A stretch of DNA of 62,215 bases, taken from a virus. Numbering within the stretch: position 1 is the first letter of the stretch; each line of letters opens with the position of its first letter. The stretch spans positions 1-62,215 of the IMG/VR virus record IMGVR_UViG_3300037042_003397. The stretch is one strand, 5' to 3'. The notes below the pieces were generated by a model. It made no database searches, had not been told where the DNA came from, and saw only the letters and a list, made by a program, of their open reading frames with translations. Shown in pieces: positions 1 to 62,215 of this stretch. The translations under genes and the position numbers were made by a program.

Positions 1-148
1 GCCACCACTCCATAGAGATACCTGAATAATCAGGATGTTCGATAAGTGAAAGACCTTTTTGGTTATTGCAAGAGCCAATAATTATAGCCAGGTCTTTATT
101 AGAGAAACCTTTGATCTTATCAATCATTGACACCTGTTTGAGTGCCAT
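1..148 (-). CDS. N-terminal part of a hypothetical protein, cut by the window edge
   Basis: The ATG at 148 opens a frame that stays open to base 1, giving 49 residues that start MALKQVSMID and end EWW. The start overlaps the upstream stop as TAATG, which indicates translational coupling within the leftward operon. If the window is circular, the frame continues in phase at 62215 into the frame ending at 61899. The combined protein would be about 155 residues. I recognise no family. The continuous phase across the join is seen directly; circularity is inferred. Confidence 0.6.
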   Translation of the reverse strand, partial: MALKQVSMIDKIKGFSNKDLAIIIGSCNNQKGLSLIEHPDYSGISMEWW

Positions 149-693
149 TAGTACTCCTCTCCATTCTCATCGTAGTATTCACTATCTGCTTTTTCAGCAT
201 CTTTGAATGACCATTCTTTAACAACTTCTTTCTCAATTTCTTGAGCGATCTCGAACAAGTCGCAAGGCGTATGCGGCTCGCCAGTCTCGTCATACACATT
301 CAACTCATTCTCGTTGCAGAATGTTTCAGCCAGTTTGGTGCTGTTCAACTCGCCGCAGTCATCGTAAAGATCACGGTAAGCAACTGCTTCATCGATCAAC
401 GCTTTCTTGATAATCGCATTGATCCGTTTCCGATCTTCTCTCGCCCAAGAAGGGCCATCGGAAGACCACTCGATGCGTGAGAGAAATCCTTCTGGCATAT
501 TGACGACTTCAACAAACTCAACCATGCCAGCAAACTTGGTTACGTGATGCTGTCGCAGATAGTCTTTCGCCATATTGAGCGTATTGAAGCGCCTGGTATT
601 GAGGTTGTCATCTTCTAAAACAACCTCAATCAAACCCTGGTTGAGTGGCGCCACGCCATCTCCACCACCTGTCCTTTTGATAATGTAGCTCAT
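148..693 (-). CDS. Hypothetical acidic protein, 181 aa
   Basis: The protein is soluble with no membrane segment. It has a beta-rich N-terminal third and a strongly acidic tail rich in Asp, Glu and Tyr. The start is supported by AAAAGGAGATACAAG just upstream, the same Shine-Dalgarno phrase used by other genes of this operon. It is followed with TAATG overlap by the gene at 148. I checked for ArdA-type antirestriction features because of the acidity but could not see an ArdA motif. It is a real gene with unknown function, probably an early accessory protein. Confidence 0.7.
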   Translation of the reverse strand: MSYIIKRTGGGDGVAPLNQGLIEVVLEDDNLNTRRFNTLNMAKDYLRQHHVTKFAGMVEFVEVVNMPEGFLSRIEWSSDGPSWAREDRKRINAIIKKALIDEAVAYRDLYDDCGELNSTKLAETFCNENELNVYDETGEPHTPCDLFEIAQEIEKEVVKEWSFKDAEKADSEYYDENGEEY

Positions 694-733
694 CTTGTAT
701 CTCCTTTTCTAAAATAAAGATTGTGAAGCCGGT

Positions 734-761
734 ATAGATCAGAACAACAGTTCTGATCTAT
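734..761 (-). promoter_or_regulatory. 12-bp hairpin in the leader of the gene starting at 693
   Basis: Perfect inverted repeat ATAGATCAGAAC / GTTCTGATCTAT with a 4-nt loop, sitting in the 78-nt spacer. On the minus strand it is followed by ACCGGC, as the second hairpins of the leaders near 2.85 and 3.4 kb are. No U-tract follows, so it looks more like a leader or processing hairpin than a terminator. Confidence 0.5.
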
Positions 762-771
762 CACAGTTTCC

Positions 772-993
772 TCAATCCTTGCTCAACATTATCCGTTCTG
801 CCAATGTATCTTTTACGGTGCAGGCCAGGTCGTGGTTCTTCTTGCGTCCTTCCGATATATTGGGATTGCGAGAGAATGCATAGTGGCTTACGCATACTTC
901 ATTCACGGTACGCAACATTGCCGCATATTCGATCAGCGCATTTCGCATGACCACTGCTTCTTCTACGGTAACGAGAACATCGACAAATTTCAT
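772..993 (-). CDS. Hypothetical small protein, 73 aa
   Basis: I chose the ATG at 993 (MKFVDVLVTVEEAV) rather than the upstream ATG at 1041, because AGGAGG lies at ideal spacing before 993 and the upstream start would overlap the preceding gene. The protein is a short, mostly helical, charged polypeptide with no recognised domain. It lies one base after the stop of the 118-aa gene and is clearly co-transcribed. Function unknown. Confidence 0.65.
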   Translation of the reverse strand: MKFVDVLVTVEEAVVMRNALIEYAAMLRTVNEVCVSHYAFSRNPNISEGRKKNHDLACTVKDTLAERIMLSKD

Positions 994-994
994 C

Positions 995-1351
995 TTAGCC
1001 TCCTGAAGGCAACCACTTTGGCAGGTAACTAGAATGGACAAAGATGGTCAGCCCACAATCCTTACCGCAAAAAATCGAGTGTTCGATGATGATGACATCT
1101 TTGGTCATCTCGAATGTTTTACCTTCAATCGGATTGACCCAAGGTGCTGGCGCCGAGTATTGTAAAGATGATCCATCACCTTTTACGCCGATGTACTTGT
1201 TGCGAGTGCCACCGCTCCAGTTTGTTTCCCAGAAGGTGATCTCATTGGTGAATTTCATCTTGATCTTTCTGCCTGTGTAATGGATACCAGCAGCCTTGAT
1301 CAGTTTATCCACCTGCGCTCTTTTGACTGGCATTACCTCGTATGGAGTCAT
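995..1351 (-). CDS. Hypothetical protein, 118 aa
   Basis: The start is set at 1351 (MTPYEVMPVKRAQVD). GGGAG lies upstream, and this ATG overlaps the stop of the 29-aa gene as TCATGA. An upstream ATG at 1411 exists but lies inside that gene. The product is probably all-beta, with Trp-rich strands around residues 40-60 (ITFWETNW) and two late cysteines in CGKDCG. No family is recognised. It belongs to the accessory operon. Confidence 0.65.
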   Translation of the reverse strand: MTPYEVMPVKRAQVDKLIKAAGIHYTGRKIKMKFTNEITFWETNWSGGTRNKYIGVKGDGSSLQYSAPAPWVNPIEGKTFEMTKDVIIIEHSIFCGKDCGLTIFVHSSYLPKWLPSGG

Positions 1352-1437
1352 GAGAGTGCTCCCATTCCGAGACCGATCAAGAAGCATAAGGAGAATACGA
1401 TCAGTGCACAAAATAGCAAGAACATTAGACTTGGCAT
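1348..1437 (-). CDS. Very small single-pass membrane protein, 29 aa
   Basis: The frame ATG..TGA encodes MPSLMFLLFCALIVFSLC followed by a short Leu/Gly-rich end. It is almost entirely one hydrophobic helix and has no charged residue. It starts 1 nt after the stop of the 94-aa gene (TAATATG), and its own stop overlaps the next start (ATGA). That tight packing is the main evidence that it is real. It might be a small lysis, signalling or toxin-like peptide, but nothing in the sequence decides this. Confidence 0.55.
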   Translation of the reverse strand: MPSLMFLLFCALIVFSLCFLIGLGMGALS

Positions 1438-1438
1438 A

Positions 1439-1723
1439 TTACCATCCCATCCTTTCTTTCAGTTTCGCAGTCGCAGAATCGACAAATCCGGTAAACTCAT
1501 TCAGCCATACCCGGTTAGAGAAATAGGCATTGAAAGATACCAGAGTGAACCATCCCTTTTCCTCCACCATCGCATAGTGGAAAGGATAACCAAACTCATC
1601 CGTGAGAACATCCCGGACGATCAGAGCATTATCCAACTTTGTCACTGGACACAGGTGCTCATTCTTGAGCAAAAACTGTGTTTGTTTCTTTGTCAACTTG
1701 ATCCGCTTGACCATTAGTGGCAT
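1439..1723 (-). CDS. Hypothetical protein, 94 aa
   Basis: The start at 1723 (MPLMVKRIKLTKKQTQF) has AAAAGGAGATACAAG at normal spacing. An ATG at 1750 lies upstream of that Shine-Dalgarno and is rejected. The N-terminus is strongly basic, followed by a mixed alpha/beta body with aromatic residues (GWFTLVSFNAYFSN). It carries no recognised domain. It is translationally linked to the 29-aa membrane protein downstream. Confidence 0.65.
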   Translation of the reverse strand: MPLMVKRIKLTKKQTQFLLKNEHLCPVTKLDNALIVRDVLTDEFGYPFHYAMVEEKGWFTLVSFNAYFSNRVWLNEFTGFVDSATAKLKERMGW

Positions 1724-1755
1724 CTTGTATCTCCTTTTATCTTCTATCAAGATTA

Positions 1756-1792
1756 CCTGCTTTGCACAGGCTCAGTCTAGTTTTGCTAGACT
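1756..1792 (-). promoter_or_regulatory. Two short hairpins in the leader of the gene starting at 1723
   Basis: The first stem, CCTG (1756-1759) / CAGG (1767-1770), has the loop CTTTGCA. The second, AGTCTAG (1774-1780) / CTAGACT (1786-1792), has a 5-nt loop. The minus-strand loop contains CAAAGC, also found in the first-hairpin loops of the leaders at 2812 and 3366, so this may be a divergent third member. The linker differs, so the relationship is tentative. Confidence 0.35.
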
Positions 1793-1817
1793 TCTCTCTT
1801 TCGAGGTAAACTTGATA

Positions 1818-2021
1818 TTAGCCGGTGATTTCGTGAAGCGCCAGTCGACCAGCCAGGTCGATCATCTTGTGCTGAAACTCCATTTGTTCAGCAGTAAGAA
1901 CTTCGGCGTACTCGCTATCAGTGATGAGCCCACGCAGATGATCTTTCATCGCCTTGCCGATAAAGGCGTTGCTTTCCATTGTCATCTTTTTCAATTCAAT
2001 CAGGTACTGCTTGACCGTCAT
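1818..2021 (-). CDS. Hypothetical helical protein, 67 aa
   Basis: The start has GGGAGATATAAG upstream. The product is predicted to be all-helical with heptad-like spacing (MTVKQYLIELKKMTMESNAF) and no cysteine pairs or membrane helix. It could be a small DNA- or protein-binding helical hairpin. No family is recognised. It lies in the leftward accessory operon after a 171-nt spacer with its own hairpin. Confidence 0.6.
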   Translation of the reverse strand: MTVKQYLIELKKMTMESNAFIGKAMKDHLRGLITDSEYAEVLTAEQMEFQHKMIDLAGRLALHEITG

Positions 2022-2125
2022 CTTATATCTCCCATGTATCAGGTTTGATTATCTGCTTCACATCCTCTCGTCAGGTCGTTGGGTGATACGAGGCATTGAG
2101 CAGTTTGTCCGTGTCAAAGATAATG

Positions 2126-2161
2126 TGGCGTCCTGACCATTATTGTATAGTCAAGACGCCA
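2126..2161 (-). promoter_or_regulatory. 12-bp hairpin in the 171-nt spacer upstream of the gene at 2021
   Basis: Arms 2126-2137 (TGGCGTCCTGAC) and 2150-2161 (GTCAAGACGCCA). One position is a C/A mismatch on the plus strand but a G-U wobble on the minus strand, which favours a minus-strand RNA. There is no U-tract downstream. The rest of the spacer (2022-2125) shows another weak stem, CTCGT/ACGAG, near 2068-2090. Confidence 0.5.
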
Positions 2162-2192
2162 CTCAGGTCATGTGACAGATGTCATGGAAATG

Positions 2193-2351
2193 TCATAAAG
2201 TTGATATGACAGATTTCTCCACAGGCCGCTGAGCATCCCATTTCCCGGTTGCTCCGTTGTACTTGACCATAGCCGCCCAATACTCTACGCCCATCTGCTT
2301 GAACAGGTTCTTGCTCAAGGCCAATACAGAAATCTTGATCTGGTTTTCCAT
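2193..2351 (-). CDS. Hypothetical protein, 52 aa
   Basis: Open frame starting MENQIKISVLALSKNLFKQM and ending VISTL, with GGGAGATAGAAG before the ATG at 2351. The product is small and slightly basic with a central aromatic patch (EYWAAMVKYNG). It lies 3 nt after the stop of the 48-aa gene, so operon packing supports it. No known family. Confidence 0.55.
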   Translation of the reverse strand: MENQIKISVLALSKNLFKQMGVEYWAAMVKYNGATGKWDAQRPVEKSVISTL

Positions 2352-2354
2352 CTT

Positions 2355-2501
2355 CTATCTCCCAATGACTAATACGTAAAAGATTTGGATCAAGTCATCC
2401 ATCACGAACGGATGACCGATCTCGGATGCGCTGTACAAGATGTACATGGCGTGAATGAAGTGGATCTTTGAAGCGATGAACAGAACGATCAATGCTTCCA
2501 T
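2355..2501 (-). CDS. Small membrane protein, 48 aa
   Basis: I place the start at 2501 (MEALIVLFIASKIHFIHAMY). GGAGG lies 5 nt upstream, and the longer frame from 2543 would overlap the preceding gene. Two hydrophobic stretches, residues 2-20 and about 36-47, could form a helical hairpin in the inner membrane. Function unknown. Confidence 0.55.
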   Translation of the reverse strand: MEALIVLFIASKIHFIHAMYILYSASEIGHPFVMDDLIQIFYVLVIGR

Positions 2502-2502
2502 A

Positions 2503-2796
2503 TTACCTCCGGATAGTTGACTTGAGAAATGCGTCAAAGTCATTCATGGCCTTTATCGTGGCCTCATGAGCAGCATTGACCATGTTGAAAGTAGCCGGAA
2601 AACGTTCCGGGTATTCTGGATGCGCATCGAACCAATTGAGGAATAGGGCGGTCGCCATGTTCTTGCCGTAAAGCGCAACCTTGATATCGTACGCCTTGCT
2701 CAGCTTGCTATCCGTCATGCTGTCATCGAGAAACGATGTGACCCGCACGAAAGGATTGCCGAGCATGGTATTGAGTTGATCAATTTCTTTGGTCAT
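2503..2796 (-). CDS. Hypothetical protein, 97 aa, paralogue of the 145-aa neighbour
   Basis: AAGGAGATACAA precedes the ATG at 2796. The C-terminal half reads LFLNWFDAHPEYPERFPATF. This aligns without gaps to MFIAWFEQYETRRDRFPEAF in the neighbouring protein encoded at 2892-3329, so the two genes derive from duplication of at least this helical domain. The shared core is an aromatic W-F pair and an R-F-P turn. No named family is recognised. A tandem-hairpin leader lies directly upstream, as for its paralogue. Confidence 0.7.
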   Translation of the reverse strand: MTKEIDQLNTMLGNPFVRVTSFLDDSMTDSKLSKAYDIKVALYGKNMATALFLNWFDAHPEYPERFPATFNMVNAAHEATIKAMNDFDAFLKSTIRR

Positions 2797-2811
2797 TTGT
2801 ATCTCCTTAAC

Positions 2812-2870
2812 GCTCAGCTTTGAATGAGCCGCCGGTGCGTTACGAGATGCCCACTACATCTCGTCATCCG
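2812..2870 (-). promoter_or_regulatory. Tandem-hairpin leader RNA, copy A
   Basis: Written on the plus strand, the element has four parts. Stem 1 is GCTCA/TGAGC around the 8-nt loop GCTTTGAA. A linker CGCCGGTGCGTT follows. Stem 2 is ACGAGATG/CATCTCGT around a 7-nt loop. The tail ends in CATCCG. Copy B at 3366-3426 has different stem bases that still pair, while loop 1, the linker and the tail are conserved. This is compensatory change. The element lies immediately before the Shine-Dalgarno of the gene starting at 2796, so it is probably cis-regulatory in the minus-strand transcript. What it senses, if anything, is unknown. Confidence 0.65.
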
Positions 2871-2891
2871 CTTCTATTTTGCCGTGTATGC

Positions 2892-3329
2892 TTACCGTAA
2901 GCCGTGATCTAGATCAATCATATCGGCTACGACAAAAGCGAACGCTTCCGGGAAGCGATCCCGCCGTGTTTCGTATTGCTCGAACCAGGCGATAAACATC
3001 TGATTAGCTAGATCAAGCCCACGCAGGCCGGTACACATCTGATAGGCCATCGTGAATTCATCATCTGAACAGGCATCTTCAATGTGGTTCGGAAGCGCCT
3101 CGATTGAAGATGCATACCGCTCAACATACCCCGCCTGGTACACCTTGGTCACTATGATCGTTGTGGTGACGGTAACCTCGTTGAAGGCGACGCTGTATTT
3201 GTTGAACGTGTACGCCGCAGCCATCTGATGCAGGCAATCAGCCACCTGCTCAAAAGATAACCGGCCCTCGATGCGAGCGACCACCACGCCATCTTCATTA
3301 TCCGATACGAGATCAATATTAACTGACAT
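2892..3329 (-). CDS. Hypothetical protein, 145 aa, paralogue of the 97-aa neighbour
   Basis: The start at 3329 has GGGAGATGAGCA upstream. The N-terminal 60 residues look like a beta-rich domain (MSVNIDLVSDNEDGVVVARI). The C-terminal half contains the W-F..R-F-P block shared with the 97-aa protein encoded at 2503-2796. It has no cysteine cluster or membrane segment. Both paralogues are preceded by the same type of tandem-hairpin leader, so gene and leader may have been duplicated together. Function unknown. Confidence 0.7.
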   Translation of the reverse strand: MSVNIDLVSDNEDGVVVARIEGRLSFEQVADCLHQMAAAYTFNKYSVAFNEVTVTTTIIVTKVYQAGYVERYASSIEALPNHIEDACSDDEFTMAYQMCTGLRGLDLANQMFIAWFEQYETRRDRFPEAFAFVVADMIDLDHGLR

Positions 3330-3365
3330 TGCTCATCTCCCAATACACGATACCGCTTGATTTGC

Positions 3366-3426
3366 TCCAGAGCTTTGGATCTGGACGCCGGTTCGTTACG
3401 GTAGGTCTCCATCCTACCGCCATCCG
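3366..3426 (-). promoter_or_regulatory. Tandem-hairpin leader RNA, copy B
   Basis: Plus-strand layout: stem 1 TCCAGA/TCTGGA around loop GCTTTGGA, linker CGCCGGTTCGTT, stem 2 CGGTAGG/CCTACCG around a 7-nt loop, tail CATCCG. Compared with copy A, the linker differs at 1 of 12 positions, whereas stem 1 and stem 2 differ at most positions yet remain paired. The outermost pair of stem 2 is A/C on the plus strand but U-G on the minus strand, which fits a minus-strand RNA. The ATG it precedes is at 3329. Confidence 0.65.
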
Positions 3427-3430
3427 TGTG

Positions 3431-3910
3431 TTACGGTCTGCTGTATTTATCCGGTGATTTCTGATAGGCGGTTGATGCCATGCCGATACCGGTCTGATTC
3501 GCATTTTCGCCTAATCCCATCGCAATCATAAAGTTACCCCAGGTCGATCCGTGATGCTGAACCGGCCCAACAGAAAATCTTGCTGCTATATGCGCCAATT
3601 CATGTATGATTACCAGGCGCAGTTTTTCTTTCGCATAGGCTTCGCCATGCACCGCTTTGAGCGCACGGAAGATAGGCATGTGGATGTACACGCCCCATTC
3701 TTCCCCGCTGACACCGATGCGCATATGCCGATCAGGTGTCACGCCCGGATACGATGCGCACGCCATCTGGCGCTTCGATACGCCTTCAAAGCGGTACGCA
3801 TGTATCATGCCTTCTGCTGGCAATGATCCGATACCCCATACAGCCAGGCATTCTGCATATTGGGTATGGATGGAGATGGAATGAAAAAGATCTTGGTGCC
3901 GGAAATCCAT
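3431..3910 (-). CDS. SprT-like zinc metalloprotease, 159 aa
   Basis: The zinc-binding motif HELAH lies at residues 103-107 and a third ligand in HHGSTWGNF at about 119-127. This matches the HExxH...H-G..W layout of SprT/Spartan-like proteases, where Glu is catalytic. The N-terminal 100 residues form the alpha/beta part preceding the active-site helix. Family members cleave proteins crosslinked to DNA or act as phage-encoded proteases; the substrate here is unknown. AGGAGTGCAAAC precedes the ATG. A terminator just upstream separates it from the 288-aa gene. Confidence 0.75.
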   Translation of the reverse strand: MDFRHQDLFHSISIHTQYAECLAVWGIGSLPAEGMIHAYRFEGVSKRQMACASYPGVTPDRHMRIGVSGEEWGVYIHMPIFRALKAVHGEAYAKEKLRLVIIHELAHIAARFSVGPVQHHGSTWGNFMIAMGLGENANQTGIGMASTAYQKSPDKYSRP

Positions 3911-3935
3911 GTTTGCACTCCTATTTTAGAATAGT

Positions 3936-3966
3936 AAAACCCACCGGATATGTGCTATCCGGTGGG
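3936..3966 (-). terminator. Intrinsic terminator after the 288-aa gene
   Basis: The 11-bp perfect stem CCCACCGGATA / TATCCGGTGGG has a 5-nt loop and is followed on the minus strand by UUUUAC. It lies between the stop at 3985 and the start at 3910, so it probably reduces read-through from the most promoter-proximal gene into the rest of the operon. Confidence 0.7.
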
Positions 3967-3984
3967 GTGATTGAATGACGGTGA

Positions 3985-4851
3985 TTATAGGGTATCTACG
4001 GCTTCGGATAGCTGTTCATCAGCTGGCTGTTCATCAGCTGGCTGTTCACCGGATGGCTGTTCACCGGATGGTTTTGCAATATGAAGCGCTTCCCAATTTG
4101 CAATCCAGGCCGCTTTTAGCGCAACGCCTGATTTTACAACCACGATGCTATCCGTCATATATTCCATGACAGCCGCTTTTGCGTTCACGGACTTTTTGTT
4201 TGCGGTGTATTCGGCGCAAGCTCGAATATAGATGTCATCAATCGCCGCGGATTCCGCTTCCAATGTGCTAGTAAAGCCATGCGCGGTGTAGCATGATGTA
4301 ACCGGACGGTGAAAAACACTGTCAATTTCGGTCGCCCGCTTGACAAGCGCAATTGGGTCGGATAATAGCGCATTAATGACACCGGCAAAAGATCCGGTCC
4401 GTGATGCGTTGAATGTGTCGGTACCGGAATGGTATGAAACATAACCCGGAAGCGCTTCCAGGCTAAAAACAGCTTCGTCCAAATCGGCACCAATGACAAC
4501 CCGCAAATTTGCGATTTTGGTGTTATTAGAACGGGTTATGGCTGGCTTGATCGGCTGCGGCGTTGTGCCATCAGCGGCTGGCGTCACAGGCGTGCCATCA
4601 TCGGATGGCTTGCTATCAATCAGATTCCACGCTTTGCGTGCGGACCAATAGCGGTTGTCCATCCATTGTTTCACCTGTGGCGTAACAGCCGATTCGGCTT
4701 GTTCCCGCGTCCATGTGTTTTTTCCAGCTTCGCCCATATACACTACGGACAATTCCGGATCCGCCGCAAATTTTGCGGACAGATTGTTGAATACGGCTTT
4801 CATAGCCAAATCTAGTTCGGCACGAACACACTGATACGATTTTGTAGCCAT
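3985..4851 (-). CDS. Hypothetical protein, 288 aa, with C-terminal pentapeptide repeats
   Basis: First gene of the leftward operon; GGGAGATGTACA precedes the start. The N-terminal ~75 residues are helical (MATKSYQCVRAELDLAMKAV). A Pro/Thr-rich linker covers residues 80-105, followed by a mixed alpha/beta domain to about 260. The tail carries four consecutive pentapeptides, PSGEQ twice then PADEQ twice, encoded by a 15-bp tandem repeat. It has no membrane segment. No family is recognised. Being promoter-proximal and followed by a terminator suggests higher expression than the downstream genes. Confidence 0.7.
   Translation of the reverse strand: MATKSYQCVRAELDLAMKAVFNNLSAKFAADPELSVVYMGEAGKNTWTREQAESAVTPQVKQWMDNRYWSARKAWNLIDSKPSDDGTPVTPAADGTTPQPIKPAITRSNNTKIANLRVVIGADLDEAVFSLEALPGYVSYHSGTDTFNASRTGSFAGVINALLSDPIALVKRATEIDSVFHRPVTSCYTAHGFTSTLEAESAAIDDIYIRACAEYTANKKSVNAKAAVMEYMTDSIVVVKSGVALKAAWIANWEALHIAKPSGEQPSGEQPADEQPADEQLSEAVDTL
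4011..4070. repeat. Four tandem 15-bp repeats inside the 288-aa gene
   Basis: Units GCTGTTCATCAGCTG (two) and GCTGTTCACCGGATG (two) follow without interruption. They keep the reading frame and encode the acidic Pro-rich tail, so copy number could change by slippage without frameshifting. Confidence 0.85.
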
Positions 4852-4925
4852 TGTACATCTCCCAAAATTTAGAATAAATCACGGGCGGCCAAACCCCGGT
4901 GGGGCTGGGTCCGCATCGAATTTCG

Positions 4926-4954
4926 ATTTTATCTATAATTTATTCATTGACCAA
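4926..4954 (-). promoter_or_regulatory. Promoter for the leftward accessory operon
   Basis: On the minus strand, TTGGTC and TAAAAT are separated by 17 nt and lie about 75 nt upstream of the ATG at 4851. The -10 matches 5 of 6 consensus bases; the -35 is weaker. The leader downstream contains a CCCC-ACC-GGGG hairpin near 4895-4906. Assignment is by sequence similarity only. Confidence 0.45.
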
Positions 4955-5160
4955 ATTCTACCGTACAAGATGTGTATGTCATATGTGACGAATGTCAAAT
5001 TATAGTCATTTTTGTGGCTGTTTTGTAACCGGTTCCCCTATTACATTTTCATAAATCTATGCGAAATTGTCATGCCCAGTTTATGACTTTCGTCGCATGA
5101 ACGTTCAGTAAGTTGTGAAAGTTGACAATTTAGGTAAAAAATATCTAAAATTGGAGCAGG

Positions 5161-5218
5161 GTGGTTTCGGCATTATCTCAGGATCGGCCCTCATTTTTGA
5201 CAAAATATTATGACCATA
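5161..5218. repeat. 58-bp direct repeat, copy 1
   Basis: It begins GTGGTTTCGGCAT and ends TATGACCATA. Copy 2 (5243-5300) has the same length without gaps and matches at about 46 of 58 positions by eye, with both ends perfectly conserved. It could be a protein-binding iteron pair of the origin. Confidence 0.75.
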
Positions 5219-5242
5219 ACTTGAAAATCAGCATCCATTGTG

Positions 5243-5300
5243 GTGGTTTCGGCATCCACTCACGATTGCACCTCATTTCTTGAAAAATAATATGACCATA
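5243..5300. repeat. 58-bp direct repeat, copy 2
   Basis: Second copy of the 58-bp repeat, 24 nt after the first ends. The conserved ends GTGGTTTCGGCAT and TATGACCATA flank a more variable centre, as expected if the ends are the recognised parts. Confidence 0.75.
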
Positions 5301-5494
5301 TTCATCCATATTCCTATACAGACATTCTCTCATCCCATTCTCACAAACCCTATCAAAAGCTATCAAATTGAAAATTAGCGCAGAGAGTCAGTGAGGAGCG
5401 AAGCGACGAACTGACAACGGAGAAAATTCAAAAAAAATAAGTCGATTCTGTTAATTAATAATATAAGTATAGAACAAAGTACAACCATGAATAA

Positions 5495-5503
5495 TTATTC
5501 ACA
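5495..5503 (+). promoter_or_regulatory. DnaA box
   Basis: TTATTCACA matches the consensus TTATNCACA. It lies in the first of two CCATGAATAATTATTC repeats (5486 and 5513 regions); the second copy diverges after TTATTC. A single perfect box could occur by chance, but its position inside the repeat-rich region favours a real site. Confidence 0.5.
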
Positions 5504-5566
5504 GCCGATTGACCATGAATAATTATTCTTGCCTATTGACTTTTGAAAAAAAAATGGTTACACTTA

Positions 5567-5582
5567 GGGAGGGTGGGTGGGG
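5567..5582 (+). other. G-quadruplex motif
   Basis: GGGAGGGTGGGTGGGG consists of four G-runs of at least three with single-base loops, the loop pattern known to give very stable parallel quadruplexes. A further GGG follows at 5586. It sits between the DnaA-box repeats and the (AT)n tract, where strand opening would be expected. It is visible directly; folding in vivo is inferred. Confidence 0.7.
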
Positions 5583-5635
5583 AAAGGGAAAATAGAAATT
5601 TAATTAATATATATATATATATTAATATAACTTGT

Positions 5636-5690
5636 TGTAATTTTTGTAATTTTTGTAATTTTACTACATGCATGTAATTTTACTACATGA
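5636..5690 (+). repeat. TGTAATTTT iterons
   Basis: Three contiguous 9-mers TGTAATTTT begin at 5636, 5645 and 5654. The third is extended by ACTACATG, and the whole 19-bp unit is repeated once from 5673. They directly follow an (AT)n tract, resembling iteron arrays of phage or plasmid origins. Confidence 0.65.
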
Positions 5691-5735
5691 CACCTCTTAC
5701 CCTGCCTGGTATGAGTGTGGCATGGTCACAATACA

Positions 5736-5815
5736 ATACTCGGCAAGCGTACTCTACCATACCACATACCATACTCGGCAGATGGAACCTGCTACCTCAC
5801 AAGACATACTCGGCA
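5736..5815 (+). repeat. Cluster of three ATACTCGGCA motifs
   Basis: Exact copies lie at 5736-5745, 5771-5780 and 5806-5815, evenly spaced by 35 nt start to start. Six further exact copies occur elsewhere: 13654, 19638, 28050, 50204 on the plus strand, and 50046, 55643 as the complement. The 35-nt phasing suggests a protein-binding array. Confidence 0.65.
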
Positions 5816-5888
5816 GGGTGAACTGCACATAGCACATACCGGGCAAGGTATACTCACTGAGTAAGGACAGTAGGAACACGCTTCGCTT

Positions 5889-5941
5889 CGCTCCGCTACT
5901 ATATACTCGTCGCTCCGCTCCTCGTATATAGTAGCGGAGCG
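5889..5941. other. 18-bp perfect hairpin
   Basis: Arms 5889-5906 and 5924-5941 (CGCTCCGCTACTATATAC and its complement) surround a 17-nt CT-rich loop. No T-tract follows on either strand, so it is not a classic terminator. It may be a cruciform or priming structure of the origin region. Confidence 0.6.
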
Positions 5942-6088
5942 TACCTAAACATTTTTTGAATTTTCGATTTGAAATTGAAATTTTCCAATTTGCTGCTTAA
6001 ACTTGGAAACCGTGGAGTCGCCGAAGGCGTTCCTCGCTGCCTATACCGGATAGTATAGAAACTGATAGGCTATGCGCATATGCTACTG

Positions 6089-6118
6089 TTGTAATTATGA
6101 TGAACATAGTCGTATAAT
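6089..6118 (+). promoter_or_regulatory. Rightward promoter before the methyltransferase gene
   Basis: TTGTAA (6089-6094) and TATAAT (6113-6118) are separated by 18 nt, just upstream of the ATG at 6138. The -10 is perfect. This is the most plausible start of the rightward transcription unit. Confidence 0.6.
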
Positions 6119-6137
6119 ATAAGGTGAGGAATTTGAT

Positions 6138-6740
6138 ATGAGCAAAGTTGAATTGATCTTGGGAGACTGTATGCATTTTATGCAATCAATGGGAGATAAA
6201 TCCGTGGATTGCGTTCTTACAGACCCGCCCTATGGTTTGGGAAAACGCAATACTGGTGGAGGTAGGAATACACTTCAAGATATCAAATGGGACATAGTAA
6301 ATCATGATTTAGTTTCTTTGGCCGTAAGTCTTGGAAAGAAGGCTATCGTCTGGGGAGGCAATTATTATTCGTTACCCCCTTCTCGATGTTGGTTAATTTG
6401 GTATAAGCGGGATGCGGTTCCTTCTGCTGCTGATTGTGAAATAGCCTGGACGAGCGAGGATAGAAATTCACTTGTATTCGATTGGACTATTGCAGCGACT
6501 AACAAAGAGCGGGTCGATCATCCAACTCAAAAACCTCTTGCACTTATGCGTTGGTGTTTGATAAATTTCACTAATCAAGGCGATCTTATATTTGATCCTT
6601 TCATGGGCAGCGGCACGACTGGCGTGGCCTGTATCCAGACTGGTAGGAATTTTATAGGTTGTGAAATTGATGAGAATTATTTTAAAATTGCAAAACGGCG
6701 GATCGAGATTGCACAGATGCAGCCCAACCTGTTTTATTAG
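6138..6740 (+). CDS. DNA adenine/cytosine methyltransferase, orphan, 200 aa
   Basis: Transfers a methyl group from SAM to a base in phage DNA. The catalytic motif DPPY lies at residues 29-32, HPTQKP at 128-133, and the SAM-binding FxGxG-type block [10 protein letters not shown] at 153-162. The motif order (catalytic before SAM motif) is that of beta-class N6-adenine/N4-cytosine enzymes. At 200 aa it lacks a large target-recognition domain. No restriction enzyme gene is adjacent, so it is probably a protective or regulatory orphan. AGGTGAGGA precedes the start. Confidence 0.85.
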
Positions 6741-6757
6741 GAATGTGGAAGATGAAC

Positions 6758-6970
6758 ATGAGAATTGTCGAATTTGCAGTACCTATACCCGGCACCAGAC
6801 TTTGGGCCATACTCCTTGCTTGTGGTCACGAATTCTCTGTTCCTGTGCTTCAATACAGAATGGATGATGGTGATTTTGTACCTATTGAGGCTCCAGCTTT
6901 GGTCAATTGTCGGATATGTAATGGCGATGAAGTCATATCGAACCAGGTGGTAACTAAGGATGAAGTATGA
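6758..6970 (+). CDS. Small zinc-binding-like protein, 70 aa
   Basis: The protein contains C-G-H-E near residue 22 and NCRICNG near residue 51. A Cys/His pair and a CxxC pair are compatible with one zinc site. I place the start at 6758 (MRIVEFAVPIPG), with GGAAG 6 nt upstream; ATGs at 6743 and 6752 are alternatives. It follows the methyltransferase closely and overlaps the next gene as ATGA, so it is co-translated. Function unknown. Confidence 0.6.
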   Translation: MRIVEFAVPIPGTRLWAILLACGHEFSVPVLQYRMDDGDFVPIEAPALVNCRICNGDEVISNQVVTKDEV

Positions 6971-7212
6971 GAGAAGTAGCCTATACGCACAGGTCGTTCC
7001 TAAGAACGTTTACATTGGTAAAGTTTCTATCAGTTAATTATGATAGTGATTGGACTGATTTGCTGATAAAGGATTTCAAGTTCAAATGTTACTTCACGAT
7101 TAAGAAAAAGATGATGGTAATTAATGGTGACTTTGTAAGATTTAATGGCAAAGGAGAATTAGAAGATATCCTTAGCAAGGAATACGCAAAGGAAAAATAT
7201 AATGTGGAGTGA
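6967..7212 (+). CDS. Hypothetical basic protein, 81 aa
   Basis: The start overlaps the previous stop (ATGA). The protein is rich in Lys, Phe and Tyr (DFKFKCYFTIKKKMMVINGD), has no membrane helix and carries no recognisable motif. Position just before the terminase genes makes a packaging-related or early role possible, but nothing in the sequence shows it. Confidence 0.5.
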   Translation: MREVAYTHRSFLRTFTLVKFLSVNYDSDWTDLLIKDFKFKCYFTIKKKMMVINGDFVRFNGKGELEDILSKEYAKEKYNVE

Positions 7213-7226
7213 TAAAGGATTAGTGG

Positions 7227-7583
7227 ATGCCTGGAATCGGGATAACAGATAATGATCTTGAAGGTATCTACGAGGTTATTGTCAATTCTGGAATTGAAGG
7301 AATTAGCAGAGAAGAATTTATAGAATTGATAAGACCACTAAAGCGGAGTGTTCAGTCACTTCTCAAAATGATGGAATGTAATGGATTCCTTTTATTTGAA
7401 GATTGTGTTGGAGAAATTGATTTTAGGATTTATGCTTTTACAGATGAAGTTATTGATTTGTATGATGATCTGGAAAGGATGAAGGGAGCAAAGAATGGCA
7501 ATGGCAACGGACAAAAGAGTGCAGAGAGACTTGTCCTGGGGGTTGGACTCAAAATCAGAGTTGAGAAGAAGCAGGGTGCTTGA
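7227..7583 (+). CDS. Hypothetical protein, possible winged helix, 118 aa
   Basis: Residues 1-85 (NDLEGIYEVIVNSGIEGISR...) look like a winged helix-turn-helix: helices, then a hairpin around GFLLFEDCVGEIDFRIYAF. The last 30 residues overlap the small terminase gene by 89 nt in another frame. The tail is therefore compositionally constrained and may not be functional. DNA binding is inferred from predicted fold only. Confidence 0.55.
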   Translation: MPGIGITDNDLEGIYEVIVNSGIEGISREEFIELIRPLKRSVQSLLKMMECNGFLLFEDCVGEIDFRIYAFTDEVIDLYDDLERMKGAKNGNGNGQKSAERLVLGVGLKIRVEKKQGA

Positions 7584-8106
7584 ATTTAGGATTGCTGGAC
7601 TTAGTTATGATGATATATTCAAAGAACTAAATAAAGATAAGAGTTTGTTTCTTCCTGATAACTATTCTGTTAGTGCAGTAGTTATTGATGTTCGCAGGTC
7701 TATAGAAAGTATAAGAAGTAAAGCAGCGGATTATGCTGTTGAAATCTTAGAGATTGATCTGCTTAGAATGGAAAATTTGCTGATGGTATATTATAACAAG
7801 GCTCTTGCCGGTGATGCTGCTGCCGCAAATTTGACATTGAGAATTATGGAGCGCAGATCAAAGGTGCTTGGTCTTGATACACCGAGAAGGGTGGATGTAC
7901 ATGATTGGAGATCTGAAGTAATTGAACTTTACAAGAGTGGAAAGCTGACCAGGGATCAGATCGAGAAGGAGTTAGGTAATGAGCTTGCTGGAAAATTATT
8001 TGAGTCTGGAAGCGTTGAATTCTCTGAAGATGGAAAGGCTGAAAGCGGAAGGAACGAAGACAACATCATCGAGGGGAAATTGGCCGGACAAACACCTTCA
8101 CGATGA
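7495..8106 (+). CDS. terS: Terminase small subunit-like protein, 203 aa
   Basis: It lies directly before the large terminase and has the expected size. The N-terminal part (VLEFRIAGLSYDDIFKELN) resembles the helix-turn-helix that recognises pac or cos sites. A central helical segment at about residues 70-125 would form the oligomer core, and the tail is acidic. AGGGAG before the ATG supports the start at 7495. It would recognise phage DNA and pass it to the packaging ATPase. Assignment rests on position and architecture more than on a diagnostic motif. Confidence 0.65.
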   Translation: MAMATDKRVQRDLSWGLDSKSELRRSRVLEFRIAGLSYDDIFKELNKDKSLFLPDNYSVSAVVIDVRRSIESIRSKAADYAVEILEIDLLRMENLLMVYYNKALAGDAAAANLTLRIMERRSKVLGLDTPRRVDVHDWRSEVIELYKSGKLTRDQIEKELGNELAGKLFESGSVEFSEDGKAESGRNEDNIIEGKLAGQTPSR

Positions 8107-10945
8107 TGTTGGAAAACCAATTCCTTTCCATAAAGCTCAGGAGTTAACTTGGGATAGTACCAGAAGAACTGTGGCTATGATAGCTGGCTCGCAGGGCGGT
8201 AAGGGGATAACTTTGGTAGAATTAGTCCCAATTGAGGATAGTTATACCACAATTGGAGAAATAAAGGTAGGTGACAGGGTATTTGGATCTGATGGGAAGT
8301 TGTGCAATGTAACCTATGTTTCACCTGTACATCATTTGAGATGTTTTGAGGTAGAGATTGATAATGGGCAGAAGATTATTGTCGATGAAGAGCATCTATG
8401 GAAGGTGAAAAGTTATAAGCATAGAAAGAATGAAAATAGGTCGGTCAAAGATCCGGACTTAGAATTTACAGAGTCGAGGTGGCAATGCAGATTGAGAGGT
8501 GTTGGTTATGAAGTCCTTGATACTTTGTATATGTCTAAGCACGTTATCGATGCTCATGGTGGATCAAATTATTCAATAGACCTGTGCGAAGCTTTGGAAA
8601 TAGAAGATAAAGTTCTTCCCATTATGCCTTATACATTTGGGGCATGGCTTGGAAATGGCGTATCTGACAATTGTTATATTTCCTGTTGGGAGCCTAACAA
8701 TGAAGTTATCAGAAGAATAAATATTGATGGGTATCCGACTGAAAGGTTTGAATCGTCAGAAGATAATAAGTGCTGGACTTATGCAATTGGAGGAAAAGAG
8801 GGAGGAAGGAGAATTGTAAATCCAATATTGAAGTCTATGGATGTACTGCATAATAAGCATATTCCAATGATTTACAAGAGATCGTCAATAGAACAAAGAC
8901 TTCAATTGGTAAGAGGTATGCTGGATACTGATGGATACATTGATCCGAGAGGACATATTGAGTACTGCTCAATAAGAGAAAAACTGGCAAATGATTTTCT
9001 TGAAGTTGTAAGATCGCTTGGCATTAAGGCAAAAATAAGAACAAAGATAATCCAGGTAAAAAGTGAGGACTACAATGTTTATCTGGTTACTTTCAATAGC
9101 AATAAGTATAGATTTTTCTGGTTAGATAGGAAATATGAAAGACAAAGCAATAAGCAAAAACCTAACACAAATTTACTTTACATTGTGTCGATAAAAGAGG
9201 TAGAGAGTGTTCCGACAAAATGTATCGCAGTTGATAGCTACGATCATACGTTCTTGGGATCAGGAGCTTTTATAACTTTACACAATACGTCTTTTGGTCC
9301 TTGGTGGCTACAAAAAGAGATCTATGATATAAGAGGATCAGGAGATTATATCGCTGCAACCGCTTCCTTTGACTTATTCAAGTTGAAAATGCTGCCAGCG
9401 ATGCTTCAAGTGTACGAACAAATACTTGGCATTGGAAGGTATTGGGCAGGAGATAGGATCATTGAACTCAAAGATCCAAAGACTGGTGAGTTTCTTGCAA
9501 AACGTTCTCAAGATCCAATGTGGGCAAGAATTATTCTTAGATCGGCAGATGCGTTGGGTGGTCTGGAAAGTTCTACCGCTAAAGGAGCCTGGTTAGACGA
9601 GTGCTTATCGCCGGAAACAATCATAAGTACAGAATTGGGAGAGATGCAGATAGGTAGGATCGTCAATCACTCCACTGATGTTCGTGTTTGGTCTTACGAC
9701 ACTAAACTGCACAAGTTTGAATTGCGCAGAATAAATCGTTGGATAAAACTACCTCAGAGTAAACCACTACTTCAACTTGGTTCTCTACGTATTACAGCAG
9801 ATCATAAGGTGTGGACAGAAAATGGCTACATAGAGAGTGAAAAAGTACTGGCATCTTTTGAACATAAGTTGTTCAAAATGAGTAAAGTATACGGTAGTTT
9901 CATGTGTGGGGAGTGGATTGATGTACCAAAAACGTTAAACCCTTCAGAATGTGATTTATCTAGTGACGGATTTGTTTATAACATCGAAGTTGAAGGGAAT
10001 CACAATTACGTCGCTGGCGGAATACTTGTATCCAATTGCGGGCAGGAGCGATTTGGCTTTGATGCATTTAAAGCTATACGCAGAAGGATAGCTTTGCATG
10101 TGGGTCGTATCCTGATGACAACTACTTTATATAATCTCGGATGGTTGATTGATGCAATTATTGAGCCGGCTATTTCATCTGGACAGCAGGAATTCTTTTC
10201 AGATGGAATTGGAGAGATTGAATATACAGACTGCGAAAGTAGAAAAACGGCAGTAATTCAGTTTGATAGTATTCTTAATCCATCTTTTCCGGTAGAGGAA
10301 TACGAGGAACAAAGGAAATTACTTTCTGATGAAGAATTCAACATGCAATATCGGGGGAGAAAAGCATCAAGAAGAATTTTGATTTATAGCAGCTTTAGTC
10401 CCACTCTTCACAAGTGCGATCCATTCGAGATACCAGATCATTGGAAAAGATACCTTGGACTTGATTTTGGCCCAGTTCATACTTGCTGTATGTACTATGC
10501 TGAAGATCCAATTTCGCACATTCTATACTGCTATCGGGAATATCTGGCAGGAGGAAGGACGATTGCGGATCACGTGAAACATATTCTGGCCGGGGAAAGG
10601 GGTGTTCCATTGTGCGTAGGTGGGGCAGGATCTGAGGGACAGTGGCGCATGGAGTTCGGATCGGCCGGATTGCCAGTTTATAAGCCGCAGATCATTGATG
10701 TGAACTTGGGTATCAACCGTGTATACGCGCAGCATCAGAATAATGGTATTATGTACTTTGGTAATGTGTCAGGTATTATTGACGAAAAAGGGAAATATCG
10801 CAGAAAGATGAGCCAAGCTGGTGAGACTTTGGATGAAATTGCTCAAAAGAATATCTATCACCGCTTGGATGCAGAAAGATATATCATCTCCTGGATAAGA
10901 CCAGGATATATCAGGAAAGCTAAGGTACTTCAGCTAGGAGACTAA
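7979..10945 (+). CDS. terL: Large terminase with two inteins, 988 aa precursor
   Basis: This is the packaging ATPase/nuclease motor. After removal of residues 76-436 and 542-686 the exteins give 482 aa, normal for the family. The first intein splits the P-loop between GSQGGK and TSFGP. The second splits the Walker B region between GAWLDE and CGQERF. The C-terminal extein has an RNase H-type nuclease start (RYLGLDFG). AAGGAG lies 7 nt before the ATG at 7979, so a long overlap with the small terminase gene is accepted. Without splicing, neither ATPase motif is intact. Confidence 0.9.
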   Translation: MSLLENYLSLEALNSLKMERLKAEGTKTTSSRGNWPDKHLHDDVGKPIPFHKAQELTWDSTRRTVAMIAGSQGGKGITLVELVPIEDSYTTIGEIKVGDRVFGSDGKLCNVTYVSPVHHLRCFEVEIDNGQKIIVDEEHLWKVKSYKHRKNENRSVKDPDLEFTESRWQCRLRGVGYEVLDTLYMSKHVIDAHGGSNYSIDLCEALEIEDKVLPIMPYTFGAWLGNGVSDNCYISCWEPNNEVIRRINIDGYPTERFESSEDNKCWTYAIGGKEGGRRIVNPILKSMDVLHNKHIPMIYKRSSIEQRLQLVRGMLDTDGYIDPRGHIEYCSIREKLANDFLEVVRSLGIKAKIRTKIIQVKSEDYNVYLVTFNSNKYRFFWLDRKYERQSNKQKPNTNLLYIVSIKEVESVPTKCIAVDSYDHTFLGSGAFITLHNTSFGPWWLQKEIYDIRGSGDYIAATASFDLFKLKMLPAMLQVYEQILGIGRYWAGDRIIELKDPKTGEFLAKRSQDPMWARIILRSADALGGLESSTAKGAWLDECLSPETIISTELGEMQIGRIVNHSTDVRVWSYDTKLHKFELRRINRWIKLPQSKPLLQLGSLRITADHKVWTENGYIESEKVLASFEHKLFKMSKVYGSFMCGEWIDVPKTLNPSECDLSSDGFVYNIEVEGNHNYVAGGILVSNCGQERFGFDAFKAIRRRIALHVGRILMTTTLYNLGWLIDAIIEPAISSGQQEFFSDGIGEIEYTDCESRKTAVIQFDSILNPSFPVEEYEEQRKLLSDEEFNMQYRGRKASRRILIYSSFSPTLHKCDPFEIPDHWKRYLGLDFGPVHTCCMYYAEDPISHILYCYREYLAGGRTIADHVKHILAGERGVPLCVGGAGSEGQWRMEFGSAGLPVYKPQIIDVNLGINRVYAQHQNNGIMYFGNVSGIIDEKGKYRRKMSQAGETLDEIAQKNIYHRLDAERYIISWIRPGYIRKAKVLQLGD
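8204..9286 (+). other. Intein 1 in the terminase P-loop, 361 aa, class 3-like, with LAGLIDADG domain
   Basis: Insert from Gly76 to Asn436, ending LHN before Thr+1. The N-terminal residue is Gly, not Cys/Ser. The block-B region has DEEHLW and block F has KCIAVDS, which supply the Trp and Cys of the class 3 WCT signature, in which an internal Cys replaces Cys1. The Thr of that triad is one position off (ITLHN). A homing-endonuclease domain lies between, with motifs FGAWLGNG and RGMLDTDG. The first has Asn where catalytic Asp is usual, so nuclease activity may be lost. Confidence 0.85.
9602..10036 (+). other. Intein 2 at the terminase Walker B site, 145-aa mini-intein
   Basis: Begins CLSPETIIS, with block B ITADHKVW, block F VYNIEVEGNHNYV, and ends LVSN before Cys+1. 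There is no endonuclease domain, so it is a mini-intein splicing by the ordinary class 1 route. The usual penultimate His is Ser. Such inteins can still splice but often more slowly. Insertion directly after the catalytic Glu region (WLDE) leaves the ATPase inactive until splicing. Confidence 0.85.
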
Positions 10946-10946
10946 G

Positions 10947-12626
10947 ATGCCGGATTCGATTGATACATCATTAGACAACACTATACAACAGTCGATAAAG
11001 ACTGGCGGTGGTTCCGGTGTTGGCATTTTATCATTACTGCTTTCAATGGGCGCTGCCGATGGTCTTATCTCAAAGTGGTGGTCTCCTACCCGAGATCAGC
11101 AGTTAGATGATTTCTGGAAGTCGTCTGATCATCTTTCCGGAGCCGTGTATAGTATGGTATCCAAGATGACGACCATTCCGGTAAAGGCAATTCCGAGAGA
11201 TACGTCGATCAAGTCTCATGTTCAGATAGCAGAGCAATACACGGATAATTTGATTAATGCTTCTCAGTTCGGAGAAGGTTGGATGACGTTCTTTAGTAAG
11301 TGCGTAACCGACTTATTGACCAGGGATAACGGTGTTTTTGTTGAAGTGATTGGCCCAGGTGATAAGTTAGGTCCAATAACAGGACCTGCTTTCTCGATGG
11401 CGCATCTGGATAGCGCAAGGTGCTTTAGAACAGGTAATCCAGAATACCCGGTAGTATTTACTGATGTGGATGGTAGAAGTTATAAGCTGCACAACTCAAG
11501 AGTGATCTATATGGCTCAGATGACTTCTCCGAGAAGGGAAATGAACGGGGTCGGCTATTCAGCGATTTCAAGGTGTATCAATGCTGCTCAGAATTTGATT
11601 GACATTTCCGTGTACAAGCAGGAGAAGATGGGGTCAAGACCGCAGCGGCAGATATTTATCACTCGTGGTGGGCTTGATCCAGAAGATCTAAAAGAAGCAA
11701 TTCGAGTATCAGATAGTACTCTTAGTTCTCAAGGATTGACACGGTTTGCTAAGTCTATCGCAGTGGGTGATAGAACCATTCCGGACGCAGACATGAAGCA
11801 GATTGATATTGCTTCTGTTCCGGATGGATTTGACGAGAAGGAAAGTACCATTTTGGGAATGTCTGTAATTGCGCTGGCCTTTGGCACCGATGCCAGAGAT
11901 TTATTTCCTGGTATGGAGAGTGGCGCAACCAAAGCAGATGCGATTATCCAGCATATCAAACAAAGAGGAAAGGGCGCTGGTCAGATTTTGCAATCATTTG
12001 AGAATGCGATCAGTCAGAAATTCTTACCACAGTTTTTGAAGTGCGTGTTTGACAATCAGGACGACAGTGAGGATCGTCAGGCGGCAGAGATTTCCAATAT
12101 CCGGGCGCAGGCCAGAGAAAGGGATGTTGCCAATAAGATCACCAATATTCGGGTTGAGCGAGAGTTGATGTTGAAACGGGGCGAGATCAGTGAAGCTCAA
12201 TTTGAGGAACTTGAATTGAATGATGGTCGGCTTGAAGATGGGGTTGAAGTTGAAGTTCTATTTGAGTCGAATGATAAGGATTACGTTGAATTTTTGGGTG
12301 ATGTCGATGAAAATAACTACGAAGAAAGAAAGACGAAGATCATGGGGTACGTGGTTAATTCAAAGGACGTGAATCGGATAAAGAAGGCAAGGAGGGCGAT
12401 TGCGGCAATAAACCATAGATATGACACTGAAGACATATTAGGGGCTGAGATTGACAAAAACAAGCTTTCAGCGATCAACCAGGCAGATGTGTCTAATGTT
12501 GATAATCCTGTAAAAGTAGCAAAACCGGATACGTCCTATCAGGATGAGAAATTTGGTAGGAAATTACCGAGACAACTGGTAAATGCAGTTGACGAAGTGA
12601 GTGTGGCTCAGTCGGAAGGAGTTTAG
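10947..12626 (+). CDS. Portal protein, 559 aa
   Basis: Dodecameric ring at the capsid vertex through which DNA enters. Length, position after the terminase and sequence regions such as GVGYSAISRCINAAQNLIDI and VIALAFGTDARDLFPGMES match HK97/SPP1-type portals. The C-terminal third is charged and ends in a low-complexity tail. AGGAGACTAAG precedes the start, 1 nt after the terminase stop. Confidence 0.85.
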   Translation: MPDSIDTSLDNTIQQSIKTGGGSGVGILSLLLSMGAADGLISKWWSPTRDQQLDDFWKSSDHLSGAVYSMVSKMTTIPVKAIPRDTSIKSHVQIAEQYTDNLINASQFGEGWMTFFSKCVTDLLTRDNGVFVEVIGPGDKLGPITGPAFSMAHLDSARCFRTGNPEYPVVFTDVDGRSYKLHNSRVIYMAQMTSPRREMNGVGYSAISRCINAAQNLIDISVYKQEKMGSRPQRQIFITRGGLDPEDLKEAIRVSDSTLSSQGLTRFAKSIAVGDRTIPDADMKQIDIASVPDGFDEKESTILGMSVIALAFGTDARDLFPGMESGATKADAIIQHIKQRGKGAGQILQSFENAISQKFLPQFLKCVFDNQDDSEDRQAAEISNIRAQARERDVANKITNIRVERELMLKRGEISEAQFEELELNDGRLEDGVEVEVLFESNDKDYVEFLGDVDENNYEERKTKIMGYVVNSKDVNRIKKARRAIAAINHRYDTEDILGAEIDKNKLSAINQADVSNVDNPVKVAKPDTSYQDEKFGRKLPRQLVNAVDEVSVAQSEGV

Positions 12627-12628
12627 CG

Positions 12629-13147
12629 ATGTCATATAGCATTTTCGTCAAGAAGATTGGTAAGTGGAAAAAACGAATGGATGATAAGGTCTTTGTTAGA
12701 GTTATAAAACAAAGGATTGAAGACTTTGCCATAAATTCAGCCATTCCTGTCTACAAGATGACCACGCAAACCTGGAAAGAACACGATCCAAAGTTTGTGT
12801 ATCGTCGTTTTTTCGATAGTCCTAACATTTTCAGATTAGCCGTTGGAACAGATGATCGGATTTGGAATTTTCTTGATAATGGAACTAATATCCGGTGGGC
12901 GATTATGTCTACAGATTGGACAAGTAAGACGCACGTTGGATTGATACCATCCACATTTGGAAGTGGCAGGGTTACGTGGAAGGGGCGTAATTCGTACTTT
13001 GAAGAAATGGGATGGTTGCCAAAGCCAGGTATTGAAGCTAGAAATTTCACACAGTCAATCGAGGAATTTCTATTGCCAAGATGGAAATTGCAGATGCGAT
13101 ATGCGGTTAGGGATGCAAAAAAAGAAATGGAAAAATTTTGGATGTGA
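12629..13147 (+). CDS. HK97 gp10-like / neck or tail-completion protein, 172 aa
   Basis: Small basic virion-assembly candidate. It contains a block FLDNGTNIRWAIMSTDW followed by RVTWKGR and KPGIEARNF. This resembles the G-T..R-x-x ... P-G..A-R-x-F pattern of HK97 gp10-type head-tail joining proteins. It starts 2 nt after the portal stop and has a helical C-terminus. Assignment is moderate because no catalytic motif exists to confirm it. Confidence 0.5.
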   Translation: MSYSIFVKKIGKWKKRMDDKVFVRVIKQRIEDFAINSAIPVYKMTTQTWKEHDPKFVYRRFFDSPNIFRLAVGTDDRIWNFLDNGTNIRWAIMSTDWTSKTHVGLIPSTFGSGRVTWKGRNSYFEEMGWLPKPGIEARNFTQSIEEFLLPRWKLQMRYAVRDAKKEMEKFWM

Positions 13148-13150
13148 AAT

Positions 13151-13369
13151 ATGGACTATCCCGAAGATGTCAAAAAAGAGTATTATTCTCTTATCAGAAG
13201 AATGCAGAGCGTGGCAAAAAGTCAGGGATATTCTGTGGTCACGATCAGTGTCCTTATGGACGCTGATGGCACTCCAATTGCATGGACTGAACCGGAACAA
13301 AGAAAAATTGAACCGAAAAATAATGTTAGCTTGCTCCTAAAACTTGGAGCAACCTCTAATCAATCGTGA
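13151..13369 (+). CDS. Hypothetical protein, 72 aa
   Basis: It lies 3 nt after the neck-like gene. An amphipathic helix at residues 1-25 is followed by a short beta hairpin (YSVVTISVLMDADGTPIAW) and a Gln/Lys-rich tail. The hairpin with D-G-x-P resembles small ssDNA- or RNA-binding-like folds, but this is not diagnostic. It is part of the head operon by packing. Confidence 0.5.
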   Translation: MDYPEDVKKEYYSLIRRMQSVAKSQGYSVVTISVLMDADGTPIAWTEPEQRKIEPKNNVSLLLKLGATSNQS

Positions 13370-13395
13370 TGTATTGATTTTTGCAACGTGATAAA

Positions 13396-13412
13396 ATACG
13401 AGTTGTTCGTAT
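13396..13412. promoter_or_regulatory. Short inverted repeat before the protease gene
   Basis: ATACGA-GTTGT-TCGTAT, 15 nt upstream of the start at 13427, next to the Shine-Dalgarno AAGGAG. It could modulate translation or be an operator. No convincing -35/-10 pair was found nearby. Confidence 0.3.
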
Positions 13413-13426
13413 AGTCGAAGGAGACT

Positions 13427-15061
13427 GTGATGGATAATATGATCGAGGATACAACCAGTGAAAATCAAACCGTGTCTGATGCAATAGAAACGGCTGAGGA
13501 AAACATTTATGATACTCCTGGTGCGACCAGCTTTTCCGAGATCGAACAGGTGGACACGGTTGGTGAGTTGACCGATGATATCAAAAGTCTATCGGACTTG
13601 TTTAGACAACTTCTGTGCAATATTGAGTATTACAAGACGCCTGACATGGATCAATACTCGGCAGTAAAGAAACTGGTAGGTGAGTATGTGGATCGGTTGA
13701 ACGGGTTGGTATCAGAATACTCGGTAGATAAATCATTATTCTCAAAGGCGATCAAGGCTATCCGGGTAGGCGTGTTCAAGGAACAGGATTACAAAACCGA
13801 AGGTGGGAAGAAGTTTCATTCGTCCGACTTTGCTTATGTTCCGGACAAAATGAAACCATCTACCTGGAAATTGAGATTAGCAGAAGATCCAGGAAAGATA
13901 ACGGTGGCGCAATTGGGAAGGGCTGCTGCGGCATTATCGAGTGCCGGCTTTATGGGTAATCAGGTTCAGATGCCCATTAAAAGTATGGCTTCCGCAAAGG
14001 CGAGGGTCAGGTCGGAATATCATAAGTTGGGGGTGAAAGATGATGAAATTCCGGACGCAGTGAAAAAGAAAGAGAATGCGATGATGGTTTGGAAAGAAGC
14101 TAATGGGGGTTATCGTTGGTTCTCAAGTTACAGCAATGCTTATCGAGATAATGACAATCCACCTGAGATTATTAGTTCTGAGTCTCATATCAGATTTGTC
14201 GAGATGGTTGATAAGAAAGAAGTGGATTATCCTGAATTGTGGCATTGGCACATTCCAGGTACTGCTTATGGAAAAGCAGATTGGGTTGCATTTGATGCAG
14301 ACAATAAAGTGGCTATGGCTGCCGGGTATATCTATCCTGGGCATGAGAAAGAAGCGGAATTGTTATCTGAAATGGGTGACATTGCAACCTCTCATGGTAT
14401 GCCATCTGATACTATAACGCGTGATTTGAAAGATCATACTATAATCAATTCACATATTACTGTTGAAATCAGCGATTTACCCAGTCGGGCGGCTGCTAAT
14501 CGCATGACGACATTTGGAATTTTGAACAAGGAGAAAGATATGTCGATACCCGATATCAAAAAGAACTATCTTCGGGAGCTTGGTTTTTCGGATGAGAAGA
14601 TTTCTGAGATCGAGGAAATGAGTAATGGGATCAAGAAGTCTGCTGATGAAAGTGGGATCGAATCTAAAGAGGTTGCGGAAGTGAAAGAAGAAGTGAAAGA
14701 AGAAGTTGTACATACTTCTGATTTTGCAACCCGAACTGAGATTGCGACTGCCATTTCGGAGATTATGACCCCGTTGGTTGAGGCGATCAAGAATCTCAAC
14801 TCAGAATTATCGGCTTTGAAGAATGAAGTCAAAGAGGTGAAGGACAAGGAAGTTCTAATTCCTCCTGCCTCGTTAGCCGCCATGATTGCTCAGAATATGA
14901 CTTCCATTGGTAGCAAGGAAACTCAGATTCCAAAGAACAGCACATTGTTTAAGAGTGGGCCGATGGAAATGTTGGCGAATGATGGATCGAAGGCATTTGA
15001 ATTTCCAGAAAATCCGATCATTGGTGGAATCGTAACTGGGATTATCAACAAGAAACGCTAA
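13427..15061 (+). CDS. Head maturation protease fused to scaffold-like domain, 544 aa
   Basis: The central region contains WHWHIPGTAYGKADW, ATSHGMP and ITVEISDLPSRAAANRMTTF. The last fits the Ser-containing E-x-S-x-x-P...A-A-N block of HK97-type prohead proteases, with His in SHG as probable partner. The N-terminal ~90 residues are acidic. The C-terminal ~200 residues are charged and coiled-coil-rich (EVKEEVKEE, NLNSELSALKNEVKEVK), as expected of a scaffold. It sits directly before the capsid gene. The role is inferred: assembles and then cleaves the procapsid interior. Confidence 0.6.
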   Translation: MMDNMIEDTTSENQTVSDAIETAEENIYDTPGATSFSEIEQVDTVGELTDDIKSLSDLFRQLLCNIEYYKTPDMDQYSAVKKLVGEYVDRLNGLVSEYSVDKSLFSKAIKAIRVGVFKEQDYKTEGGKKFHSSDFAYVPDKMKPSTWKLRLAEDPGKITVAQLGRAAAALSSAGFMGNQVQMPIKSMASAKARVRSEYHKLGVKDDEIPDAVKKKENAMMVWKEANGGYRWFSSYSNAYRDNDNPPEIISSESHIRFVEMVDKKEVDYPELWHWHIPGTAYGKADWVAFDADNKVAMAAGYIYPGHEKEAELLSEMGDIATSHGMPSDTITRDLKDHTIINSHITVEISDLPSRAAANRMTTFGILNKEKDMSIPDIKKNYLRELGFSDEKISEIEEMSNGIKKSADESGIESKEVAEVKEEVKEEVVHTSDFATRTEIATAISEIMTPLVEAIKNLNSELSALKNEVKEVKDKEVLIPPASLAAMIAQNMTSIGSKETQIPKNSTLFKSGPMEMLANDGSKAFEFPENPIIGGIVTGIINKKR

Positions 15062-15074
15062 AGGAGAATATGAG

Positions 15075-16505
15075 ATGACTGATAATTTTAATGAGCAGAT
15101 GGTCGGGCTCCTGACAAAGCAGACCGAAATTCTGAATGAGTTGAAAGAAGGGATGCACACCAAGACACCAGCTACTTCGCAGACTGCAAATAAGCTGCAT
15201 GGTGCAAATGGACTGTTCTCAAGTGGCGCCCTGGAACGAGATATTATCTCGGCTGTTGTTCGACCAAAAGGTGTTGCCAGCATGATTCCGGCTATTCCGG
15301 GTGTCAACGAAGATCCTCGGTTTGGTTCAATCACCGGCTTTACAGCAGTTACTGGTTCTCAGCCAACTGCTGTTTGTGCAGACGCACCTACTGCGTACAT
15401 GAAGGGTTGTAACCTGACAGCTATGTTCGGTACAACTCGCTTTGATACTAACACGATTGATATTGAGAAAACGATGCTCCGGCTCAATCGTGGCGATCCT
15501 CAAGACCTGGTATTGCGTGGGCGACTGTTGGGCATGGACAATCTTGGCCCGGCTGGAATGGACGAAAACAAGGTTCTGAATATCCTGACCGAATCCGAGA
15601 TGGTGACCGCTGCTGTTTCTGCAGAGCGGAAAATCTCACAGGATATTTGGCAGGGTACCGTTGCCGGTGGGACGTTCCCCGGTCTTGATGTTCAGGTTGC
15701 GACCGGTCAAAAAGATGCTGATAGTGCCGTTCTTTGTCCTGCGTTGGATAGCGATGTGAAAGATTTCAACTATGATTTGGTCGATGGGTCAAGCCGTGAC
15801 ATTGTTGAATATCTTTCCATGCTTGAGTTCTATCTGCGTAACAATGCTGTTACGATGGGTCTCGATCCGGTCGAGTGGGTCATTGCAATGCGCCCTGAAC
15901 TGTGGTTCGAGTTGAGCGCAGTTTGGCCTTGCCGGTATCAGTCCAATCGCTGCTCCAATGCGTCCGGTGGTGTTGTCAACGTTATCAATGATAACGGAAA
16001 TATCGCCATGCGGGATGCAATGAGAAATGGGATGTACATAGACATCAATGGAAATCGGTATCCAGTTGCAACGGATACGGGTATCTATGAGCGAACTAAT
16101 GTCAATGACGCCAATGTTGCTCGTGGCTTCTACGCTTCCAGCATCTACATGCTACCCCTGACTATTCAGGGTAACTTCCCGGTGTTGTATCGTGAGTATT
16201 TGGATTACAGCAAGGCCAGTCGTGAAACGCCTTCTTTGCGTGGTCTTCCTACTTTCTGGACTGATAGTGGGATGTACTCATGGGCGATAGAGTCTCACAA
16301 TTGGTGCTTCAAGCTGGCGCTTCGGACTGAACAGCGGATCGTACTCCGCACTCCACAGTTAGCCGGTAAAATCCAAAAGGTGAAGTACTCTCCGTTGCAG
16401 CACCTGCGTGAACCATATCCTGAATCTCCGTACTTCGCTGATGGCGGGGTGAGCACGAGAGGTTATAGTTGGGGACAGGCTGCTTGGGTAGGAGCGTTAC
16501 GGTAA
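15075..16505 (+). CDS. Major capsid protein, 476 aa
   Basis: HK97-fold shell subunit by position after protease/scaffold and by the final segment (FPVLYREYLDYSKASRETPS) typical of capsid proteins that end in a long beta region. The N-terminal ~60 residues are helical and probably cleaved. Codon choice is visibly richer in C/G-ending codons than in neighbours, as expected for the most expressed virion gene. AAAGGAGAATATGAG precedes the start and a strong terminator follows. Confidence 0.8.
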   Translation: MTDNFNEQMVGLLTKQTEILNELKEGMHTKTPATSQTANKLHGANGLFSSGALERDIISAVVRPKGVASMIPAIPGVNEDPRFGSITGFTAVTGSQPTAVCADAPTAYMKGCNLTAMFGTTRFDTNTIDIEKTMLRLNRGDPQDLVLRGRLLGMDNLGPAGMDENKVLNILTESEMVTAAVSAERKISQDIWQGTVAGGTFPGLDVQVATGQKDADSAVLCPALDSDVKDFNYDLVDGSSRDIVEYLSMLEFYLRNNAVTMGLDPVEWVIAMRPELWFELSAVWPCRYQSNRCSNASGGVVNVINDNGNIAMRDAMRNGMYIDINGNRYPVATDTGIYERTNVNDANVARGFYASSIYMLPLTIQGNFPVLYREYLDYSKASRETPSLRGLPTFWTDSGMYSWAIESHNWCFKLALRTEQRIVLRTPQLAGKIQKVKYSPLQHLREPYPESPYFADGGVSTRGYSWGQAAWVGALR

Positions 16506-16540
16506 TCTAACCAAAGTTATAGACCGAAATTAATTTCGGG

Positions 16541-16574
16541 AATCACCCGGAGATTTTCTCCGGGTGATTGTTTT
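16541..16574 (+). terminator. Strong intrinsic terminator after the capsid gene
   Basis: A 13-bp perfect stem AATCACCCGGAGA / TCTCCGGGTGATT has a TTT loop and is followed by GTTTT. Just before it lies a 16-bp palindrome CCGAAATTAATTTCGG (16524-16539). Both are in the 121-nt gap before the next gene. It would limit transcription into the inserted block. Confidence 0.85.
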
Positions 16575-16626
16575 ATATGGTAAAATAACAACATGTCAAT
16601 AATTCAATCTTCGCACTGGAGAAAAC

Positions 16627-17637
16627 ATGAAACCTGTTCTTGAATTTTCGTCAAAAGTTTTGTTCTACATATTTTGTGTGGTGATCGTTGTTTGGACTGG
16701 ATCGCTGACTGTATCTTTTGTAACCCGTGTCATGCCTGGAGCAGGGGTGGAGCCTTTTCTGGCTTTGGCCGTGTTCGATGGTGGCGCAATCTGCTGGCTA
16801 CTTGTCTTTTTATCGTATTCGAAAGGTCTTGGGCAGCGGTCGGTAAGCCTGTTGATGATGGTAATGGATTTGATCGGAATTGGTCTTATGACCGTTGCCG
16901 AATTGCTTATGGGCGGACAGACATTTACTGATGCACCTGAACAACTTGGGTCAGTAGCAGTGTGGGCGATTGCATTGTGGACTATTGCCAATGTTATTGC
17001 CGCTTATTCTTTTCATGTGCTGTCTCCGTCCGCCATGAAGGAAATAGCTATGGGAGTGGCCAAGGATAAGGTTGAAGCTCAAGGGATTAAATATCTTGAG
17101 GATAATTTGTCAAAGTTAGGTGAACAGCTTGGAACAGAAATGGGGAAAGCATTGTTAGATCAGGCTATTCGAGATATGGGACTTCATAAAGATGGTGGAT
17201 TGCGTGGCGGTTCTATTCCCCTACCCCCTTCAAACTCGTCATCTTCTTCTACCGTGAATACATCAGCATTATTTTCTCCACAAACTTATCCTATTACACA
17301 TAACAGAAGTTCCGATGAAAGTCCAGAAGAAATAATGGCAAAGATACGTAATGGATCATCGCCGTTACGGTCGGATAAAATGTCAGATAAAGCGAGAGAG
17401 GAGGCTGAAGAAGCATTATCGAATAGGATTAAGACACCCGTTACGCATGACGATCAATCTCGTAAAAATGGAAAGCTACACGCAACCTATAACGAGGATG
17501 TTATAGAAGCGGATATGGTGAATGTTACACTTCAAAATGATCCGAGGGCATTACAGTCAGGTGAACAGGAAACCCCCCGCCCAAACGGACTAAAGCCGCT
17601 GCCAAGAAAGAAGTTGGACAGTCGGCAGCTAGGGTAA
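16627..17637 (+). CDS. Four-helix membrane protein with long cytoplasmic tail, 336 aa
   Basis: Residues 1-140 contain about four hydrophobic helices (VLFYIFCVVIVVWTGSLTV; FLALAVFDGGAICWLLVFL; VSLLMMVMDLIGIGLMTVAE; VAVWAIALWTIANVIAAYSF). An amphipathic helical stretch follows, then a Ser-rich and charged tail. The gene may not end at 17637. The -1 frame after a run of six C at 17573-17578 continues for about 65 codons and encodes a zinc ribbon. TGGAGAAAAC precedes the start. No known family is recognised. Confidence 0.65.
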   Translation: MKPVLEFSSKVLFYIFCVVIVVWTGSLTVSFVTRVMPGAGVEPFLALAVFDGGAICWLLVFLSYSKGLGQRSVSLLMMVMDLIGIGLMTVAELLMGGQTFTDAPEQLGSVAVWAIALWTIANVIAAYSFHVLSPSAMKEIAMGVAKDKVEAQGIKYLEDNLSKLGEQLGTEMGKALLDQAIRDMGLHKDGGLRGGSIPLPPSNSSSSSTVNTSALFSPQTYPITHNRSSDESPEEIMAKIRNGSSPLRSDKMSDKAREEAEEALSNRIKTPVTHDDQSRKNGKLHATYNEDVIEADMVNVTLQNDPRALQSGEQETPRPNGLKPLPRKKLDSRQLG

Positions 17638-17774
17638 CTGTAAAGAAACCATCACTAAAATGTATGGAGTGCGGTAAGGTTATTTCTGGGCGCAGGCGTT
17701 ACTGTAATAGCGCATGTAGGCAAGCTAATTATCGTAGAAGAAAATTAAATGTTACGGTTAATGTCGTAACTTGA
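17565..17774 (+). CDS. Zinc-ribbon tail in the -1 frame, possibly frameshift-fused to the 336-aa membrane protein
   Basis: The frame opens after a TGA at 17562 and has no ATG before the first Cys. It reads PPPKRTKAAAKKEV, then CMECGKV and RRRYCNSACRQANYRRRK, the familiar CxxC...CxxxC zinc ribbon with a basic helix. The lack of a start, and in-phase continuation from the membrane protein by a single-base slip at CCCCCC, suggest a programmed -1 frameshift or a 1-nt deletion. A stand-alone 35-aa product from the internal ATG would lose the first Cys. Confidence 0.5.
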   Translation, partial: TGNPPPKRTKAAAKKEVGQSAARVTVKKPSLKCMECGKVISGRRRYCNSACRQANYRRRKLNVTVNVVT

Positions 17775-17777
17775 CAT

Positions 17778-18146
17778 TTGCGAAGTGTAACTGGAGTTAT
17801 GGTGAGATTTCTAATTCTTTTAGTTGTTACAGTTTGTAGGGCTTTTACGGGTGTTGTGTTTGGCGTGAATATTGTAGCAAAACGTAAAGTTACTGTAACA
17901 ACAAAACGAAGAAATCGACTACACGAACTCAGGTCAATGCCTTATCGTGACTATCTCAAAACACCGGAGTGGGACAAGACTAGAAAAGCTGCGTATAGAC
18001 GAGCCAATCATACTTGTCAAAGATGTAGAAGAACTGGCGTTATGCTGAATGTACATCATAAGACTTACGATAACTTGGGTCGTGAACCTGCAAAAGATTT
18101 AATCGTATTATGTTGTTACTGTCACAAAAAAATTCATAACATATAA
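17778..18146 (+). CDS. HNH endonuclease, 122 aa
   Basis: The C-terminal 75 residues contain CQRC, NVHHKTYDNLG and LCCYCHKKIH. This is the zinc-stabilised HNH nuclease fold with two CxxC pairs and the His-His catalytic element. Translation could begin at TTG 17778, ATG 17799 or ATG 17937. The stretch between the first two starts and the HNH domain is hydrophobic and unusual, so the true start is uncertain; MPYRDYLKTPEW at 17937 is a typical N-terminus. It lies in the mobile-looking block after the capsid and may be a free-standing homing or packaging-linked nuclease. Confidence 0.75.
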   Translation: MRSVTGVMVRFLILLVVTVCRAFTGVVFGVNIVAKRKVTVTTKRRNRLHELRSMPYRDYLKTPEWDKTRKAAYRRANHTCQRCRRTGVMLNVHHKTYDNLGREPAKDLIVLCCYCHKKIHNI

Positions 18147-18158
18147 AAGGAAAGTGAT

Positions 18159-18353
18159 ATGGAAATAGGTGAAGTAGAGAAGGTGAAAAATGAGTTTCAG
18201 ACGATAAAAGTGTGGCGTAAAACTTACAAGTCGCTAAAGTTAATAGCAGCATTGACCGGAGAAACGATGGTGATTTTATTTCAACGATTGACATCTGATG
18301 AACTTTCTAGGGTGAAATCAAAGGAGATTAACGATGCCACAGTGGGAGAATAG
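18159..18353 (+). CDS. Ribbon-helix-helix-like small protein, 64 aa
   Basis: The core FQTIKVWRKTYKSLKLIAALTG has the pattern of a beta strand followed by two helices seen in RHH DNA-binding antitoxin-like proteins. AAAGGAAAGTGAT precedes the start. It overlaps the next gene by 20 nt. It may be a small regulator of the ParB-methyltransferase operon; no toxin-type neighbour is apparent. Confidence 0.5.
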   Translation: MEIGEVEKVKNEFQTIKVWRKTYKSLKLIAALTGETMVILFQRLTSDELSRVKSKEINDATVGE

Positions 18354-19821
18354 GATCGTTGAGACAGGTGAGATCGACATTAGTAAAGTTATTTTGAATC
18401 CTAATAATCCGAAGCAGCATCCTGCTTATCAGAAACAGATGTTGAGTGGTTTTATTGAAGATGTGGGATGGGTCAATTTTACGATCATCAATAAAAGGAC
18501 TGGACACCTGGTTGATGGAGAGGGAAGGTATTGGAGTGCGATTGAGAACGATCAAAAGACACTTCCGGTTGCATGGATCGACGTGTCTGAAGAAGAAGAA
18601 CTTAAGATACTGGCAAGTTTGGATACAACTACTTCGTTTGCAACGATTAACATTACCAAGATGACCGATGTTGTCAAGCGGATTGTTGCGAATAATGATG
18701 GGATGAGAAACATCATCAAGGCGATCACTCAAAGAAACAAGATCGACATTACCGATGTGTTGAATAAGAATACCAATATCGATAAGCCTAAATCGGATGG
18801 TATAGAAAAAGAAGGGGATGACATAGAGAAAGAAGATGATGGATATACGCAATTGTCTGACAAGAATGATGAAATCATGAAGAAGGAGAATGAAAAGTTA
18901 GATCAGATTGCGTTGGACAATAACATCAAAACGGGTGATGTGTGGGAGTTGGCTCCGAATGTCTTTGTTATGTGCGGAGACTCCAGGGAAAAAGCGGATA
19001 TTCTCACACTGGTTTCAAGGTCTGGTGCGTTGAAAAATGTAGTAGGCATAACCGGCGTTTTCACTTCGCCACCATACGCAATGCAGAGAAAAGATCAGTA
19101 TGGTGGTATCAGCGAAGAAGAATATGTGGATTGGTGGGAGTTGGTTCAGGAAAATTGCAGAGAAATTATGAATGGGGATGGTAATTTCTTCTTGAACATA
19201 AAAACTGGCGGGACAAAAGAAGGGCAGTTATCTTTATACGTTATTGATCTGGTTCAGTCGATGGTCAGGAGATGGGGATGGAAACTGATCGAAGAATATT
19301 GTTGGGTGAAAGCATCTGTAATGCCAAGGATGGTAACTAGAAGATTTAAGAACAAGTTTGAACCTGTTTATCAATTTTCCAATTCGATGGAGTTCAAGTT
19401 CATTCCAACGAATGTGATGAATATGTCCAATGATGTTCTTAATAATCGTGGTGACGGAACTGGAAATACATCGTGGGGGAGATGGCAAGGTAAACCAGAC
19501 GCTGAGTCACCAAAAGATATGAAAGGTATTCACGAAGGAATGGCTTATCCAAGCAATGTTATAGAGTCTACGTGGAGTAAGGCTTATGGTCACGAAGCAT
19601 CATTTCCTGAAGGGTTGGTTGAATTCTTCATCAAGGCATACTCGGCAGATGGAGATGTTTGGTTTGATCCTTTTGGTGGAAGTGGAACGACTGGCGTTGT
19701 TTGCAATCGGTTGGGAAGGGGTTGTATCATGATGGAGAAGCTTCCAAAGTATATTGCAGTGATGATAAATCGGTACAAGGAAGAATTGGGATCAGAACCA
19801 AAAAGGATATACCAATTATGA
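18334..19821 (+). CDS. ParB-like nuclease domain fused to DNA methyltransferase, 495 aa
   Basis: Residues 10-100 carry a ParB/sulfiredoxin-like fold (LNPNNPKQHP; LVDGEGRYWSA), followed by a charged linker. A beta-class methyltransferase follows, with catalytic TSPPY at residues 244-248 and the SAM-binding block DPFGGSGTTG at 445-454. TSPPY is common in N4-cytosine and some N6-adenine enzymes. ParB-type domains in such phage fusions are often CTP-binding or DNA-interacting; the exact role here is not shown. It is a second orphan methyltransferase, distinct from the one at 6138. Confidence 0.8.
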   Translation: MPQWENRIVETGEIDISKVILNPNNPKQHPAYQKQMLSGFIEDVGWVNFTIINKRTGHLVDGEGRYWSAIENDQKTLPVAWIDVSEEEELKILASLDTTTSFATINITKMTDVVKRIVANNDGMRNIIKAITQRNKIDITDVLNKNTNIDKPKSDGIEKEGDDIEKEDDGYTQLSDKNDEIMKKENEKLDQIALDNNIKTGDVWELAPNVFVMCGDSREKADILTLVSRSGALKNVVGITGVFTSPPYAMQRKDQYGGISEEEYVDWWELVQENCREIMNGDGNFFLNIKTGGTKEGQLSLYVIDLVQSMVRRWGWKLIEEYCWVKASVMPRMVTRRFKNKFEPVYQFSNSMEFKFIPTNVMNMSNDVLNNRGDGTGNTSWGRWQGKPDAESPKDMKGIHEGMAYPSNVIESTWSKAYGHEASFPEGLVEFFIKAYSADGDVWFDPFGGSGTTGVVCNRLGRGCIMMEKLPKYIAVMINRYKEELGSEPKRIYQL

Positions 19822-20534
19822 AAGTAGTTGTGTCCGTATCCGATAAATATCTATGGTGTTTGCAGCCATTTTCCTATTTCTTCAACAAGTATTGGTCTGA
19901 ACTTCAGGATGTTGTTGTTGCCGGGTATAGTCTACCCAACTTTGAACTGCCTAAAAATTTCACGTTCTACCAGATAGACACTTATAATTATCCTAAAGAG
20001 AAATGGGTCGACGGAATGTTGAGGTTCTTGTACTGGCTTTCCGATGATACATTCACGCTTCTGCTTGAAGATTATTGGTTATGCAGAACAGCAGATGTAA
20101 CTGGAATAAGAACACTTAATGATTTTATGCTGTTCAATCGTAATATACTAAGGATGGATTTGACAGCAGATCGACTGTACGCAGGCGGCTGTAAAGATGT
20201 TGATTACTTTGGTCATTACGATATTATAGAGGCCAGGGGAAGTCAATATCAAATGTCACTTCAGGCTGGAATATGGAGTAAGAAACTTCTGATTGATATA
20301 TTTGAGAAGTTACCAATAACCAGTCGATCAGCGTGGGAAGTTGAGTTCATGGGAACTGAGTTTATCAATCTATCTCCGGATAAGTTCCTTGTTTTCGGGA
20401 CAAAGCAAATTCCGATCAGGTATGTTAATGCATGTAATAATGCGTTAGGTATTAACAAAGAAATGGAAGGATTCGGAAAATCAGATAAAGAGATATTACA
20501 AAGGATGATGCCACAATGGATAGCGCAGCGTTAA
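19818..20534 (+). CDS. Putative glycosyltransferase-like protein, 238 aa
   Basis: The start at 19818 overlaps the previous stop (ATGA), with AAAAGGATATA upstream; the longer frame from 19701 is an artefact. The protein starts with a beta strand (MKVVVSVSDKYLWCL) and contains LLLEDYWL at about residues 81-88, a possible acidic metal-binding element. The pattern resembles small phage-encoded sugar transferases, and it stands beside a SAM methyltransferase and a tri-domain glycosyltransferase. The assignment relies on context and is weak. Confidence 0.4.
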   Translation: MKVVVSVSDKYLWCLQPFSYFFNKYWSELQDVVVAGYSLPNFELPKNFTFYQIDTYNYPKEKWVDGMLRFLYWLSDDTFTLLLEDYWLCRTADVTGIRTLNDFMLFNRNILRMDLTADRLYAGGCKDVDYFGHYDIIEARGSQYQMSLQAGIWSKKLLIDIFEKLPITSRSAWEVEFMGTEFINLSPDKFLVFGTKQIPIRYVNACNNALGINKEMEGFGKSDKEILQRMMPQWIAQR

Positions 20535-21058
20535 AGTTATCAAAAGCATTCGGTTTTTTATACGAGAAAGAAGTAATGACACTCAATACGATTGCATCAA
20601 AACTTCCAGATCGAGCATTGTGCGTCAATATTGGCGCAGGAACTGGAACATCAGCGATGGCAATTCTTGAGATCAGACCAGATTTGACAGATACATTTTA
20701 TACAGTTGATTTCTGTGAGTCAGGTCCTCTTGGATCGCTTCAAGGTGAGCGCAACGAGTTCGATGTGGCGAAGATGAGATATCCCAATCAAATACTCGGT
20801 GATAGTTTTGAAGTATCACGAATGTGGTCGCATGGGTTGATTGATTATCTGTTCATTGATGCGAATCATGATCGTGAATTTATTATCAGGGACATCAATG
20901 GATGGATCAGATATCTAAGACCAAAAGATGGAATTCTTGTCTTTCACGATTATGGGTCGATGAATTGGTGCGACGTGAAAGAAGTGGTTGATGAGTTCTT
21001 TGGCGAACCTCACCTGGTAGTTGAAACTATGGCAGTGTTCTACGGGATAAATTTATAA
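20516..21058 (+). CDS. Class I SAM-dependent methyltransferase, 180 aa
   Basis: Motif I is VNIGAGTGTS at about residues 38-47. A later strand-loop YLFIDANHDREFIIRDI and the end strand GILVFHDYG match the Methyltransf_24 type, often acting on sugars or small metabolites. It overlaps the preceding gene by 19 nt and stands directly before the tri-domain glycosyltransferase. It may methylate a sugar added by that enzyme; the substrate is inferred only. Confidence 0.7.
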   Translation: MDSAALKLSKAFGFLYEKEVMTLNTIASKLPDRALCVNIGAGTGTSAMAILEIRPDLTDTFYTVDFCESGPLGSLQGERNEFDVAKMRYPNQILGDSFEVSRMWSHGLIDYLFIDANHDREFIIRDINGWIRYLRPKDGILVFHDYGSMNWCDVKEVVDEFFGEPHLVVETMAVFYGINL

Positions 21059-21060
21059 TC

Positions 21061-24000
21061 ATGAAGATAAAGATGATACCGAACCTCTCGCAAGGAGGTA
21101 ATAATCCGAGTGGAATATCAAGGGTAGTTGAAGCCTATTATAAATATCTTCCCATGTTTGGAGTTGAATTTACAGATGGAGATGACTATGACTTGAGCGT
21201 GGTTCATGCTGGTGTAACTGGCGCAAATTGCGATGTTGCTGTTTTGCATGGAATTTACTTTACAGCAGATTATGAGTCCAGCGGGTATGAATACAAGTCA
21301 AACGAGAAGATTGTCAGGGCATTGCGAAGTGCGAAGCAGATAACCGTTCCATCTTATTGGGTATCTGAGATTTTGCAAAGAGATATGCGGATCACTCCAT
21401 CCGTTGTTCCTCATGGTATTGATAGTAAGTTGTGGGAACATGACAAGCCTAATGCCGGATATGCTTTGTACAATAAGAACAGGGATGCGATGGATGTGTG
21501 CGACTCGAAACATCTTGTCGCATTGGCAAAGTTGAGAAAGGATATTCCCTTTTTATCGACATTTTCAAAGACTGCATTACCCAATATTAAAGTAACTGGA
21601 GTGCAGCCTCACGAAATTATGAAGGATATGGTTCAGCGGGCAAATGTTTACTTATCACTTACTAAAGAAACTTTTGGAATTGGAGCCCTTGAAAGTTTGG
21701 CGTCGGGCGTTCCTGTTCTCGGTTTCCGCTATGGTGGAAATGTTGATACTATCACTCATGGTGTTACTGGCTATCTCGCTAATCCCTACGACTACGATGA
21801 CCTGGCAAATGGTCTTGATTACTGCATTAAGTATCGTGATATTCTTAGTGCTAACTGCTTTGAACTTATTAAGGCTTGGACTTGGGAAAAAGCAGTAGAA
21901 AAGTTGTATCACGTTCTTGAAAGTGCCATGGTGTTAGAGAAAGATACTGTGTCTGTGATTATCCCAACTTTCAACTATGCGAATAAAGTGGGTAGAGCGA
22001 TTGAGAGTTGTGAAAAGCAGATCAAGAAACCGGATGAGATTATTGTGGTGGATGATGGATCAACAGATAATACCGAAGAAGTTGTGAATGACATAATCTC
22101 GAACAGTACCAGCAACATAAAATACTTCAAGAAAAGTAATGGTGGCGTTGCAACTGCAAGAAATTATGGGTTCGAGCAATCTACCGGAAAGTATGTTTGT
22201 TTTTTGGACGCTGATGATGAGATTGCACCGAAGTTTTTGGATGTGTGCGTTGATTATCTTGAAAAGAACAGATCCATTTCGCTTGTCTACACAAGTTTAA
22301 TGTATGTGAATGGGGATAATCGTAGTGTGTCGCAGTGGCCTGGTGTGTATGATTATGATGCTCAATTAAGACGAAAGAATCAGGTTCCAACCTGCAATGT
22401 AGCCAGAAGGGAATTGTGGAGCCGGTTGGCAGGACAGAGACAGCGATATGCGCCCAATGGAGCCGGATCTGAAGATGCGGATATGTGGACAAGGGCAGGC
22501 GCCTACGGTATGGATGCAAGAAAGATTACCGAAGAACCATTGTTTATTTATCATGGTGGTGGAAGAACATCGGTAGACTATCGTGAGGTAGATTGGTTAG
22601 GATGGCATCCTTGGGCAACGGATAATCTTCATCCATTTGCAAGTTTAGCATTGGCGCAACGAGTATCTCACCCGGTAAGACAGTACGATCAGCCAGCAAT
22701 ATCTGTGATTATTCCGGTTGGAAAGGGACATGAGGAACTGGTGATTGATGCGCTGGATAGTCTCGATGCTCAATCATTCAGGAATTGGGAAGCGATTGTA
22801 GTGTGGGATAGTCCTAATCCAATTCCGCATCTTATCAAAGTTGGATTTCCGCACGTGAGATTTTTTGTCAATGAAAAAAGTGGCGTTGGGCCTGGTGTTT
22901 CAAGAAATATTGGCGTGAAACAATCCAGGGGAAAGTTGATATTGTTCCTTGACGCTGATGACTACCTTATACCCGGCAGGTCATTATCGAAGATGTACAC
23001 AGAATGGCAGTTGTCCAATTCGATTGTGTACTCTGACTATCTTGGAATATCAATCACGACCGATGACGACTTAATAAAGTTCGGTGATAGGGTTGTGAGT
23101 TATAACAAGAGAACGCACGAGGTTATCTCAACGTTCAAGTCGGCTCCGTATGATTGTGAGTTGGCGCAACAACAGCCCAACGAGAGAATGTATCACTGGT
23201 GCCTGGTAACTTGTCTTATCCCGAAAGAATTTCATAATGCCATTGGTGGTTTTGATGAAAGTATGAAGTCGTGGGAAGATGTGGATTATCACTGGCGAAT
23301 GGCGAGAAAGGGGTATTGCTACAGCAGGATACAAGAACCTCTTATTATGTACCGGTTCACGACCGGTTCAAGAAGGGAATTAGCATCAGCTTACAACAAT
23401 AAAGATGCTGGAATAGAATTGATTAAGTATATGTCAGACAAGTACAAAGGAGTACCTAATATGCCTTGTCCTGGTGGTTGCGGAAATAGATCAAGTTTTG
23501 TTCAGAATGTTTCATCGGAACAGTCTGCTAGAGTTGACATAAAAGATGATGAGCTTGTGATGATAAGACTGATCGATCCAAATAAGGGCGATCATTCTAT
23601 CATTGGCCCAATATCAAGACAGAATTATGGATACAGATCAAGCGGTGATACATTCTTGGTGAAAGGCGTTGACGCTGCTTCGGCTCCACATATGTTCCTT
23701 ATCCTGAACACGGATGGAAGCTCTATGTCAAAACAGGTTGTTGAGAAACCAAAAGAACCTGTCTTAGTGAAACAACCAGAAGTGGTGAGTAAACCGGTTG
23801 CAGTCGCAAGTGAAATTAAAGCCCAATTTCGTGTAGCCGAATTATCTCCGGTTACGGTAGTTGAACCGCCTGTTATCCAGAAAAGATATGAATTTGTGGA
23901 TGCGGTTGAACCTGAGAAAGACTTTACGGATTACAGCCAGTACAGTGATGAACCGATGGACTTGCAGTTGATACCGGGTATCAGTCTGACGCATGCTTCA

Positions 24001-24135
24001 AGATTGAAGGACTTATCCATCAATTCAAAGAGAAGGGTCATGAAATTGGGAGTTGAGGGATTGATTGAGATTAAAGGAATTGGAATAACGAGGGCCGAGG
24101 TAGCCATAAAATACATCAAAGAAAATCCACGATGA
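21061..24135 (+). CDS. Tri-domain glycosyltransferase (GT4 + GT2 + GT2) with C-terminal HhH module, 1024 aa
   Basis: Residues 1-290 form a GT-B/GT4-like domain, ending with the donor-site helix SLTKETFGIGALESLASG. Residues about 296-540 and 549-790 are two GT2/GT-A domains (VSVIIPTFNY, VVDDGSTDNT, FLDADDE; ISVIIPVGKG, FLDADDY). After a CPGGCGN segment and a small beta module at about 833-885 there is a Pro-rich linker. The end is a helix-hairpin-helix pair (LIPGISLTHASRL; LIEIKGIGITRAEV) at residues ~968-1015. The enzyme could build a short glycan. HhH normally binds DNA or mediates protein contact and is unexpected here. Confidence 0.8.
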   Translation: MKIKMIPNLSQGGNNPSGISRVVEAYYKYLPMFGVEFTDGDDYDLSVVHAGVTGANCDVAVLHGIYFTADYESSGYEYKSNEKIVRALRSAKQITVPSYWVSEILQRDMRITPSVVPHGIDSKLWEHDKPNAGYALYNKNRDAMDVCDSKHLVALAKLRKDIPFLSTFSKTALPNIKVTGVQPHEIMKDMVQRANVYLSLTKETFGIGALESLASGVPVLGFRYGGNVDTITHGVTGYLANPYDYDDLANGLDYCIKYRDILSANCFELIKAWTWEKAVEKLYHVLESAMVLEKDTVSVIIPTFNYANKVGRAIESCEKQIKKPDEIIVVDDGSTDNTEEVVNDIISNSTSNIKYFKKSNGGVATARNYGFEQSTGKYVCFLDADDEIAPKFLDVCVDYLEKNRSISLVYTSLMYVNGDNRSVSQWPGVYDYDAQLRRKNQVPTCNVARRELWSRLAGQRQRYAPNGAGSEDADMWTRAGAYGMDARKITEEPLFIYHGGGRTSVDYREVDWLGWHPWATDNLHPFASLALAQRVSHPVRQYDQPAISVIIPVGKGHEELVIDALDSLDAQSFRNWEAIVVWDSPNPIPHLIKVGFPHVRFFVNEKSGVGPGVSRNIGVKQSRGKLILFLDADDYLIPGRSLSKMYTEWQLSNSIVYSDYLGISITTDDDLIKFGDRVVSYNKRTHEVISTFKSAPYDCELAQQQPNERMYHWCLVTCLIPKEFHNAIGGFDESMKSWEDVDYHWRMARKGYCYSRIQEPLIMYRFTTGSRRELASAYNNKDAGIELIKYMSDKYKGVPNMPCPGGCGNRSSFVQNVSSEQSARVDIKDDELVMIRLIDPNKGDHSIIGPISRQNYGYRSSGDTFLVKGVDAASAPHMFLILNTDGSSMSKQVVEKPKEPVLVKQPEVVSKPVAVASEIKAQFRVAELSPVTVVEPPVIQKRYEFVDAVEPEKDFTDYSQYSDEPMDLQLIPGISLTHASRLKDLSINSKRRVMKLGVEGLIEIKGIGITRAEVAIKYIKENPR

Positions 24136-24470
24136 GTGATCTTGCTTTCAGGATAGTTGAGTTCGTTGTGGTAGCAATGGCAGTATGGAGAGTGTCGAGC
24201 ATTGTTGCAAGGGAAGATGGGCCGATGGACATCTTCCCAAGGTTCAAAACACGAGTGTTGGACTTATCCGAGAATAAAAGAATTCATATATCCGTAAGGA
24301 AGATGCTCAACAGTTTCTATCGTGGATTGAATTGTATCTGGTGCAATTCAGTTTGGTTCTCTGCAATTGCTTCTATCTTTATTTCTGTATCCTTTTTAGA
24401 GTGGATCGTTGTGACCCTTTCTTTGAGTACAGTCGCTATAATGGTAGAAACATTCATTAAAGGAGAATGA
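24132..24470 (+). CDS. DUF1360 membrane protein, 112 aa
   Basis: The pattern VWRVSSIVAREDGPMDIFPRF followed by LNCIWCNSVWF and a hydrophobic C-terminal helix is that of DUF1360 proteins. These are common in phages of Gram-positive bacteria and in Bacillus. Two or three membrane segments are expected. It overlaps the glycosyltransferase by ATGA. The family's function is unknown; in phages it is often near head-tail genes, as here. Confidence 0.75.
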   Translation: MSDLAFRIVEFVVVAMAVWRVSSIVAREDGPMDIFPRFKTRVLDLSENKRIHISVRKMLNSFYRGLNCIWCNSVWFSAIASIFISVSFLEWIVVTLSLSTVAIMVETFIKGE

Positions 24471-24471
24471 T

Positions 24472-25671
24472 ATGGCAATTTCTTCAACTAAAACATTACT
24501 ATCGCTCGATAGATACTGCACTATCATGGGGATAAATCCAGTTCATTTCAATGGTGGTGGATCTGTCTCGCTCATATCCGGGAAAACATTATTTCCAATT
24601 GAAAATGCCAGTAACCTGGTATGGCCTCAATTCAACTGGCAGAACCACGATCAGGTTAGTCGGGACGAGTTGGCTGTTGCCATATCAAACGCTGAGAATG
24701 AGATCAAGTCTTACGTTGGCTTTTCCGTTTCTCCAGACTGGGAAGAAAATGTCAGATACGATATGAACCATTCGTTCAGACCTGGTTATGCTTCTTATTC
24801 AAGTGCTGTGAATTTGACTACACGCAAGTTTATATCAGGAGGTAGAAAGTTATCTACCAAGCTAGGCGCATACTCGGTAACATTGACTGATGTAGATACG
24901 GATGGATGGAAAGAGATTGCAACAGTCACATTTCCAGTTGGAACAGATACTGATTTATTTAAGTATAAGATTAAATTTGTTGGCAGGGATGAAGAAATAA
25001 GGCCGGCTAAGACTAAGCAAATTATTGGTGCGAATGTGGTAGTGACTTTTAATCGGTGGATGTTGGTCAGTCCACTGTTATGGGAAGCATTTGAAACAGA
25101 TGATACTGCTGGAAAATCAATTGATATGTCAGTTGATGCTAACTTTGTGACAACGGTTGATGTGTACTATGAAACAAACGATGCTACAAAAAGTCATTGT
25201 GACTTCAATTTATTCGAGAATGGAGTCACGTCAATACAGGGTGGATATTCTTTATTGTCATCTGGCGATAATATTATTTCAGTAAGTCCTGGAAGTTATA
25301 ATTCAATTACCGGATTATGGGAGTACTCTTGCATGGATATGAGTGATGCAATTTGTATGAATTTATGGTACTATGCAGGTGCAAGAACTCAGAACCTTAA
25401 CAAGTTTTTTGATTACATGCCAGATCAGATCGCAACCGCAATATCTTATCTTGCTACTGCCAGGCTTGAAAGACCATTCAATTCAAACACAAATACGACT
25501 TCTCTTTCTGAAGAATTGAGAACGGATGTGTCCGAGCCGTTGGTTGGAAAATTCAGATTGATCAGTATGAAATTATTGGAAAGTCCATTTGGAACAAAGC
25601 GTGGTGAGATATTGGCGTATAACTATCTTAAGAACTTCTCGAAGAAGATCATGGGAAGTGCAGTAATATGA
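24472..25671 (+). CDS. Head-tail connector-like virion protein, 399 aa
   Basis: The N-terminal 110 residues include SRDELAVAISNAENEIKSYV, resembling the helical adaptor proteins that cap the portal. The middle is beta-rich, and residues 310-399 return to helices (QIATAISYLATARLERPF). It is larger than usual adaptors (about 100-200 aa), so the beta domain may be an insertion displayed on the neck. Position before the tail genes supports a neck role. Confidence 0.5.
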   Translation: MAISSTKTLLSLDRYCTIMGINPVHFNGGGSVSLISGKTLFPIENASNLVWPQFNWQNHDQVSRDELAVAISNAENEIKSYVGFSVSPDWEENVRYDMNHSFRPGYASYSSAVNLTTRKFISGGRKLSTKLGAYSVTLTDVDTDGWKEIATVTFPVGTDTDLFKYKIKFVGRDEEIRPAKTKQIIGANVVVTFNRWMLVSPLLWEAFETDDTAGKSIDMSVDANFVTTVDVYYETNDATKSHCDFNLFENGVTSIQGGYSLLSSGDNIISVSPGSYNSITGLWEYSCMDMSDAICMNLWYYAGARTQNLNKFFDYMPDQIATAISYLATARLERPFNSNTNTTSLSEELRTDVSEPLVGKFRLISMKLLESPFGTKRGEILAYNYLKNFSKKIMGSAVI

Positions 25672-25970
25672 AAATTGTAATTTGGCAGGATAAGAATGGA
25701 TACAAGCATGGATCATTGTTGAGGGATTTGGATTCTAGCGATGCTCCCGAAATTGGAATACCTCTCGATCCGCCCGACGTGAGGGAAATATTTTCGGAGT
25801 GTGAAAAAGAAGTGCATAATGCGTTAGTTGATCGAAAATTGTTTACCTGGGAAGATGTGCAACGGTCTCAGGATGGAGTAACATCCGTTATAACGTCAAT
25901 TGTAAGAAGAAGGTTCATAGAACGTTATAAGGAAAAACATATTAATCAAGGAGTCAGAGATGGCAAATAA
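25668..25970 (+). CDS. Hypothetical neck/tail-completion candidate, 100 aa
   Basis: Start and stop overlap both neighbours (ATGA at 25668; overlap with 25960). The sequence has an N-terminal strand (MKIVIWQDKNGYKHG), a Pro-rich centre and a basic C-terminal helix. Its place between a connector-like protein and the tail tube suggests a head-completion or tail-terminator function. No motif confirms this. Confidence 0.5.
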   Translation: MKIVIWQDKNGYKHGSLLRDLDSSDAPEIGIPLDPPDVREIFSECEKEVHNALVDRKLFTWEDVQRSQDGVTSVITSIVRRRFIERYKEKHINQGVRDGK

Positions 25971-27468
25971 TGTTTATGATCCTTTGAAATCAGCGTACTC
26001 CAGAGTATTTCTGATTGAAGGTAGAGCTTCTCCGGTGAATGTCCCAGCGTACATGTCTCAGCTAAAAGCGACAGGCATTACCAGGAACTTTGGAGATACG
26101 ACCAAGATAGAGATGCCCGATCCCGTCAATTACGGAAAGTTCATTGAAGTAGATAGTATCCGTGGTGTGACTGAACGGGCTACAAGTTCGTTAGTTGGGA
26201 AGTATGCGCTCAATTTGAAGTCAAAGCTGCTTCAACTTGCAACCCAGGGTTGCGCTATTGATATTCAAGTTCACATGGGAAAGTGTACTGATCCTAGTTC
26301 GTTCAATTCATTCTCGAAGTCACTCATTTTTGAGAGTGTTATCGTTGGGAGTTGGGCGACTGAAGATTTGGGCGCAATCTCATCCGATGAAAATGCGAAA
26401 GTGGACGAAACGGCTGAAATTTCTGCTGCAAATGTGTACGAAGTTGTTCCTCTTTTATACCAGTCAAGATCGAATGATGTGGTCACTAATCCAGTGATTG
26501 ACATCAAAGTGATTGACTACTCGTCATGTGGTGACTGCGGCAATGCCAGTGATGGTTGCTATCAGATTTTTGCAATTTCAAAAGCGGCTGGTGGTTCTCC
26601 TACTACTCCAGCTGATGTGATTTTCTCCACCGATAAGGGAGCGACGTTCAAGGCGCATGACATCGATTCGATGAATGTTGCCAGTGATGGAAGTTCAATC
26701 TTTGCGGTGGGTGATGATATTGTCGCAGTTAGCAAAGACGAGAATGCATTATTCTATGCGGCAAAATCGGAGATTATTGGAGGAGGTGATCCGCTTTTCG
26801 TCAAGATAACATCCGGGTTTGTGTATAAACCGCTGTATGGTTGCTCTGCTGGAAGAAAAGCGTTCATTGTTGGGATGTGGGGTTACATCTATCTTTGTGA
26901 AAATGCGGCCGCCGGTGTTACCGTACTTGAAGCTTCTTCTATAACCACTTCCAATCTCAATCATGTGTACGCCTACGATGAGAATAATGCGGTAGCGGTT
27001 GGTAACAGTGGTGTTGTTCTGTACACAACCAATCAGACCAGTTGGTCAATGGCGCCCACGGTTCCGGTTGGCATTGCTGTCAATCTGAATTGTGTGTTCA
27101 TGAAGTCAAAGACTGAATGGATTGTAGCTGCATCCGACGGGAAATTGTACTATACCATTAATTCTGGTACTACTTGGATATCAAAAGTAATGCCTGGTAC
27201 TGCTCCTAGTGCGATGACTCATGTTGCGTTTTCTACTAATTCTGTTGGGTTTGCATCTGGAACTGTATCTAGCAAGGGTAAACTTTACCGGACGTTTGAT
27301 GGTGGATATAGTTGGGTTGTTGTTCCATCGAGCGGTGGTACTTTTGTCAATACCACAGAGATTACCAGGCTTGCGACTTGCATGAGTGATCCTAACTTTG
27401 TTGCTGCGGGTGGTCAGAATTTCCCGACTGCCGCTGATGGGATCATCATAATCGGCAGTTCTATCTAA
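25960..27468 (+). CDS. Major tail tube protein with C-terminal beta-propeller, 502 aa
   Basis: Residues 1-180 look like a tail tube subunit (MANNVYDPLKSAYSRVFLIEG and a beta barrel region). From about residue 190 to the end there are repeated Asp-box-like motifs (STDKGATF, TTNQTSWS, TINSGTTW, TFDGGYSW) and strands typical of BNR/Ycf48-like propellers. A decorated tail tube displaying a glycan-binding propeller is a plausible reading. AAGGAGTCAGAG precedes the ATG. The next gene is a tail assembly chaperone, which supports the tube assignment. Confidence 0.6.
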   Translation: MANNVYDPLKSAYSRVFLIEGRASPVNVPAYMSQLKATGITRNFGDTTKIEMPDPVNYGKFIEVDSIRGVTERATSSLVGKYALNLKSKLLQLATQGCAIDIQVHMGKCTDPSSFNSFSKSLIFESVIVGSWATEDLGAISSDENAKVDETAEISAANVYEVVPLLYQSRSNDVVTNPVIDIKVIDYSSCGDCGNASDGCYQIFAISKAAGGSPTTPADVIFSTDKGATFKAHDIDSMNVASDGSSIFAVGDDIVAVSKDENALFYAAKSEIIGGGDPLFVKITSGFVYKPLYGCSAGRKAFIVGMWGYIYLCENAAAGVTVLEASSITTSNLNHVYAYDENNAVAVGNSGVVLYTTNQTSWSMAPTVPVGIAVNLNCVFMKSKTEWIVAASDGKLYYTINSGTTWISKVMPGTAPSAMTHVAFSTNSVGFASGTVSSKGKLYRTFDGGYSWVVVPSSGGTFVNTTEITRLATCMSDPNFVAAGGQNFPTAADGIIIIGSSI

Positions 27469-27514
27469 TATTCTTTCGCATAAGCGGATTGAACCTTCCT
27501 ACTGGAGGAATTGA

Positions 27515-28012
27515 ATGAAACTTGCAAAAGCTGTAAAGTTTGATGAAATAACACTATCGAGTGGAGTTGTACTGAATATCAATAAAATTCCCAGGCTGTT
27601 GATTGGAGAATTAGTAAAAGTATCCAGGCCAACTCCTCCGATAGTGATGATTGAAGCGATTGGTCGAGAAGAAGAAAATCCATCTGATCCTATTTATTTA
27701 GCGAAGGTTCAGCAATGGGAAACAGAGGTATCAATGAAAATGGTTGATGCCTTTGTTTTGTTTGGTACTGCTCTCAAGTCTAAACCTGATGGTTTTTCAG
27801 ACTTCTTAGATAATTCAATTTCTGCCAAGTTGAAGATATTAGGAATCACTGCGAACACTTCAGATGAAAGATACCTGGCGTGGGTCAAGTTCATTGCCTG
27901 TGCCGATGATGAAGATATAACCTTGATCGTGGATAGTGTTGGACGGTTATCGGGCGTTTCCGAAAAGGATGTGAGTGAAGCTGTAAGCAAATTTCGGGGT
28001 GACGCTAAATGA
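27515..28012 (+). CDS. Tail assembly chaperone, first frame, 165 aa
   Basis: Small helical protein between tail tube and tape measure, the fixed position of gpG-type chaperones. CTGGAGGAATTG precedes the start. The frame ends at 28012, but a second frame with no Shine-Dalgarno begins at 27999 and runs to 28268. The usual arrangement is a translational frameshift giving a longer gpGT-type product. Gene function is from synteny. Confidence 0.65.
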   Translation: MKLAKAVKFDEITLSSGVVLNINKIPRLLIGELVKVSRPTPPIVMIEAIGREEENPSDPIYLAKVQQWETEVSMKMVDAFVLFGTALKSKPDGFSDFLDNSISAKLKILGITANTSDERYLAWVKFIACADDEDITLIVDSVGRLSGVSEKDVSEAVSKFRGDAK

Positions 28013-28268
28013 AGAAATAATCACGGAGCTTCCCGTGAGTCAGAAAGATATACTCGGCATTTCAATTGAAGAAACAAAACCGCCGGGTATGGTTGCATTA
28101 TACGAAGAATACGCGGTGAAGGATGAAGGTGGTTATAATGTGATTGAGTGGGAAGGGTTATCTCCCATTCAAAGAGCATACGAAGTGGCTTATTTGAGAA
28201 TAAAAAGATCAATTGAATATCAAAAATCGAAAGCAGAAGAAAAGGCGATGAAGCGAGGTAGCTCATAA
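27999..28268 (+). CDS. Tail assembly chaperone, second frame (gpT-like), 89 aa
   Basis: The frame is open only from 27987 and its best start is GTG at 27999 without a Shine-Dalgarno. It is +1 (or -2) relative to the 165-aa frame, and both are open only between 27987 and 28012. That window contains TTTCGGGGTGAC, where a slip on GGGG is possible. The content (SPIQRAYEVAYLRIKRSIEY) is helical and charged, as in gpT-type extensions. Probably expressed as a frameshift fusion. Confidence 0.6.
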   Translation: MTLNEEIITELPVSQKDILGISIEETKPPGMVALYEEYAVKDEGGYNVIEWEGLSPIQRAYEVAYLRIKRSIEYQKSKAEEKAMKRGSS

Positions 28269-28269
28269 A

Positions 28270-31200
28270 ATGGCATTTGAAACTTTGGGATTGAACCTTA
28301 TCGTGCAGGGTGCTGCCACTTTTGCTAGAGATATCGGGTATGTCAATTCATCCATGATCCGATACTTGAATTCAATGAATCAGTATCAAAATAAGATTGT
28401 GCAGATCGCAACTAGAGAAAGTACGATAGCAGATAGAAGGGTTGCGTCCAGCCTGAGAATGTACGATCAGCTTTCTCGTGGTGCTCAGAAATATTATCAG
28501 ATGACCGTTGATATTGGCGGTAAACTGTACGCACAACAGACAAAGATAATCAATTCTTCCATTACAAAAGGAATACCATCTGCATCGCTCACTACCAGGG
28601 AGATAGATTTAAATAACAAGGTATTGGCGATTAGAGCAAAGATACTTGCAATACAGACAGCAGGTGGTGTTCCGGCTCAAAATATGCTGGATAGAGAAAA
28701 GCTGCTTACCGATAAACTTATCATTGTTAGAGAGAAAATTCTCAATGTAACCAGAGCGGCTAACGCTGCCAACAATACGTTGCTTTCGAGAGAAATTGAA
28801 CTAGCGAATAAACTGGTTATTACAAAGGCAAAGATAGCTTCACTTACTTCTGCCGGTAGAGCAATTCCAGCTACCTTGATAACAAAAGAAATTGCACAGA
28901 CCGCAGAACTTGTTGTTGTAAGAACTAAACTAGCGGCAATTGTCAAAGCTGGATCGATCGTAAATCAAACACTGCTGGATAGAGAGATAACTTTACAGAA
29001 TGCATTAAATAGTGCGACTTCTGGTCATACTGCAATTGTTAGTCAGCAAGCTGCTCAACTGGTAGATCTGACCAATAAGACAACAGAAGCTGCGAAGGCA
29101 CAAGCTAACCTGGTATCTGTTCAGAGCAGTCTAAAGAGTGTTGGCGATATTCTAAAATCTGTGCTTTCTGTGCTTTCTGGTGATTTTGGCACAAATGTAA
29201 TTTCAAGTACAGCCCTTGGAGCAGCATTAACAAAACTTGTTCCTCAGGCTGCTGCCCTCTCTTTTGTATTGGATATTGTCAAGATCTCAATTGATGCTGC
29301 TAACTTTGCGATCAAGTTATTTGTTGGTGCATTGAAACTTATATGGAACATAATCTCAACTACGATCACTTTTGTCTATAATCTTGTCAAAGCTATTGGC
29401 ACTTATCTTTGGAACGCAATCGTTAATATCGCTAAAGTGATCGGTAATGTTTTAGTGAGTGCGTTAAAGACTGCATTGGATTGGTTCAAGAAGATAGGCC
29501 AGGCTGTTCTTAATATTGCCACGCTCCCATTTCAGGCGATTATTGGTTTCTTTCAAAACTTAGGAACATCAATACAGAGGATAGTTGAATACACGATTGG
29601 GATGGGCTTTGACAGAATACTTTGGGGTGTTGGCGAGAAATTAAGATATGTTGCCAACATGGCGAAGGATGCTGGCATTTCATTTCAATTGCTTCAGATT
29701 AGACTTAGGGGTCTTATCCAGCGAGAAATGTCTGAGACAAAGGGTATTCCGTTTAATAAGTCTCTTGCCGAGGCAACAAGGAGAGCGAAAGAATTATCGT
29801 GGTGGATTTCTGAACTAGCCGTAAAATCTATATTCAACGCAGAGTCGATAGCTAGTTTGGTAAGTCTTGGCATGTCGTACGATATGACCGAGACTGAAGT
29901 AAAAACATTAACAACTTCAATTGTCAAGTTCGCAACACAGATGGGACTTGGCGATCAGGAGATGATCAGAATTATTGAAAATATGGGCCAGATGAAAGCG
30001 GTCGGAAAGATGACCGGGACAGAATTGAGGGATCTGGCAAGAGGCGCATTTGTTCCAATTAATCGAGTATTCAAAGTTATGGCAGAAATGCCGGAAGTTG
30101 CCAAATTTGGAGTTGCTCAATTCAAGGTATTGCCCGAATATGCAAAAAAATCTGCCAAGGAATTAATACTTTTGGAGAACTCTGGGAAAAAGGTATATGA
30201 AGCTCTTGGCAAAGCTGCTATCTCTTGGCAAGAGTTGAGAGAGATGGGTAGAACTGGTGATATCCCAGCAGAACTTTTCATGAAAGCATTTATCAAAATG
30301 ACGGAGAATGATTTTCCAAATGCCATCGAAGATGCTTCTGCGTCAATGACTGCGATAACAAGTAATATTGAAGATTTCATTCAAACTGTTATTGGATGGA
30401 GTGTCGTTACTCCGATCATTGATATTGTTTCAAAGAGAATGAAGAAGTTTACTGATATATTGGTTGGTAAACAATCAAGAAATCTGTTTGAGTCAATTGG
30501 ACTGAGTCTTGTAGTGATTGTTGAAAAGTTTTTTGCAATTAGTGATGCCGTAAGTCCTGATATGGGTGCTTTTTTCTTAAAGTGGTTAGGTCAAGTGGAA
30601 GCATTATTGAAATTTGTTGCGATTGCTTTCAAGAATTTAGCACCCGGAAACCTAAATCTAAGAGGACTTATCTATTACGTTGAACAAAATCAGGACACTC
30701 TTGGTGTATTCTTTGAACCACTTATCAAAGCACTTACTTGGATGAGCGAGAATGAAAATGTTGTCAATGCAATTCTTACTGATCCGATCAAGTGGATTAG
30801 AGAGAATGGTGTAAGGATCATTCAAGACTTAGCCGTAAAAGGATTTGAATTACTCAAAACTAAAGCTGGTGAAGCGTTTGCTCTGTTCAAAGGATTTGTT
30901 GATAAAAATGGGCCAGACTTTGTCAATTCGATAACAGATGGAGTCAAGGGTGCTCTCATTGGACTGCAAACTTTTATTCAAGAAAAGTTTGGTAAAGATA
31001 ATTATCTTTACTCATTTGTCGACACTGTTCAAAGCGCAATTGAGTATGTTCAAAGGTTATTCAATTTCTCTATAAGCAGTTCTGCGGGGAAAACTCCCGG
31101 AGAACCAATATTTGATCCAAATTCTGGCGTTCCTTCATTTCCAGATGCAGCACCTTCCAATGTTGGTCTTATTGCTTCTCTAATGGAACTTGAAGCTCAA

Positions 31201-32262
31201 TTAATAAAATTGAGAGACAAAGTTCTTGTAAGTGTTCAGGAGAAGTTTATCGAATTTAAGGATAAGGCGATAATAGAAATAACGAAACAATTTGAATTAT
31301 GGCGTATAGAATTAACAAAACTTACCGATGAGTATGGGCCAAAAGTTTATAAATGGTTATCAGATAATGTTCCATTATTTGAAAAACTTTCGGTTACAAC
31401 TGTAGAAATTGGCAAGTCGATTGAAATGATATCAATATCACTTACTAATTTATTAGAAGCTATAAAACCATTTGATACGATGAATGGAAAATCACCTCTA
31501 GTTAAAGTATTTGATATGATATTTGGTCCAGGAATTGATATGGCATCTGTTCAAATTAGAATTGCTTCTGCCTCAATAGGTAGCATGTTCAATGCTATAA
31601 CTGCATTTATAAACGCATTCAATTCAATGGTTCCTCTACAATCAAAATTTGGTGCTGATTTAATAAATCTTATCAAATTGATATTTTCCGGAGATAATAA
31701 AACATCATTTCTCGATATTATGAAGAAATTATTTGATCCTTCAGATCCATCTTCGGCAATTGGAATTACTATAATATTTTATAGAAAATTTGTAGATGAA
31801 ATATTAAGACTTACAAGTGAAATGAAAAGAGAACTTGTGGATCAATCTATAATTCCAAAAATGATGGAAGCGGTAAAAAATTCAATCAATGGAGTACTTG
31901 ATATTATTATTGCAGGATTACCAGCAAGAATAAATGCTATTATTGCTGAATTCCAAAGATTGTACGATGCACTTGTCGGTCATTCTATTGTGCCGGATAT
32001 GATGGCGGGTATTCAGGATTCAATTGTAAATACGTTGAACGATACAATAGATAAACTTCCTGCATTGGCAAAGTCAATGTCGAATCAGTTCAAGGATATG
32101 GGATTTAATGGAAAACCAAGATATCCATTTGCTTCTGCTCTATCGACTAACACATCAACCATATCTAACACGACTAATAATTACAACCTGAACGTAAACA
32201 GCACCCTAAGTTCTAATGATCTTTCAATGCAATATAATACGCTGAGGTCACTGGCCGTATGA
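28270..32262 (+). CDS. Tape measure protein, 1330 aa
   Basis: Longest virion gene, just after the chaperone frames. The N-terminal 320 residues are a long coiled-coil-like region with repeated ALTTREIDLNNK-type segments. Residues about 330-460 are hydrophobic helices (FVYNLVKAIGTYLWNAIVNI). The rest is mostly helical with several amphipathic stretches. By the usual proportion this length suggests a tail near 200 nm, an estimate only. It sets tail length and may be ejected into the host envelope. Confidence 0.85.
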   Translation: MAFETLGLNLIVQGAATFARDIGYVNSSMIRYLNSMNQYQNKIVQIATRESTIADRRVASSLRMYDQLSRGAQKYYQMTVDIGGKLYAQQTKIINSSITKGIPSASLTTREIDLNNKVLAIRAKILAIQTAGGVPAQNMLDREKLLTDKLIIVREKILNVTRAANAANNTLLSREIELANKLVITKAKIASLTSAGRAIPATLITKEIAQTAELVVVRTKLAAIVKAGSIVNQTLLDREITLQNALNSATSGHTAIVSQQAAQLVDLTNKTTEAAKAQANLVSVQSSLKSVGDILKSVLSVLSGDFGTNVISSTALGAALTKLVPQAAALSFVLDIVKISIDAANFAIKLFVGALKLIWNIISTTITFVYNLVKAIGTYLWNAIVNIAKVIGNVLVSALKTALDWFKKIGQAVLNIATLPFQAIIGFFQNLGTSIQRIVEYTIGMGFDRILWGVGEKLRYVANMAKDAGISFQLLQIRLRGLIQREMSETKGIPFNKSLAEATRRAKELSWWISELAVKSIFNAESIASLVSLGMSYDMTETEVKTLTTSIVKFATQMGLGDQEMIRIIENMGQMKAVGKMTGTELRDLARGAFVPINRVFKVMAEMPEVAKFGVAQFKVLPEYAKKSAKELILLENSGKKVYEALGKAAISWQELREMGRTGDIPAELFMKAFIKMTENDFPNAIEDASASMTAITSNIEDFIQTVIGWSVVTPIIDIVSKRMKKFTDILVGKQSRNLFESIGLSLVVIVEKFFAISDAVSPDMGAFFLKWLGQVEALLKFVAIAFKNLAPGNLNLRGLIYYVEQNQDTLGVFFEPLIKALTWMSENENVVNAILTDPIKWIRENGVRIIQDLAVKGFELLKTKAGEAFALFKGFVDKNGPDFVNSITDGVKGALIGLQTFIQEKFGKDNYLYSFVDTVQSAIEYVQRLFNFSISSSAGKTPGEPIFDPNSGVPSFPDAAPSNVGLIASLMELEAQLIKLRDKVLVSVQEKFIEFKDKAIIEITKQFELWRIELTKLTDEYGPKVYKWLSDNVPLFEKLSVTTVEIGKSIEMISISLTNLLEAIKPFDTMNGKSPLVKVFDMIFGPGIDMASVQIRIASASIGSMFNAITAFINAFNSMVPLQSKFGADLINLIKLIFSGDNKTSFLDIMKKLFDPSDPSSAIGITIIFYRKFVDEILRLTSEMKRELVDQSIIPKMMEAVKNSINGVLDIIIAGLPARINAIIAEFQRLYDALVGHSIVPDMMAGIQDSIVNTLNDTIDKLPALAKSMSNQFKDMGFNGKPRYPFASALSTNTSTISNTTNNYNLNVNSTLSSNDLSMQYNTLRSLAV

Positions 32263-34835
32263 CAAAATACTTACTCCCACAGAATGATACCGGGTATCCT
32301 CTCGATAAATACGCTTTTGGTGATTTATCTATTGTTGTCCCAGAAGATAGTACAAACCTTATACAACAACCATCTTTTGAGCAGTATTACAATAGCTACT
32401 ATAACGTTCATTCAACAATAACTCAAAGTAGTGCTTATCAAAAGTTTGGAACCTACTCGTTGAAGGTTGCAACGGACAATACAGCAACTTATTATGCTGT
32501 TCAATTGGCCGTTAGTTTATCACTGGGTTCGATCTATACTTTTAGTGTCTATATAAGAGCACCATACAGATCAAATATTGCTATTTATGTAATAAGGGCA
32601 GAACCTACTGCCAATCCTCCTTTCTATACTCCATTTATCACTGTTTCAAAGAAATATATTGGTAATGGTGATTGGCAAAGAATTACATTCACGTTTGAAA
32701 GTAGTTTGTTGGATAGCAATCATTATCTTGGATTGAAGGTTGATAAGAAAACGAGTACGGATTGTTTCTACACGGATGCATGGCAGCTTGAGAATAAACC
32801 ATATGCAACCACTTACTTTGATGGTGATTCTAATGTTTACTTTCCAGAGTCCAGGATACAAAAATATTACTGGAATGGGATAAGAGGAAATTCATACAGT
32901 ATCAGAGTTCCTTCTACCAGAACTGGCGGAAAACAAATTTCATTGTTTGATCTTGGTTATATCACTGCGGTTAATAATCTTGGCGTGAAAAGTACGACGA
33001 TCATATCGGATACCTTGAATGATGGCACCGAGTATTATCAGGGAACGATGACTTCAAAGAGAGAGTTCTCGATAACGATGTCGATATACGGCAAGAATTA
33101 TGGAGAATTATCTGCAAGGAAAAAACTTTTGTATGATTATTTGGAAGCAGTCAAAGACATAAACAATGAAATTCCAGTATTAATCTATACGAAATATGAT
33201 GAATTTAAGCAGGGGGGAGTTGAAGCTGTTATTAGATCAATTTTTGTTACTGGTCTAGAAGGATCTGTTGATAATGAGTATGATGCAAAACTATCTCTTG
33301 TTTTTATGATGCCTAATCCTTATCTATACGAGATTGGAAATTCAAGTATTGATCTTGCGTATAGTCAGCAGTTGGTAACAAAGAGAATACTCAGACAAAA
33401 AGCGGATTATACATTTGATACGATGATCGGTGGTGCTGATAATCCTGTTTACAAGGTTATACAAACATCAGACGGAAAAGTGTGGGTATGTGGAACTTTT
33501 GCCCACATTGGCGGTCAGGATATAAAATGTCTTGCCTATTTTGATGGAACTCAATTTGTAAAAGCTGGAGCCTCTTATCCATGGGACGGATGGACTGTTC
33601 CAACCATATCTGCCATGGTGTGGGATTACGGTAATTATATTTACTTCGGATGCTCAATAGATGATGGTGGCGGAAATGAATATAGTCTTGGTAGGATAAA
33701 TTTATCAACTTATGCAATAGATTTATATATCAAGTTTACGGGTGCAGTTCCGTGGGTATCAGACCTGGCAATATTCGGCAACTATCTCTATATAGCAGGA
33801 ACGTTTGACGATGTTGGTGTTGCAAAAACTAAAGGATTGGCGAAGTTCGATCTAACTGCACAAACTTATTCAGCTGTTTGTGGTGGTATATATACCGGGT
33901 ATTATATCAACTCATTGTGTTTTGATAAATCTGGCCTTCTCTATATCACCGGTCGTTTTACGGTTTTAGAGAACAATGATGGTGCGCTAGTATCTGTTGC
34001 CAATTTTGGCATTCTTTCAGTCGACCGAACAATATGGAATCCAACCGTTGGAGAATTAAAAAGTGGTTATGGTTATGTTGTAAGATGCGATAGATATAAT
34101 AATATTTACGTAGGCGGGACATTCCTTGAAGTTACTTATTCATATGGAGGAACAGATGTTTTAAATACAAAAGCATTAGCATTATGGAATGGAACTTCAT
34201 TTTCTTCTGTTGGTATAGGACTGGAAGCATCTGCTGGAAGTTATAATCCCGTTGCAACTGTTCTTGATATTGAATTTAATCCTTATGGGCATATGTTTGT
34301 TGTTGGTTCTTTTGATACCGCTGGAGGAAGAAAAATTCCATACGCTGTTGCTGTATGGAACGGAAGTACGTGGTCTCCATATATTTTATCTTCAACCGAC
34401 ACTGTAAATATTACCAAAGTGTGTCAAGTTATCAATGGAGATATCTATTTTCTTTTTTCTGCGGATGATACATTTTATGCATCATCTTCAGAAATTAAAG
34501 ATGTTGATAGTATGACATATCCGGTAATTCAAATATTGGGGCCAGGTAATTTGTCTATAATTGTCAATAGAACAAATAAAAGATCTATACTGTTTAATGC
34601 CAATTTCTATATTTATGATGGCGAGATAATTACTATTTCTTTTTACCCTGGTGGAAATAGCATATCTTCTAGTAGTTTTAGAGACATGAGTGGTTTTATA
34701 TTATCTGGAAATACTTTCTTTTTGTCAAAGGGAGATAATGTTATCAACACTTATATTTATAGTGGAAGTACTGGAAGTACATTGGTGAAAATGTGGACAA
34801 TAAAAACGTTCCAAAGTCTTGATGGAGTCGGCTAA
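32259..34835 (+). CDS. Distal tail protein with carbohydrate-binding and propeller domains, 858 aa
   Basis: Residues ~25-195 resemble a carbohydrate-binding jelly roll (FGTYSLKVATDN; GDWQRITFTFE; DAWQLENKPYATTYF). Residues ~220-365 carry a siphovirus Dit-like region (REFSITMSIYGKNYGELSAR). Residues ~380-700 contain repeated F.xxGG...LAxxDG-type blades, suggesting a beta-propeller. The final 150 residues are beta-rich. It overlaps the tape measure by ATGA. It would form the baseplate hub and bind surface sugars. Confidence 0.65.
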   Translation: MTKYLLPQNDTGYPLDKYAFGDLSIVVPEDSTNLIQQPSFEQYYNSYYNVHSTITQSSAYQKFGTYSLKVATDNTATYYAVQLAVSLSLGSIYTFSVYIRAPYRSNIAIYVIRAEPTANPPFYTPFITVSKKYIGNGDWQRITFTFESSLLDSNHYLGLKVDKKTSTDCFYTDAWQLENKPYATTYFDGDSNVYFPESRIQKYYWNGIRGNSYSIRVPSTRTGGKQISLFDLGYITAVNNLGVKSTTIISDTLNDGTEYYQGTMTSKREFSITMSIYGKNYGELSARKKLLYDYLEAVKDINNEIPVLIYTKYDEFKQGGVEAVIRSIFVTGLEGSVDNEYDAKLSLVFMMPNPYLYEIGNSSIDLAYSQQLVTKRILRQKADYTFDTMIGGADNPVYKVIQTSDGKVWVCGTFAHIGGQDIKCLAYFDGTQFVKAGASYPWDGWTVPTISAMVWDYGNYIYFGCSIDDGGGNEYSLGRINLSTYAIDLYIKFTGAVPWVSDLAIFGNYLYIAGTFDDVGVAKTKGLAKFDLTAQTYSAVCGGIYTGYYINSLCFDKSGLLYITGRFTVLENNDGALVSVANFGILSVDRTIWNPTVGELKSGYGYVVRCDRYNNIYVGGTFLEVTYSYGGTDVLNTKALALWNGTSFSSVGIGLEASAGSYNPVATVLDIEFNPYGHMFVVGSFDTAGGRKIPYAVAVWNGSTWSPYILSSTDTVNITKVCQVINGDIYFLFSADDTFYASSSEIKDVDSMTYPVIQILGPGNLSIIVNRTNKRSILFNANFYIYDGEIITISFYPGGNSISSSSFRDMSGFILSGNTFFLSKGDNVINTYIYSGSTGSTLVKMWTIKTFQSLDGVG

Positions 34836-35950
34836 TGGGATACACGGAAGTCTTATACTTTGATCCATACGGAAATCAAATCTTTACTATTAGCAATTGG
34901 CTCAAACTTGAGTATAACCGAGCAGAAAGTAACTTTGGTTCTCTTTACATTGATCTTCCAATCACTTATTCCATTGAAGATTTCAAGATAGATGGTACAT
35001 TTCAAGTCGTAAATTATGATGATTCTGGTCGTGGTGTTATTGATGGAGATACAGTTTGGTTCATCAGATTGATAAGGCAGAAAGTGGATGAACAGAATAA
35101 GAATACACTTCATATTTTAGCACATGATGCAGTAAGTATTCTCAATAGAAGAATAGTAGCTTATCACTCTGCAAGTGCTTTTGCCGGATCAACTGCATTG
35201 CCGGACGATATGATAAAGCTAATCGTTAGACAGAACTTTGGATCATTGGCTACTGACACGACAAGAGATATATCTTCATTTTTATTAGTTGATCCAGATT
35301 TTAACTTATGCACAACGTCATTGACCAAAACTTATCCATGGCAAAAAGTGTTACCACTTCTACAGGATATTTGTTCTGAGGCTAAGTTGAATGGAGAATA
35401 TCTTGCCTTTGATGTTGTAAAAGAAACAAACTCAACAGTTAGATTAAAAACATATGTCGGACAAAGAGGATCTAATCATGGATCAACATCTTCTCGACCA
35501 TTATTTTTCAATCTTGAAGGATCAACATTATCATACGCTTCTTATGCTCATGACTGGTCAGAAGAAATCAATTATGTTTATGCCGGTGGTCAAGGTGAAG
35601 CTGCTGCAAGGACAATAAAAACAGCCAGCGATTATCCAAGAATAGCAATATCTCCGTATAATAGAATTGAAGATTTTATTGATGCGAGAAATGATAGCAC
35701 AGATGATGGTGTTCAGGGTGAAGCTAGTTCCAGGTTGAGGGAAGGATTACCAAGGAAAGCAATGTCGGGTCATATCAGGCAAACACAGAGTATGATATTT
35801 GGCATTGATTATAAGTTTGGCGACATTGTTGTTGCTCAATATGGAAAGTACGAGAATGATGTTCACATCTCAAGTTACTCAGTTGTGTATCAAAATGGAA
35901 AAAGAGATGTGACAATGTACTCAAGAAATTTGGATGAAAGTGAGTATTGA
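34835..35950 (+). CDS. Tail-associated baseplate protein (Gp37-like), 371 aa
   Basis: The N-terminal region (NWLKLEYNRAESNFGSLYIDLP) and the end (SSYSVVYQNGKRDVTMYSRN) are typical of siphovirus ReqiPepy6 Gp37-like / Tal-type hub proteins. These follow the distal tail protein and form the tail tip. It shares its first base with the previous gene's stop. No lysozyme domain is visible. Confidence 0.65.
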   Translation: MGYTEVLYFDPYGNQIFTISNWLKLEYNRAESNFGSLYIDLPITYSIEDFKIDGTFQVVNYDDSGRGVIDGDTVWFIRLIRQKVDEQNKNTLHILAHDAVSILNRRIVAYHSASAFAGSTALPDDMIKLIVRQNFGSLATDTTRDISSFLLVDPDFNLCTTSLTKTYPWQKVLPLLQDICSEAKLNGEYLAFDVVKETNSTVRLKTYVGQRGSNHGSTSSRPLFFNLEGSTLSYASYAHDWSEEINYVYAGGQGEAAARTIKTASDYPRIAISPYNRIEDFIDARNDSTDDGVQGEASSRLREGLPRKAMSGHIRQTQSMIFGIDYKFGDIVVAQYGKYENDVHISSYSVVYQNGKRDVTMYSRNLDESEY

Positions 35951-36657
35951 TGATAAGAGAAGATAATGTTCTCGTTGATGTTGTAAGAAAAATAGAACGT
36001 CTCAGAAAAGACGTTGATAAATTGTTTACCGTTGGAAGTACGGTTGCATCTACAGTTATGTCTACCGAAGGTCCTGGTATTGATATTGCTGGTCTTGCGG
36101 TTGGATTGAGTGGTGATACGATCCTGGTCTATCATGCCGATCTGTCTCCTGTGGATGAGTTTGCGGCTACCGGTGCTGGCCTTACGGCGGCTCTGGCAGC
36201 GGCCATCAATGGCGATATTGTTATCTTTCCGGCCGGTGTGTCGCTGAACGGCAACTTTGTTATTCCGGATGGAGTGACACTTCAAGGTCAAGGATGGAGC
36301 AACTCATCTATTAATGGGACGATTACACTTGGAACTAATAGCGTATTAAAAGATCTTAATGTGGGAAGTTTGGGAATGTCTGCGTCTCCTACCCATGCCA
36401 TCATCGGTCCTGCCAGCGGAGATGCCAGAGTGGAGAATGTGATTTCAACTGTTTTTAATTTTAGTACTGGAATAGCCGACTGTCTTTACATGCCGAATAA
36501 CTTTGGGACGGTCAGTTTGTATGGATGCAAGTTCGACTCAACTTCATACAGTGGAGTAGGAGTGGCAATCCGGATTGACGAAGGTATTGCTGGCGACGTG
36601 TACGTTTATTTTGGATCAGTTAAAGGGTCAAGCGGGAGGTTCAGTTACTACTTATGA
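35947..36657 (+). CDS. Tail spike-like protein with beta-helix, 236 aa
   Basis: A short helical N-terminus (residues 1-30) that could attach to the baseplate is followed by a beta-helix region. Its first rung GDIVIFPAGVSLNGNFVIPD is the pectate-lyase-like start seen in many tail spikes. At 236 aa it is short for a spike. Base composition becomes more GC-rich from about 36.1 kb, suggesting a recombination boundary. Confidence 0.55.
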   Translation: MMIREDNVLVDVVRKIERLRKDVDKLFTVGSTVASTVMSTEGPGIDIAGLAVGLSGDTILVYHADLSPVDEFAATGAGLTAALAAAINGDIVIFPAGVSLNGNFVIPDGVTLQGQGWSNSSINGTITLGTNSVLKDLNVGSLGMSASPTHAIIGPASGDARVENVISTVFNFSTGIADCLYMPNNFGTVSLYGCKFDSTSYSGVGVAIRIDEGIAGDVYVYFGSVKGSSGRFSYYL

Positions 36658-37295
36658 CTCAACCTACGATTACATCAGTCAGCCCATCTCAGTGGACGAT
36701 TAATTCCAGCGACAAAATCATAACTGTCAATGGAACAGATTTTCTTCTATCCAGCGTGGTTAGTCTGGACGGTACTCCATTGACTACAACTTATGTCGGT
36801 CCGACGCAGGTAACTGCCGTCATTCCGGCAGCATTGATGCTGGCAGTTCATACTTACGACCTGACTGTGAGTGGTATAGCGCCAAGTGCGTATGGTGTTG
36901 TGACATTTACTTTTAATAGCAGAGGTGGGAGTGCAACGGATTCAGGATATAACACTGACTACATTCACTACGAAGAAGGGTACGATCCTGGATGGTCGAT
37001 ATGGGATGCAGAGATTGACGCTGGTTCATCTCTGACTTGGGACAAGTGGGTTGGTAATAGTGCTAACTATTGGCTATACAAAGATAGTGTAATTGTCAAG
37101 TCTGGTAACGAATGGGGCAATGTGAGTAATCTTCCAGCTTTTGATCAGATAAAAATTACTGGTGAGAATTTTAGCGCTGCATCTGTATGGTTTCACGTTC
37201 ATGGTGTTGCGCAAGTTATATCCATATCTGATCCGGTAGATTTTGACATTTATACACCAGGAAAAATATATACCTACGGAGTGGTGTTCCCATGA
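36654..37295 (+). CDS. IPT/TIG-domain tail protein, 213 aa
   Basis: The first ~88 residues form an IPT/TIG immunoglobulin-like domain (PTITSVSPSQWTINSSDKII... TVSGIAPSAYGVVTFTF). The remaining part is Trp- and Tyr-rich and beta. Such domains are common accessory adhesins on phage tails. It overlaps both neighbours by 4 nt. Confidence 0.6.
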   Translation: MTQPTITSVSPSQWTINSSDKIITVNGTDFLLSSVVSLDGTPLTTTYVGPTQVTAVIPAALMLAVHTYDLTVSGIAPSAYGVVTFTFNSRGGSATDSGYNTDYIHYEEGYDPGWSIWDAEIDAGSSLTWDKWVGNSANYWLYKDSVIVKSGNEWGNVSNLPAFDQIKITGENFSAASVWFHVHGVAQVISISDPVDFDIYTPGKIYTYGVVFP

Positions 37296-38116
37296 CAAGT
37301 CCAACGATTGGTGACGGTACTCCCTTAGCAGGAGACCGATCTGCTATAGACGCAACTGATTTTCCGTTATTACACACAAACGACACTGATGCGGCGCTCA
37401 CTGCTATTCATCATACTTTAGGTACTGGTGCAAATCAATCTGCTGCGGGTAATCACGGTCATGCGCTCCTGCATAATCCGGTGACACTCGATGCCAATGC
37501 AGACACTATTCTGAGTTTATCAACTCAAGCATTAGGACTTGACGTTCAAATGGCAAATAGGATATTTGCTGGCCCTGTAGACGATAGCAATGGAGATTGT
37601 CCACCAACCTTCAGGGCTCTTGTTCCAGACGATATTCCAACCCTTTCTCCTGAAATAATTGGCGATGGAGATGAGCAATATCAGACAATCATTACGGGTG
37701 CATCGCCATTCACACCAGAATATTCTGGTTTTCTACTGGACGGCACGACCGGTGGAAAGACTAAACTTTCTGTTACAAATCTTAAAACACTAGAACTTAT
37801 CAGCACGGATGATCGGACATTGACGGTTGCTGGTAATGCGTCTGTAAGCGGTACTAACACTGGCGACATATCATTGGCGGCATCTGCATCCGTATTAATG
37901 GATTTATCCGGGCAAGCGATTAGCCTGGACACGCAAACTGCCAACTATGCTCTGATGGGGCCAACCACTGGCGCAGCCGCAGCACCTACGTTTCGTGCGC
38001 TGGTGGCAGCCGATGTCATTCAGGCGGGGCTAAAAAGGTATGAAATCCTGCAAGATTCGGACGGGGCTATAATCCAGGATAGCAACAAATCCATTGTTTA
38101 TGCGGAGGTGACATAA
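37292..38116 (+). CDS. Tail fibre protein with internal repeat, 274 aa
   Basis: Contains two repeats of the type LDxQxANxxxxGP...PTFRALVxxD (around residues 88-115 and 220-250), a common fibre module. It starts with HGHALLHNPV, similar to fibre attachment segments. Low aromatic content and many Ala/Thr/Gly indicate an elongated trimer. Part of the receptor-binding set. Confidence 0.6.
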   Translation: MTSPTIGDGTPLAGDRSAIDATDFPLLHTNDTDAALTAIHHTLGTGANQSAAGNHGHALLHNPVTLDANADTILSLSTQALGLDVQMANRIFAGPVDDSNGDCPPTFRALVPDDIPTLSPEIIGDGDEQYQTIITGASPFTPEYSGFLLDGTTGGKTKLSVTNLKTLELISTDDRTLTVAGNASVSGTNTGDISLAASASVLMDLSGQAISLDTQTANYALMGPTTGAAAAPTFRALVAADVIQAGLKRYEILQDSDGAIIQDSNKSIVYAEVT

Positions 38117-38745
38117 TGCCACTTATTGACAGCTCTGGCGTGGTAATCAACGCCGTGAAATTGACAGACCAATCGGGCGATCCTGCGGCACCTGCGGCAG
38201 GGCATCTGCTGTATACCAAGTCCGGCGGGGTATACAGCATTGACAGTTCATCCGCAATATCCGGCCCATTTGCGGCGGCTACCGCTGGGGGGACGCTGAA
38301 CGATTATATTTGTATACAGGATCAGAAAACGCAGGACACTCACGGGGGAACGTTCACTACGGGAGCATGGCGCACAAGAGACCTGAATACAGAGGTATCA
38401 GATACTGGGGGCCATGCCAGCGTTGCAAGTAATCAAATTACTCTTGCGGCCGGGACGTATACTTGCCGAATACTAGTCCCCGGTGTCAAAGTCAATGCGC
38501 ATAAAGCAAAATTATATAATATCACCGATGGGGCAGATGTATTATTGGGATTGAGTGGATTTTCTGATACAAACAGTATACAAAACTATTTTGCAACAAT
38601 TGTAGGTAAATTCGTAATAGCTGCGCCCAAAGTGTTAGAGGTACAACATAATTGTTCTAATACCAATGCGAATTATGGCTTTGGCAATGCCAGTGGTTTT
38701 GGTGTAGAAGTTTATACGACCGCTGAATTTTGGAAAATAGCATAG
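38116..38745 (+). CDS. Tail fibre tip, C1q/TNF-like module, 209 aa
   Basis: From residue ~60 on: QDQKTQDTHGGTF, RTRDLNTEVSDTGGHAS, LAAGTYTCRILVPGVKVNAHK. This is the jelly-roll pattern found at the tips of phage fibres. It is likely a receptor-binding head domain. The gene directly follows the repeat-containing fibre gene (shared A at 38116). Confidence 0.6.
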   Translation: MPLIDSSGVVINAVKLTDQSGDPAAPAAGHLLYTKSGGVYSIDSSSAISGPFAAATAGGTLNDYICIQDQKTQDTHGGTFTTGAWRTRDLNTEVSDTGGHASVASNQITLAAGTYTCRILVPGVKVNAHKAKLYNITDGADVLLGLSGFSDTNSIQNYFATIVGKFVIAAPKVLEVQHNCSNTNANYGFGNASGFGVEVYTTAEFWKIA

Positions 38746-38755
38746 CGAGGGATAC

Positions 38756-39100
38756 ATGACTGATTACGCATTGATGGTTTACAGATTGAGGCCAACGAGT
38801 GCCTACCATATCACCGGTGCTGCTGGTTATGCTGGCATCGGCGATTGGCGTGACACTGGCACAACGAAGCCGACCCAGGCCGAATGTGATGCGGAGTGGA
38901 TCGTCTACCAGGCCGAGCAAGCGACGGCGGTAACGAACAAAAATGCCATCCTGGCGCTGGCACAATCTGCGGTCGGTGTCCAGCTATCAGCATTGACGGC
39001 GGCGCAAATCAAGGCACTGACCGCCTGTATTTTGTATCATGTGGGCGGAGTGGATGCAAGCACGATGACCGTAAAACCGCTAACGGACTGGCTAAAATGA
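38756..39100 (+). CDS. Small tail/fibre-associated protein, 114 aa
   Basis: N-terminus MTDYALMVYRLRPTSAYHI followed by DWRDTGTTKPTQAECDAEW resembles the short XkdW-like and fibre-associated proteins of siphoviruses. The rest is helical and Ala-rich. CGAGGGATAC precedes the start and the end overlaps the next gene (ATGA). Confidence 0.5.
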   Translation: MTDYALMVYRLRPTSAYHITGAAGYAGIGDWRDTGTTKPTQAECDAEWIVYQAEQATAVTNKNAILALAQSAVGVQLSALTAAQIKALTACILYHVGGVDASTMTVKPLTDWLK

Positions 39101-40386
39101 CCCTGAGAATATATGGTTTTGACCACGGGATCAGCATAGATGACGTGACCCAGGCGATAACCATCGGGGTGGGACCGCTGACCATCGGAACAAAAGCATT
39201 GACGTTGACCGACTCCCTGACGGTGGAAGGTGGTAATGCTGGCGTGTTGCATTTCGATGCGGCGGCAACCCTGACCATCCCTGCAGCGGGAACGGCGGCG
39301 CTGCTAAATCAGGCCAATTCGTTTACACTGAAAAACCCGCTGACCACGATTGCGGAGAGTTGGATTGGGCCATCGGAAACTGCTGGTGTTTACTTCAAGG
39401 CTGCCAATGTCGGCATTGGAACAACGGCTCCACGAGTTAATTTAGATATAAATACAGCAAATGTTGCAAACTACGTATATGCGGGAACAGCCGGGTTTGG
39501 TTCAGCCGCCACAAGTGCGCAAAGCTCACCTAAGAATTGGGCAAATTTTGGATCCGATCATAACGGTGGACTTCTTATCGGGAACAACTTATACATAAAG
39601 AATCATGCGATTTATGTTGCCAATACTCACTCAGCGATAGCTGGTTCCGCAATTCAACTGGCCGGAAACGGATCTTCACTTGGAACAGACTCCATTGTGT
39701 TTTGGACCACACCTTCCGGAGCTGTTACAGCCGATGCCGCCTATGCTCAAACCGCCCCAAGAATGATTATCAATGCCACCGGCAATGTCGGCATCGGGAC
39801 GACGACACCGGTAACTCTAACCGAAATCCAGGGCGGACTGACCACCACAGGCGCAGTCCTAACGCTTTCATCAAAAGAACCGCACACCGTCGTCAATGAT
39901 GTTCTAGGTCGGATCAACTTCCGTGCGGCTCTGGATACGGCTGGCAGTGATGCGATCCTGACAAGTGCCTCCATCGCAGCGGTGGCAGAAGGCACGTTCT
40001 ACGCTTCAGTGAACACGACCAGCCTAGTATTTCAGACAGGCGCTTCCGAAGCGGCGACCACGAAGATGACGCTGACGAGCGGCGGCACGCTGACCGTTAC
40101 CGGCTGGATAAAATCAACCGGACGAAGGCGAGCGGTAGTCACCAAAACAGGTGATTACACCGTAACCGTCAATGATGAGGTTGTAAGGTTCACGACTTCT
40201 TCCACCTGCACGATGCTGGCCGCCACCGCAACCGGTCAGGAATATGAGGTGATAGCAGACGGTTGTACCGTTGTGGTCGATGGGGCCGGAAGCGAAACGA
40301 TCAACGGTGAATTGACCCAAACCCTGACCGATGGCGATGCAATTATCCTTATCGACACGGCAGCGGGCAAATGGAATATCGGGTAA
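39097..40386 (+). CDS. Long tail fibre protein, 429 aa
   Basis: I take 39097 (MTLRIYGFDHGISIDDV) as start because it overlaps the previous stop as ATGA; an upstream ATG at 38896 lies in a shadow frame. The protein contains NVGIGTTAPRVNLDIN and NVGIGTTTPVTLTEIQ, the beta-helical fibre repeats common in phage appendages. The end (VDGAGSETINGELTQTLTDG) resembles fibre tips. Confidence 0.6.
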   Translation: MTLRIYGFDHGISIDDVTQAITIGVGPLTIGTKALTLTDSLTVEGGNAGVLHFDAAATLTIPAAGTAALLNQANSFTLKNPLTTIAESWIGPSETAGVYFKAANVGIGTTAPRVNLDINTANVANYVYAGTAGFGSAATSAQSSPKNWANFGSDHNGGLLIGNNLYIKNHAIYVANTHSAIAGSAIQLAGNGSSLGTDSIVFWTTPSGAVTADAAYAQTAPRMIINATGNVGIGTTTPVTLTEIQGGLTTTGAVLTLSSKEPHTVVNDVLGRINFRAALDTAGSDAILTSASIAAVAEGTFYASVNTTSLVFQTGASEAATTKMTLTSGGTLTVTGWIKSTGRRRAVVTKTGDYTVTVNDEVVRFTTSSTCTMLAATATGQEYEVIADGCTVVVDGAGSETINGELTQTLTDGDAIILIDTAAGKWNIG

Positions 40387-40396
40387 CGGAGGGATT

Positions 40397-41422
40397 ATGA
40401 GCTATATAGCACAAGATTGGTTGCAAAAAGTTGCTTTTGGAGATGTGGCCGGCGTTACGCCGTGGTCTAAACTTGGCTTTAATGCGTCTCTAACCACAAC
40501 GGAAGAGGACATTTGGAGTGCGGGGGGACTTTATGTTTTTCCAACAGCCGCCACAGCGATGGAAGTGGTATCAAGTTCGGCAACGGATAATGATTTAGGG
40601 ACGCAAATTCACAGCGGGGGAGCGACTGATGTTGATGGCACTACGACAACCCTCAAAGTTACTGGCGAAGATTTCTCTACCACGACAGCGGTTGGGGATT
40701 TAATAATTTTAGATAAGGCTGGAACAAGTCCAGAATGGGGATATATCACAGCAGTAACGAGTAATACCGTTCTTACCTGCTCTGGTGGATTTTCAAGTGG
40801 TGGGAGTGGTGCATCACGGACAACCTATCATGTTATAGACGTTTCAGCCACCACTGGTATTCACGCAGTCAGGATTGAATATCTTAATACATCATGGGCT
40901 ACTAAAAGCGAGATTGTCATTCTTGACGGAAATACCGCAGTAGACCTTATCAACTCACCGTACAGGATAAATTCATTACGGGCAATATCCGTGGGCACTA
41001 ACGCTGGTGCAATTGGAAACATCACTCTTGAAGCCAACGGCGCAGGACAGGATTACTCCTATATTACGTTAGGATATACCAGAGCACGAAATTCTGTTTA
41101 TACAGTTCCTGCCGGGAAAACACTTTATATAGTTTCCGGTGAAGTAGGATTTTCGACAACCGATAAATCTGCGGAGTGTGCGAGAATACGACTTAAGGCA
41201 AATGTTGTGGACTCTACTCAGTTTGTGATGGGTGGGGTATTGGGAATAGGATTAGCTACATTCTGGGTGCAGGCAGAGGTGATTACAAGTAATGGATCAG
41301 CGCCCCTGATATTTCCCACTTATCTGAAAATACCGGCACGGGTAGATATTAAGTGCAGTGCGACGGCATCAGGGCCGGGGGCAGTAACCACTATGCTGAG
41401 AGGCTTCTTGGTTACAAATTGA
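40397..41422 (+). CDS. Virion/fibre structural protein, 341 aa
   Basis: GGAGGG before the ATG at 40397 selects this start over 40331. The product is beta-rich and Ser/Thr/Gly-rich (TTLKVTGEDFSTTTAVGD) with no enzymatic motif. The second half (YTVPAGKTLYIVSGEVGFS) looks like a jelly roll. Position in the fibre cluster suggests an accessory fibre or virion surface protein. Confidence 0.5.
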   Translation: MSYIAQDWLQKVAFGDVAGVTPWSKLGFNASLTTTEEDIWSAGGLYVFPTAATAMEVVSSSATDNDLGTQIHSGGATDVDGTTTTLKVTGEDFSTTTAVGDLIILDKAGTSPEWGYITAVTSNTVLTCSGGFSSGGSGASRTTYHVIDVSATTGIHAVRIEYLNTSWATKSEIVILDGNTAVDLINSPYRINSLRAISVGTNAGAIGNITLEANGAGQDYSYITLGYTRARNSVYTVPAGKTLYIVSGEVGFSTTDKSAECARIRLKANVVDSTQFVMGGVLGIGLATFWVQAEVITSNGSAPLIFPTYLKIPARVDIKCSATASGPGAVTTMLRGFLVTN

Positions 41423-41453
41423 AACAGTTTTGATAGTTAGAATAGGAGAATAA

Positions 41454-41777
41454 ATGACTACACAAGATAACGATTACGTAACACGAGCAAGAGAATATAA
41501 CCGTCAGGTATGGGAAGGTATTCAAAAACTTCTAGCACTTCAGGCGCAGTGGAACGCCCTGGATTACGGGAATACCCTGATTGTTAGTGATGAGGGATTG
41601 ACCGCTGCCGATATTGGGGCCGTGGTGTTCGATGCGGCGAACGCATTTAACGCAGTGCTGGCTACGGGAATTGCTACCAATATGGCCCGTCTATTATATG
41701 CGGACTGGCTACGATCCGCCAAAATAAAGGTTGAAAATGAGCATAATCGGCACAGGGCACGGATTGCAGCGTCATAA
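41454..41777 (+). CDS. Small helical virion-associated protein, 107 aa
   Basis: Ala-rich helical protein (MTTQDNDYVTRAREYNRQVW ... RLLYADWLRSAKIKVENEHN) at the end of the fibre cluster. AATAGGAGAATAA precedes the ATG. Its 3' end overlaps the antisense HNH gene by 6 nt. No family is recognised. Confidence 0.5.
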   Translation: MTTQDNDYVTRAREYNRQVWEGIQKLLALQAQWNALDYGNTLIVSDEGLTAADIGAVVFDAANAFNAVLATGIATNMARLLYADWLRSAKIKVENEHNRHRARIAAS

Positions 41778-42245
41778 GAGATGTTTCCAGATTAATCCAT
41801 GCAATATATTCTCAATATTTGATCTACTGACGCCATACTCTTTAGCAAGTTTGAATTGAGAATAAATGCGAGGAACATACTTAGCCCTAATTTCTTCGAC
41901 CTGATCGGAGGTAAGAATTGACTTGGGATCATCGTCACCGCGTAGAGTACGCTTTCTACCTTTGCGCATCATATCATCACTATTGTCCTGATAAGTTCCA
42001 AGGAATAAATGATCTGGATTGACGCATTTCCCATTATCGCAGTGATGACAAACAAGCATCCCATCTGGAATTGGGCCTTTGATAAGCGTCCACATCATCC
42101 GGTGGGCCTGCCAATTTTTATGACCGATACTAAAATTACCACGCCCATTTTCCTTAATCCCGCCCAACCAAGGCCAACATTCATTAGGCCCACGCATATC
42201 GACTTTCGCCCAAAATCTAATTTCAACAGGAACAACCTTTCCCAT
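41772..42245 (-). CDS. HNH homing endonuclease-like protein, 157 aa, antisense insertion
   Basis: Residues ~20-85 contain CWPWLGG, AHRMMWTLIKGPIPDG and HHCDNGKCVNPDHLFLGT, the HNH_3/intron-type nuclease core. A C-terminal helix-turn-helix (FKLAKEYGVSRSNIENIL) would read target DNA. It is the only minus-strand gene in the 6-44 kb structural arm and sits between the fibre and lysis genes, which suggests mobile insertion. AAGGAGATTGTC precedes its ATG. Confidence 0.85.
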   Translation of the reverse strand: MGKVVPVEIRFWAKVDMRGPNECWPWLGGIKENGRGNFSIGHKNWQAHRMMWTLIKGPIPDGMLVCHHCDNGKCVNPDHLFLGTYQDNSDDMMRKGRKRTLRGDDDPKSILTSDQVEEIRAKYVPRIYSQFKLAKEYGVSRSNIENILHGLIWKHLL

Positions 42246-42281
42246 GACAATCTCCTTGTCTTTCCATAGATATATCTATTA

Positions 42282-42297
42282 TATCACGGAGGTGATA
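42282..42297 (+). promoter_or_regulatory. Endolysin ribosome-binding site inside a hairpin
   Basis: GGAGGTGAT (42288-42296) is a full complement of the canonical 16S 3' end. It is held in the hairpin TATCAC-GGAG-GTGATA, 3 nt from the ATG. The strong signal may be partly masked by the stem, delaying or tuning lysin synthesis. A TAGATATATCTA palindrome lies just upstream. Confidence 0.5.
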
Positions 42298-42299
42298 CT

Positions 42300-43205
42300 A
42301 TGACCTATACTGTACAAGGTTGCGACATTTCTGTCTGGAACGACGACATCAGCACGCCTCAGCACGTGGATTTTAACAAGATGCTGGCTGCTGGTGCAAA
42401 GTTCGTGTTTATCAAAGCATCTCAAGCGTGTAGGCTAGATCGTGACTACACAATCAACAGCGAGAATGCACGATTGGCAGGGATTCCACGAGGGTTTTAT
42501 CACTACATGGATTGGACAAGATCTGCCGTAGATCAAGCCAGGTTCTTTGCCGGTGTGATTCAGTCCGATCCAGGTGAATTGCCAGCAGTGTTGGATTGCG
42601 AGGAACAGAAAAATGCTCCCGCCGACAGTGCTTCTAAATTCATGGTGTTCTGCCATGAGTATTTCGTTCTAACTGGTAAGCAGGTCATGATTTACACGAG
42701 TAATGGATATTGGGGGGAACATGGATCAACGGATCGCAACTGGCTTGAACATAAATTATGGCTTGCAAATTACCCGTTCTTTCAGCCACCTCCGCCAACG
42801 TACAAGCCTATTATTCCGAAACCATGGACTGAGTACAGGTTTTGGCAATATACGAGCCGAGGTGATGGATATGCCTATGGCGGGGAAGAACCGTACATGG
42901 ATTTGAATGAGTATCCGGGTACGGTTGAAGAAATGAACGCAGAGTTCGGCATCAGTGGATCGATCCCTCCATCTCCGACCGATCCTGTAAATTATTTGAT
43001 CGGAAAGGTTGTGAGTCCAGATGGGCTGTGGCTCCATACGATTCCATCGACTGCCGTAAACACACGGATCAGGGTGATGCCGAAGGGTGAATCGCAGAAG
43101 ATCGTGGATATGAGCGCACCGAAAGAGATGTGGGGAAAGAACGAAAATGGAGAGTGGTTTGCTCTAACTTACGATGGAGTCACACTGATGGAGGTTACAC
43201 CTTGA
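42300..43205 (+). CDS. GH25 lysozyme endolysin, 301 aa
   Basis: Cleaves the N-acetylmuramic acid-N-acetylglucosamine linkage of peptidoglycan. The N-terminal 210 residues carry GH25 motifs: D9 in GCDIS, FYHYM at 67-70, and VLDCEE with Asp99 and Glu101 as catalytic pair. W-Q-Y-T at about 180 belongs to the same fold. The last ~65 residues resemble an SH3-like cell-wall-binding domain. No signal peptide is visible, so a holin is needed; two membrane genes follow. Confidence 0.85.
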   Translation: MTYTVQGCDISVWNDDISTPQHVDFNKMLAAGAKFVFIKASQACRLDRDYTINSENARLAGIPRGFYHYMDWTRSAVDQARFFAGVIQSDPGELPAVLDCEEQKNAPADSASKFMVFCHEYFVLTGKQVMIYTSNGYWGEHGSTDRNWLEHKLWLANYPFFQPPPPTYKPIIPKPWTEYRFWQYTSRGDGYAYGGEEPYMDLNEYPGTVEEMNAEFGISGSIPPSPTDPVNYLIGKVVSPDGLWLHTIPSTAVNTRIRVMPKGESQKIVDMSAPKEMWGKNENGEWFALTYDGVTLMEVTP

Positions 43206-43885
43206 CACCTGAACAAATACACGAACTTATCTCGATAATAGAGCAACATGGATTGTCTCTGGTTGCACTCATTGTGTTAGTTGTATTCGTCCTATGGCCT
43301 TGGGTAAAAGGATGGAAACAACGGGCCGAAAAAGCAGCCGAAACAAATGAAACAATATCGGCTGACAACCTGGAATTGTCTATTGCCGCCGAAGTAGAAA
43401 TCATGAATATCCTTGCAATGGTAGCATCATCCTTAGGTGCTCAATGGGCCGTCTTATGGCAATTTCATAATGGAATCGTGACATCTGCTGAAATCCCATT
43501 TATGAAACTGAGCGTAACCAATGAGTTTGCCGAGGAAGGAAAAAACCTCCGTGGTAGCAACTACCAGGGAATACCAATAAGCGTATTTTTAGATGCGGTA
43601 ATGGAGGTGAAGGATAAAACATTTATTAAAGTGTGTCTGGATAGTCAGTACAAATCAATTGTTAATTCATACAAGGGTGATGGCGTAGAATGCGGGTACC
43701 TGTTTCGAGTAAACGGTATTCGTGGTGCTATGGTGGGAATTTTGTCTGTATCTTTTGACAAACCTTTTGAATTAACTATTGAAAAGATAGAAGAAGCTAA
43801 AGGCATGAGTGCCAGGCTATCTATGGTATTGGCAAGATTAAGTTCAAGTTTATTAAAATATCATCGTAGATCAGATGATAAATAA
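43202..43885 (+). CDS. Membrane-anchored GAF-like protein next to holin, 227 aa
   Basis: Start TTG at 43202, chosen because GGAGG lies 8 nt upstream and the codon overlaps the endolysin stop; the ATG at 43130 lies inside the endolysin gene. One transmembrane helix at residues ~20-38 (VALIVLVVFVLWPWVKGW) precedes a helical linker and a domain with AVLWQFHNG ... GYLFRVNGIRGAMVGILSV. The F-H-N-G plus later ligand-pocket strands resemble GAF-type sensor folds seen in some phage proteins. It may regulate holin timing; this is inferred. Confidence 0.55.
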   Translation: MTPEQIHELISIIEQHGLSLVALIVLVVFVLWPWVKGWKQRAEKAAETNETISADNLELSIAAEVEIMNILAMVASSLGAQWAVLWQFHNGIVTSAEIPFMKLSVTNEFAEEGKNLRGSNYQGIPISVFLDAVMEVKDKTFIKVCLDSQYKSIVNSYKGDGVECGYLFRVNGIRGAMVGILSVSFDKPFELTIEKIEEAKGMSARLSMVLARLSSSLLKYHRRSDDK

Positions 43886-43895
43886 GGATAGCTAA

Positions 43896-44252
43896 ATGAC
43901 AGAAGATCAGATTGTTGACCTAGTAAAACAAATACTTCAAGCGCCTGTACTCATGGGAGCTGCCGGGGCACTTATATCGCTGCTGGCAACTTATCTTCCT
44001 GGATTTCGAGAGTGGTTCGCAGCACTTAGTTCATCTCACAAAGCACTTGGAATGTGGGTTGCGATTACTGTGCTGACGATCCTGGTAGGTGTGTCAAGTT
44101 GGACCAAGTTCGTGGTAATCGTGACGCCGGATAAGTCGGGTGCGATCGTATTGATCTTCACTTATTTCACAACGTTGATTGCTAACCAATCGACCTACAC
44201 GCTGACTAAGGGGTCGCTTCCAGAAAGTGTAAAAATTATCAAAAATAAGTAA
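43896..44252 (+). CDS. Holin, 118 aa
   Basis: Two or three hydrophobic helices (VLMGAAGALISLLATYLPG; ALGMWVAITVLTILVGVSS; AIVLIFTYFTTLIANQS) and a basic C-terminus, directly after the endolysin and GAF-like genes. Size and topology fit a phage holin that permeabilises the inner membrane. AAGGATAGC precedes the ATG. Last gene of the rightward arm. Confidence 0.65.
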   Translation: MTEDQIVDLVKQILQAPVLMGAAGALISLLATYLPGFREWFAALSSSHKALGMWVAITVLTILVGVSSWTKFVVIVTPDKSGAIVLIFTYFTTLIANQSTYTLTKGSLPESVKIIKNK

Positions 44253-44255
44253 AAT

Positions 44256-44285
44256 AAAATGCCTACGATAAATCGTAGGCATTTT
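44256..44285. terminator. Bidirectional terminator between convergent arms
   Basis: Stem AAAATGCCTACGAT / ATCGTAGGCATTTT with a 2-nt loop. A-tract on one side and T-tract on the other allow use in both directions, ending the structural transcript and the leftward replication transcript. Confidence 0.85.
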
Positions 44286-44289
44286 ACTA

Positions 44290-45150
44290 TTAACAGTATT
44301 TTGATAATTCAACGATTGACTCCTTGAGCGTATACCCGGTCATCGCTCCGTAGAAGTCAAATATATCCATCCCCTTTGGATTGTACAAATTGCATCTTCC
44401 GCTTAGACAGGTACACCTATCCATTGTCGTGTCTGCCCTAAAAGATGGATGTTTATCTTCATGTCTAATATCCGGACACCTACCCATCCACCATCTTCCA
44501 TCGCTAGAATTTCTTGCCAATTTCGTGTAGTCAAATACCAGATCAAGTATTCCGATTTTGGATTTGATATATTTGATTGAATAAGATTGATCTTCGTCCA
44601 GTGTATTCCATACACTAGATGGTTTCAGATTTTTAGGTTGTATTTCTTTTTGAATTTCATACGGAAATAATTCATGAAGTGAACTTATTGTAATCACCCT
44701 GGATAAGTTTCCAGTATACACGGCGCCACTTGGGTGTACACTCGGTGGTGAGAGTACGAATGTTCTTTCAGATTTTATGTCAACGCCAGTTTTTAGTTTT
44801 TGGCTATATTCTTTTTCCCTAACTTTAAAGTAGAAGTGAATTCCTCTCGAAGTGATGACCTGGTATGTGGTGTCAAATATCTTCTGCCATGTCCTTTTGA
44901 GTCCATCATACCATTGTTGAAAATAGGCCATATCATCGAAATCGACCACGACCAATCCATTCATGCCACAACAAAGGCCGATATTTCGCCTAATTTTGGT
45001 GTTAAACCATCCATTGACCAAATCCATATCCGGTAATTTTGTATTCCAATTACCCCATTTTACCAATGGTATCTTTGTTCTAAATTTTACTGGAATCGGA
45101 GACACACCAAAATCAATCCAGTACTTTGCGTAATCCATCGTTGTGTTCAT
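44290..45150 (-). CDS. PrimPol-type DNA primase with zinc finger, 286 aa
   Basis: The N-terminal ~170 residues match bifunctional primase/polymerase folds: VVVDFDD at residues 67-73 with metal-binding Asp, and SRGIHFYF at 101-108 with the conserved His. The C-terminal 70 residues contain GRCPDIRHEDKHPSF followed by CTC and GRC, a CHC2-like zinc site. It would make primers for phage DNA replication. It overlaps the 60-aa gene by 38 nt. Confidence 0.75.
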   Translation of the reverse strand: MNTTMDYAKYWIDFGVSPIPVKFRTKIPLVKWGNWNTKLPDMDLVNGWFNTKIRRNIGLCCGMNGLVVVDFDDMAYFQQWYDGLKRTWQKIFDTTYQVITSRGIHFYFKVREKEYSQKLKTGVDIKSERTFVLSPPSVHPSGAVYTGNLSRVITISSLHELFPYEIQKEIQPKNLKPSSVWNTLDEDQSYSIKYIKSKIGILDLVFDYTKLARNSSDGRWWMGRCPDIRHEDKHPSFRADTTMDRCTCLSGRCNLYNPKGMDIFDFYGAMTGYTLKESIVELSKYC

Positions 45151-45295
45151 TAATTTCTACCTTTTTCGTTCTATCAATACTGCCTGGTATGATGATTGCT
45201 ATACTTTGTTCTTTCATTCCATGAAATGTAGATAGGTAGATTTTCTTTTCTTTGATAGCTTTATCCAGAAGTTCATAAAGTTCCTTTAAATTCAT
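45113..45295 (-). CDS. Hypothetical protein, 60 aa
   Basis: AGGAGAGTATTC precedes the start. The product is a helix (MNLKELYELLDKAIKEKKIY) followed by a beta hairpin. It overlaps the helicase end by 23 nt and the primase start by 38 nt, so it is translated within the replication operon. It may be a small adaptor between the two; no family is recognised. Confidence 0.55.
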   Translation of the reverse strand: MNLKELYELLDKAIKEKKIYLSTFHGMKEQSIAIIIPGSIDRTKKVEINEHNDGLRKVLD

Positions 45296-46946
45296 GAATA
45301 CTCTCCTTGAAGTCTAAAGTATAGTTTCTCATTGAGTACGGATCAATCATTGACCCATCTGCCAATGCAGCCACATTATACATATAACTGCCATCATACT
45401 CCCTTTCTCCACGAATGACACGCCCACATGCCTGCTGAGTGCCACAATGGGCACTCCAAAACGCATACCGCTTTCCTTCTTTTGTGCTCATCCGTAAACT
45501 TTGGAACCGATCAGCAGGATTGCTATGATTTATTCCACCAACAATTGCAAATCTTCCCCTTTCATCTCTCAGGTCAGTTCCAGTTCCTAATCCCTGTAGA
45601 GTGTCGACCATGATCGTACCTGGTTCAGAATCAATAAAGGAATTCAATCTTTCAGATACTCCCATTCCTTCTTTTGTTCTTAATATTCTTAGTGGGAAAT
45701 CTCTTATCAGATAATCTCTCAATGTTTTCACCTTATAATTGCTGCTGGTCAAAACGATCCCACGCCACTTTGGATCGAACATATTAATAAATTGAGTTAT
45801 CGCATTGGCTTGAATTTTATAAAGTGATGGGTTTTTATCGAGATTTACTTTGGTCATTTTCGGAACATCCAAAGAGTAGACCGGTCTTTTCTCAATAGGA
45901 ACCGGATGTGGATATTCAAAGAACTTGAAATCTTCTACTCCCAATTCGCCGAATAGCGGCTGTGGATCTCCAATGGTTGCACTCATCAGCATTACCATTT
46001 TCTTGTTTGCGAATAAAGTGCTGGCAATGTTCTTCGCCGTTAGCGTTCTTATCGAGAATACAAGTTGATTTTGCTTCCGGCAGAACGATCTCCAATCATT
46101 ATCGCCAATCGACTTTGAAGAACATTTATAGAATAAATCTTCTTCTTCAATAATGAGATTGAACAATTTATTCAACGAGTCAAACACCTTCACTGTTTTT
46201 GATCCAGTAGGTGTCATCTTGTCAAACAAGTCTTTATTGGACACTTCATTGATGCATTCCGATAACCACTCAATAATTATTGCCTTAGATTTTCCGTTTA
46301 GAATATCGCCATCTCCGGAAGGTCCATAATCTATTAGCGGGAAAGTTGGAAATCCATACTTTTCTCTTTCCAATTCATCCATCTCGAAACTGGATAATTT
46401 TAGAAGTTGTTCGACTGAGGTATGCGCTTCATCAAATATTAATATTCCATCACGCTCCTTTACTGCGTCGCTCAACGAAGCATACGCATAAGTACATGCC
46501 ATGCGATTAGATTGAAGTGCAATATTTCTAGCAATTTGATAAGGGCAACTATTTGCATCAGGACAATTCTTCATATCCTTAAAGTGACAGTCTGATGCCA
46601 TTGGCATCAGACTGTAGGACGATTTCCATGTATTTACTTTTGTTTTCAACACACATGGATACTCTTGCTTTCCCTTAATAATATCAAGTCCATATCCATT
46701 TTTATATTGATCCAATAGTCCATGATTTTGAACCAATACTGTCGTTTTTGCTAAACTTGACAATGCCTTTGCTACTCCACTCTTTCCAACGCCAACGCAT
46801 AATTGAAAGCCGGCGAACGTTGCTCCAGATGATCCACTTTCAATGAACCCGTTATAAATCTGAGATGCTTTTCTGAAGGCTTGAAATTGAGATGGTCTCC
46901 ATTGCGAATGAGGTAATCCTAATGAGCGAGGGTCTAATGATGGCAT
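45273..46946 (-). CDS. XPD/DinG-like superfamily 2 DNA helicase, 557 aa
   Basis: P-loop VGVGKSG at residues 51-57 and DEAH at 172-175. Between them four cysteines (C98, C120, C128, C134) stand where XPD/DinG enzymes bind a 4Fe-4S cluster. Later motifs include VMLMSATIGD, GTGTDLRDERG and the arginine-finger motif QACGRVIRGE. The protein is likely a 5'-3' helicase for phage DNA unwinding. AAGGATATGCT precedes the ATG. The Fe-S assignment is by position of the cysteines. Confidence 0.75.
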   Translation of the reverse strand: MPSLDPRSLGLPHSQWRPSQFQAFRKASQIYNGFIESGSSGATFAGFQLCVGVGKSGVAKALSSLAKTTVLVQNHGLLDQYKNGYGLDIIKGKQEYPCVLKTKVNTWKSSYSLMPMASDCHFKDMKNCPDANSCPYQIARNIALQSNRMACTYAYASLSDAVKERDGILIFDEAHTSVEQLLKLSSFEMDELEREKYGFPTFPLIDYGPSGDGDILNGKSKAIIIEWLSECINEVSNKDLFDKMTPTGSKTVKVFDSLNKLFNLIIEEEDLFYKCSSKSIGDNDWRSFCRKQNQLVFSIRTLTAKNIASTLFANKKMVMLMSATIGDPQPLFGELGVEDFKFFEYPHPVPIEKRPVYSLDVPKMTKVNLDKNPSLYKIQANAITQFINMFDPKWRGIVLTSSNYKVKTLRDYLIRDFPLRILRTKEGMGVSERLNSFIDSEPGTIMVDTLQGLGTGTDLRDERGRFAIVGGINHSNPADRFQSLRMSTKEGKRYAFWSAHCGTQQACGRVIRGEREYDGSYMYNVAALADGSMIDPYSMRNYTLDFKESIHEFKGTL

Positions 46947-46982
46947 AGCATATCCTTTTGAATTGTATTATCTAAAGTAGAC

Positions 46983-47015
46983 AACAATACCCCACAATCG
47001 GCGTGGGGCATTGTT
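46983..47015 (-). terminator. Hairpin between the 136-aa gene and the helicase gene
   Basis: Arms AACAATACCCCA and TGGGGCATTGTT. The single A/C mismatch on the plus strand is U-G on the minus strand. A moderately U-rich stretch follows on the minus strand (TTGTTGTCTACTTT). It may be an attenuator or weak terminator within the leftward transcript. Confidence 0.5.
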
Positions 47016-47041
47016 ATATATTAATCATAGCACGAGATTGA

Positions 47042-47452
47042 CTAAAATGTTTCTTCTTTTGGCACCAAAATACTTTTGAGGCGTGTGATATTATTGAACA
47101 AATAAGTTGGCTGAAGCGTCATATCGAGAATTATTTGTGCAATTCTATCCAAGTCCTCTCCATCTGTTATCAATTCATTCAGAAGTAAAACGGCCACATT
47201 GATATAAGAACTTGTATATTTTCCTTTTCCGAATTCTACGATTTGCATTGTTCTTTTTAGCGTGTCAGGAGGTAATGTGATTTTTAATGTTACCTTTAAA
47301 TCCTTTCCTGAAAATGTTTTTTTTCTTATTTTTTGCTGGTCAACGTAGATAGATACAAATTCTGCGCTCTGGTTAAATTCTTTTTCCAATTTCACCTGTT
47401 CGTTATTTTTCTTTTCAACCATCCACGACATGTACTTATGCTGTTTTGCCAT
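47042..47452 (-). CDS. Hypothetical protein, 136 aa
   Basis: The start at 47452 (MAKQHKYMSWMVEKKNNEQV) has AAGGGTAAACATA upstream; the longer frame from 47530 is within the preceding gene. The middle contains KVTLKITLPPDTLKRTMQIV, like a ribbon-helix-helix strand and first helix, followed by helices. It could be a DNA-binding protein of the replication operon, but the match is weak. It overlaps the nuclease-like gene by 17 nt. Confidence 0.5.
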   Translation of the reverse strand: MAKQHKYMSWMVEKKNNEQVKLEKEFNQSAEFVSIYVDQQKIRKKTFSGKDLKVTLKITLPPDTLKRTMQIVEFGKGKYTSSYINVAVLLLNELITDGEDLDRIAQIILDMTLQPTYLFNNITRLKSILVPKEETF

Positions 47453-47984
47453 TATGTTTACCCTTCGCCTTGATACTTTTCTTAGACTCGGCGACTGCAT
47501 CGTAGAAGTTTTTTCTCCATTCTTTTCCAAGAATTATTGATGCGAATGTCTCGATTGAAATTACAAATAATCCACTAACTCTTTCCTTTGAAAATCCTTC
47601 TTGAATAACGAGTAATGAATTAGCGATCATGAACAAGAATTTATTGATTTCAATTACCGACGCATTATCTTCTAAGTCGCCGAGATAATACCATCTCTTT
47701 TCTTGCTCATCGTATCCATTCTCCACTAATTTTACAATATTCTTACACCCTTGAATGAACGTGTCTACATTTTCACTTTCGTTAGAGGCGATAAACATCC
47801 CATCGGCATACCTCTTTATTTCTATAAACCACGGAGATTCGTTTGCAAAAATGATGAAATCGCATAACATCCTTGATTGAGTTGTCTTCTCGTTCATCAT
47901 TGAGATAATATCAATGACTGCCAATTGTGCCTCGCACGGATTTTTCCATGTGTAATCGTACCCATTACTTTTGTTTATTTGCAT
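47436..47984 (-). CDS. PD-(D/E)XK nuclease-like protein, 182 aa
   Basis: Residues 41-58 read CDFIIFANESPWFIEIKR, with D42, E55 and K57 in the spacing of the D...ExK active site of restriction-endonuclease-like folds. A preceding helix and following strands are compatible. The rest is helical. It starts directly after the nucleotidyltransferase stop. Possible recombination or end-processing nuclease; activity is not shown. Confidence 0.45.
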   Translation of the reverse strand: MQINKSNGYDYTWKNPCEAQLAVIDIISMMNEKTTQSRMLCDFIIFANESPWFIEIKRYADGMFIASNESENVDTFIQGCKNIVKLVENGYDEQEKRWYYLGDLEDNASVIEINKFLFMIANSLLVIQEGFSKERVSGLFVISIETFASIILGKEWRKNFYDAVAESKKSIKAKGKHNGKTA

Positions 47985-48725
47985 TTATACCTCACTATTT
48001 AAATTTGAAATTTCCTCAAAAGTTCCAAGATCGTGATATTCACAATTAAGGATAATATTAGCGATCACACTGTATCTCTCTTTTGAGGCTGCAATATTGA
48101 TGATATTTGCAAAATCAAAAATACCATTTTTTACGCAAGTATGAATCAGTTCTGTAAATCGTTGATGCCAGTACATAAATCCCCATACGTATTCCAGCTT
48201 TGTTACTTTTGGCTTATCTACCACATTAACCACTTCTATATTCTTCAGTTCGACCATCCCGAACTTTTCTGGATGATCTGTTTTGAACAGTCCCATAGAC
48301 ACATAATACTCATCTCCCGGAACGGTCATAATATCTGCAAATATATCTATTGGGCTTATGATCGTATCTGCCATACCGAATACTACTCTTTTTCCACTGG
48401 TCAAATGATAAGCAGCGTCAATCGCACTTGCAAGACCTGGTGATGTTGACTTGTAATTACTATCTGGCAAATCTTCTTGAACAACGTAACTTATATTACA
48501 TCCAAATCTTTTTCCACTTCCAAAGTATTTTATCAACTGACTTTTCTCATCATTAATAACAAATACGATATGATTTACTCCAACATACAACATATTTTCA
48601 AGTATGTACTGCGCCACTGGTTTATACTTGTTATCCCTAATGATCGGGTACAATTCTTTCGGAAATGGAATATTAAGTCTTAATCCCTTTCCGGCAGCCG
48701 GTATCAATCCAATAATTTTATCCAT
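47985..48725 (-). CDS. Sugar-1-phosphate nucleotidyltransferase (RmlA/GalU-like), 246 aa
   Basis: The N-terminus IIGLIPAAGKGLRLNIPFPK is the nucleotide-binding signature of RmlA/GalU-type enzymes, with the Lys in P-F-P-K-E. VVFGMADTI supplies the metal-binding Asp. It makes a dTDP- or UDP-sugar from the sugar-1-phosphate. It is unusual inside a replication operon and would supply donor for the phage glycosyltransferases at 21.1 and 55.5 kb. The sugar is unknown. Confidence 0.75.
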   Translation of the reverse strand: MDKIIGLIPAAGKGLRLNIPFPKELYPIIRDNKYKPVAQYILENMLYVGVNHIVFVINDEKSQLIKYFGSGKRFGCNISYVVQEDLPDSNYKSTSPGLASAIDAAYHLTSGKRVVFGMADTIISPIDIFADIMTVPGDEYYVSMGLFKTDHPEKFGMVELKNIEVVNVVDKPKVTKLEYVWGFMYWHQRFTELIHTCVKNGIFDFANIINIAASKERYSVIANIILNCEYHDLGTFEEISNLNSEV

Positions 48726-48816
48726 GTAAAATCCTAATAGTTTTTGTTTGTGGCTGTCAAGTTGGCGCTAGTATGACAATTTAAGGTCTCGTCCTATGAC
48801 CACACCACTTTGTTAT

Positions 48817-50961
48817 TTACATATCAACCTTGATCTCTCGCATCGTGAACAGGAAGTCAAATCCGGCAACGTTCATAGTTGCCCCTTCTCTTTGCGTCAA
48901 ATCAGGGAACCACTTCTTTCCAAGAAGAATAGCAAACTTTGTTCGATTTAGCGTGTTGCGAACATTCTTCAGTATAGACTTTCTGTTTTCAATCGCAGCC
49001 TCCAACCATAGAACAGCCAGCTTCTTTTCGGAAGTACTATCGGAAACGGAAATACTTTTGACTTCCGATGGTAGTTCTCCCATCGCTGCCCAGATCATCA
49101 TTTCCGATTCGGTCATTTTCTTTCCACTTGAATTTTTCAGCAACACAGCATTGATACTCGGTAACGATGAGAACTTCTGCATCTTCACATCAAATTCTCT
49201 CGCTATGTAGAAGTCCGTGATCGGGTAATCTTCCTTTGGAGGATTGTACCCATTCTTTGTTACTCCCTGAGTATCAAGATAAGTTACCTGATCGTTGCTC
49301 AATGCGACCGTTTCAAGTTTATCATCTGGATCAATTTCATTCTTTTTCCATTTCATAACCTTGAGCAATGCTTCTGAGTACTTCTCAGTAGATAGCAACG
49401 AGCAGTAATCCAATGCTTTCACTTCATCGAATTTACGGTTCATCACTGGAATTCGTTTCAGGTTAATCACGTATATTTCATCTGCATTCCAGTCACCCTT
49501 AACGATCTTTTCTTTCTTCAATGTATTGAATGACGCTTCCGATAACTTGACTGGCAATGATGTTACGTTCAGGTTGCCATCAAGAACGATAGTGTAATTC
49601 CTGAAAATCCAGGTCGGGTACACTTTCGCAAATCCAAACTTTTCACAGTCATAATTCAATTCAATCATACCATCTATCTTTACCAGGATACTGATATTGA
49701 GCCTGGTTGCATTCCATGTCAGATCGGATAACCTGCAAGCTGGATTAGTTTCCTTACGCTTGAATTCAGAATAACCATCATGCTGTCTGGTGCGAACACC
49801 TGTTCGCTTGTACTTGAATTCAGGATGATAAGGATAAAAGAACGTGTCCTTATCGTCCCGCAGCATTTCAAGTAAATCCAACATGCAGAACCGATCAACA
49901 CGAGGAACGTACCCCAACCGCCTTCCATCGGTGTATCTCTTATCCTCATGGAACGTTGCATCCAGCAGTTCTTTCTCTACCAACCCATATTCATCGTTGG
50001 TGAACGCATTGTAAAGTCGATCAACCAGAGCAACATCGCCGATCTTGCCGAGTATGGATAGTGCAATATCGCTGTGCATCTTCTGAGAGAAGATCATCGC
50101 ACTTGCGTACAGTCCAGGAAGAATTTCCTGAACATTGATCTTGTCCATGTCCATTGGCGGAGAACTTGTGATGAAGTAAATCTCGTCCGCTTCATCGATC
50201 ATCATACTCGGCATTTCAACGGAGTATTGAGTAATAACACCATCTTTCAGAGTGAAAGCAACATCCATGTTCTTATCAATCAAGAAGCTGATCGGGACAA
50301 CAAACACCTTTCTCGGTGATGCTTTGGCTCCGATAAAGTCTTTCATCGATGAACTGAATTCTTCAAGTTCAGACGAATGAATAAGTTGTCCTCCAATTCT
50401 GGCTGACATATCTGACATCAACTCTTTGTTGTAATAACTTCCATAACCAACAAAGATTGCCTTGCTGATAGTGCCCTTGATGTTATCAATCGCTTCCTTG
50501 ATGTTACGAATTTCTTTGGTGTAATCGCTAACCACCGGGTATCCATCTGTGAAGAACATCAGTCCAAAATTGCTGCACAGCGGATAAATCTCATCAACAA
50601 CTTCCCTGGTATCGTATAGGATTTCACTGAAGCAGGTTGTCCCGATTGGAGATTTATTACTGGCGATGATCCTTTTGAATGTTTCTACATCATCATGCGA
50701 TTGCTTTACGAACCCTTTCAAGATGAACCGGAATTTTCCTTCACCGGAGAACCACCCCAATGACATGATATCGCCAATGTCGATGCTCTTGTAATGTTCA
50801 ACCAGATCAGCAGCTAATCCGTCCAACATATAACTCATTGACCCGGATCGGTCATAAATCCAGATGTGATTGACTTTTTGCTTTGACTGCTTTACCTCTG
50901 GCTGCTTTGGTATCGCTACTCTTGTCAAAAAGTGATTACTATCCAACTTGATTGTGTCCAT
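48817..50961 (-). CDS. von Willebrand factor A-domain protein, 714 aa
   Basis: Residues ~30-200 form a VWA domain with a complete MIDAS: DRSGSMS, then GTTC supplying Thr, and FTDGYP supplying Asp, so it should bind Mg2+ or Mn2+. The remaining ~500 residues are beta-rich in the middle (ISILVKIDGMIELNYD) and helical at the end, with no recognised domain. It lacks a signal peptide. A promoter lies upstream at 51013-51040. Large phage VWA proteins are known but of unclear function. Confidence 0.75.
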   Translation of the reverse strand: MDTIKLDSNHFLTRVAIPKQPEVKQSKQKVNHIWIYDRSGSMSYMLDGLAADLVEHYKSIDIGDIMSLGWFSGEGKFRFILKGFVKQSHDDVETFKRIIASNKSPIGTTCFSEILYDTREVVDEIYPLCSNFGLMFFTDGYPVVSDYTKEIRNIKEAIDNIKGTISKAIFVGYGSYYNKELMSDMSARIGGQLIHSSELEEFSSSMKDFIGAKASPRKVFVVPISFLIDKNMDVAFTLKDGVITQYSVEMPSMMIDEADEIYFITSSPPMDMDKINVQEILPGLYASAMIFSQKMHSDIALSILGKIGDVALVDRLYNAFTNDEYGLVEKELLDATFHEDKRYTDGRRLGYVPRVDRFCMLDLLEMLRDDKDTFFYPYHPEFKYKRTGVRTRQHDGYSEFKRKETNPACRLSDLTWNATRLNISILVKIDGMIELNYDCEKFGFAKVYPTWIFRNYTIVLDGNLNVTSLPVKLSEASFNTLKKEKIVKGDWNADEIYVINLKRIPVMNRKFDEVKALDYCSLLSTEKYSEALLKVMKWKKNEIDPDDKLETVALSNDQVTYLDTQGVTKNGYNPPKEDYPITDFYIAREFDVKMQKFSSLPSINAVLLKNSSGKKMTESEMMIWAAMGELPSEVKSISVSDSTSEKKLAVLWLEAAIENRKSILKNVRNTLNRTKFAILLGKKWFPDLTQREGATMNVAGFDFLFTMREIKVDM

Positions 50962-51012
50962 GCTGCTCCTTTTCTGTATTTCAAAATTGAAAATTTATTG
51001 TGAATTAATACT

Positions 51013-51040
51013 ATTATACCATATGACCATAATAATGCAA
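51013..51040 (-). promoter_or_regulatory. Promoter for the VWA gene
   Basis: On the minus strand, TTGCAT and TATAAT are separated by 16 nt, about 50 nt upstream of the VWA start. The perfect -10 suggests independent transcription of the gene and a boundary between it and the structured segment upstream. Confidence 0.55.
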
Positions 51041-51077
51041 TAGGCAAAATACTTCAATATTCTTACTCAAGAAATAA

Positions 51078-52158
51078 ATAACGATCTCTGGCATAGCGTT
51101 TTCGGTCTTGCGCTGACCTAAACTTTTGCATTTCCAGAGATCGTTATCCGGCTAACTTATACCGGTCGCCTTCTCCTTGTCCGGCTGGATGACGTTGACA
51201 AGTCAACGTGCCAACTTCTCAGGCGAAGCTTCAACTTAGTTTTCCACCACGTTTCTTATGTATAGATGGCTCGTTTTTCTTTTGATACGTTATTCTATCT
51301 TTTACTAGAATTATCATTTCTAGTGCCAAGTTATTGTTTTTAAGGAGAGCCTGGTGGAGATTTTCACCCACTCCGGATTGTCAGTTCCTTTTACCTGATC
51401 CTCTACGATGCGACACATCGTTACAAGATCATTATCCGAAGCAATCTCATATTCGGTCAGGCTCGTGTTAAATTCCGGTTACGTTTCCGGAGTGTTAGTT
51501 ACAAACACCGACTTATCCATTTTTCCGCAAGGAGTTTACATTCCTTGTCAATGCCAATTAGCGGTTGTGGGAAGGGGGACTCCACCATTTGTTCTATGTC
51601 GCTTCCTTATCGCATTGATGGTCGGAAGAAGCGTCCGAAGATACTACACATCTTTAATGGTCTATGATCGACTACTGGAATAATTGAAAAGTTTCCACAA
51701 AGATGTAATCTTTATTTTCACTTATCGTGTGGGTTGCAGATTTGTCCTCACCTCACCGGTCATATCCGGACAGGCACTCGTCTTCATCACGATTTCACGA
51801 TAAATTTCTGTTTCAATTTGTTTTCACTTCTAAGCTGTAAGCACTATGAAGCGATAACGGTCTCTTTTACAACATGGGAGATACAAAGCACACAACGGCA
51901 TCAACCCTTTGTCTGTTTTACGCTCTCATCTATCGTTGCGTACAAAACATACAGTGTGCTAACCACCTCTCGGTCCTTGACGAAAGAAATGAAAAGGTGG
52001 CTAAGTGAGACTTGCCAGCTTCGATCTGGCTTGCAGTTGTAGCGCAATTTGATTTCTCAATATTGGCAGTTCGACCACAATTCCAGTAGTCTCATGAATG
52101 TAGTTGATTGACACTTTTTTGGCTTTGTCTACCATAATTCTGCATCAATCAACTACAT
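51078..52158 (-). ncRNA. Candidate giant structured non-coding RNA, about 1.1 kb
   Basis: No credible gene lies in 50962-52272, but the segment is dense in perfect inverted repeats. A 14-bp stem is at 51078-51091/51134-51147. ACGTTGAC/GTCAACGT lies at 51192-51209, ACTAGAA/TTCTAGT at 51304-51324, and ACGATG/CATCGT at 51405-51421 nested in TGATC/GATCA. CCGAA/TTCGG follows at 51436-51456, TCCGG/CCGGA at 51474-51491 and CAAGGA/TCCTTG at 51528-51547. ACATCTTT/AAAGATGT spans 51648-51706, AGCACAC/GTGTGCT 51887-51960 and GCCAG/CTGGC 52014-52030. A 14-bp stem (52098-52111/52145-52158) ends it. Minus strand is favoured by flanking genes, A-rich loops and one U-G pair (51962/52001). It resembles ornate phage RNAs such as GOLLD or ROOL in scale; family membership is not shown. 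Confidence 0.55.
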
Positions 52159-52241
52159 GGTAATTATTACATAAAGAGAACACAATTACTAGTGCCAAAA
52201 TACTGTATTTTCTTATTACATTTATTACAATTTGCTATTTT

Positions 52242-52273
52242 AAATTGTACTTTTATGCCAATAAGTACAATTT
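52242..52273 (-). terminator. 11-bp hairpin directly after the clamp gene
   Basis: AAATTGTACTT / AAGTACAATTT with a 10-nt loop, overlapping the clamp stop codon by one base. It is AT-rich and not followed by a good U-tract, so it may be a processing or stabilising hairpin rather than an efficient terminator. Confidence 0.4.
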
Positions 52274-53370
52274 CACAGCGACTTTGGCATCAATATCGAA
52301 GTCCAGCTTGAGTTATCTTTTCCCTTGAACTGGATCGGACTTCTTGGTGTGTTGATACTGGCTATCGTCATATCGCCAAAAGGTTTTGCCATGCCTAGTA
52401 TCATTTGAAGTCTTATCGGATCAAGAATAATGGTATCGCAATCTTCACTAACAACAGCTTTGCAATCCTCGTATGTTGATCCCTCATCTCCTTCTGCCAT
52501 AATCAAGATATTCCCGTTTTCTTTGGACATATCAATCTTGACGACATCTTCATTGAAAATCCTTGATCTCTTTATGACATTTGAGACAGTTTTGTTGTCA
52601 AATTCAATAAAAGATGCGAACCTTTTCGGGATAATTGAGTCTGCATTCGGATATTTCTCCATAATTAACAATGACATTAACTCAATACCAGGTGCGGTAA
52701 TAGAGATAGCTGATCTGCTCAACTTCACACTCAATTCAGATTTTTTGATACTGGCAATAGATGACATGAACTTGCCCGGTATGACATAGGATATTGGCTC
52801 ATCGAAATTACTGATCTTATCCACCGTAATCCCGATCCTGCTCAACATATATCCATCTGTACACGTGAGTGTAAAATCTTTATCACTGATTGTTTTTAGT
52901 TCAACACCCGTTTGCTCAACTTTTATGTTGAAGTTCTTTGATATAGAACCGATGATCGATGCGATTGCCCTGTTTAACTCGTCTGAATTTATCGTAAACT
53001 CAATTCCATCTTCTACCGGAGAAGCGACAGGATACTCGTAAGATGGAAACGACGTTATCGTCACCTTACTCTTATCCTGGAATTTCAAAGTGACAACACC
53101 CTTATTCTCGTAAATATCAATCATTCCAGTGTTCTGAGAAATGCAACTCAGCAGTCTTTCTTCTGGAACACAAATATCAAGACTGTCTATAGTCGAGATA
53201 ACATCTGTGGTAACAATGGCTCTTTGCTCAAGATTTGTTCCTTCAACAGACAACATAGCGCCATCGAACTTGATGCGAACACACTCCAGAATTGGAAGTG
53301 TACTTTTTCGAGGAACATAATTCCTGACAATGCGAACTGCACTTTTTAATATCTCCAACTGTATTATCAT
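52273..53370 (-). CDS. dnaN: DNA polymerase sliding clamp (beta subunit), 365 aa
   Basis: Full-length clamp with three beta-clamp domains. It begins MIIQLEILKSAVRIVRNYV, with LPILECVRIKFDGAMLSVEGT in domain 1 and SLLIMEKYPNADSIIP at the domain 2/3 junction. The Y-P-N-A-D-x-I-I-P block matches the family's FPDY...P element, and the C-terminus ends SILMPKSL. It tethers a polymerase to DNA. No DNA polymerase gene is recognised in the window, so it probably serves the host replicase. Confidence 0.85.
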   Translation of the reverse strand: MIIQLEILKSAVRIVRNYVPRKSTLPILECVRIKFDGAMLSVEGTNLEQRAIVTTDVISTIDSLDICVPEERLLSCISQNTGMIDIYENKGVVTLKFQDKSKVTITSFPSYEYPVASPVEDGIEFTINSDELNRAIASIIGSISKNFNIKVEQTGVELKTISDKDFTLTCTDGYMLSRIGITVDKISNFDEPISYVIPGKFMSSIASIKKSELSVKLSRSAISITAPGIELMSLLIMEKYPNADSIIPKRFASFIEFDNKTVSNVIKRSRIFNEDVVKIDMSKENGNILIMAEGDEGSTYEDCKAVVSEDCDTIILDPIRLQMILGMAKPFGDMTIASINTPRSPIQFKGKDNSSWTSILMPKSL

Positions 53371-53379
53371 TGTATCTCC

Positions 53380-53793
53380 TTAAGGTATTTCAAAAAATAC
53401 TTCATCTCTAAAAATATAAGCAACAAGAGGAATTGGCACTTTCAATTTGTATGCGAAGTTTCTTGCAGCAGCTTCAATCATCTTCAAGTCAAACATATCC
53501 GTATTATCTCTGTTTGCCCACGCAATACATCTTTGCGGAAACTCAGTAACTTCCTTTACGTAAACAATCCTCATTATCAATTCTTTAGTTTCCAAGTTAT
53601 CAATATCTCCCAGATAATAATTTCTTATCTTTTCAACAATCATAGCCTGGTCAATTGTCAATCTTTTGCTTTTTTCGACTATGCGAAGCAGCAGTTTTAT
53701 TTTTTTCTCGTCCGCTGTTGAGATCGGCAGGTCTAATAACTTGTTGCAGATTTCTATAATTTCTTGGGCAGATTGCGATTGATTGTCTATCAT
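53380..53793 (-). CDS. Hypothetical helical protein, 137 aa
   Basis: Mostly helical (NKLLDLPISTADEKKIKLLL; MIVEKIRNYYLGDIDNLETK) with no Cys pairs or catalytic motif. TTGGAGTTTT precedes the start. The first 143 nt overlap the VRR-NUC gene in a different frame. It ends 9 nt before the clamp start. It may be a clamp- or nuclease-associated factor by position only. Confidence 0.55.
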   Translation of the reverse strand: MIDNQSQSAQEIIEICNKLLDLPISTADEKKIKLLLRIVEKSKRLTIDQAMIVEKIRNYYLGDIDNLETKELIMRIVYVKEVTEFPQRCIAWANRDNTDMFDLKMIEAAARNFAYKLKVPIPLVAYIFRDEVFFEIP

Positions 53794-54067
53794 AAAACTC
53801 CAAAATTTCTAGTGCCTGATTTTCGTCTCTAACAACATGAATGGCGGAACCGACCCAGTTATCGTGAAACTTGATCTCGCTTTCTGTCAGTTTTGCATTA
53901 CCGTTCTTGATTTCAAGCAGAACAATAATTCCACTTTTAGACATAACCGTTAGATCTGGATAGCCACGACCAAGCATACTTGTATCTGCAAAACAGTATC
54001 CAGAATGGGTCAAGGTTCTTGTTATTGCATTTTGATTTAGATCAATCGACTTCGAGTAATTAGGCAA
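53651..54067 (-). CDS. VRR-NUC-type endonuclease, 138 aa
   Basis: Residues 33-71 (GRGYPDLTV, LLEIKNG, KLTESEIKFHDNW) show the VRR-NUC pattern with D38, E52 and K54 as PD-(D/E)XK active site. It would act as a structure-specific nuclease in recombination or replication. The C-terminal ~45 residues are basic and overlap the next gene. It starts inside the end of the 55-aa gene (overlap 8 nt). Confidence 0.7.
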   Translation of the reverse strand: MPNYSKSIDLNQNAITRTLTHSGYCFADTSMLGRGYPDLTVMSKSGIIVLLEIKNGNAKLTESEIKFHDNWVGSAIHVVRDENQALEILEFYDRQSIAICPRNYRNLQQVIRPADLNSGREKNKTAASHSRKKQKIDN

Positions 54068-54227
54068 TGTTATGCTTCTTATTCATCTCTTTTATTGCTT
54101 CAAATTTGACTTTATTGAACCATTCTTCATAAGTCATAATTTCTTCATTGTGAACTCTCGCATTGACCACGTACTTATTATATTCATCATGGATCGCTTT
54201 GGTTACATCCAGATCAGTCGATTTCAT
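54060..54227 (-). CDS. Hypothetical protein, 55 aa
   Basis: ATG at 54227 with GAAGGAAGAA upstream. Sequence begins MKSTDLDVTKAIHDEYNKYV and ends KKHNIA. Charged, helical, with MTYEEWFNKVKFEAIKEM in the second half. It overlaps the 63-aa gene upstream and the VRR-NUC gene downstream, which supports expression. No known family. Confidence 0.55.
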   Translation of the reverse strand: MKSTDLDVTKAIHDEYNKYVVNARVHNEEIMTYEEWFNKVKFEAIKEMNKKHNIA

Positions 54228-54405
54228 TTTCTTCCTTCACGCTCATCGATTCGGAGTCCATGTAGTCTTCAAATGTTTCTCTTGCGATATCCTTTACCTT
54301 TTCTATCGCATCACTTTCGCTTTCTGCTGTTACCGATTGTATCATTTTGACTATGACATGTTCTCTAAATATCTTTAGCTTGACTCTATATTTCTTTTCC
54401 ATCAT
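54214..54405 (-). CDS. Hypothetical protein, 63 aa
   Basis: GGGAGATTTGA precedes the start (MMEKKYRVKLKIFREHVIV). Beta hairpin followed by a helix (ESESDAIEKVKDIARETF) and an acidic tail. The pattern resembles small phage DUF-type proteins of alpha/beta type; no name can be given. It overlaps both neighbours. Confidence 0.55.
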   Translation of the reverse strand: MMEKKYRVKLKIFREHVIVKMIQSVTAESESDAIEKVKDIARETFEDYMDSESMSVKEENEID

Positions 54406-54598
54406 TCAAATCTCCCAATTTTGAATACCGATTTACAATATCTTTTATGCTGATTAACTTTGCACCACATCTTACGCAGTTATCCAGGTTGCAGCTTAAC
54501 GAAGCTGCGCTCAGTCCTGAAGATAATATACAACCACAGTAACCACAAATCAATCTGTAGGTTCCCTTTGATTCTGTTACTCTCAATTCAGCTTGCAT
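54386..54598 (-). CDS. Zinc-ribbon protein, 70 aa
   Basis: Contains CGYCGC at about residues 18-23 and CVRCGAK at about 41-47, two CxxC knuckles of one zinc ribbon. I set the start at 54598 (MQAELRVTESKGTYRLICGY), overlapping the glycosyltransferase stop as TAATG; the longer frame would intrude into that gene. Likely a small nucleic-acid- or protein-binding adaptor. Confidence 0.6.
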   Translation of the reverse strand: MQAELRVTESKGTYRLICGYCGCILSSGLSAASLSCNLDNCVRCGAKLISIKDIVNRYSKLGDLNDGKEI

Positions 54599-55494
54599 TA
54601 TTTTAATACCCACGAATGAATGCGAAACTTGTCCCTAATGTTGTCATAAATCTTGTCCCAATCGCTCCACTTCTCGTCGTAGCACAATGACCATTTGATC
54701 GCATTCTCATTTTCCGGTTTCATTACTTCGTTATACAATACCTCGTAAGCCGATCCCCTGGTAATCACTCCATCAGCATTGGCATTATATTTCTTTCTCC
54801 ACACGTCCATCCCGGAATGAATTGCATCCATCGACCGGTCTGCTCTTAGCTTTGCAATCACCGGATCAGTTCGCATGTGGTGAAGATAAAAATTAGGAGC
54901 GCAATGAGTGACTATTTTATGTCCAGTCAGATATCTCATTCGATGAGCATACTCCATCTCGGCGAAGTAACTCATGTGGCTATCCAATGTAGTATCGGGA
55001 AGGCCATGATTTAGCGCAGTTTCCCATTTCGTAAAGATGCTATCACCATTGAACCAAGGAATATTTAGAGATACACCATCCACGATAGAACTCGCATCCA
55101 TTCCATAATAATTATGTGGAGTGGAGAATGTCATCAATGCGAAGTTATACTTGAACCAAAAGAACACAAGTTCATTAATCAGTCTTGTACTATTTTGAGT
55201 AAACTCAATATCATCGTCAATATTACAGAAGAAGTTTGCTTCAATCCCGTTATTGACACAGTAGATAAACGCCCAATTCTGGTTGTACCAACTGTTGTTA
55301 ATGTCAGACACGAACAGGATATGATCACAAGTCGTTATGTTCGCACTCTTGATTTCATCAATATCTTCTTTTCTATTGCCGGATATGATGAACAGCACAT
55401 TGGCATGGATCATACTGACTGATCTCAGCAGTTGAATTGCCAATCTTGAAGAATGATAAGTAGACACACCGAAGACAATATCGTATTTATCCAT
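54598..55494 (-). CDS. GT-A family glycosyltransferase, 298 aa
   Basis: The start at 55494 (MDKYDIVFGVSTYHSSRL) overlaps the previous gene by 8 nt; the upstream ATG at 55602 lies within that gene. FFCNIDDDIEF at residues ~88-98 contains the D-x-D metal/nucleotide-sugar site of GT-A enzymes. The rest has typical alternating strands and helices. With the nucleotidyltransferase at 48 kb and the tri-domain enzyme at 21-24 kb it forms the phage's glycosylation set. The acceptor is unknown. Confidence 0.7.
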   Translation of the reverse strand: MDKYDIVFGVSTYHSSRLAIQLLRSVSMIHANVLFIISGNRKEDIDEIKSANITTCDHILFVSDINNSWYNQNWAFIYCVNNGIEANFFCNIDDDIEFTQNSTRLINELVFFWFKYNFALMTFSTPHNYYGMDASSIVDGVSLNIPWFNGDSIFTKWETALNHGLPDTTLDSHMSYFAEMEYAHRMRYLTGHKIVTHCAPNFYLHHMRTDPVIAKLRADRSMDAIHSGMDVWRKKYNANADGVITRGSAYEVLYNEVMKPENENAIKWSLCYDEKWSDWDKIYDNIRDKFRIHSWVLK

Positions 55495-55861
55495 CTTTAC
55501 CTTCAATATCAGGCAGTCCATAAACTCCATGAATATTCTCAGAAAGATACTTGAGCACAATATCCAATTCTGATTGATCCAGTGAGGTCCAATTAGAAGC
55601 ATCGCTCGATTTTGATCTAACTTCTTTGCCGTAAGTCACGATTGCCGAGTATTGTGATGTGTCTCTCAACACGATAACGGCTCCGTTGAAGTTTGCAAAA
55701 GATACCTGGCTGGATGCTTTAGCAAGAAGGATGAATTGCTTTGCAGATTTAGCGACTTCAATGAGTGTGTCTTCTAGAAGTTCTTTAGATTCGATATCTT
55801 TTTCCATCAGATATTCTTCATTGTTGCGACGATATCTCAAGTTAACCCTGTAAAGTGGCAT
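55487..55861 (-). CDS. Hypothetical protein, 124 aa
   Basis: Beta-rich start (MPLYRVNLRYRRNNEEYLME), central helices and a charged end. AAAGGGAGAAACAAA precedes the ATG. No domain is recognised. Coupled to the glycosyltransferase by overlap, so it may act with it. Confidence 0.55.
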   Translation of the reverse strand: MPLYRVNLRYRRNNEEYLMEKDIESKELLEDTLIEVAKSAKQFILLAKASSQVSFANFNGAVIVLRDTSQYSAIVTYGKEVRSKSSDASNWTSLDQSELDIVLKYLSENIHGVYGLPDIEGKDG

Positions 55862-56036
55862 TTTGTTTCTCCCTTTTCAAACATATTTTACAAGTTGATT
55901 TAGTGTTACTTCTCTCGAACAATATCAAAAGTTCGTTTATTTTTACTGCATAGAGTTACTTTCCATCGTATTCGCATAAGTGAACAAGTCTACGCTTATT
56001 GAATATTTTGGTTGGTTGATACTACACTATTTTCAT
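55862..56036. other. Spacer without a confident gene
   Basis: 175 nt. A 23-codon minus-strand frame containing CSKNKRTF exists around 55880-55980 but has no Shine-Dalgarno and is not called. No strong hairpin or consensus promoter is seen. Confidence 0.5.
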
Positions 56037-56216
56037 TCAAGTTCCATCTTTACTAACTTGTATTACCTTCAAGCATCGCTTGCAAGTTACTTTTCGTACA
56101 TCATTTGTAATATAATCGTTTCCAACTGAAAATTTCACAATTCCACAAGCTACAACAGGCAAATTTCCATTATTGTGATATGTCTTGTCGGATTTCATGT
56201 GTACTGGTTTAGTCAT
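56037..56216 (-). CDS. Small Cys-rich protein, 59 aa
   Basis: Frame from ATG 56216 to TGA 56037, beginning MTKPVHMKSDKTYHNNGNLP and containing VVACG and TCKRCLKV. These three cysteines and upstream histidines could bind zinc. The start overlaps the previous stop as ATGA, which is the main support. Function unknown. Confidence 0.55.
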   Translation of the reverse strand: MTKPVHMKSDKTYHNNGNLPVVACGIVKFSVGNDYITNDVRKVTCKRCLKVIQVSKDGT

Positions 56217-56458
56217 TTAGTCACCTCGTTCATCGACCGGAAGACGATGATGTGTCCGTTGCCATAAGGGATGCCGCCGTATCCCGGAGCCTGAAGGATC
56301 GCCCGGTTTTTGTCAATTGCAGTCACCGTAAAAGTGACATCACTGGGCACTCCGATGAAACCGGAGAAGTCCTGCCGGTAAATGATCTGATTGCCAGGTT
56401 GGAATTTGACGGTTTTGTTAGGTAAGGATTTCATGCCAGCTTGAAAATTTATGCTCAT
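56213..56458 (-). CDS. Hypothetical beta-rich protein, 81 aa
   Basis: Predicted small beta barrel of SH3/KOW-like type (KTVKFQPGNQIIYRQDF; DVTFTVTAIDKNRAILQAPG). Overlaps both neighbours by ATGA. No membrane segment or catalytic motif. The genes from 56.2 to 57.1 kb look more GC-rich than the preceding replication genes. Confidence 0.6.
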   Translation of the reverse strand: MSINFQAGMKSLPNKTVKFQPGNQIIYRQDFSGFIGVPSDVTFTVTAIDKNRAILQAPGYGGIPYGNGHIIVFRSMNEVTK

Positions 56459-56658
56459 TTTGCCTCCGTCAGCTTATGTATCTCGTCACAGGCGGCCATC
56501 CAGTTATCATTGACCTCGGATAGCTGCCCTTGCAGGGCTAGGATGCGGCCCTGCAAGGTTTCACGCTCTGCCCTCATATCATCCAGTGACGCCAGGCTGG
56601 TGAACTGCTGCACCATGCCTTCGGGATAAACCAATTTCATCAATATAGGTTCACTCAT
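56455..56658 (-). CDS. Small coiled-coil protein, 67 aa, chimeric relative of two right-end genes
   Basis: The N-terminal ~35 residues (EPILMKLVYPEGMVQQFT) align to the protein encoded at 61368-61670 (DPMLLKLIYPDGQVHQFT). The C-terminal 30 residues (LQGRILALQGQLSEVNDNWM) align to the protein encoded at 61039-61371 (LQDRILTLQRRISDVDEQLM). The gene therefore combines parts of two neighbours in another cluster. Product is a helical coiled coil; function unknown. Confidence 0.65.
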   Translation of the reverse strand: MSEPILMKLVYPEGMVQQFTSLASLDDMRAERETLQGRILALQGQLSEVNDNWMAACDEIHKLTEAK

Positions 56659-57061
56659 TCGTCACCTCCTCAATAATTTTTGCAATCCCATCGACCACAT
56701 GCCGCATATTGCTGGCTGATACGCAATCTATCGAGATACCACCTGCCGCAAGAACCTCGCGCACTCGCTCCCAATCTGGCTCTGGGAACACATCAATGGG
56801 ATATGCACGCGTCCAATTGGCGATTCGCTCCAGGGTATTCTCAAGTCTGGCGTTATATTCCTCAAGCTCGTTGATGCGGGCTTGCAGCTTGTCTTCGATT
56901 GGGCGATTGTTCCACAAATCATTGTTGTCCCAGTGAATATTTTGAGCCGTACACCCCTCGGTTTTGCAGATGAGATAGGTATTAGGCTCCTGGCGCATAT
57001 TGCGCCACTCTACAAACATCTCTAATCCGCAAAACGGGCATGGTTTCAATTCGTCACTCAT
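56651..57061 (-). CDS. Lar-like zinc protein (restriction-alleviation family resemblance), 136 aa
   Basis: The start at 57061 (MSDELKPCPFCGLEM) has GGAGGAAG upstream; 57076 is rejected because its ATG lies within that Shine-Dalgarno. The N-terminal 55 residues show CPFCG ... CKTEGC ... DLWNNRP, the Lar/restriction-alleviation-type zinc domain common in phages. A coiled coil (NELEEYNARLENTLERIA) and an alpha/beta tail follow. In E. coli Rac prophage, Lar modulates EcoK; here only the fold is inferred. Confidence 0.6.
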   Translation of the reverse strand: MSDELKPCPFCGLEMFVEWRNMRQEPNTYLICKTEGCTAQNIHWDNNDLWNNRPIEDKLQARINELEEYNARLENTLERIANWTRAYPIDVFPEPDWERVREVLAAGGISIDCVSASNMRHVVDGIAKIIEEVTNE

Positions 57062-57206
57062 CTTTACTTCCTCCAAATGGGTTCAACACGAGTATGCGCT
57101 TTCCGCACTTCGGGCAAAATATCATCTGATTGTCGGTAATGCTGCCATTCTCGAACCACAACGAAAGGTCGCAGGCTGATTTCCAGTACTCGCCTTCAGG
57201 TTTGTG
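57054..57206 (-). pseudogene. Zinc-ribbon gene fragment adjoining the tRNA
   Basis: An open frame of 50 codons reads from the tRNA 3' edge to a TGA at 57054: GEYWKSACDLSLWFENGSIT and CPKCGKRI. The sequence is coding-like, with half of a zinc site, but has no start codon in a sensible place. Its expected N-terminus would fall inside the tRNA. I read it as the 3' remnant of a gene cut by acquisition of the tRNA. Confidence 0.5.
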
Positions 57207-57277
57207 CCTCTGTCGAGAATCGAACTCGAATTATCCATTTAGAGGACGGAAGGTTTATCCATTTATCCTACAGAAGC
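57205..57277 (-). tRNA. tRNA-Arg (anticodon UCU), with C at position 33
   Basis: The 73-nt cloverleaf has a 7-bp acceptor (GCTTCTG/CAGAGGC, one T-G) and a D arm with GGAT/AACC. The anticodon stem is TCCGT/ATGGA around loop CCTCTAA, and the T stem TCGAG/CTCGA surrounds TTCGATT. CCA is not encoded. The anticodon is TCT, reading AGA, a codon used very often in this AT-rich phage. Position 33, normally U, is C, and the D stem has one mismatch, so decoding efficiency is uncertain. Confidence 0.8.
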
Positions 57278-57314
57278 ATACGATTTTTAACTGATCGTGA
57301 ACAGTTTTATTTAT

Positions 57315-58319
57315 TTATTTCTTTAGCATTTTGATTACGATAGGAACTTTTGTCCCAATAGCTTCTGCGATTTGAAGTAATCCCATTCCATCTTCTTTCA
57401 TCTGTTTCACTTTGACAATGTTTTCAGGATCATTTTCGCTGAAACCATTTTCGACTTTATCACCAGCTATTGCATCTTCCTCGTACACCGGGGTGATCTG
57501 AAGGATTTTCAACTCATCTTCAGTTAGCGTCCCTTCGATCTGAGCTAGTTCCCATTTATTAGGAAGTTCATCAGCGGTCAATTCCCGATCGCCAACCGGA
57601 TTATCCCAATACCACCGGATATGTTTCCACGTTCCTGGATTGATCTTCCTAGGAAGAACTGAGATTGTTTCAATACCTTCTTCAGTGTTGTACCGTTTGC
57701 TGATCCGTTTCAATACTATAGCAAGCGGCGCCTGGCTGTTCGGATTATGTTTCAACACCAATCGCATCTGCGCTTTCTCGATCAATGGCTTTTTACAATC
57801 AGGAACCCAACGACCTGTTTCCTTCCCGTTGATCTTCTCAGGTTTCATTGGCGTTGAGATCAGAAGCATCCGTGTCTTGTGCAGTATCTTGTCAATGATC
57901 GCTGCCTCGTATTCATTGGCAGACTGCCATACTTGAGCACCCTTGATGTCACCTTTTGCAGACCAATATTTCCTAAATTTACCCATGTTTTCGAGAACGT
58001 ATGGTTGCAGTGTGGTCTCAAACTTAGTCCAGTTATCCCATGCAATCGCATCGAACTGTCCTTCTTTTATATTGTCGATGATCCCCATGCAGTAGTTGTA
58101 GTACTCGATCTCCTTCATATCTCTTGTTTCATGAAACAGATCAACGTACATTCCGAACGGTGCTTCTTTTTGGAATTCTTCAGCGATCTGCTTTCCCTTG
58201 ATATCTCCATCAATAAAAGCATACTCTGAAGATTTTGGGCCAGCGCCGAGAATGAAACTTGTCTTTCCAACATCTTGCCGGCCATGCACCAAAACCAATC
58301 CCTCGAATAAGGTTTTCAT
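57315..58319 (-). CDS. Sak4-like RecA-fold ATPase, 334 aa
   Basis: Walker A GRQDVGKT at residues 13-20 directly after the first strand, and AIAWDNWTKF as Walker B region, are characteristic of phage Sak4/AAA_24 recombinases. These load onto single-stranded DNA or anneal it. The C-terminal 60 residues are a charged linker plus a helix-turn-helix (GLLQIAEAIGTKVPIVIKML). The start at 58319 has AGGAG 6 nt upstream; TTG at 58325 is an alternative. The gene downstream of promoter and 284-aa gene suggests a recombination operon. Confidence 0.7.
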   Translation of the reverse strand: MKTLFEGLVLVHGRQDVGKTSFILGAGPKSSEYAFIDGDIKGKQIAEEFQKEAPFGMYVDLFHETRDMKEIEYYNYCMGIIDNIKEGQFDAIAWDNWTKFETTLQPYVLENMGKFRKYWSAKGDIKGAQVWQSANEYEAAIIDKILHKTRMLLISTPMKPEKINGKETGRWVPDCKKPLIEKAQMRLVLKHNPNSQAPLAIVLKRISKRYNTEEGIETISVLPRKINPGTWKHIRWYWDNPVGDRELTADELPNKWELAQIEGTLTEDELKILQITPVYEEDAIAGDKVENGFSENDPENIVKVKQMKEDGMGLLQIAEAIGTKVPIVIKMLKK

Positions 58320-58330
58320 TTCCAACTCCT

Positions 58331-58364
58331 AAAGTGGGGGATATTTGGGAATATCCCCCACTTT
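58331..58364 (-). terminator. Strong hairpin between the 284-aa and Sak4-like genes
   Basis: Stem AAAGTGGGGGATATT / AATATCCCCCACTTT, 15 bp with a 4-nt loop. The minus-strand stem is followed by only three U, then the Shine-Dalgarno of the next gene. It may partly terminate or protect the transcript, giving more of the 284-aa product. Confidence 0.65.
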
Positions 58365-58374
58365 TAATAATGAT

Positions 58375-59229
58375 TTACTTGAGGAATTTGGCGATCTCGA
58401 TCACTTTCACGCCATAGCTGTCGGCAACTTTCTTACCACCTTCCTGTTTCAGTTCGTCGGAATGGTTCTTGATTTCATCCAGAACCTGTTCACCGGTAAG
58501 GCCTAAAATATCAGCGACTTCCTTTGCCGACATGGAGTAAATCGCTCCAATAGCATAGCAAGTCATTTCTGGATCGTCCCGATGGATCTCCAAAATCTCC
58601 GAACTTGTCGAACTGGAGTCATCCGTTATAGAAACGCCAGCGTCCTTCATCGCATCCTGAAGTGTTGCGTACACCTTCGATATATAAGGAATTTGGTTTG
58701 GCCGATCAGGAAGTTTTCTACCAGTGTTTGGATCAAGAGCACCCTCTCTCATGTATCCTGAAGGATCATCCATAAATTCCAACTTCGCAATGACTTCAGA
58801 CTTTCCAGGATCAATGTTGAATTTCTCCAGCGACGAAACAATGACCTCTTTGTATCCCGGTGTCCATAACTTATTCGGCCACCACATTGAAGTTACTTTC
58901 CACTGAGAAGTGTTACGACCTAACATATCTGAAGTGTCCATCCAGAAGCAAAAATTTGTTTCAACTTTATTGCCCTTCAGCTCAATGCCATGCTCAACGA
59001 TTGCACGCTTGAACGCAGCCTGTGCAGCTTCTTTTCCCTTGCCACCATCCTCGACAAAACGGTTATAGGGAAACCAGAGTTTGTACTGATCCACATCTTT
59101 CTTCATGGCCTTGAACCCGAAGCCATAATGAACGATCCCGATGTACGACTGAGAACCTTCCTCGGCCACTGTCGTTTCACCAGCAACGACCCACGCACTC
59201 TTCTTTACAGTTGAATCACTATCGGACAT
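58375..59229 (-). CDS. Phage recombination/replication-associated protein, possible SSB-like, 284 aa
   Basis: First gene after a perfect consensus promoter, and partner of the Sak4-like ATPase downstream. The N-terminal ~190 residues are beta-rich with many Trp/Phe (FCFWMDTSDMLG; VTSMWWPNKLWTPGY), compatible with a single-strand-binding fold. The C-terminal ~70 residues form helix-turn-helix-like repeats (SAKEVADILGLTGEQVLDEI). Strong promoter implies abundant protein, as expected for SSB. The assignment is inference. Confidence 0.45.
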   Translation of the reverse strand: MSDSDSTVKKSAWVVAGETTVAEEGSQSYIGIVHYGFGFKAMKKDVDQYKLWFPYNRFVEDGGKGKEAAQAAFKRAIVEHGIELKGNKVETNFCFWMDTSDMLGRNTSQWKVTSMWWPNKLWTPGYKEVIVSSLEKFNIDPGKSEVIAKLEFMDDPSGYMREGALDPNTGRKLPDRPNQIPYISKVYATLQDAMKDAGVSITDDSSSTSSEILEIHRDDPEMTCYAIGAIYSMSAKEVADILGLTGEQVLDEIKNHSDELKQEGGKKVADSYGVKVIEIAKFLK

Positions 59230-59263
59230 TGTGTTACTCCTTTTGTATTTTCAAATCAAAGAT

Positions 59264-59283
59264 TTTCAATATAAATATTGAAA
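59264..59283. promoter_or_regulatory. Palindrome downstream of the consensus promoter, possible operator
   Basis: TTTCAATAT-AA-ATATTGAAA, 9-bp arms, lying about 10-30 nt after the predicted start of transcription. A shorter inverted repeat AATTG-TTC-CAATT overlaps the initial transcribed region (59287-59299). Either could bind a repressor. Confidence 0.45.
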
Positions 59284-59296
59284 TTGAATTGTTCCA

Positions 59297-59325
59297 ATTA
59301 TAGCATTATGTACATATATTGTCAA
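59297..59325 (-). promoter_or_regulatory. Perfect sigma70 promoter
   Basis: On the minus strand TTGACA (59325-59320) and TATAAT (59302-59297) have exact consensus and 17-nt spacing. It lies about 70 nt upstream of the gene at 59229. It is the strongest promoter seen in the window. Confidence 0.8.
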
Positions 59326-59341
59326 TACCCCAAAATACTTA

Positions 59342-59584
59342 CTATTCTTTATTATCCTCTTTTGAAAGAAACCACAAACAATCTAATTTATGTCTTTGTA
59401 TTCCATTTACATCTTCTTGAAATGTGATCTTTTCGCCGCAAATAACACAAACAAGATACCCGGCATCAAAATCAATCTTTAATGGATAACAAAGAGAAAG
59501 AGCTTTGTATAACTCTTTCTCTTTATCTGAACTACCAAATAAATTAAGTTGATTATTTGTTGTAATTCCAAGGCGTTTGCTCAT
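59342..59584 (-). CDS. Zinc-finger-like small protein, 80 aa
   Basis: The C-terminal half has CVICGEKITF followed by HKLDC, a possible CCHC zinc site. The first 40 residues (MSKRLGITTNNQLNLFGSS) include QLNLFG, which resembles a clamp-binding peptide (QxxLF); a clamp is encoded in this genome. Overlaps the DUF5131 gene by 32 nt. Confidence 0.55.
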   Translation of the reverse strand: MSKRLGITTNNQLNLFGSSDKEKELYKALSLCYPLKIDFDAGYLVCVICGEKITFQEDVNGIQRHKLDCLWFLSKEDNKE

Positions 59585-60326
59585 ATTCTTTTCCGTACAA
59601 CATTTTTCCTGATTTCTTCTTTCCTACTTTTTCGTATTTTAATTCCTCGTTATCATCAATATAGGGCGCATACTCTCCCCATCCCTTGAAAAAGAATGGG
59701 ATATTAAACTTCTCTGATTGTTCTAATAAACTTTTTACCCACCAAGGATGAGTTTGTCTGGAGTCATTTCCTGTTTCTCCACCTGCTATGATCCATCCAA
59801 TCTTTTCTACTCTACTTGCTAATGCCATATCGTAAAGTACAACATATCCCAAAAGTGGTTCGCAACTCAGGAATAGATTTTTATGGTCTACTTTCAATAA
59901 GTTTTGCAATCTCTTAGAACAAAGTGGTCCACCATCTTCCAGACTTGTTCCTAGCCAAACATTGTCCCATCCACCGTCCCAATCATCTGGAAGATTTGAT
60001 AGTATTCGATCTGTTCTTTTGGTAAGTATTAACCAGGTATGGTGAGGGCATCTTCTAATAATGTCCCATGCATCATTTCTCCATTCATCTGCTTTGGCAT
60101 GAAAGAAATCGCTCCAAGGATTTACAAAAATCACTTTTGGTTCTTTCCATTTCAATGGAGATTTGAATGTCGTTATCGAAGACCTTTCTACGTTATTGAA
60201 TATTCTTCCAAACTTCTCCATTTCTCTTTCAGCATAGCATTTTAAACATCCTCGACTTACTTTTGAACATCCCATCCAGAATGAAACAGAAGAATCGCAC
60301 CAGTCAACTCCGCTAACTTTTGACAT
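59553..60326 (-). CDS. DUF5131 / phage Gp37-Gp68 family protein, 257 aa
   Basis: The N-terminus reads WMGCSKVSRGCLKCYAERE, with Cys spacing C..C..C near residues 20-30. It is followed by FVNPWSDFFH, LILTKRTDRI, WLGTSLEDGG and IIAGGETGNDSRQTHP, all highly characteristic of the Gp37/Gp68 family. The cysteine cluster and predicted barrel have led to comparison with radical-SAM proteins; the function is not established. AGGAGATAAAT precedes the ATG. Confidence 0.8.
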   Translation of the reverse strand: MSKVSGVDWCDSSVSFWMGCSKVSRGCLKCYAEREMEKFGRIFNNVERSSITTFKSPLKWKEPKVIFVNPWSDFFHAKADEWRNDAWDIIRRCPHHTWLILTKRTDRILSNLPDDWDGGWDNVWLGTSLEDGGPLCSKRLQNLLKVDHKNLFLSCEPLLGYVVLYDMALASRVEKIGWIIAGGETGNDSRQTHPWWVKSLLEQSEKFNIPFFFKGWGEYAPYIDDNEELKYEKVGKKKSGKMLYGKEYEQTPWNYNK

Positions 60327-60339
60327 ATTTATCTCCTGA

Positions 60340-60741
60340 TTAATGTCTTATCTTGTGTATTGTTTTATTCATAAAAGGTGAAGGTAGAGGACGCTTTGGG
60401 GCAACTTCATAATTTCGTGCGCATGTGAAATCGCAGAATTCTCCATACGGATTATCACCAAGATCATTCCCGCAGCATGGACACCGGGTCATGACAGGGT
60501 TAGGCAGTTCTGGTATCCCATTACCGATGAAATGCAATTTGCGTTCTAACTCTGCCTTAGAAATCTGCGTATACCTCGTTCTCTTTTCCTCAGCAGTCAA
60601 TCGGGCATACCTGGCATTATCTCTTGCCCTTTTCGACTCACGATTTAGCGCTTGCCGATGCTCACGTTGTTCTTGTGTGAGATGAGCGTACCGCTCCCGT
60701 TCCCGTTCTCTTTCTCGCAATTTACGTTCTTCTGTATCCAT
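60340..60741 (-). CDS. Charged protein with C-terminal zinc site, 133 aa
   Basis: Residues 1-60 consist mostly of Arg and Glu (RERERERERYAHLTQEQRE), forming a long charged helix. The second half has CPCCG and FCDFTC (about residues 87-107), four cysteines for one zinc. Such proteins are common in phages and often bind nucleic acid. No specific function is supported. Confidence 0.6.
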   Translation of the reverse strand: MDTEERKLRERERERERYAHLTQEQREHRQALNRESKRARDNARYARLTAEEKRTRYTQISKAELERKLHFIGNGIPELPNPVMTRCPCCGNDLGDNPYGEFCDFTCARNYEVAPKRPLPSPFMNKTIHKIRH

Positions 60742-60763
60742 TTTTCACCTGTTTTGTTTCACA

Positions 60764-61042
60764 TCATGGAGTATCATGTGGCGCCCAAATAACCACACCG
60801 AATAAACCAAATAGCACTACGCCCCAGATGACCATCTCCGGATTGACACGTCCCAGGTCATCCTTGAATTTGACGACCGTCTCCAGCCAGGCGACGAACG
60901 TCGGATCTGTTACGACTGCCAGCGTACCTACTGCAAAAAATCCAACCACGACCGCATAACACGCCGCCGTGAGTAATGACCCACGACTACGCCACAGAAG
61001 CGCAGTGAATAGCAATGCCGCCACAAAGCCGATGATTATCAT
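60764..61042 (-). CDS. Membrane protein with three helices, 92 aa
   Basis: I set the start at 61042 (MIIIGFVAALLFTALLWRSR). It has GGAG 8 nt upstream and overlaps the previous stop as ATGA; the longer frame from 61171 would overlap a zinc-protein gene by 133 nt. Hydrophobic segments at residues ~2-18, 25-45 and 70-87. It could be a superinfection-exclusion or accessory membrane protein; unknown. Confidence 0.55.
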   Translation of the reverse strand: MIIIGFVAALLFTALLWRSRGSLLTAACYAVVVGFFAVGTLAVVTDPTFVAWLETVVKFKDDLGRVNPEMVIWGVVLFGLFGVVIWAPHDTP

Positions 61043-61371
61043 TTTGATACTCCATTCGCTTTTATCCATAGACAATCTTGAAAGTGTTCCGTTCCGCTCA
61101 GGCATCCGCAGATCGTACATACGCCACGCCAGTTTCCACTTTTCGTGACGGAATTTTTCCACGGATCGCACTCCGCCAGTGCGACGGTTAGCCGGTGGAT
61201 GGTATCGTACGCCACCATGAGCTGCTCGTCCACATCTGATATTCTCCGTTGCAGGGTCAGGATGCGATCTTGTAGCATTTGATTGTTTAAGGTCAATCCC
61301 TTAGTACAATCATCCTGGTGTCCATATGCTATCGTCATGCCGCACTCGTCACAAACACTCGTGTCACTCAT
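61039..61371 (-). CDS. Zinc and coiled-coil protein, 110 aa
   Basis: N-terminal CDECG...HQDDC and C-terminal CTICGCLSG...FQDCLW each form a possible zinc site of the same C-x2-C...D-C type, perhaps an internal duplication. Between them a coiled coil (LQDRILTLQRRISDVDEQLM) is homologous to the C-terminal half of the 67-aa protein encoded at 56455. Overlaps both neighbours. Confidence 0.6.
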   Translation of the reverse strand: MSDTSVCDECGMTIAYGHQDDCTKGLTLNNQMLQDRILTLQRRISDVDEQLMVAYDTIHRLTVALAECDPWKNSVTKSGNWRGVCTICGCLSGTEHFQDCLWIKANGVSK

Positions 61372-61670
61372 TGTTTTTCATCCTCCTCCGGAAGATAATC
61401 TAAAAGTTCGCAGTATAAATCACCACTTATCTCGTCTGTCAATTCCTCTCGATTATCAGCAGTCCAACATGCCCAGGCCAATCGCTTTAGCAGAGTTGTC
61501 TTTTGAGCATTCTCCGTTTCCAGCTCCGCCACTCGCACGATAAGTTCCTGTATGCGCTCAACCGCCGCATTTAGCTCAGATCGCAACGAGATCAACGTAC
61601 CAATCTCGGTAAACTGATGTACCTGTCCATCCGGATAAATTAATTTTAGTAGCATAGGATCATTCATCAT
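61368..61670 (-). CDS. Coiled-coil protein, 100 aa
   Basis: The N-terminal 45 residues (DPMLLKLIYPDGQVHQFT) match the N-terminal half of the 67-aa protein encoded at 56455. The rest is a coiled coil (NAAVERIQELIVRVAELETE) and an acidic tail. Overlaps both neighbours by 4 nt. Function unknown. Confidence 0.6.
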   Translation of the reverse strand: MMNDPMLLKLIYPDGQVHQFTEIGTLISLRSELNAAVERIQELIVRVAELETENAQKTTLLKRLAWACWTADNREELTDEISGDLYCELLDYLPEEDEKQ

Positions 61671-61912
61671 TTACCTCTGGTCTTTCCAGACCTAATTTCT
61701 ACAATTTGAGATTGTAGCGTTTTGATAAGTTCGTCCCGATTAGAGACATGCGCTTTGAGCGCCTCCACCTCGGCCAGTGCCACGTCTCGCTCCTGGCGTA
61801 CAATGTCAAGCGCCATCGTTAGCGCCTCTACCTCACGGATCATCTGCGCTTCACCCGGTGAGTGCCATTCCGATTTTGTTCCCATTCGATCATAGATATT
61901 ATTCTCGTTCAT
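61667..61912 (-). CDS. Coiled-coil protein, 81 aa
   Basis: I choose the ATG at 61912 (MNENNIYDRMGTKSEWHSPG), preceded by AGAGGTGGT; the frame from 61948 has no such signal. Residues 25-70 form a continuous coiled coil (MIREVEALTMALDIVRQERD), and the end is basic. It resembles phage proteins that share this heptad-rich, otherwise unassigned structure. Confidence 0.55.
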   Translation of the reverse strand: MNENNIYDRMGTKSEWHSPGEAQMIREVEALTMALDIVRQERDVALAEVEALKAHVSNRDELIKTLQSQIVEIRSGKTRGK

Positions 61913-62215
61913 ACCACCTCTTTTGATTTTCATCCAGCGCCTTCTCATCTTGTGCTTGGCGGGTATCTACCGCTTCCCAATATGTTTTATATACCTCTGC
62001 GTAATCTGCCGTTGTTGGTTCACTCTCACACGACAATACTTTCCACGCCGGATTGTAAACAACGTCAGTTTTCAAGACGCCGTTCTCGTAGTGTTGGTAG
62101 TAATGCGCAAAGCAGGCTTTTTGCCCTTCCTCGGTGCCGCCTGCTGATCCAGAAGTGTCCCATCCGTCCAACCATTTCGGACGGTCAGGTGCAGCGATGG
62201 TATCTCCCTCCTCCC
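61899..62215 (-). CDS. C-terminal part of a hypothetical protein, runs off the window edge
   Basis: The frame is open to base 62215; upstream codons before the TTG at 62171 are coding-like (EEGDTIAAPDRPKWLDGW), so the start is outside the window. It continues in phase with the frame from 148 to 1 if the ends are joined. The protein is Trp/Tyr-rich, with CFAHYYQHYENGVLKTD. No family is recognised. Confidence 0.6.
   Translation of the reverse strand, partial: EEGDTIAAPDRPKWLDGWDTSGSAGGTEEGQKACFAHYYQHYENGVLKTDVVYNPAWKVLSCESEPTTADYAEVYKTYWEAVDTRQAQDEKALDENQKRWYERE

Follow-up and report, generated by a model that had tools for sequence, protein, structure and literature searches.

A candidate large structured non-coding RNA between the sliding clamp and VWA genes of a phage genome, without a match among known RNA families

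The window analysed here is the whole virus record, 62,215 bases in length, in which a gap of 1,311 bp (50962-52272) separates two minus-strand genes: a DNA polymerase III beta clamp on the upstream side (52273-53370, 365 aa), identified through PHROG and Pfam matches, and a VWA-domain protein on the downstream side (48817-50961, 714 aa), which matches PHROG 2426, a family of unknown function present in 493 phage records, and which is called VWA after annotated relatives and on account of its predicted fold. Plus-strand reading in the gap stays free of stops for at most 124 codons, and minus-strand reading for at most 53. There were no PHROG matches at an E-value of 0.1 for the two largest open reading frames (91 and 102 aa, both on the plus strand, antisense to both neighbours), and a Pfam scan of five of the six frames (all but +0), with X at stop codons, returned nothing above the cut-off. 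Given this absence of matches, neither a gene nor a recognisable dead gene was found in 50962-52272, bearing out the view of the earlier note that the 1.3-kb interval holds no credible gene. The minus-strand composition of the interval (A 0.335, T 0.245, G 0.228, C 0.192) has a base skew resembling that of leftward genes, the strand of both neighbours.

Searches for relatives of the interval were made with the DNA itself and with neighbouring and conserved proteins. DNA searches of phage and plasmid records recovered no homologue, phage-record matches of 20-40 nt at an E-value of 4 being dismissed as chance. The 72 loci that were fetched likewise contained none, nor did 18 complete records from relatives of the phage or of its VWA gene, the complete records yielding only short chance matches in a DNA search at an E-value of 10. 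Scans of viral contigs with the VWA protein of the window alone or the clamp alone recovered none, and a scan with a VWA alignment recovered 51 loci (best identity 40%), none with a related interval. Alignments of the major capsid, helicase and Sak4-like proteins recovered only G001, G002 and L073; among genome contigs, the capsid scan returned none and the VWA scan two loci, both without the candidate RNA. A 16-mer from the part of the interval described below as domain II occurred in 41 stretches of viral contigs, none of which extended. The candidate RNA was absent from VWA relatives at 35-40% identity on 14 viral contigs (L009-L013, L015-L019, L037, L038, L045 and L050, with the L014 locus of G001 left out) and on the two genome contigs, and other non-coding gaps near VWA genes in relatives were unlike the interval. 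The candidate RNA is an orphan among the records searched, a set that may lack the entries closest to the window.

Two genomes were the only true relatives of the phage to be found. The nearest, G001 (IMG/VR 3300009506_000016), shares 62% identity in the capsid, 53% in the portal, 46% in the helicase and 37% in the VWA protein, and has no clamp match; G002 is more distant (capsid 57%) and has no VWA gene. The slot directly upstream of the VWA gene in G001 is occupied, on the same strand, by a stretch rich in tRNAs that shows no similarity to the candidate RNA. Within this stretch (L014, 6472-7960) are a tRNA-Thr call interrupted by 385 nt of inserted sequence, a piece that looks like a permuted tRNA, and repeated GGTACG...GTTATCT motifs; there was no group I intron match. 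A separate observation was made in L013, where 11060-11160 holds a possible permuted tRNA (in the order 3' half, CTT, 5' half, with acceptor CTTGGAA/TTCCAAG) and 11275-11415 a tRNA with a D-loop insert of approximately 67 nt. Both loci are bounded by identical motifs, AAAAATGCA ... CTTACAAAC, which hints at an unknown small intron; no further convincing copy was found in viral contigs.

The interval contains perfect inverted repeats of 14, 14 and 12 nt. Two of these form 14-bp stems at 51078-51091/51134-51147 and 52098-52111/52145-52158, exactly where the earlier note had placed a bracketing pair, and the third is a long-range 12-bp pair at 51670-51681/52080-52091. Perfect stems of at least 12 bp numbered 3, against 0.1 expected from shuffles, whereas those of at least 7 bp with loops of up to 60 numbered 7, against 3.0 in shuffles (maximum 9 in one), so that the abundance of short helices is little evidence in itself. 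The claim of at least ten perfect helices is reasonable if stems of 5-7 bp are counted, although stems this short exceed chance only slightly and the excess resides in the long ones. Folded as a minus-strand RNA, 52170-51078 reached -321.8 kcal/mol compared with -268.3 +/- 8.0 in 120 dinucleotide shuffles (z -6.7), with none of the shuffles, the lowest of which was -292.5, reaching the native value. Among 56 equal tiles of the window (1,093 nt, sense strand, 4 shuffles each; mean z -2.0, SD 1.9), 51078-52170 ranked first at z -7.4, and its folding energy below that of shuffles is the property taken here to mark a structured RNA. In unphased tiles of 400 nt the interval was only moderately low (z -2.2, -2.8 and -4.0) and several coding tiles were lower, which together with the strong full-length value indicates that the signal is one of long-range pairing across the whole interval.

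A second intergenic region, 4852-5996, was nearly as strong (z -6.1). This 1.1-kb gap separates divergently oriented genes on the upstream side of the terminase genes, contains direct repeats and both AT-rich and GC-rich palindromes, shows weak similarity (67% over 77 nt) to its counterpart in G001 and looks like a promoter or origin region. The nearby large terminase reading frame (7979-10945, 988 aa) carries two inserts relative to G001, at approximately residues 76-436, with a LAGLIDADG domain, and at 543-672, both probably inteins.

A non-functional or decayed spacer, in which the helices and low energy would be due to chance or to remnants of mobile or hairpin DNA, would accommodate the orphan sequence, the lack of a conserved counterpart in G001 and a short-tile signal that is moderate compared with coding DNA. 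However, this explanation appears unlikely given the number of long helices, the first rank among the tiles and the lack of any decayed-protein trace in the five of six frames scanned. Phage genomes also rarely keep 1.3 kb of idle DNA.

The candidate RNA, proposed from its fold energy, tile rank and lack of coding or Rfam matches and read leftward with approximate ends at 52170 and 51078, is predicted to comprise two end hairpins and two domains. The 5' hairpin (52098-52158) has 14 perfect pairs and a small inner stem, and on the minus strand it grows to 17 bp through two G-U pairs and one G-C pair. Domain I (51664-52095) is closed by a long-range helix of 12+4 bp pairing 52095-52080 with 51681-51664, within which are nested helices at 51818-51811/51689-51682, 51805-51796/51729-51720 and 52003-51992/51971-51960. 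Domain II (51258-51651) is closed by an 8-bp helix, 51651-51644/51265-51258, and contains an inner 8+5-bp pairing (51587-51580/51359-51352 and 51351-51347/51272-51268) besides several hairpins. A linker with small hairpins joins it to the 3' hairpin (51078-51147), which has 14 perfect pairs and a second helix inside its 42-nt loop and is followed by a U-rich tail that is not a classical terminator. Pair probabilities across the end hairpins and the closing helix of domain I spanned 0.96-0.99 (0.98 for the 5' hairpin and 0.99 for the 3' hairpin); the predicted ensemble is diverse (mean base-pair distance 212), leaving the inner helices of both domains uncertain. Values of z for the sub-regions, which are biased because the regions were picked by their helices (the 5' hairpin region after its stem had been seen), were -7.5 on the minus and -4.7 on the plus strand for the 5' hairpin, -3.7 on the minus strand for domain I, falling to -1.8, with most of the signal lost, without the closing helix, -3.7 on the minus and -2.1 on the plus strand for domain II, and -6.4 for the 3' hairpin.

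In each of the six sub-regions tested, as in the whole interval, z was lower for the minus strand, on which both flanking genes lie, than for the plus strand. For the whole interval, the plus-strand fold of 51078-52170 had a z of -4.6 (120 shuffles), and the energy difference between strands was matched by 3 of 120 shuffles. The G-U pairs that extend the 5' hairpin cannot form on the plus strand. These observations bear on the possibility that the inverted repeats work at the DNA level, as cruciforms or binding sites of a cis element next to the clamp gene, for instance an origin of replication or a region bound by protein. Such an element would be in keeping with the adjoining replication gene, with perfect inverted repeats accompanied by a 26-nt direct repeat, and with the direct repeats and palindromes of the other strong-folding gap at 4852-5996. 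It is nevertheless improbable, as the G-U pairs and better minus-strand folding favour RNA, the single direct repeat has two copies and does not form an iteron array, and the sign of the GC skew flips where the genes switch strand, near 6 kb and 44 kb, rather than at 50962-52272.

The direct repeat comprises one copy just upstream of the 5' hairpin (52185-52210, minus strand), which contains TTGGCACTAG, and a second at 81% identity within domain II (51316-51341, minus strand), in which ACTAGAA pairs with a local TTCTAGT. It encloses the CTAGTGCCAA repeat, which was recovered at 51320 and 52189 as previously described. The two exact copies of TTGGCACTAG are both in the interval, with none elsewhere, and this repeat is a possible shared regulator site. 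No clear promoter or terminator for the candidate RNA emerged from a consensus scan of the interval region, in which promoter-like matches were no commoner than in shuffles. TTGGCA at 52198-52193 has no convincing -10 element, in line with the weak -10 described in the earlier note. The promoter that the same note placed at 51013-51040 can be read from the sequence on the minus strand as TTGCAT-16-TATAAT, a promoter-like element for the VWA gene that lies between this gene and the candidate RNA, but was missing from the consensus scan. Elsewhere, the minus strand at 59325-59297 matches the sigma-70 promoter consensus perfectly (TTGACA-17-TATAAT, the -10 being preceded by TG), and this promoter possibly starts a leftward transcript that would cover the clamp, the RNA and the VWA gene. 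Just past the clamp stop codon, 52242-52273 holds an imperfect inverted repeat, AAATTGTACTT...AAGTACAATTT, with no U run (a 33-column self-match at 85% with two gaps).

On a single leftward transcript, the interval could instead act as RNA in cis between the clamp and VWA genes, serving as a long leader, a processing site or an attenuator. Consistent with this, it shares its strand with both genes, ends approximately 120 nt before VWA and has edge hairpins that could be processing sites. The chance of this explanation is nonetheless judged to be small, since a leader of approximately 1.1 kb would be unusually long, the promoter-like TTGCAT-16-TATAAT intervenes between the RNA and VWA, and no riboswitch or leader family in Rfam matches the interval.

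A search of the whole window with all 4,227 families of Rfam 15 gave a single match, a tRNA at 57205-57277. With permissive filters and E-values up to 10, the 1.4-kb stretch 50900-52300 gave six weak matches far below gathering scores, with no GOLLD, ROOL, OLE, HEARO, group I or group II intron, RNase P or tmRNA among them; ARAGORN likewise found no tmRNA in the window and placed its only tRNA at 57204-57277. Membership of GOLLD, ROOL, OLE or HEARO, for which the earlier note had suggested an Infernal search, thus found no support from the Rfam 15 models. There was also no match in the window up to an E-value of 5 for the bacterial Y RNA (YrlA, RF02553). YrlA matches in relatives were rejected as unspecific, as the identical search was positive in most control genomes. 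The VWA protein was considered as a Ro60-like RNA partner and rejected, its AlphaFold model (pLDDT 87.5) resembling general VWA and Sec23/24- or ArnB-like folds, and no Ro60 was present among the 50 structural matches listed for it, which leaves a complex of VWA with the RNA as speculation.

GOLLD and ROOL, RNAs of phages and prophages that are often encoded near tRNA islands, have no known function but assemble into RNA-only cages, as demonstrated in 2025, and many GOLLD members exceed 800 nt (PMC12286853). Like GOLLD, the candidate RNA is phage-encoded, hundreds of nucleotides long and predicted to form multibranched domains, and encodes no protein; unlike GOLLD, it has no covariance-model match, reaches approximately 1.1 kb and has no recognised conserved 3' region. 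The proximity to phage tRNA islands that is frequent for GOLLD, without being strictly defining, is not seen here, the only tRNA of the window being 5 kb away. Like ROOL, which forms an RNA-only nanocage (PMC12286853), it is predicted to be a densely structured phage RNA. Unlike ROOL, it lacks a covariance-model match and is not beside tRNAs. OLE and HEARO are also large ornate bacterial RNA classes, and differ in that their models do not match the candidate. The candidate is approximately twice the length of ROOL, and OLE and HEARO RNAs occupy other genomic contexts. That the interval is a divergent GOLLD or ROOL member beyond recognition by the Rfam models, as the similar size class, multibranched architecture, phage host and tRNA locus in the equivalent slot of G001 might suggest, is very improbable given the lack of any match under the permissive search and of an adjacent tRNA, the nearest being at 57204.

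Of the giant non-coding RNA proposed by the earlier note, what stands is a non-coding interval with a significantly over-stable, top-ranking fold biased to the minus strand, but no known family is matched. On balance, it is probable that the interval encodes one large trans-acting non-coding RNA of approximately 1.1 kb, and we infer that this is a stable, separate unit with the ends given above and a scaffold or particle role. The best reading of the candidate is an RNA of a new orphan class, built like GOLLD and ROOL but a member of neither. In favour of a large RNA, the slot upstream of VWA in G001 is likewise an RNA locus, of tRNA genes, on the same strand; against it are the unexceptional 400-nt tiles, the z of 4852-5996, the absence of the sequence from G001 and the lack of a clear promoter or terminator and of a homologue. 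Transcription of the RNA would run leftward, either as part of that of the replication gene cluster or from a weak start close to 52198, and the product would fold into two multibranched domains (approximately 430 and 390 nt), each shut by a long-range helix, with stable 5' and 3' hairpins that may protect its ends. Such end hairpins, together with two domains closed by long-range pairing, point to a stable RNA that works as a folded body. A scaffold or particle role appears likeliest, as no catalytic family matched, no tRNA-like part was found and there is no evident target; the RNA would then act during infection as a stable scaffold or self-assembling particle in the manner of GOLLD and ROOL, rather than as a coding sequence or simple leader.

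More tentatively, the candidate RNA could be the first of a new class of giant, ornate RNAs from phages, at approximately 1.1 kb larger than the typical GOLLD and forming a self-assembling or scaffolding particle in infection, which is possible but doubtful. If this were true, a giant RNA of separate origin from a different phage lineage would mean that recruitment of large RNAs by phages has happened on more than one occasion, and would offer an independent system for asking what giant phage RNAs do.
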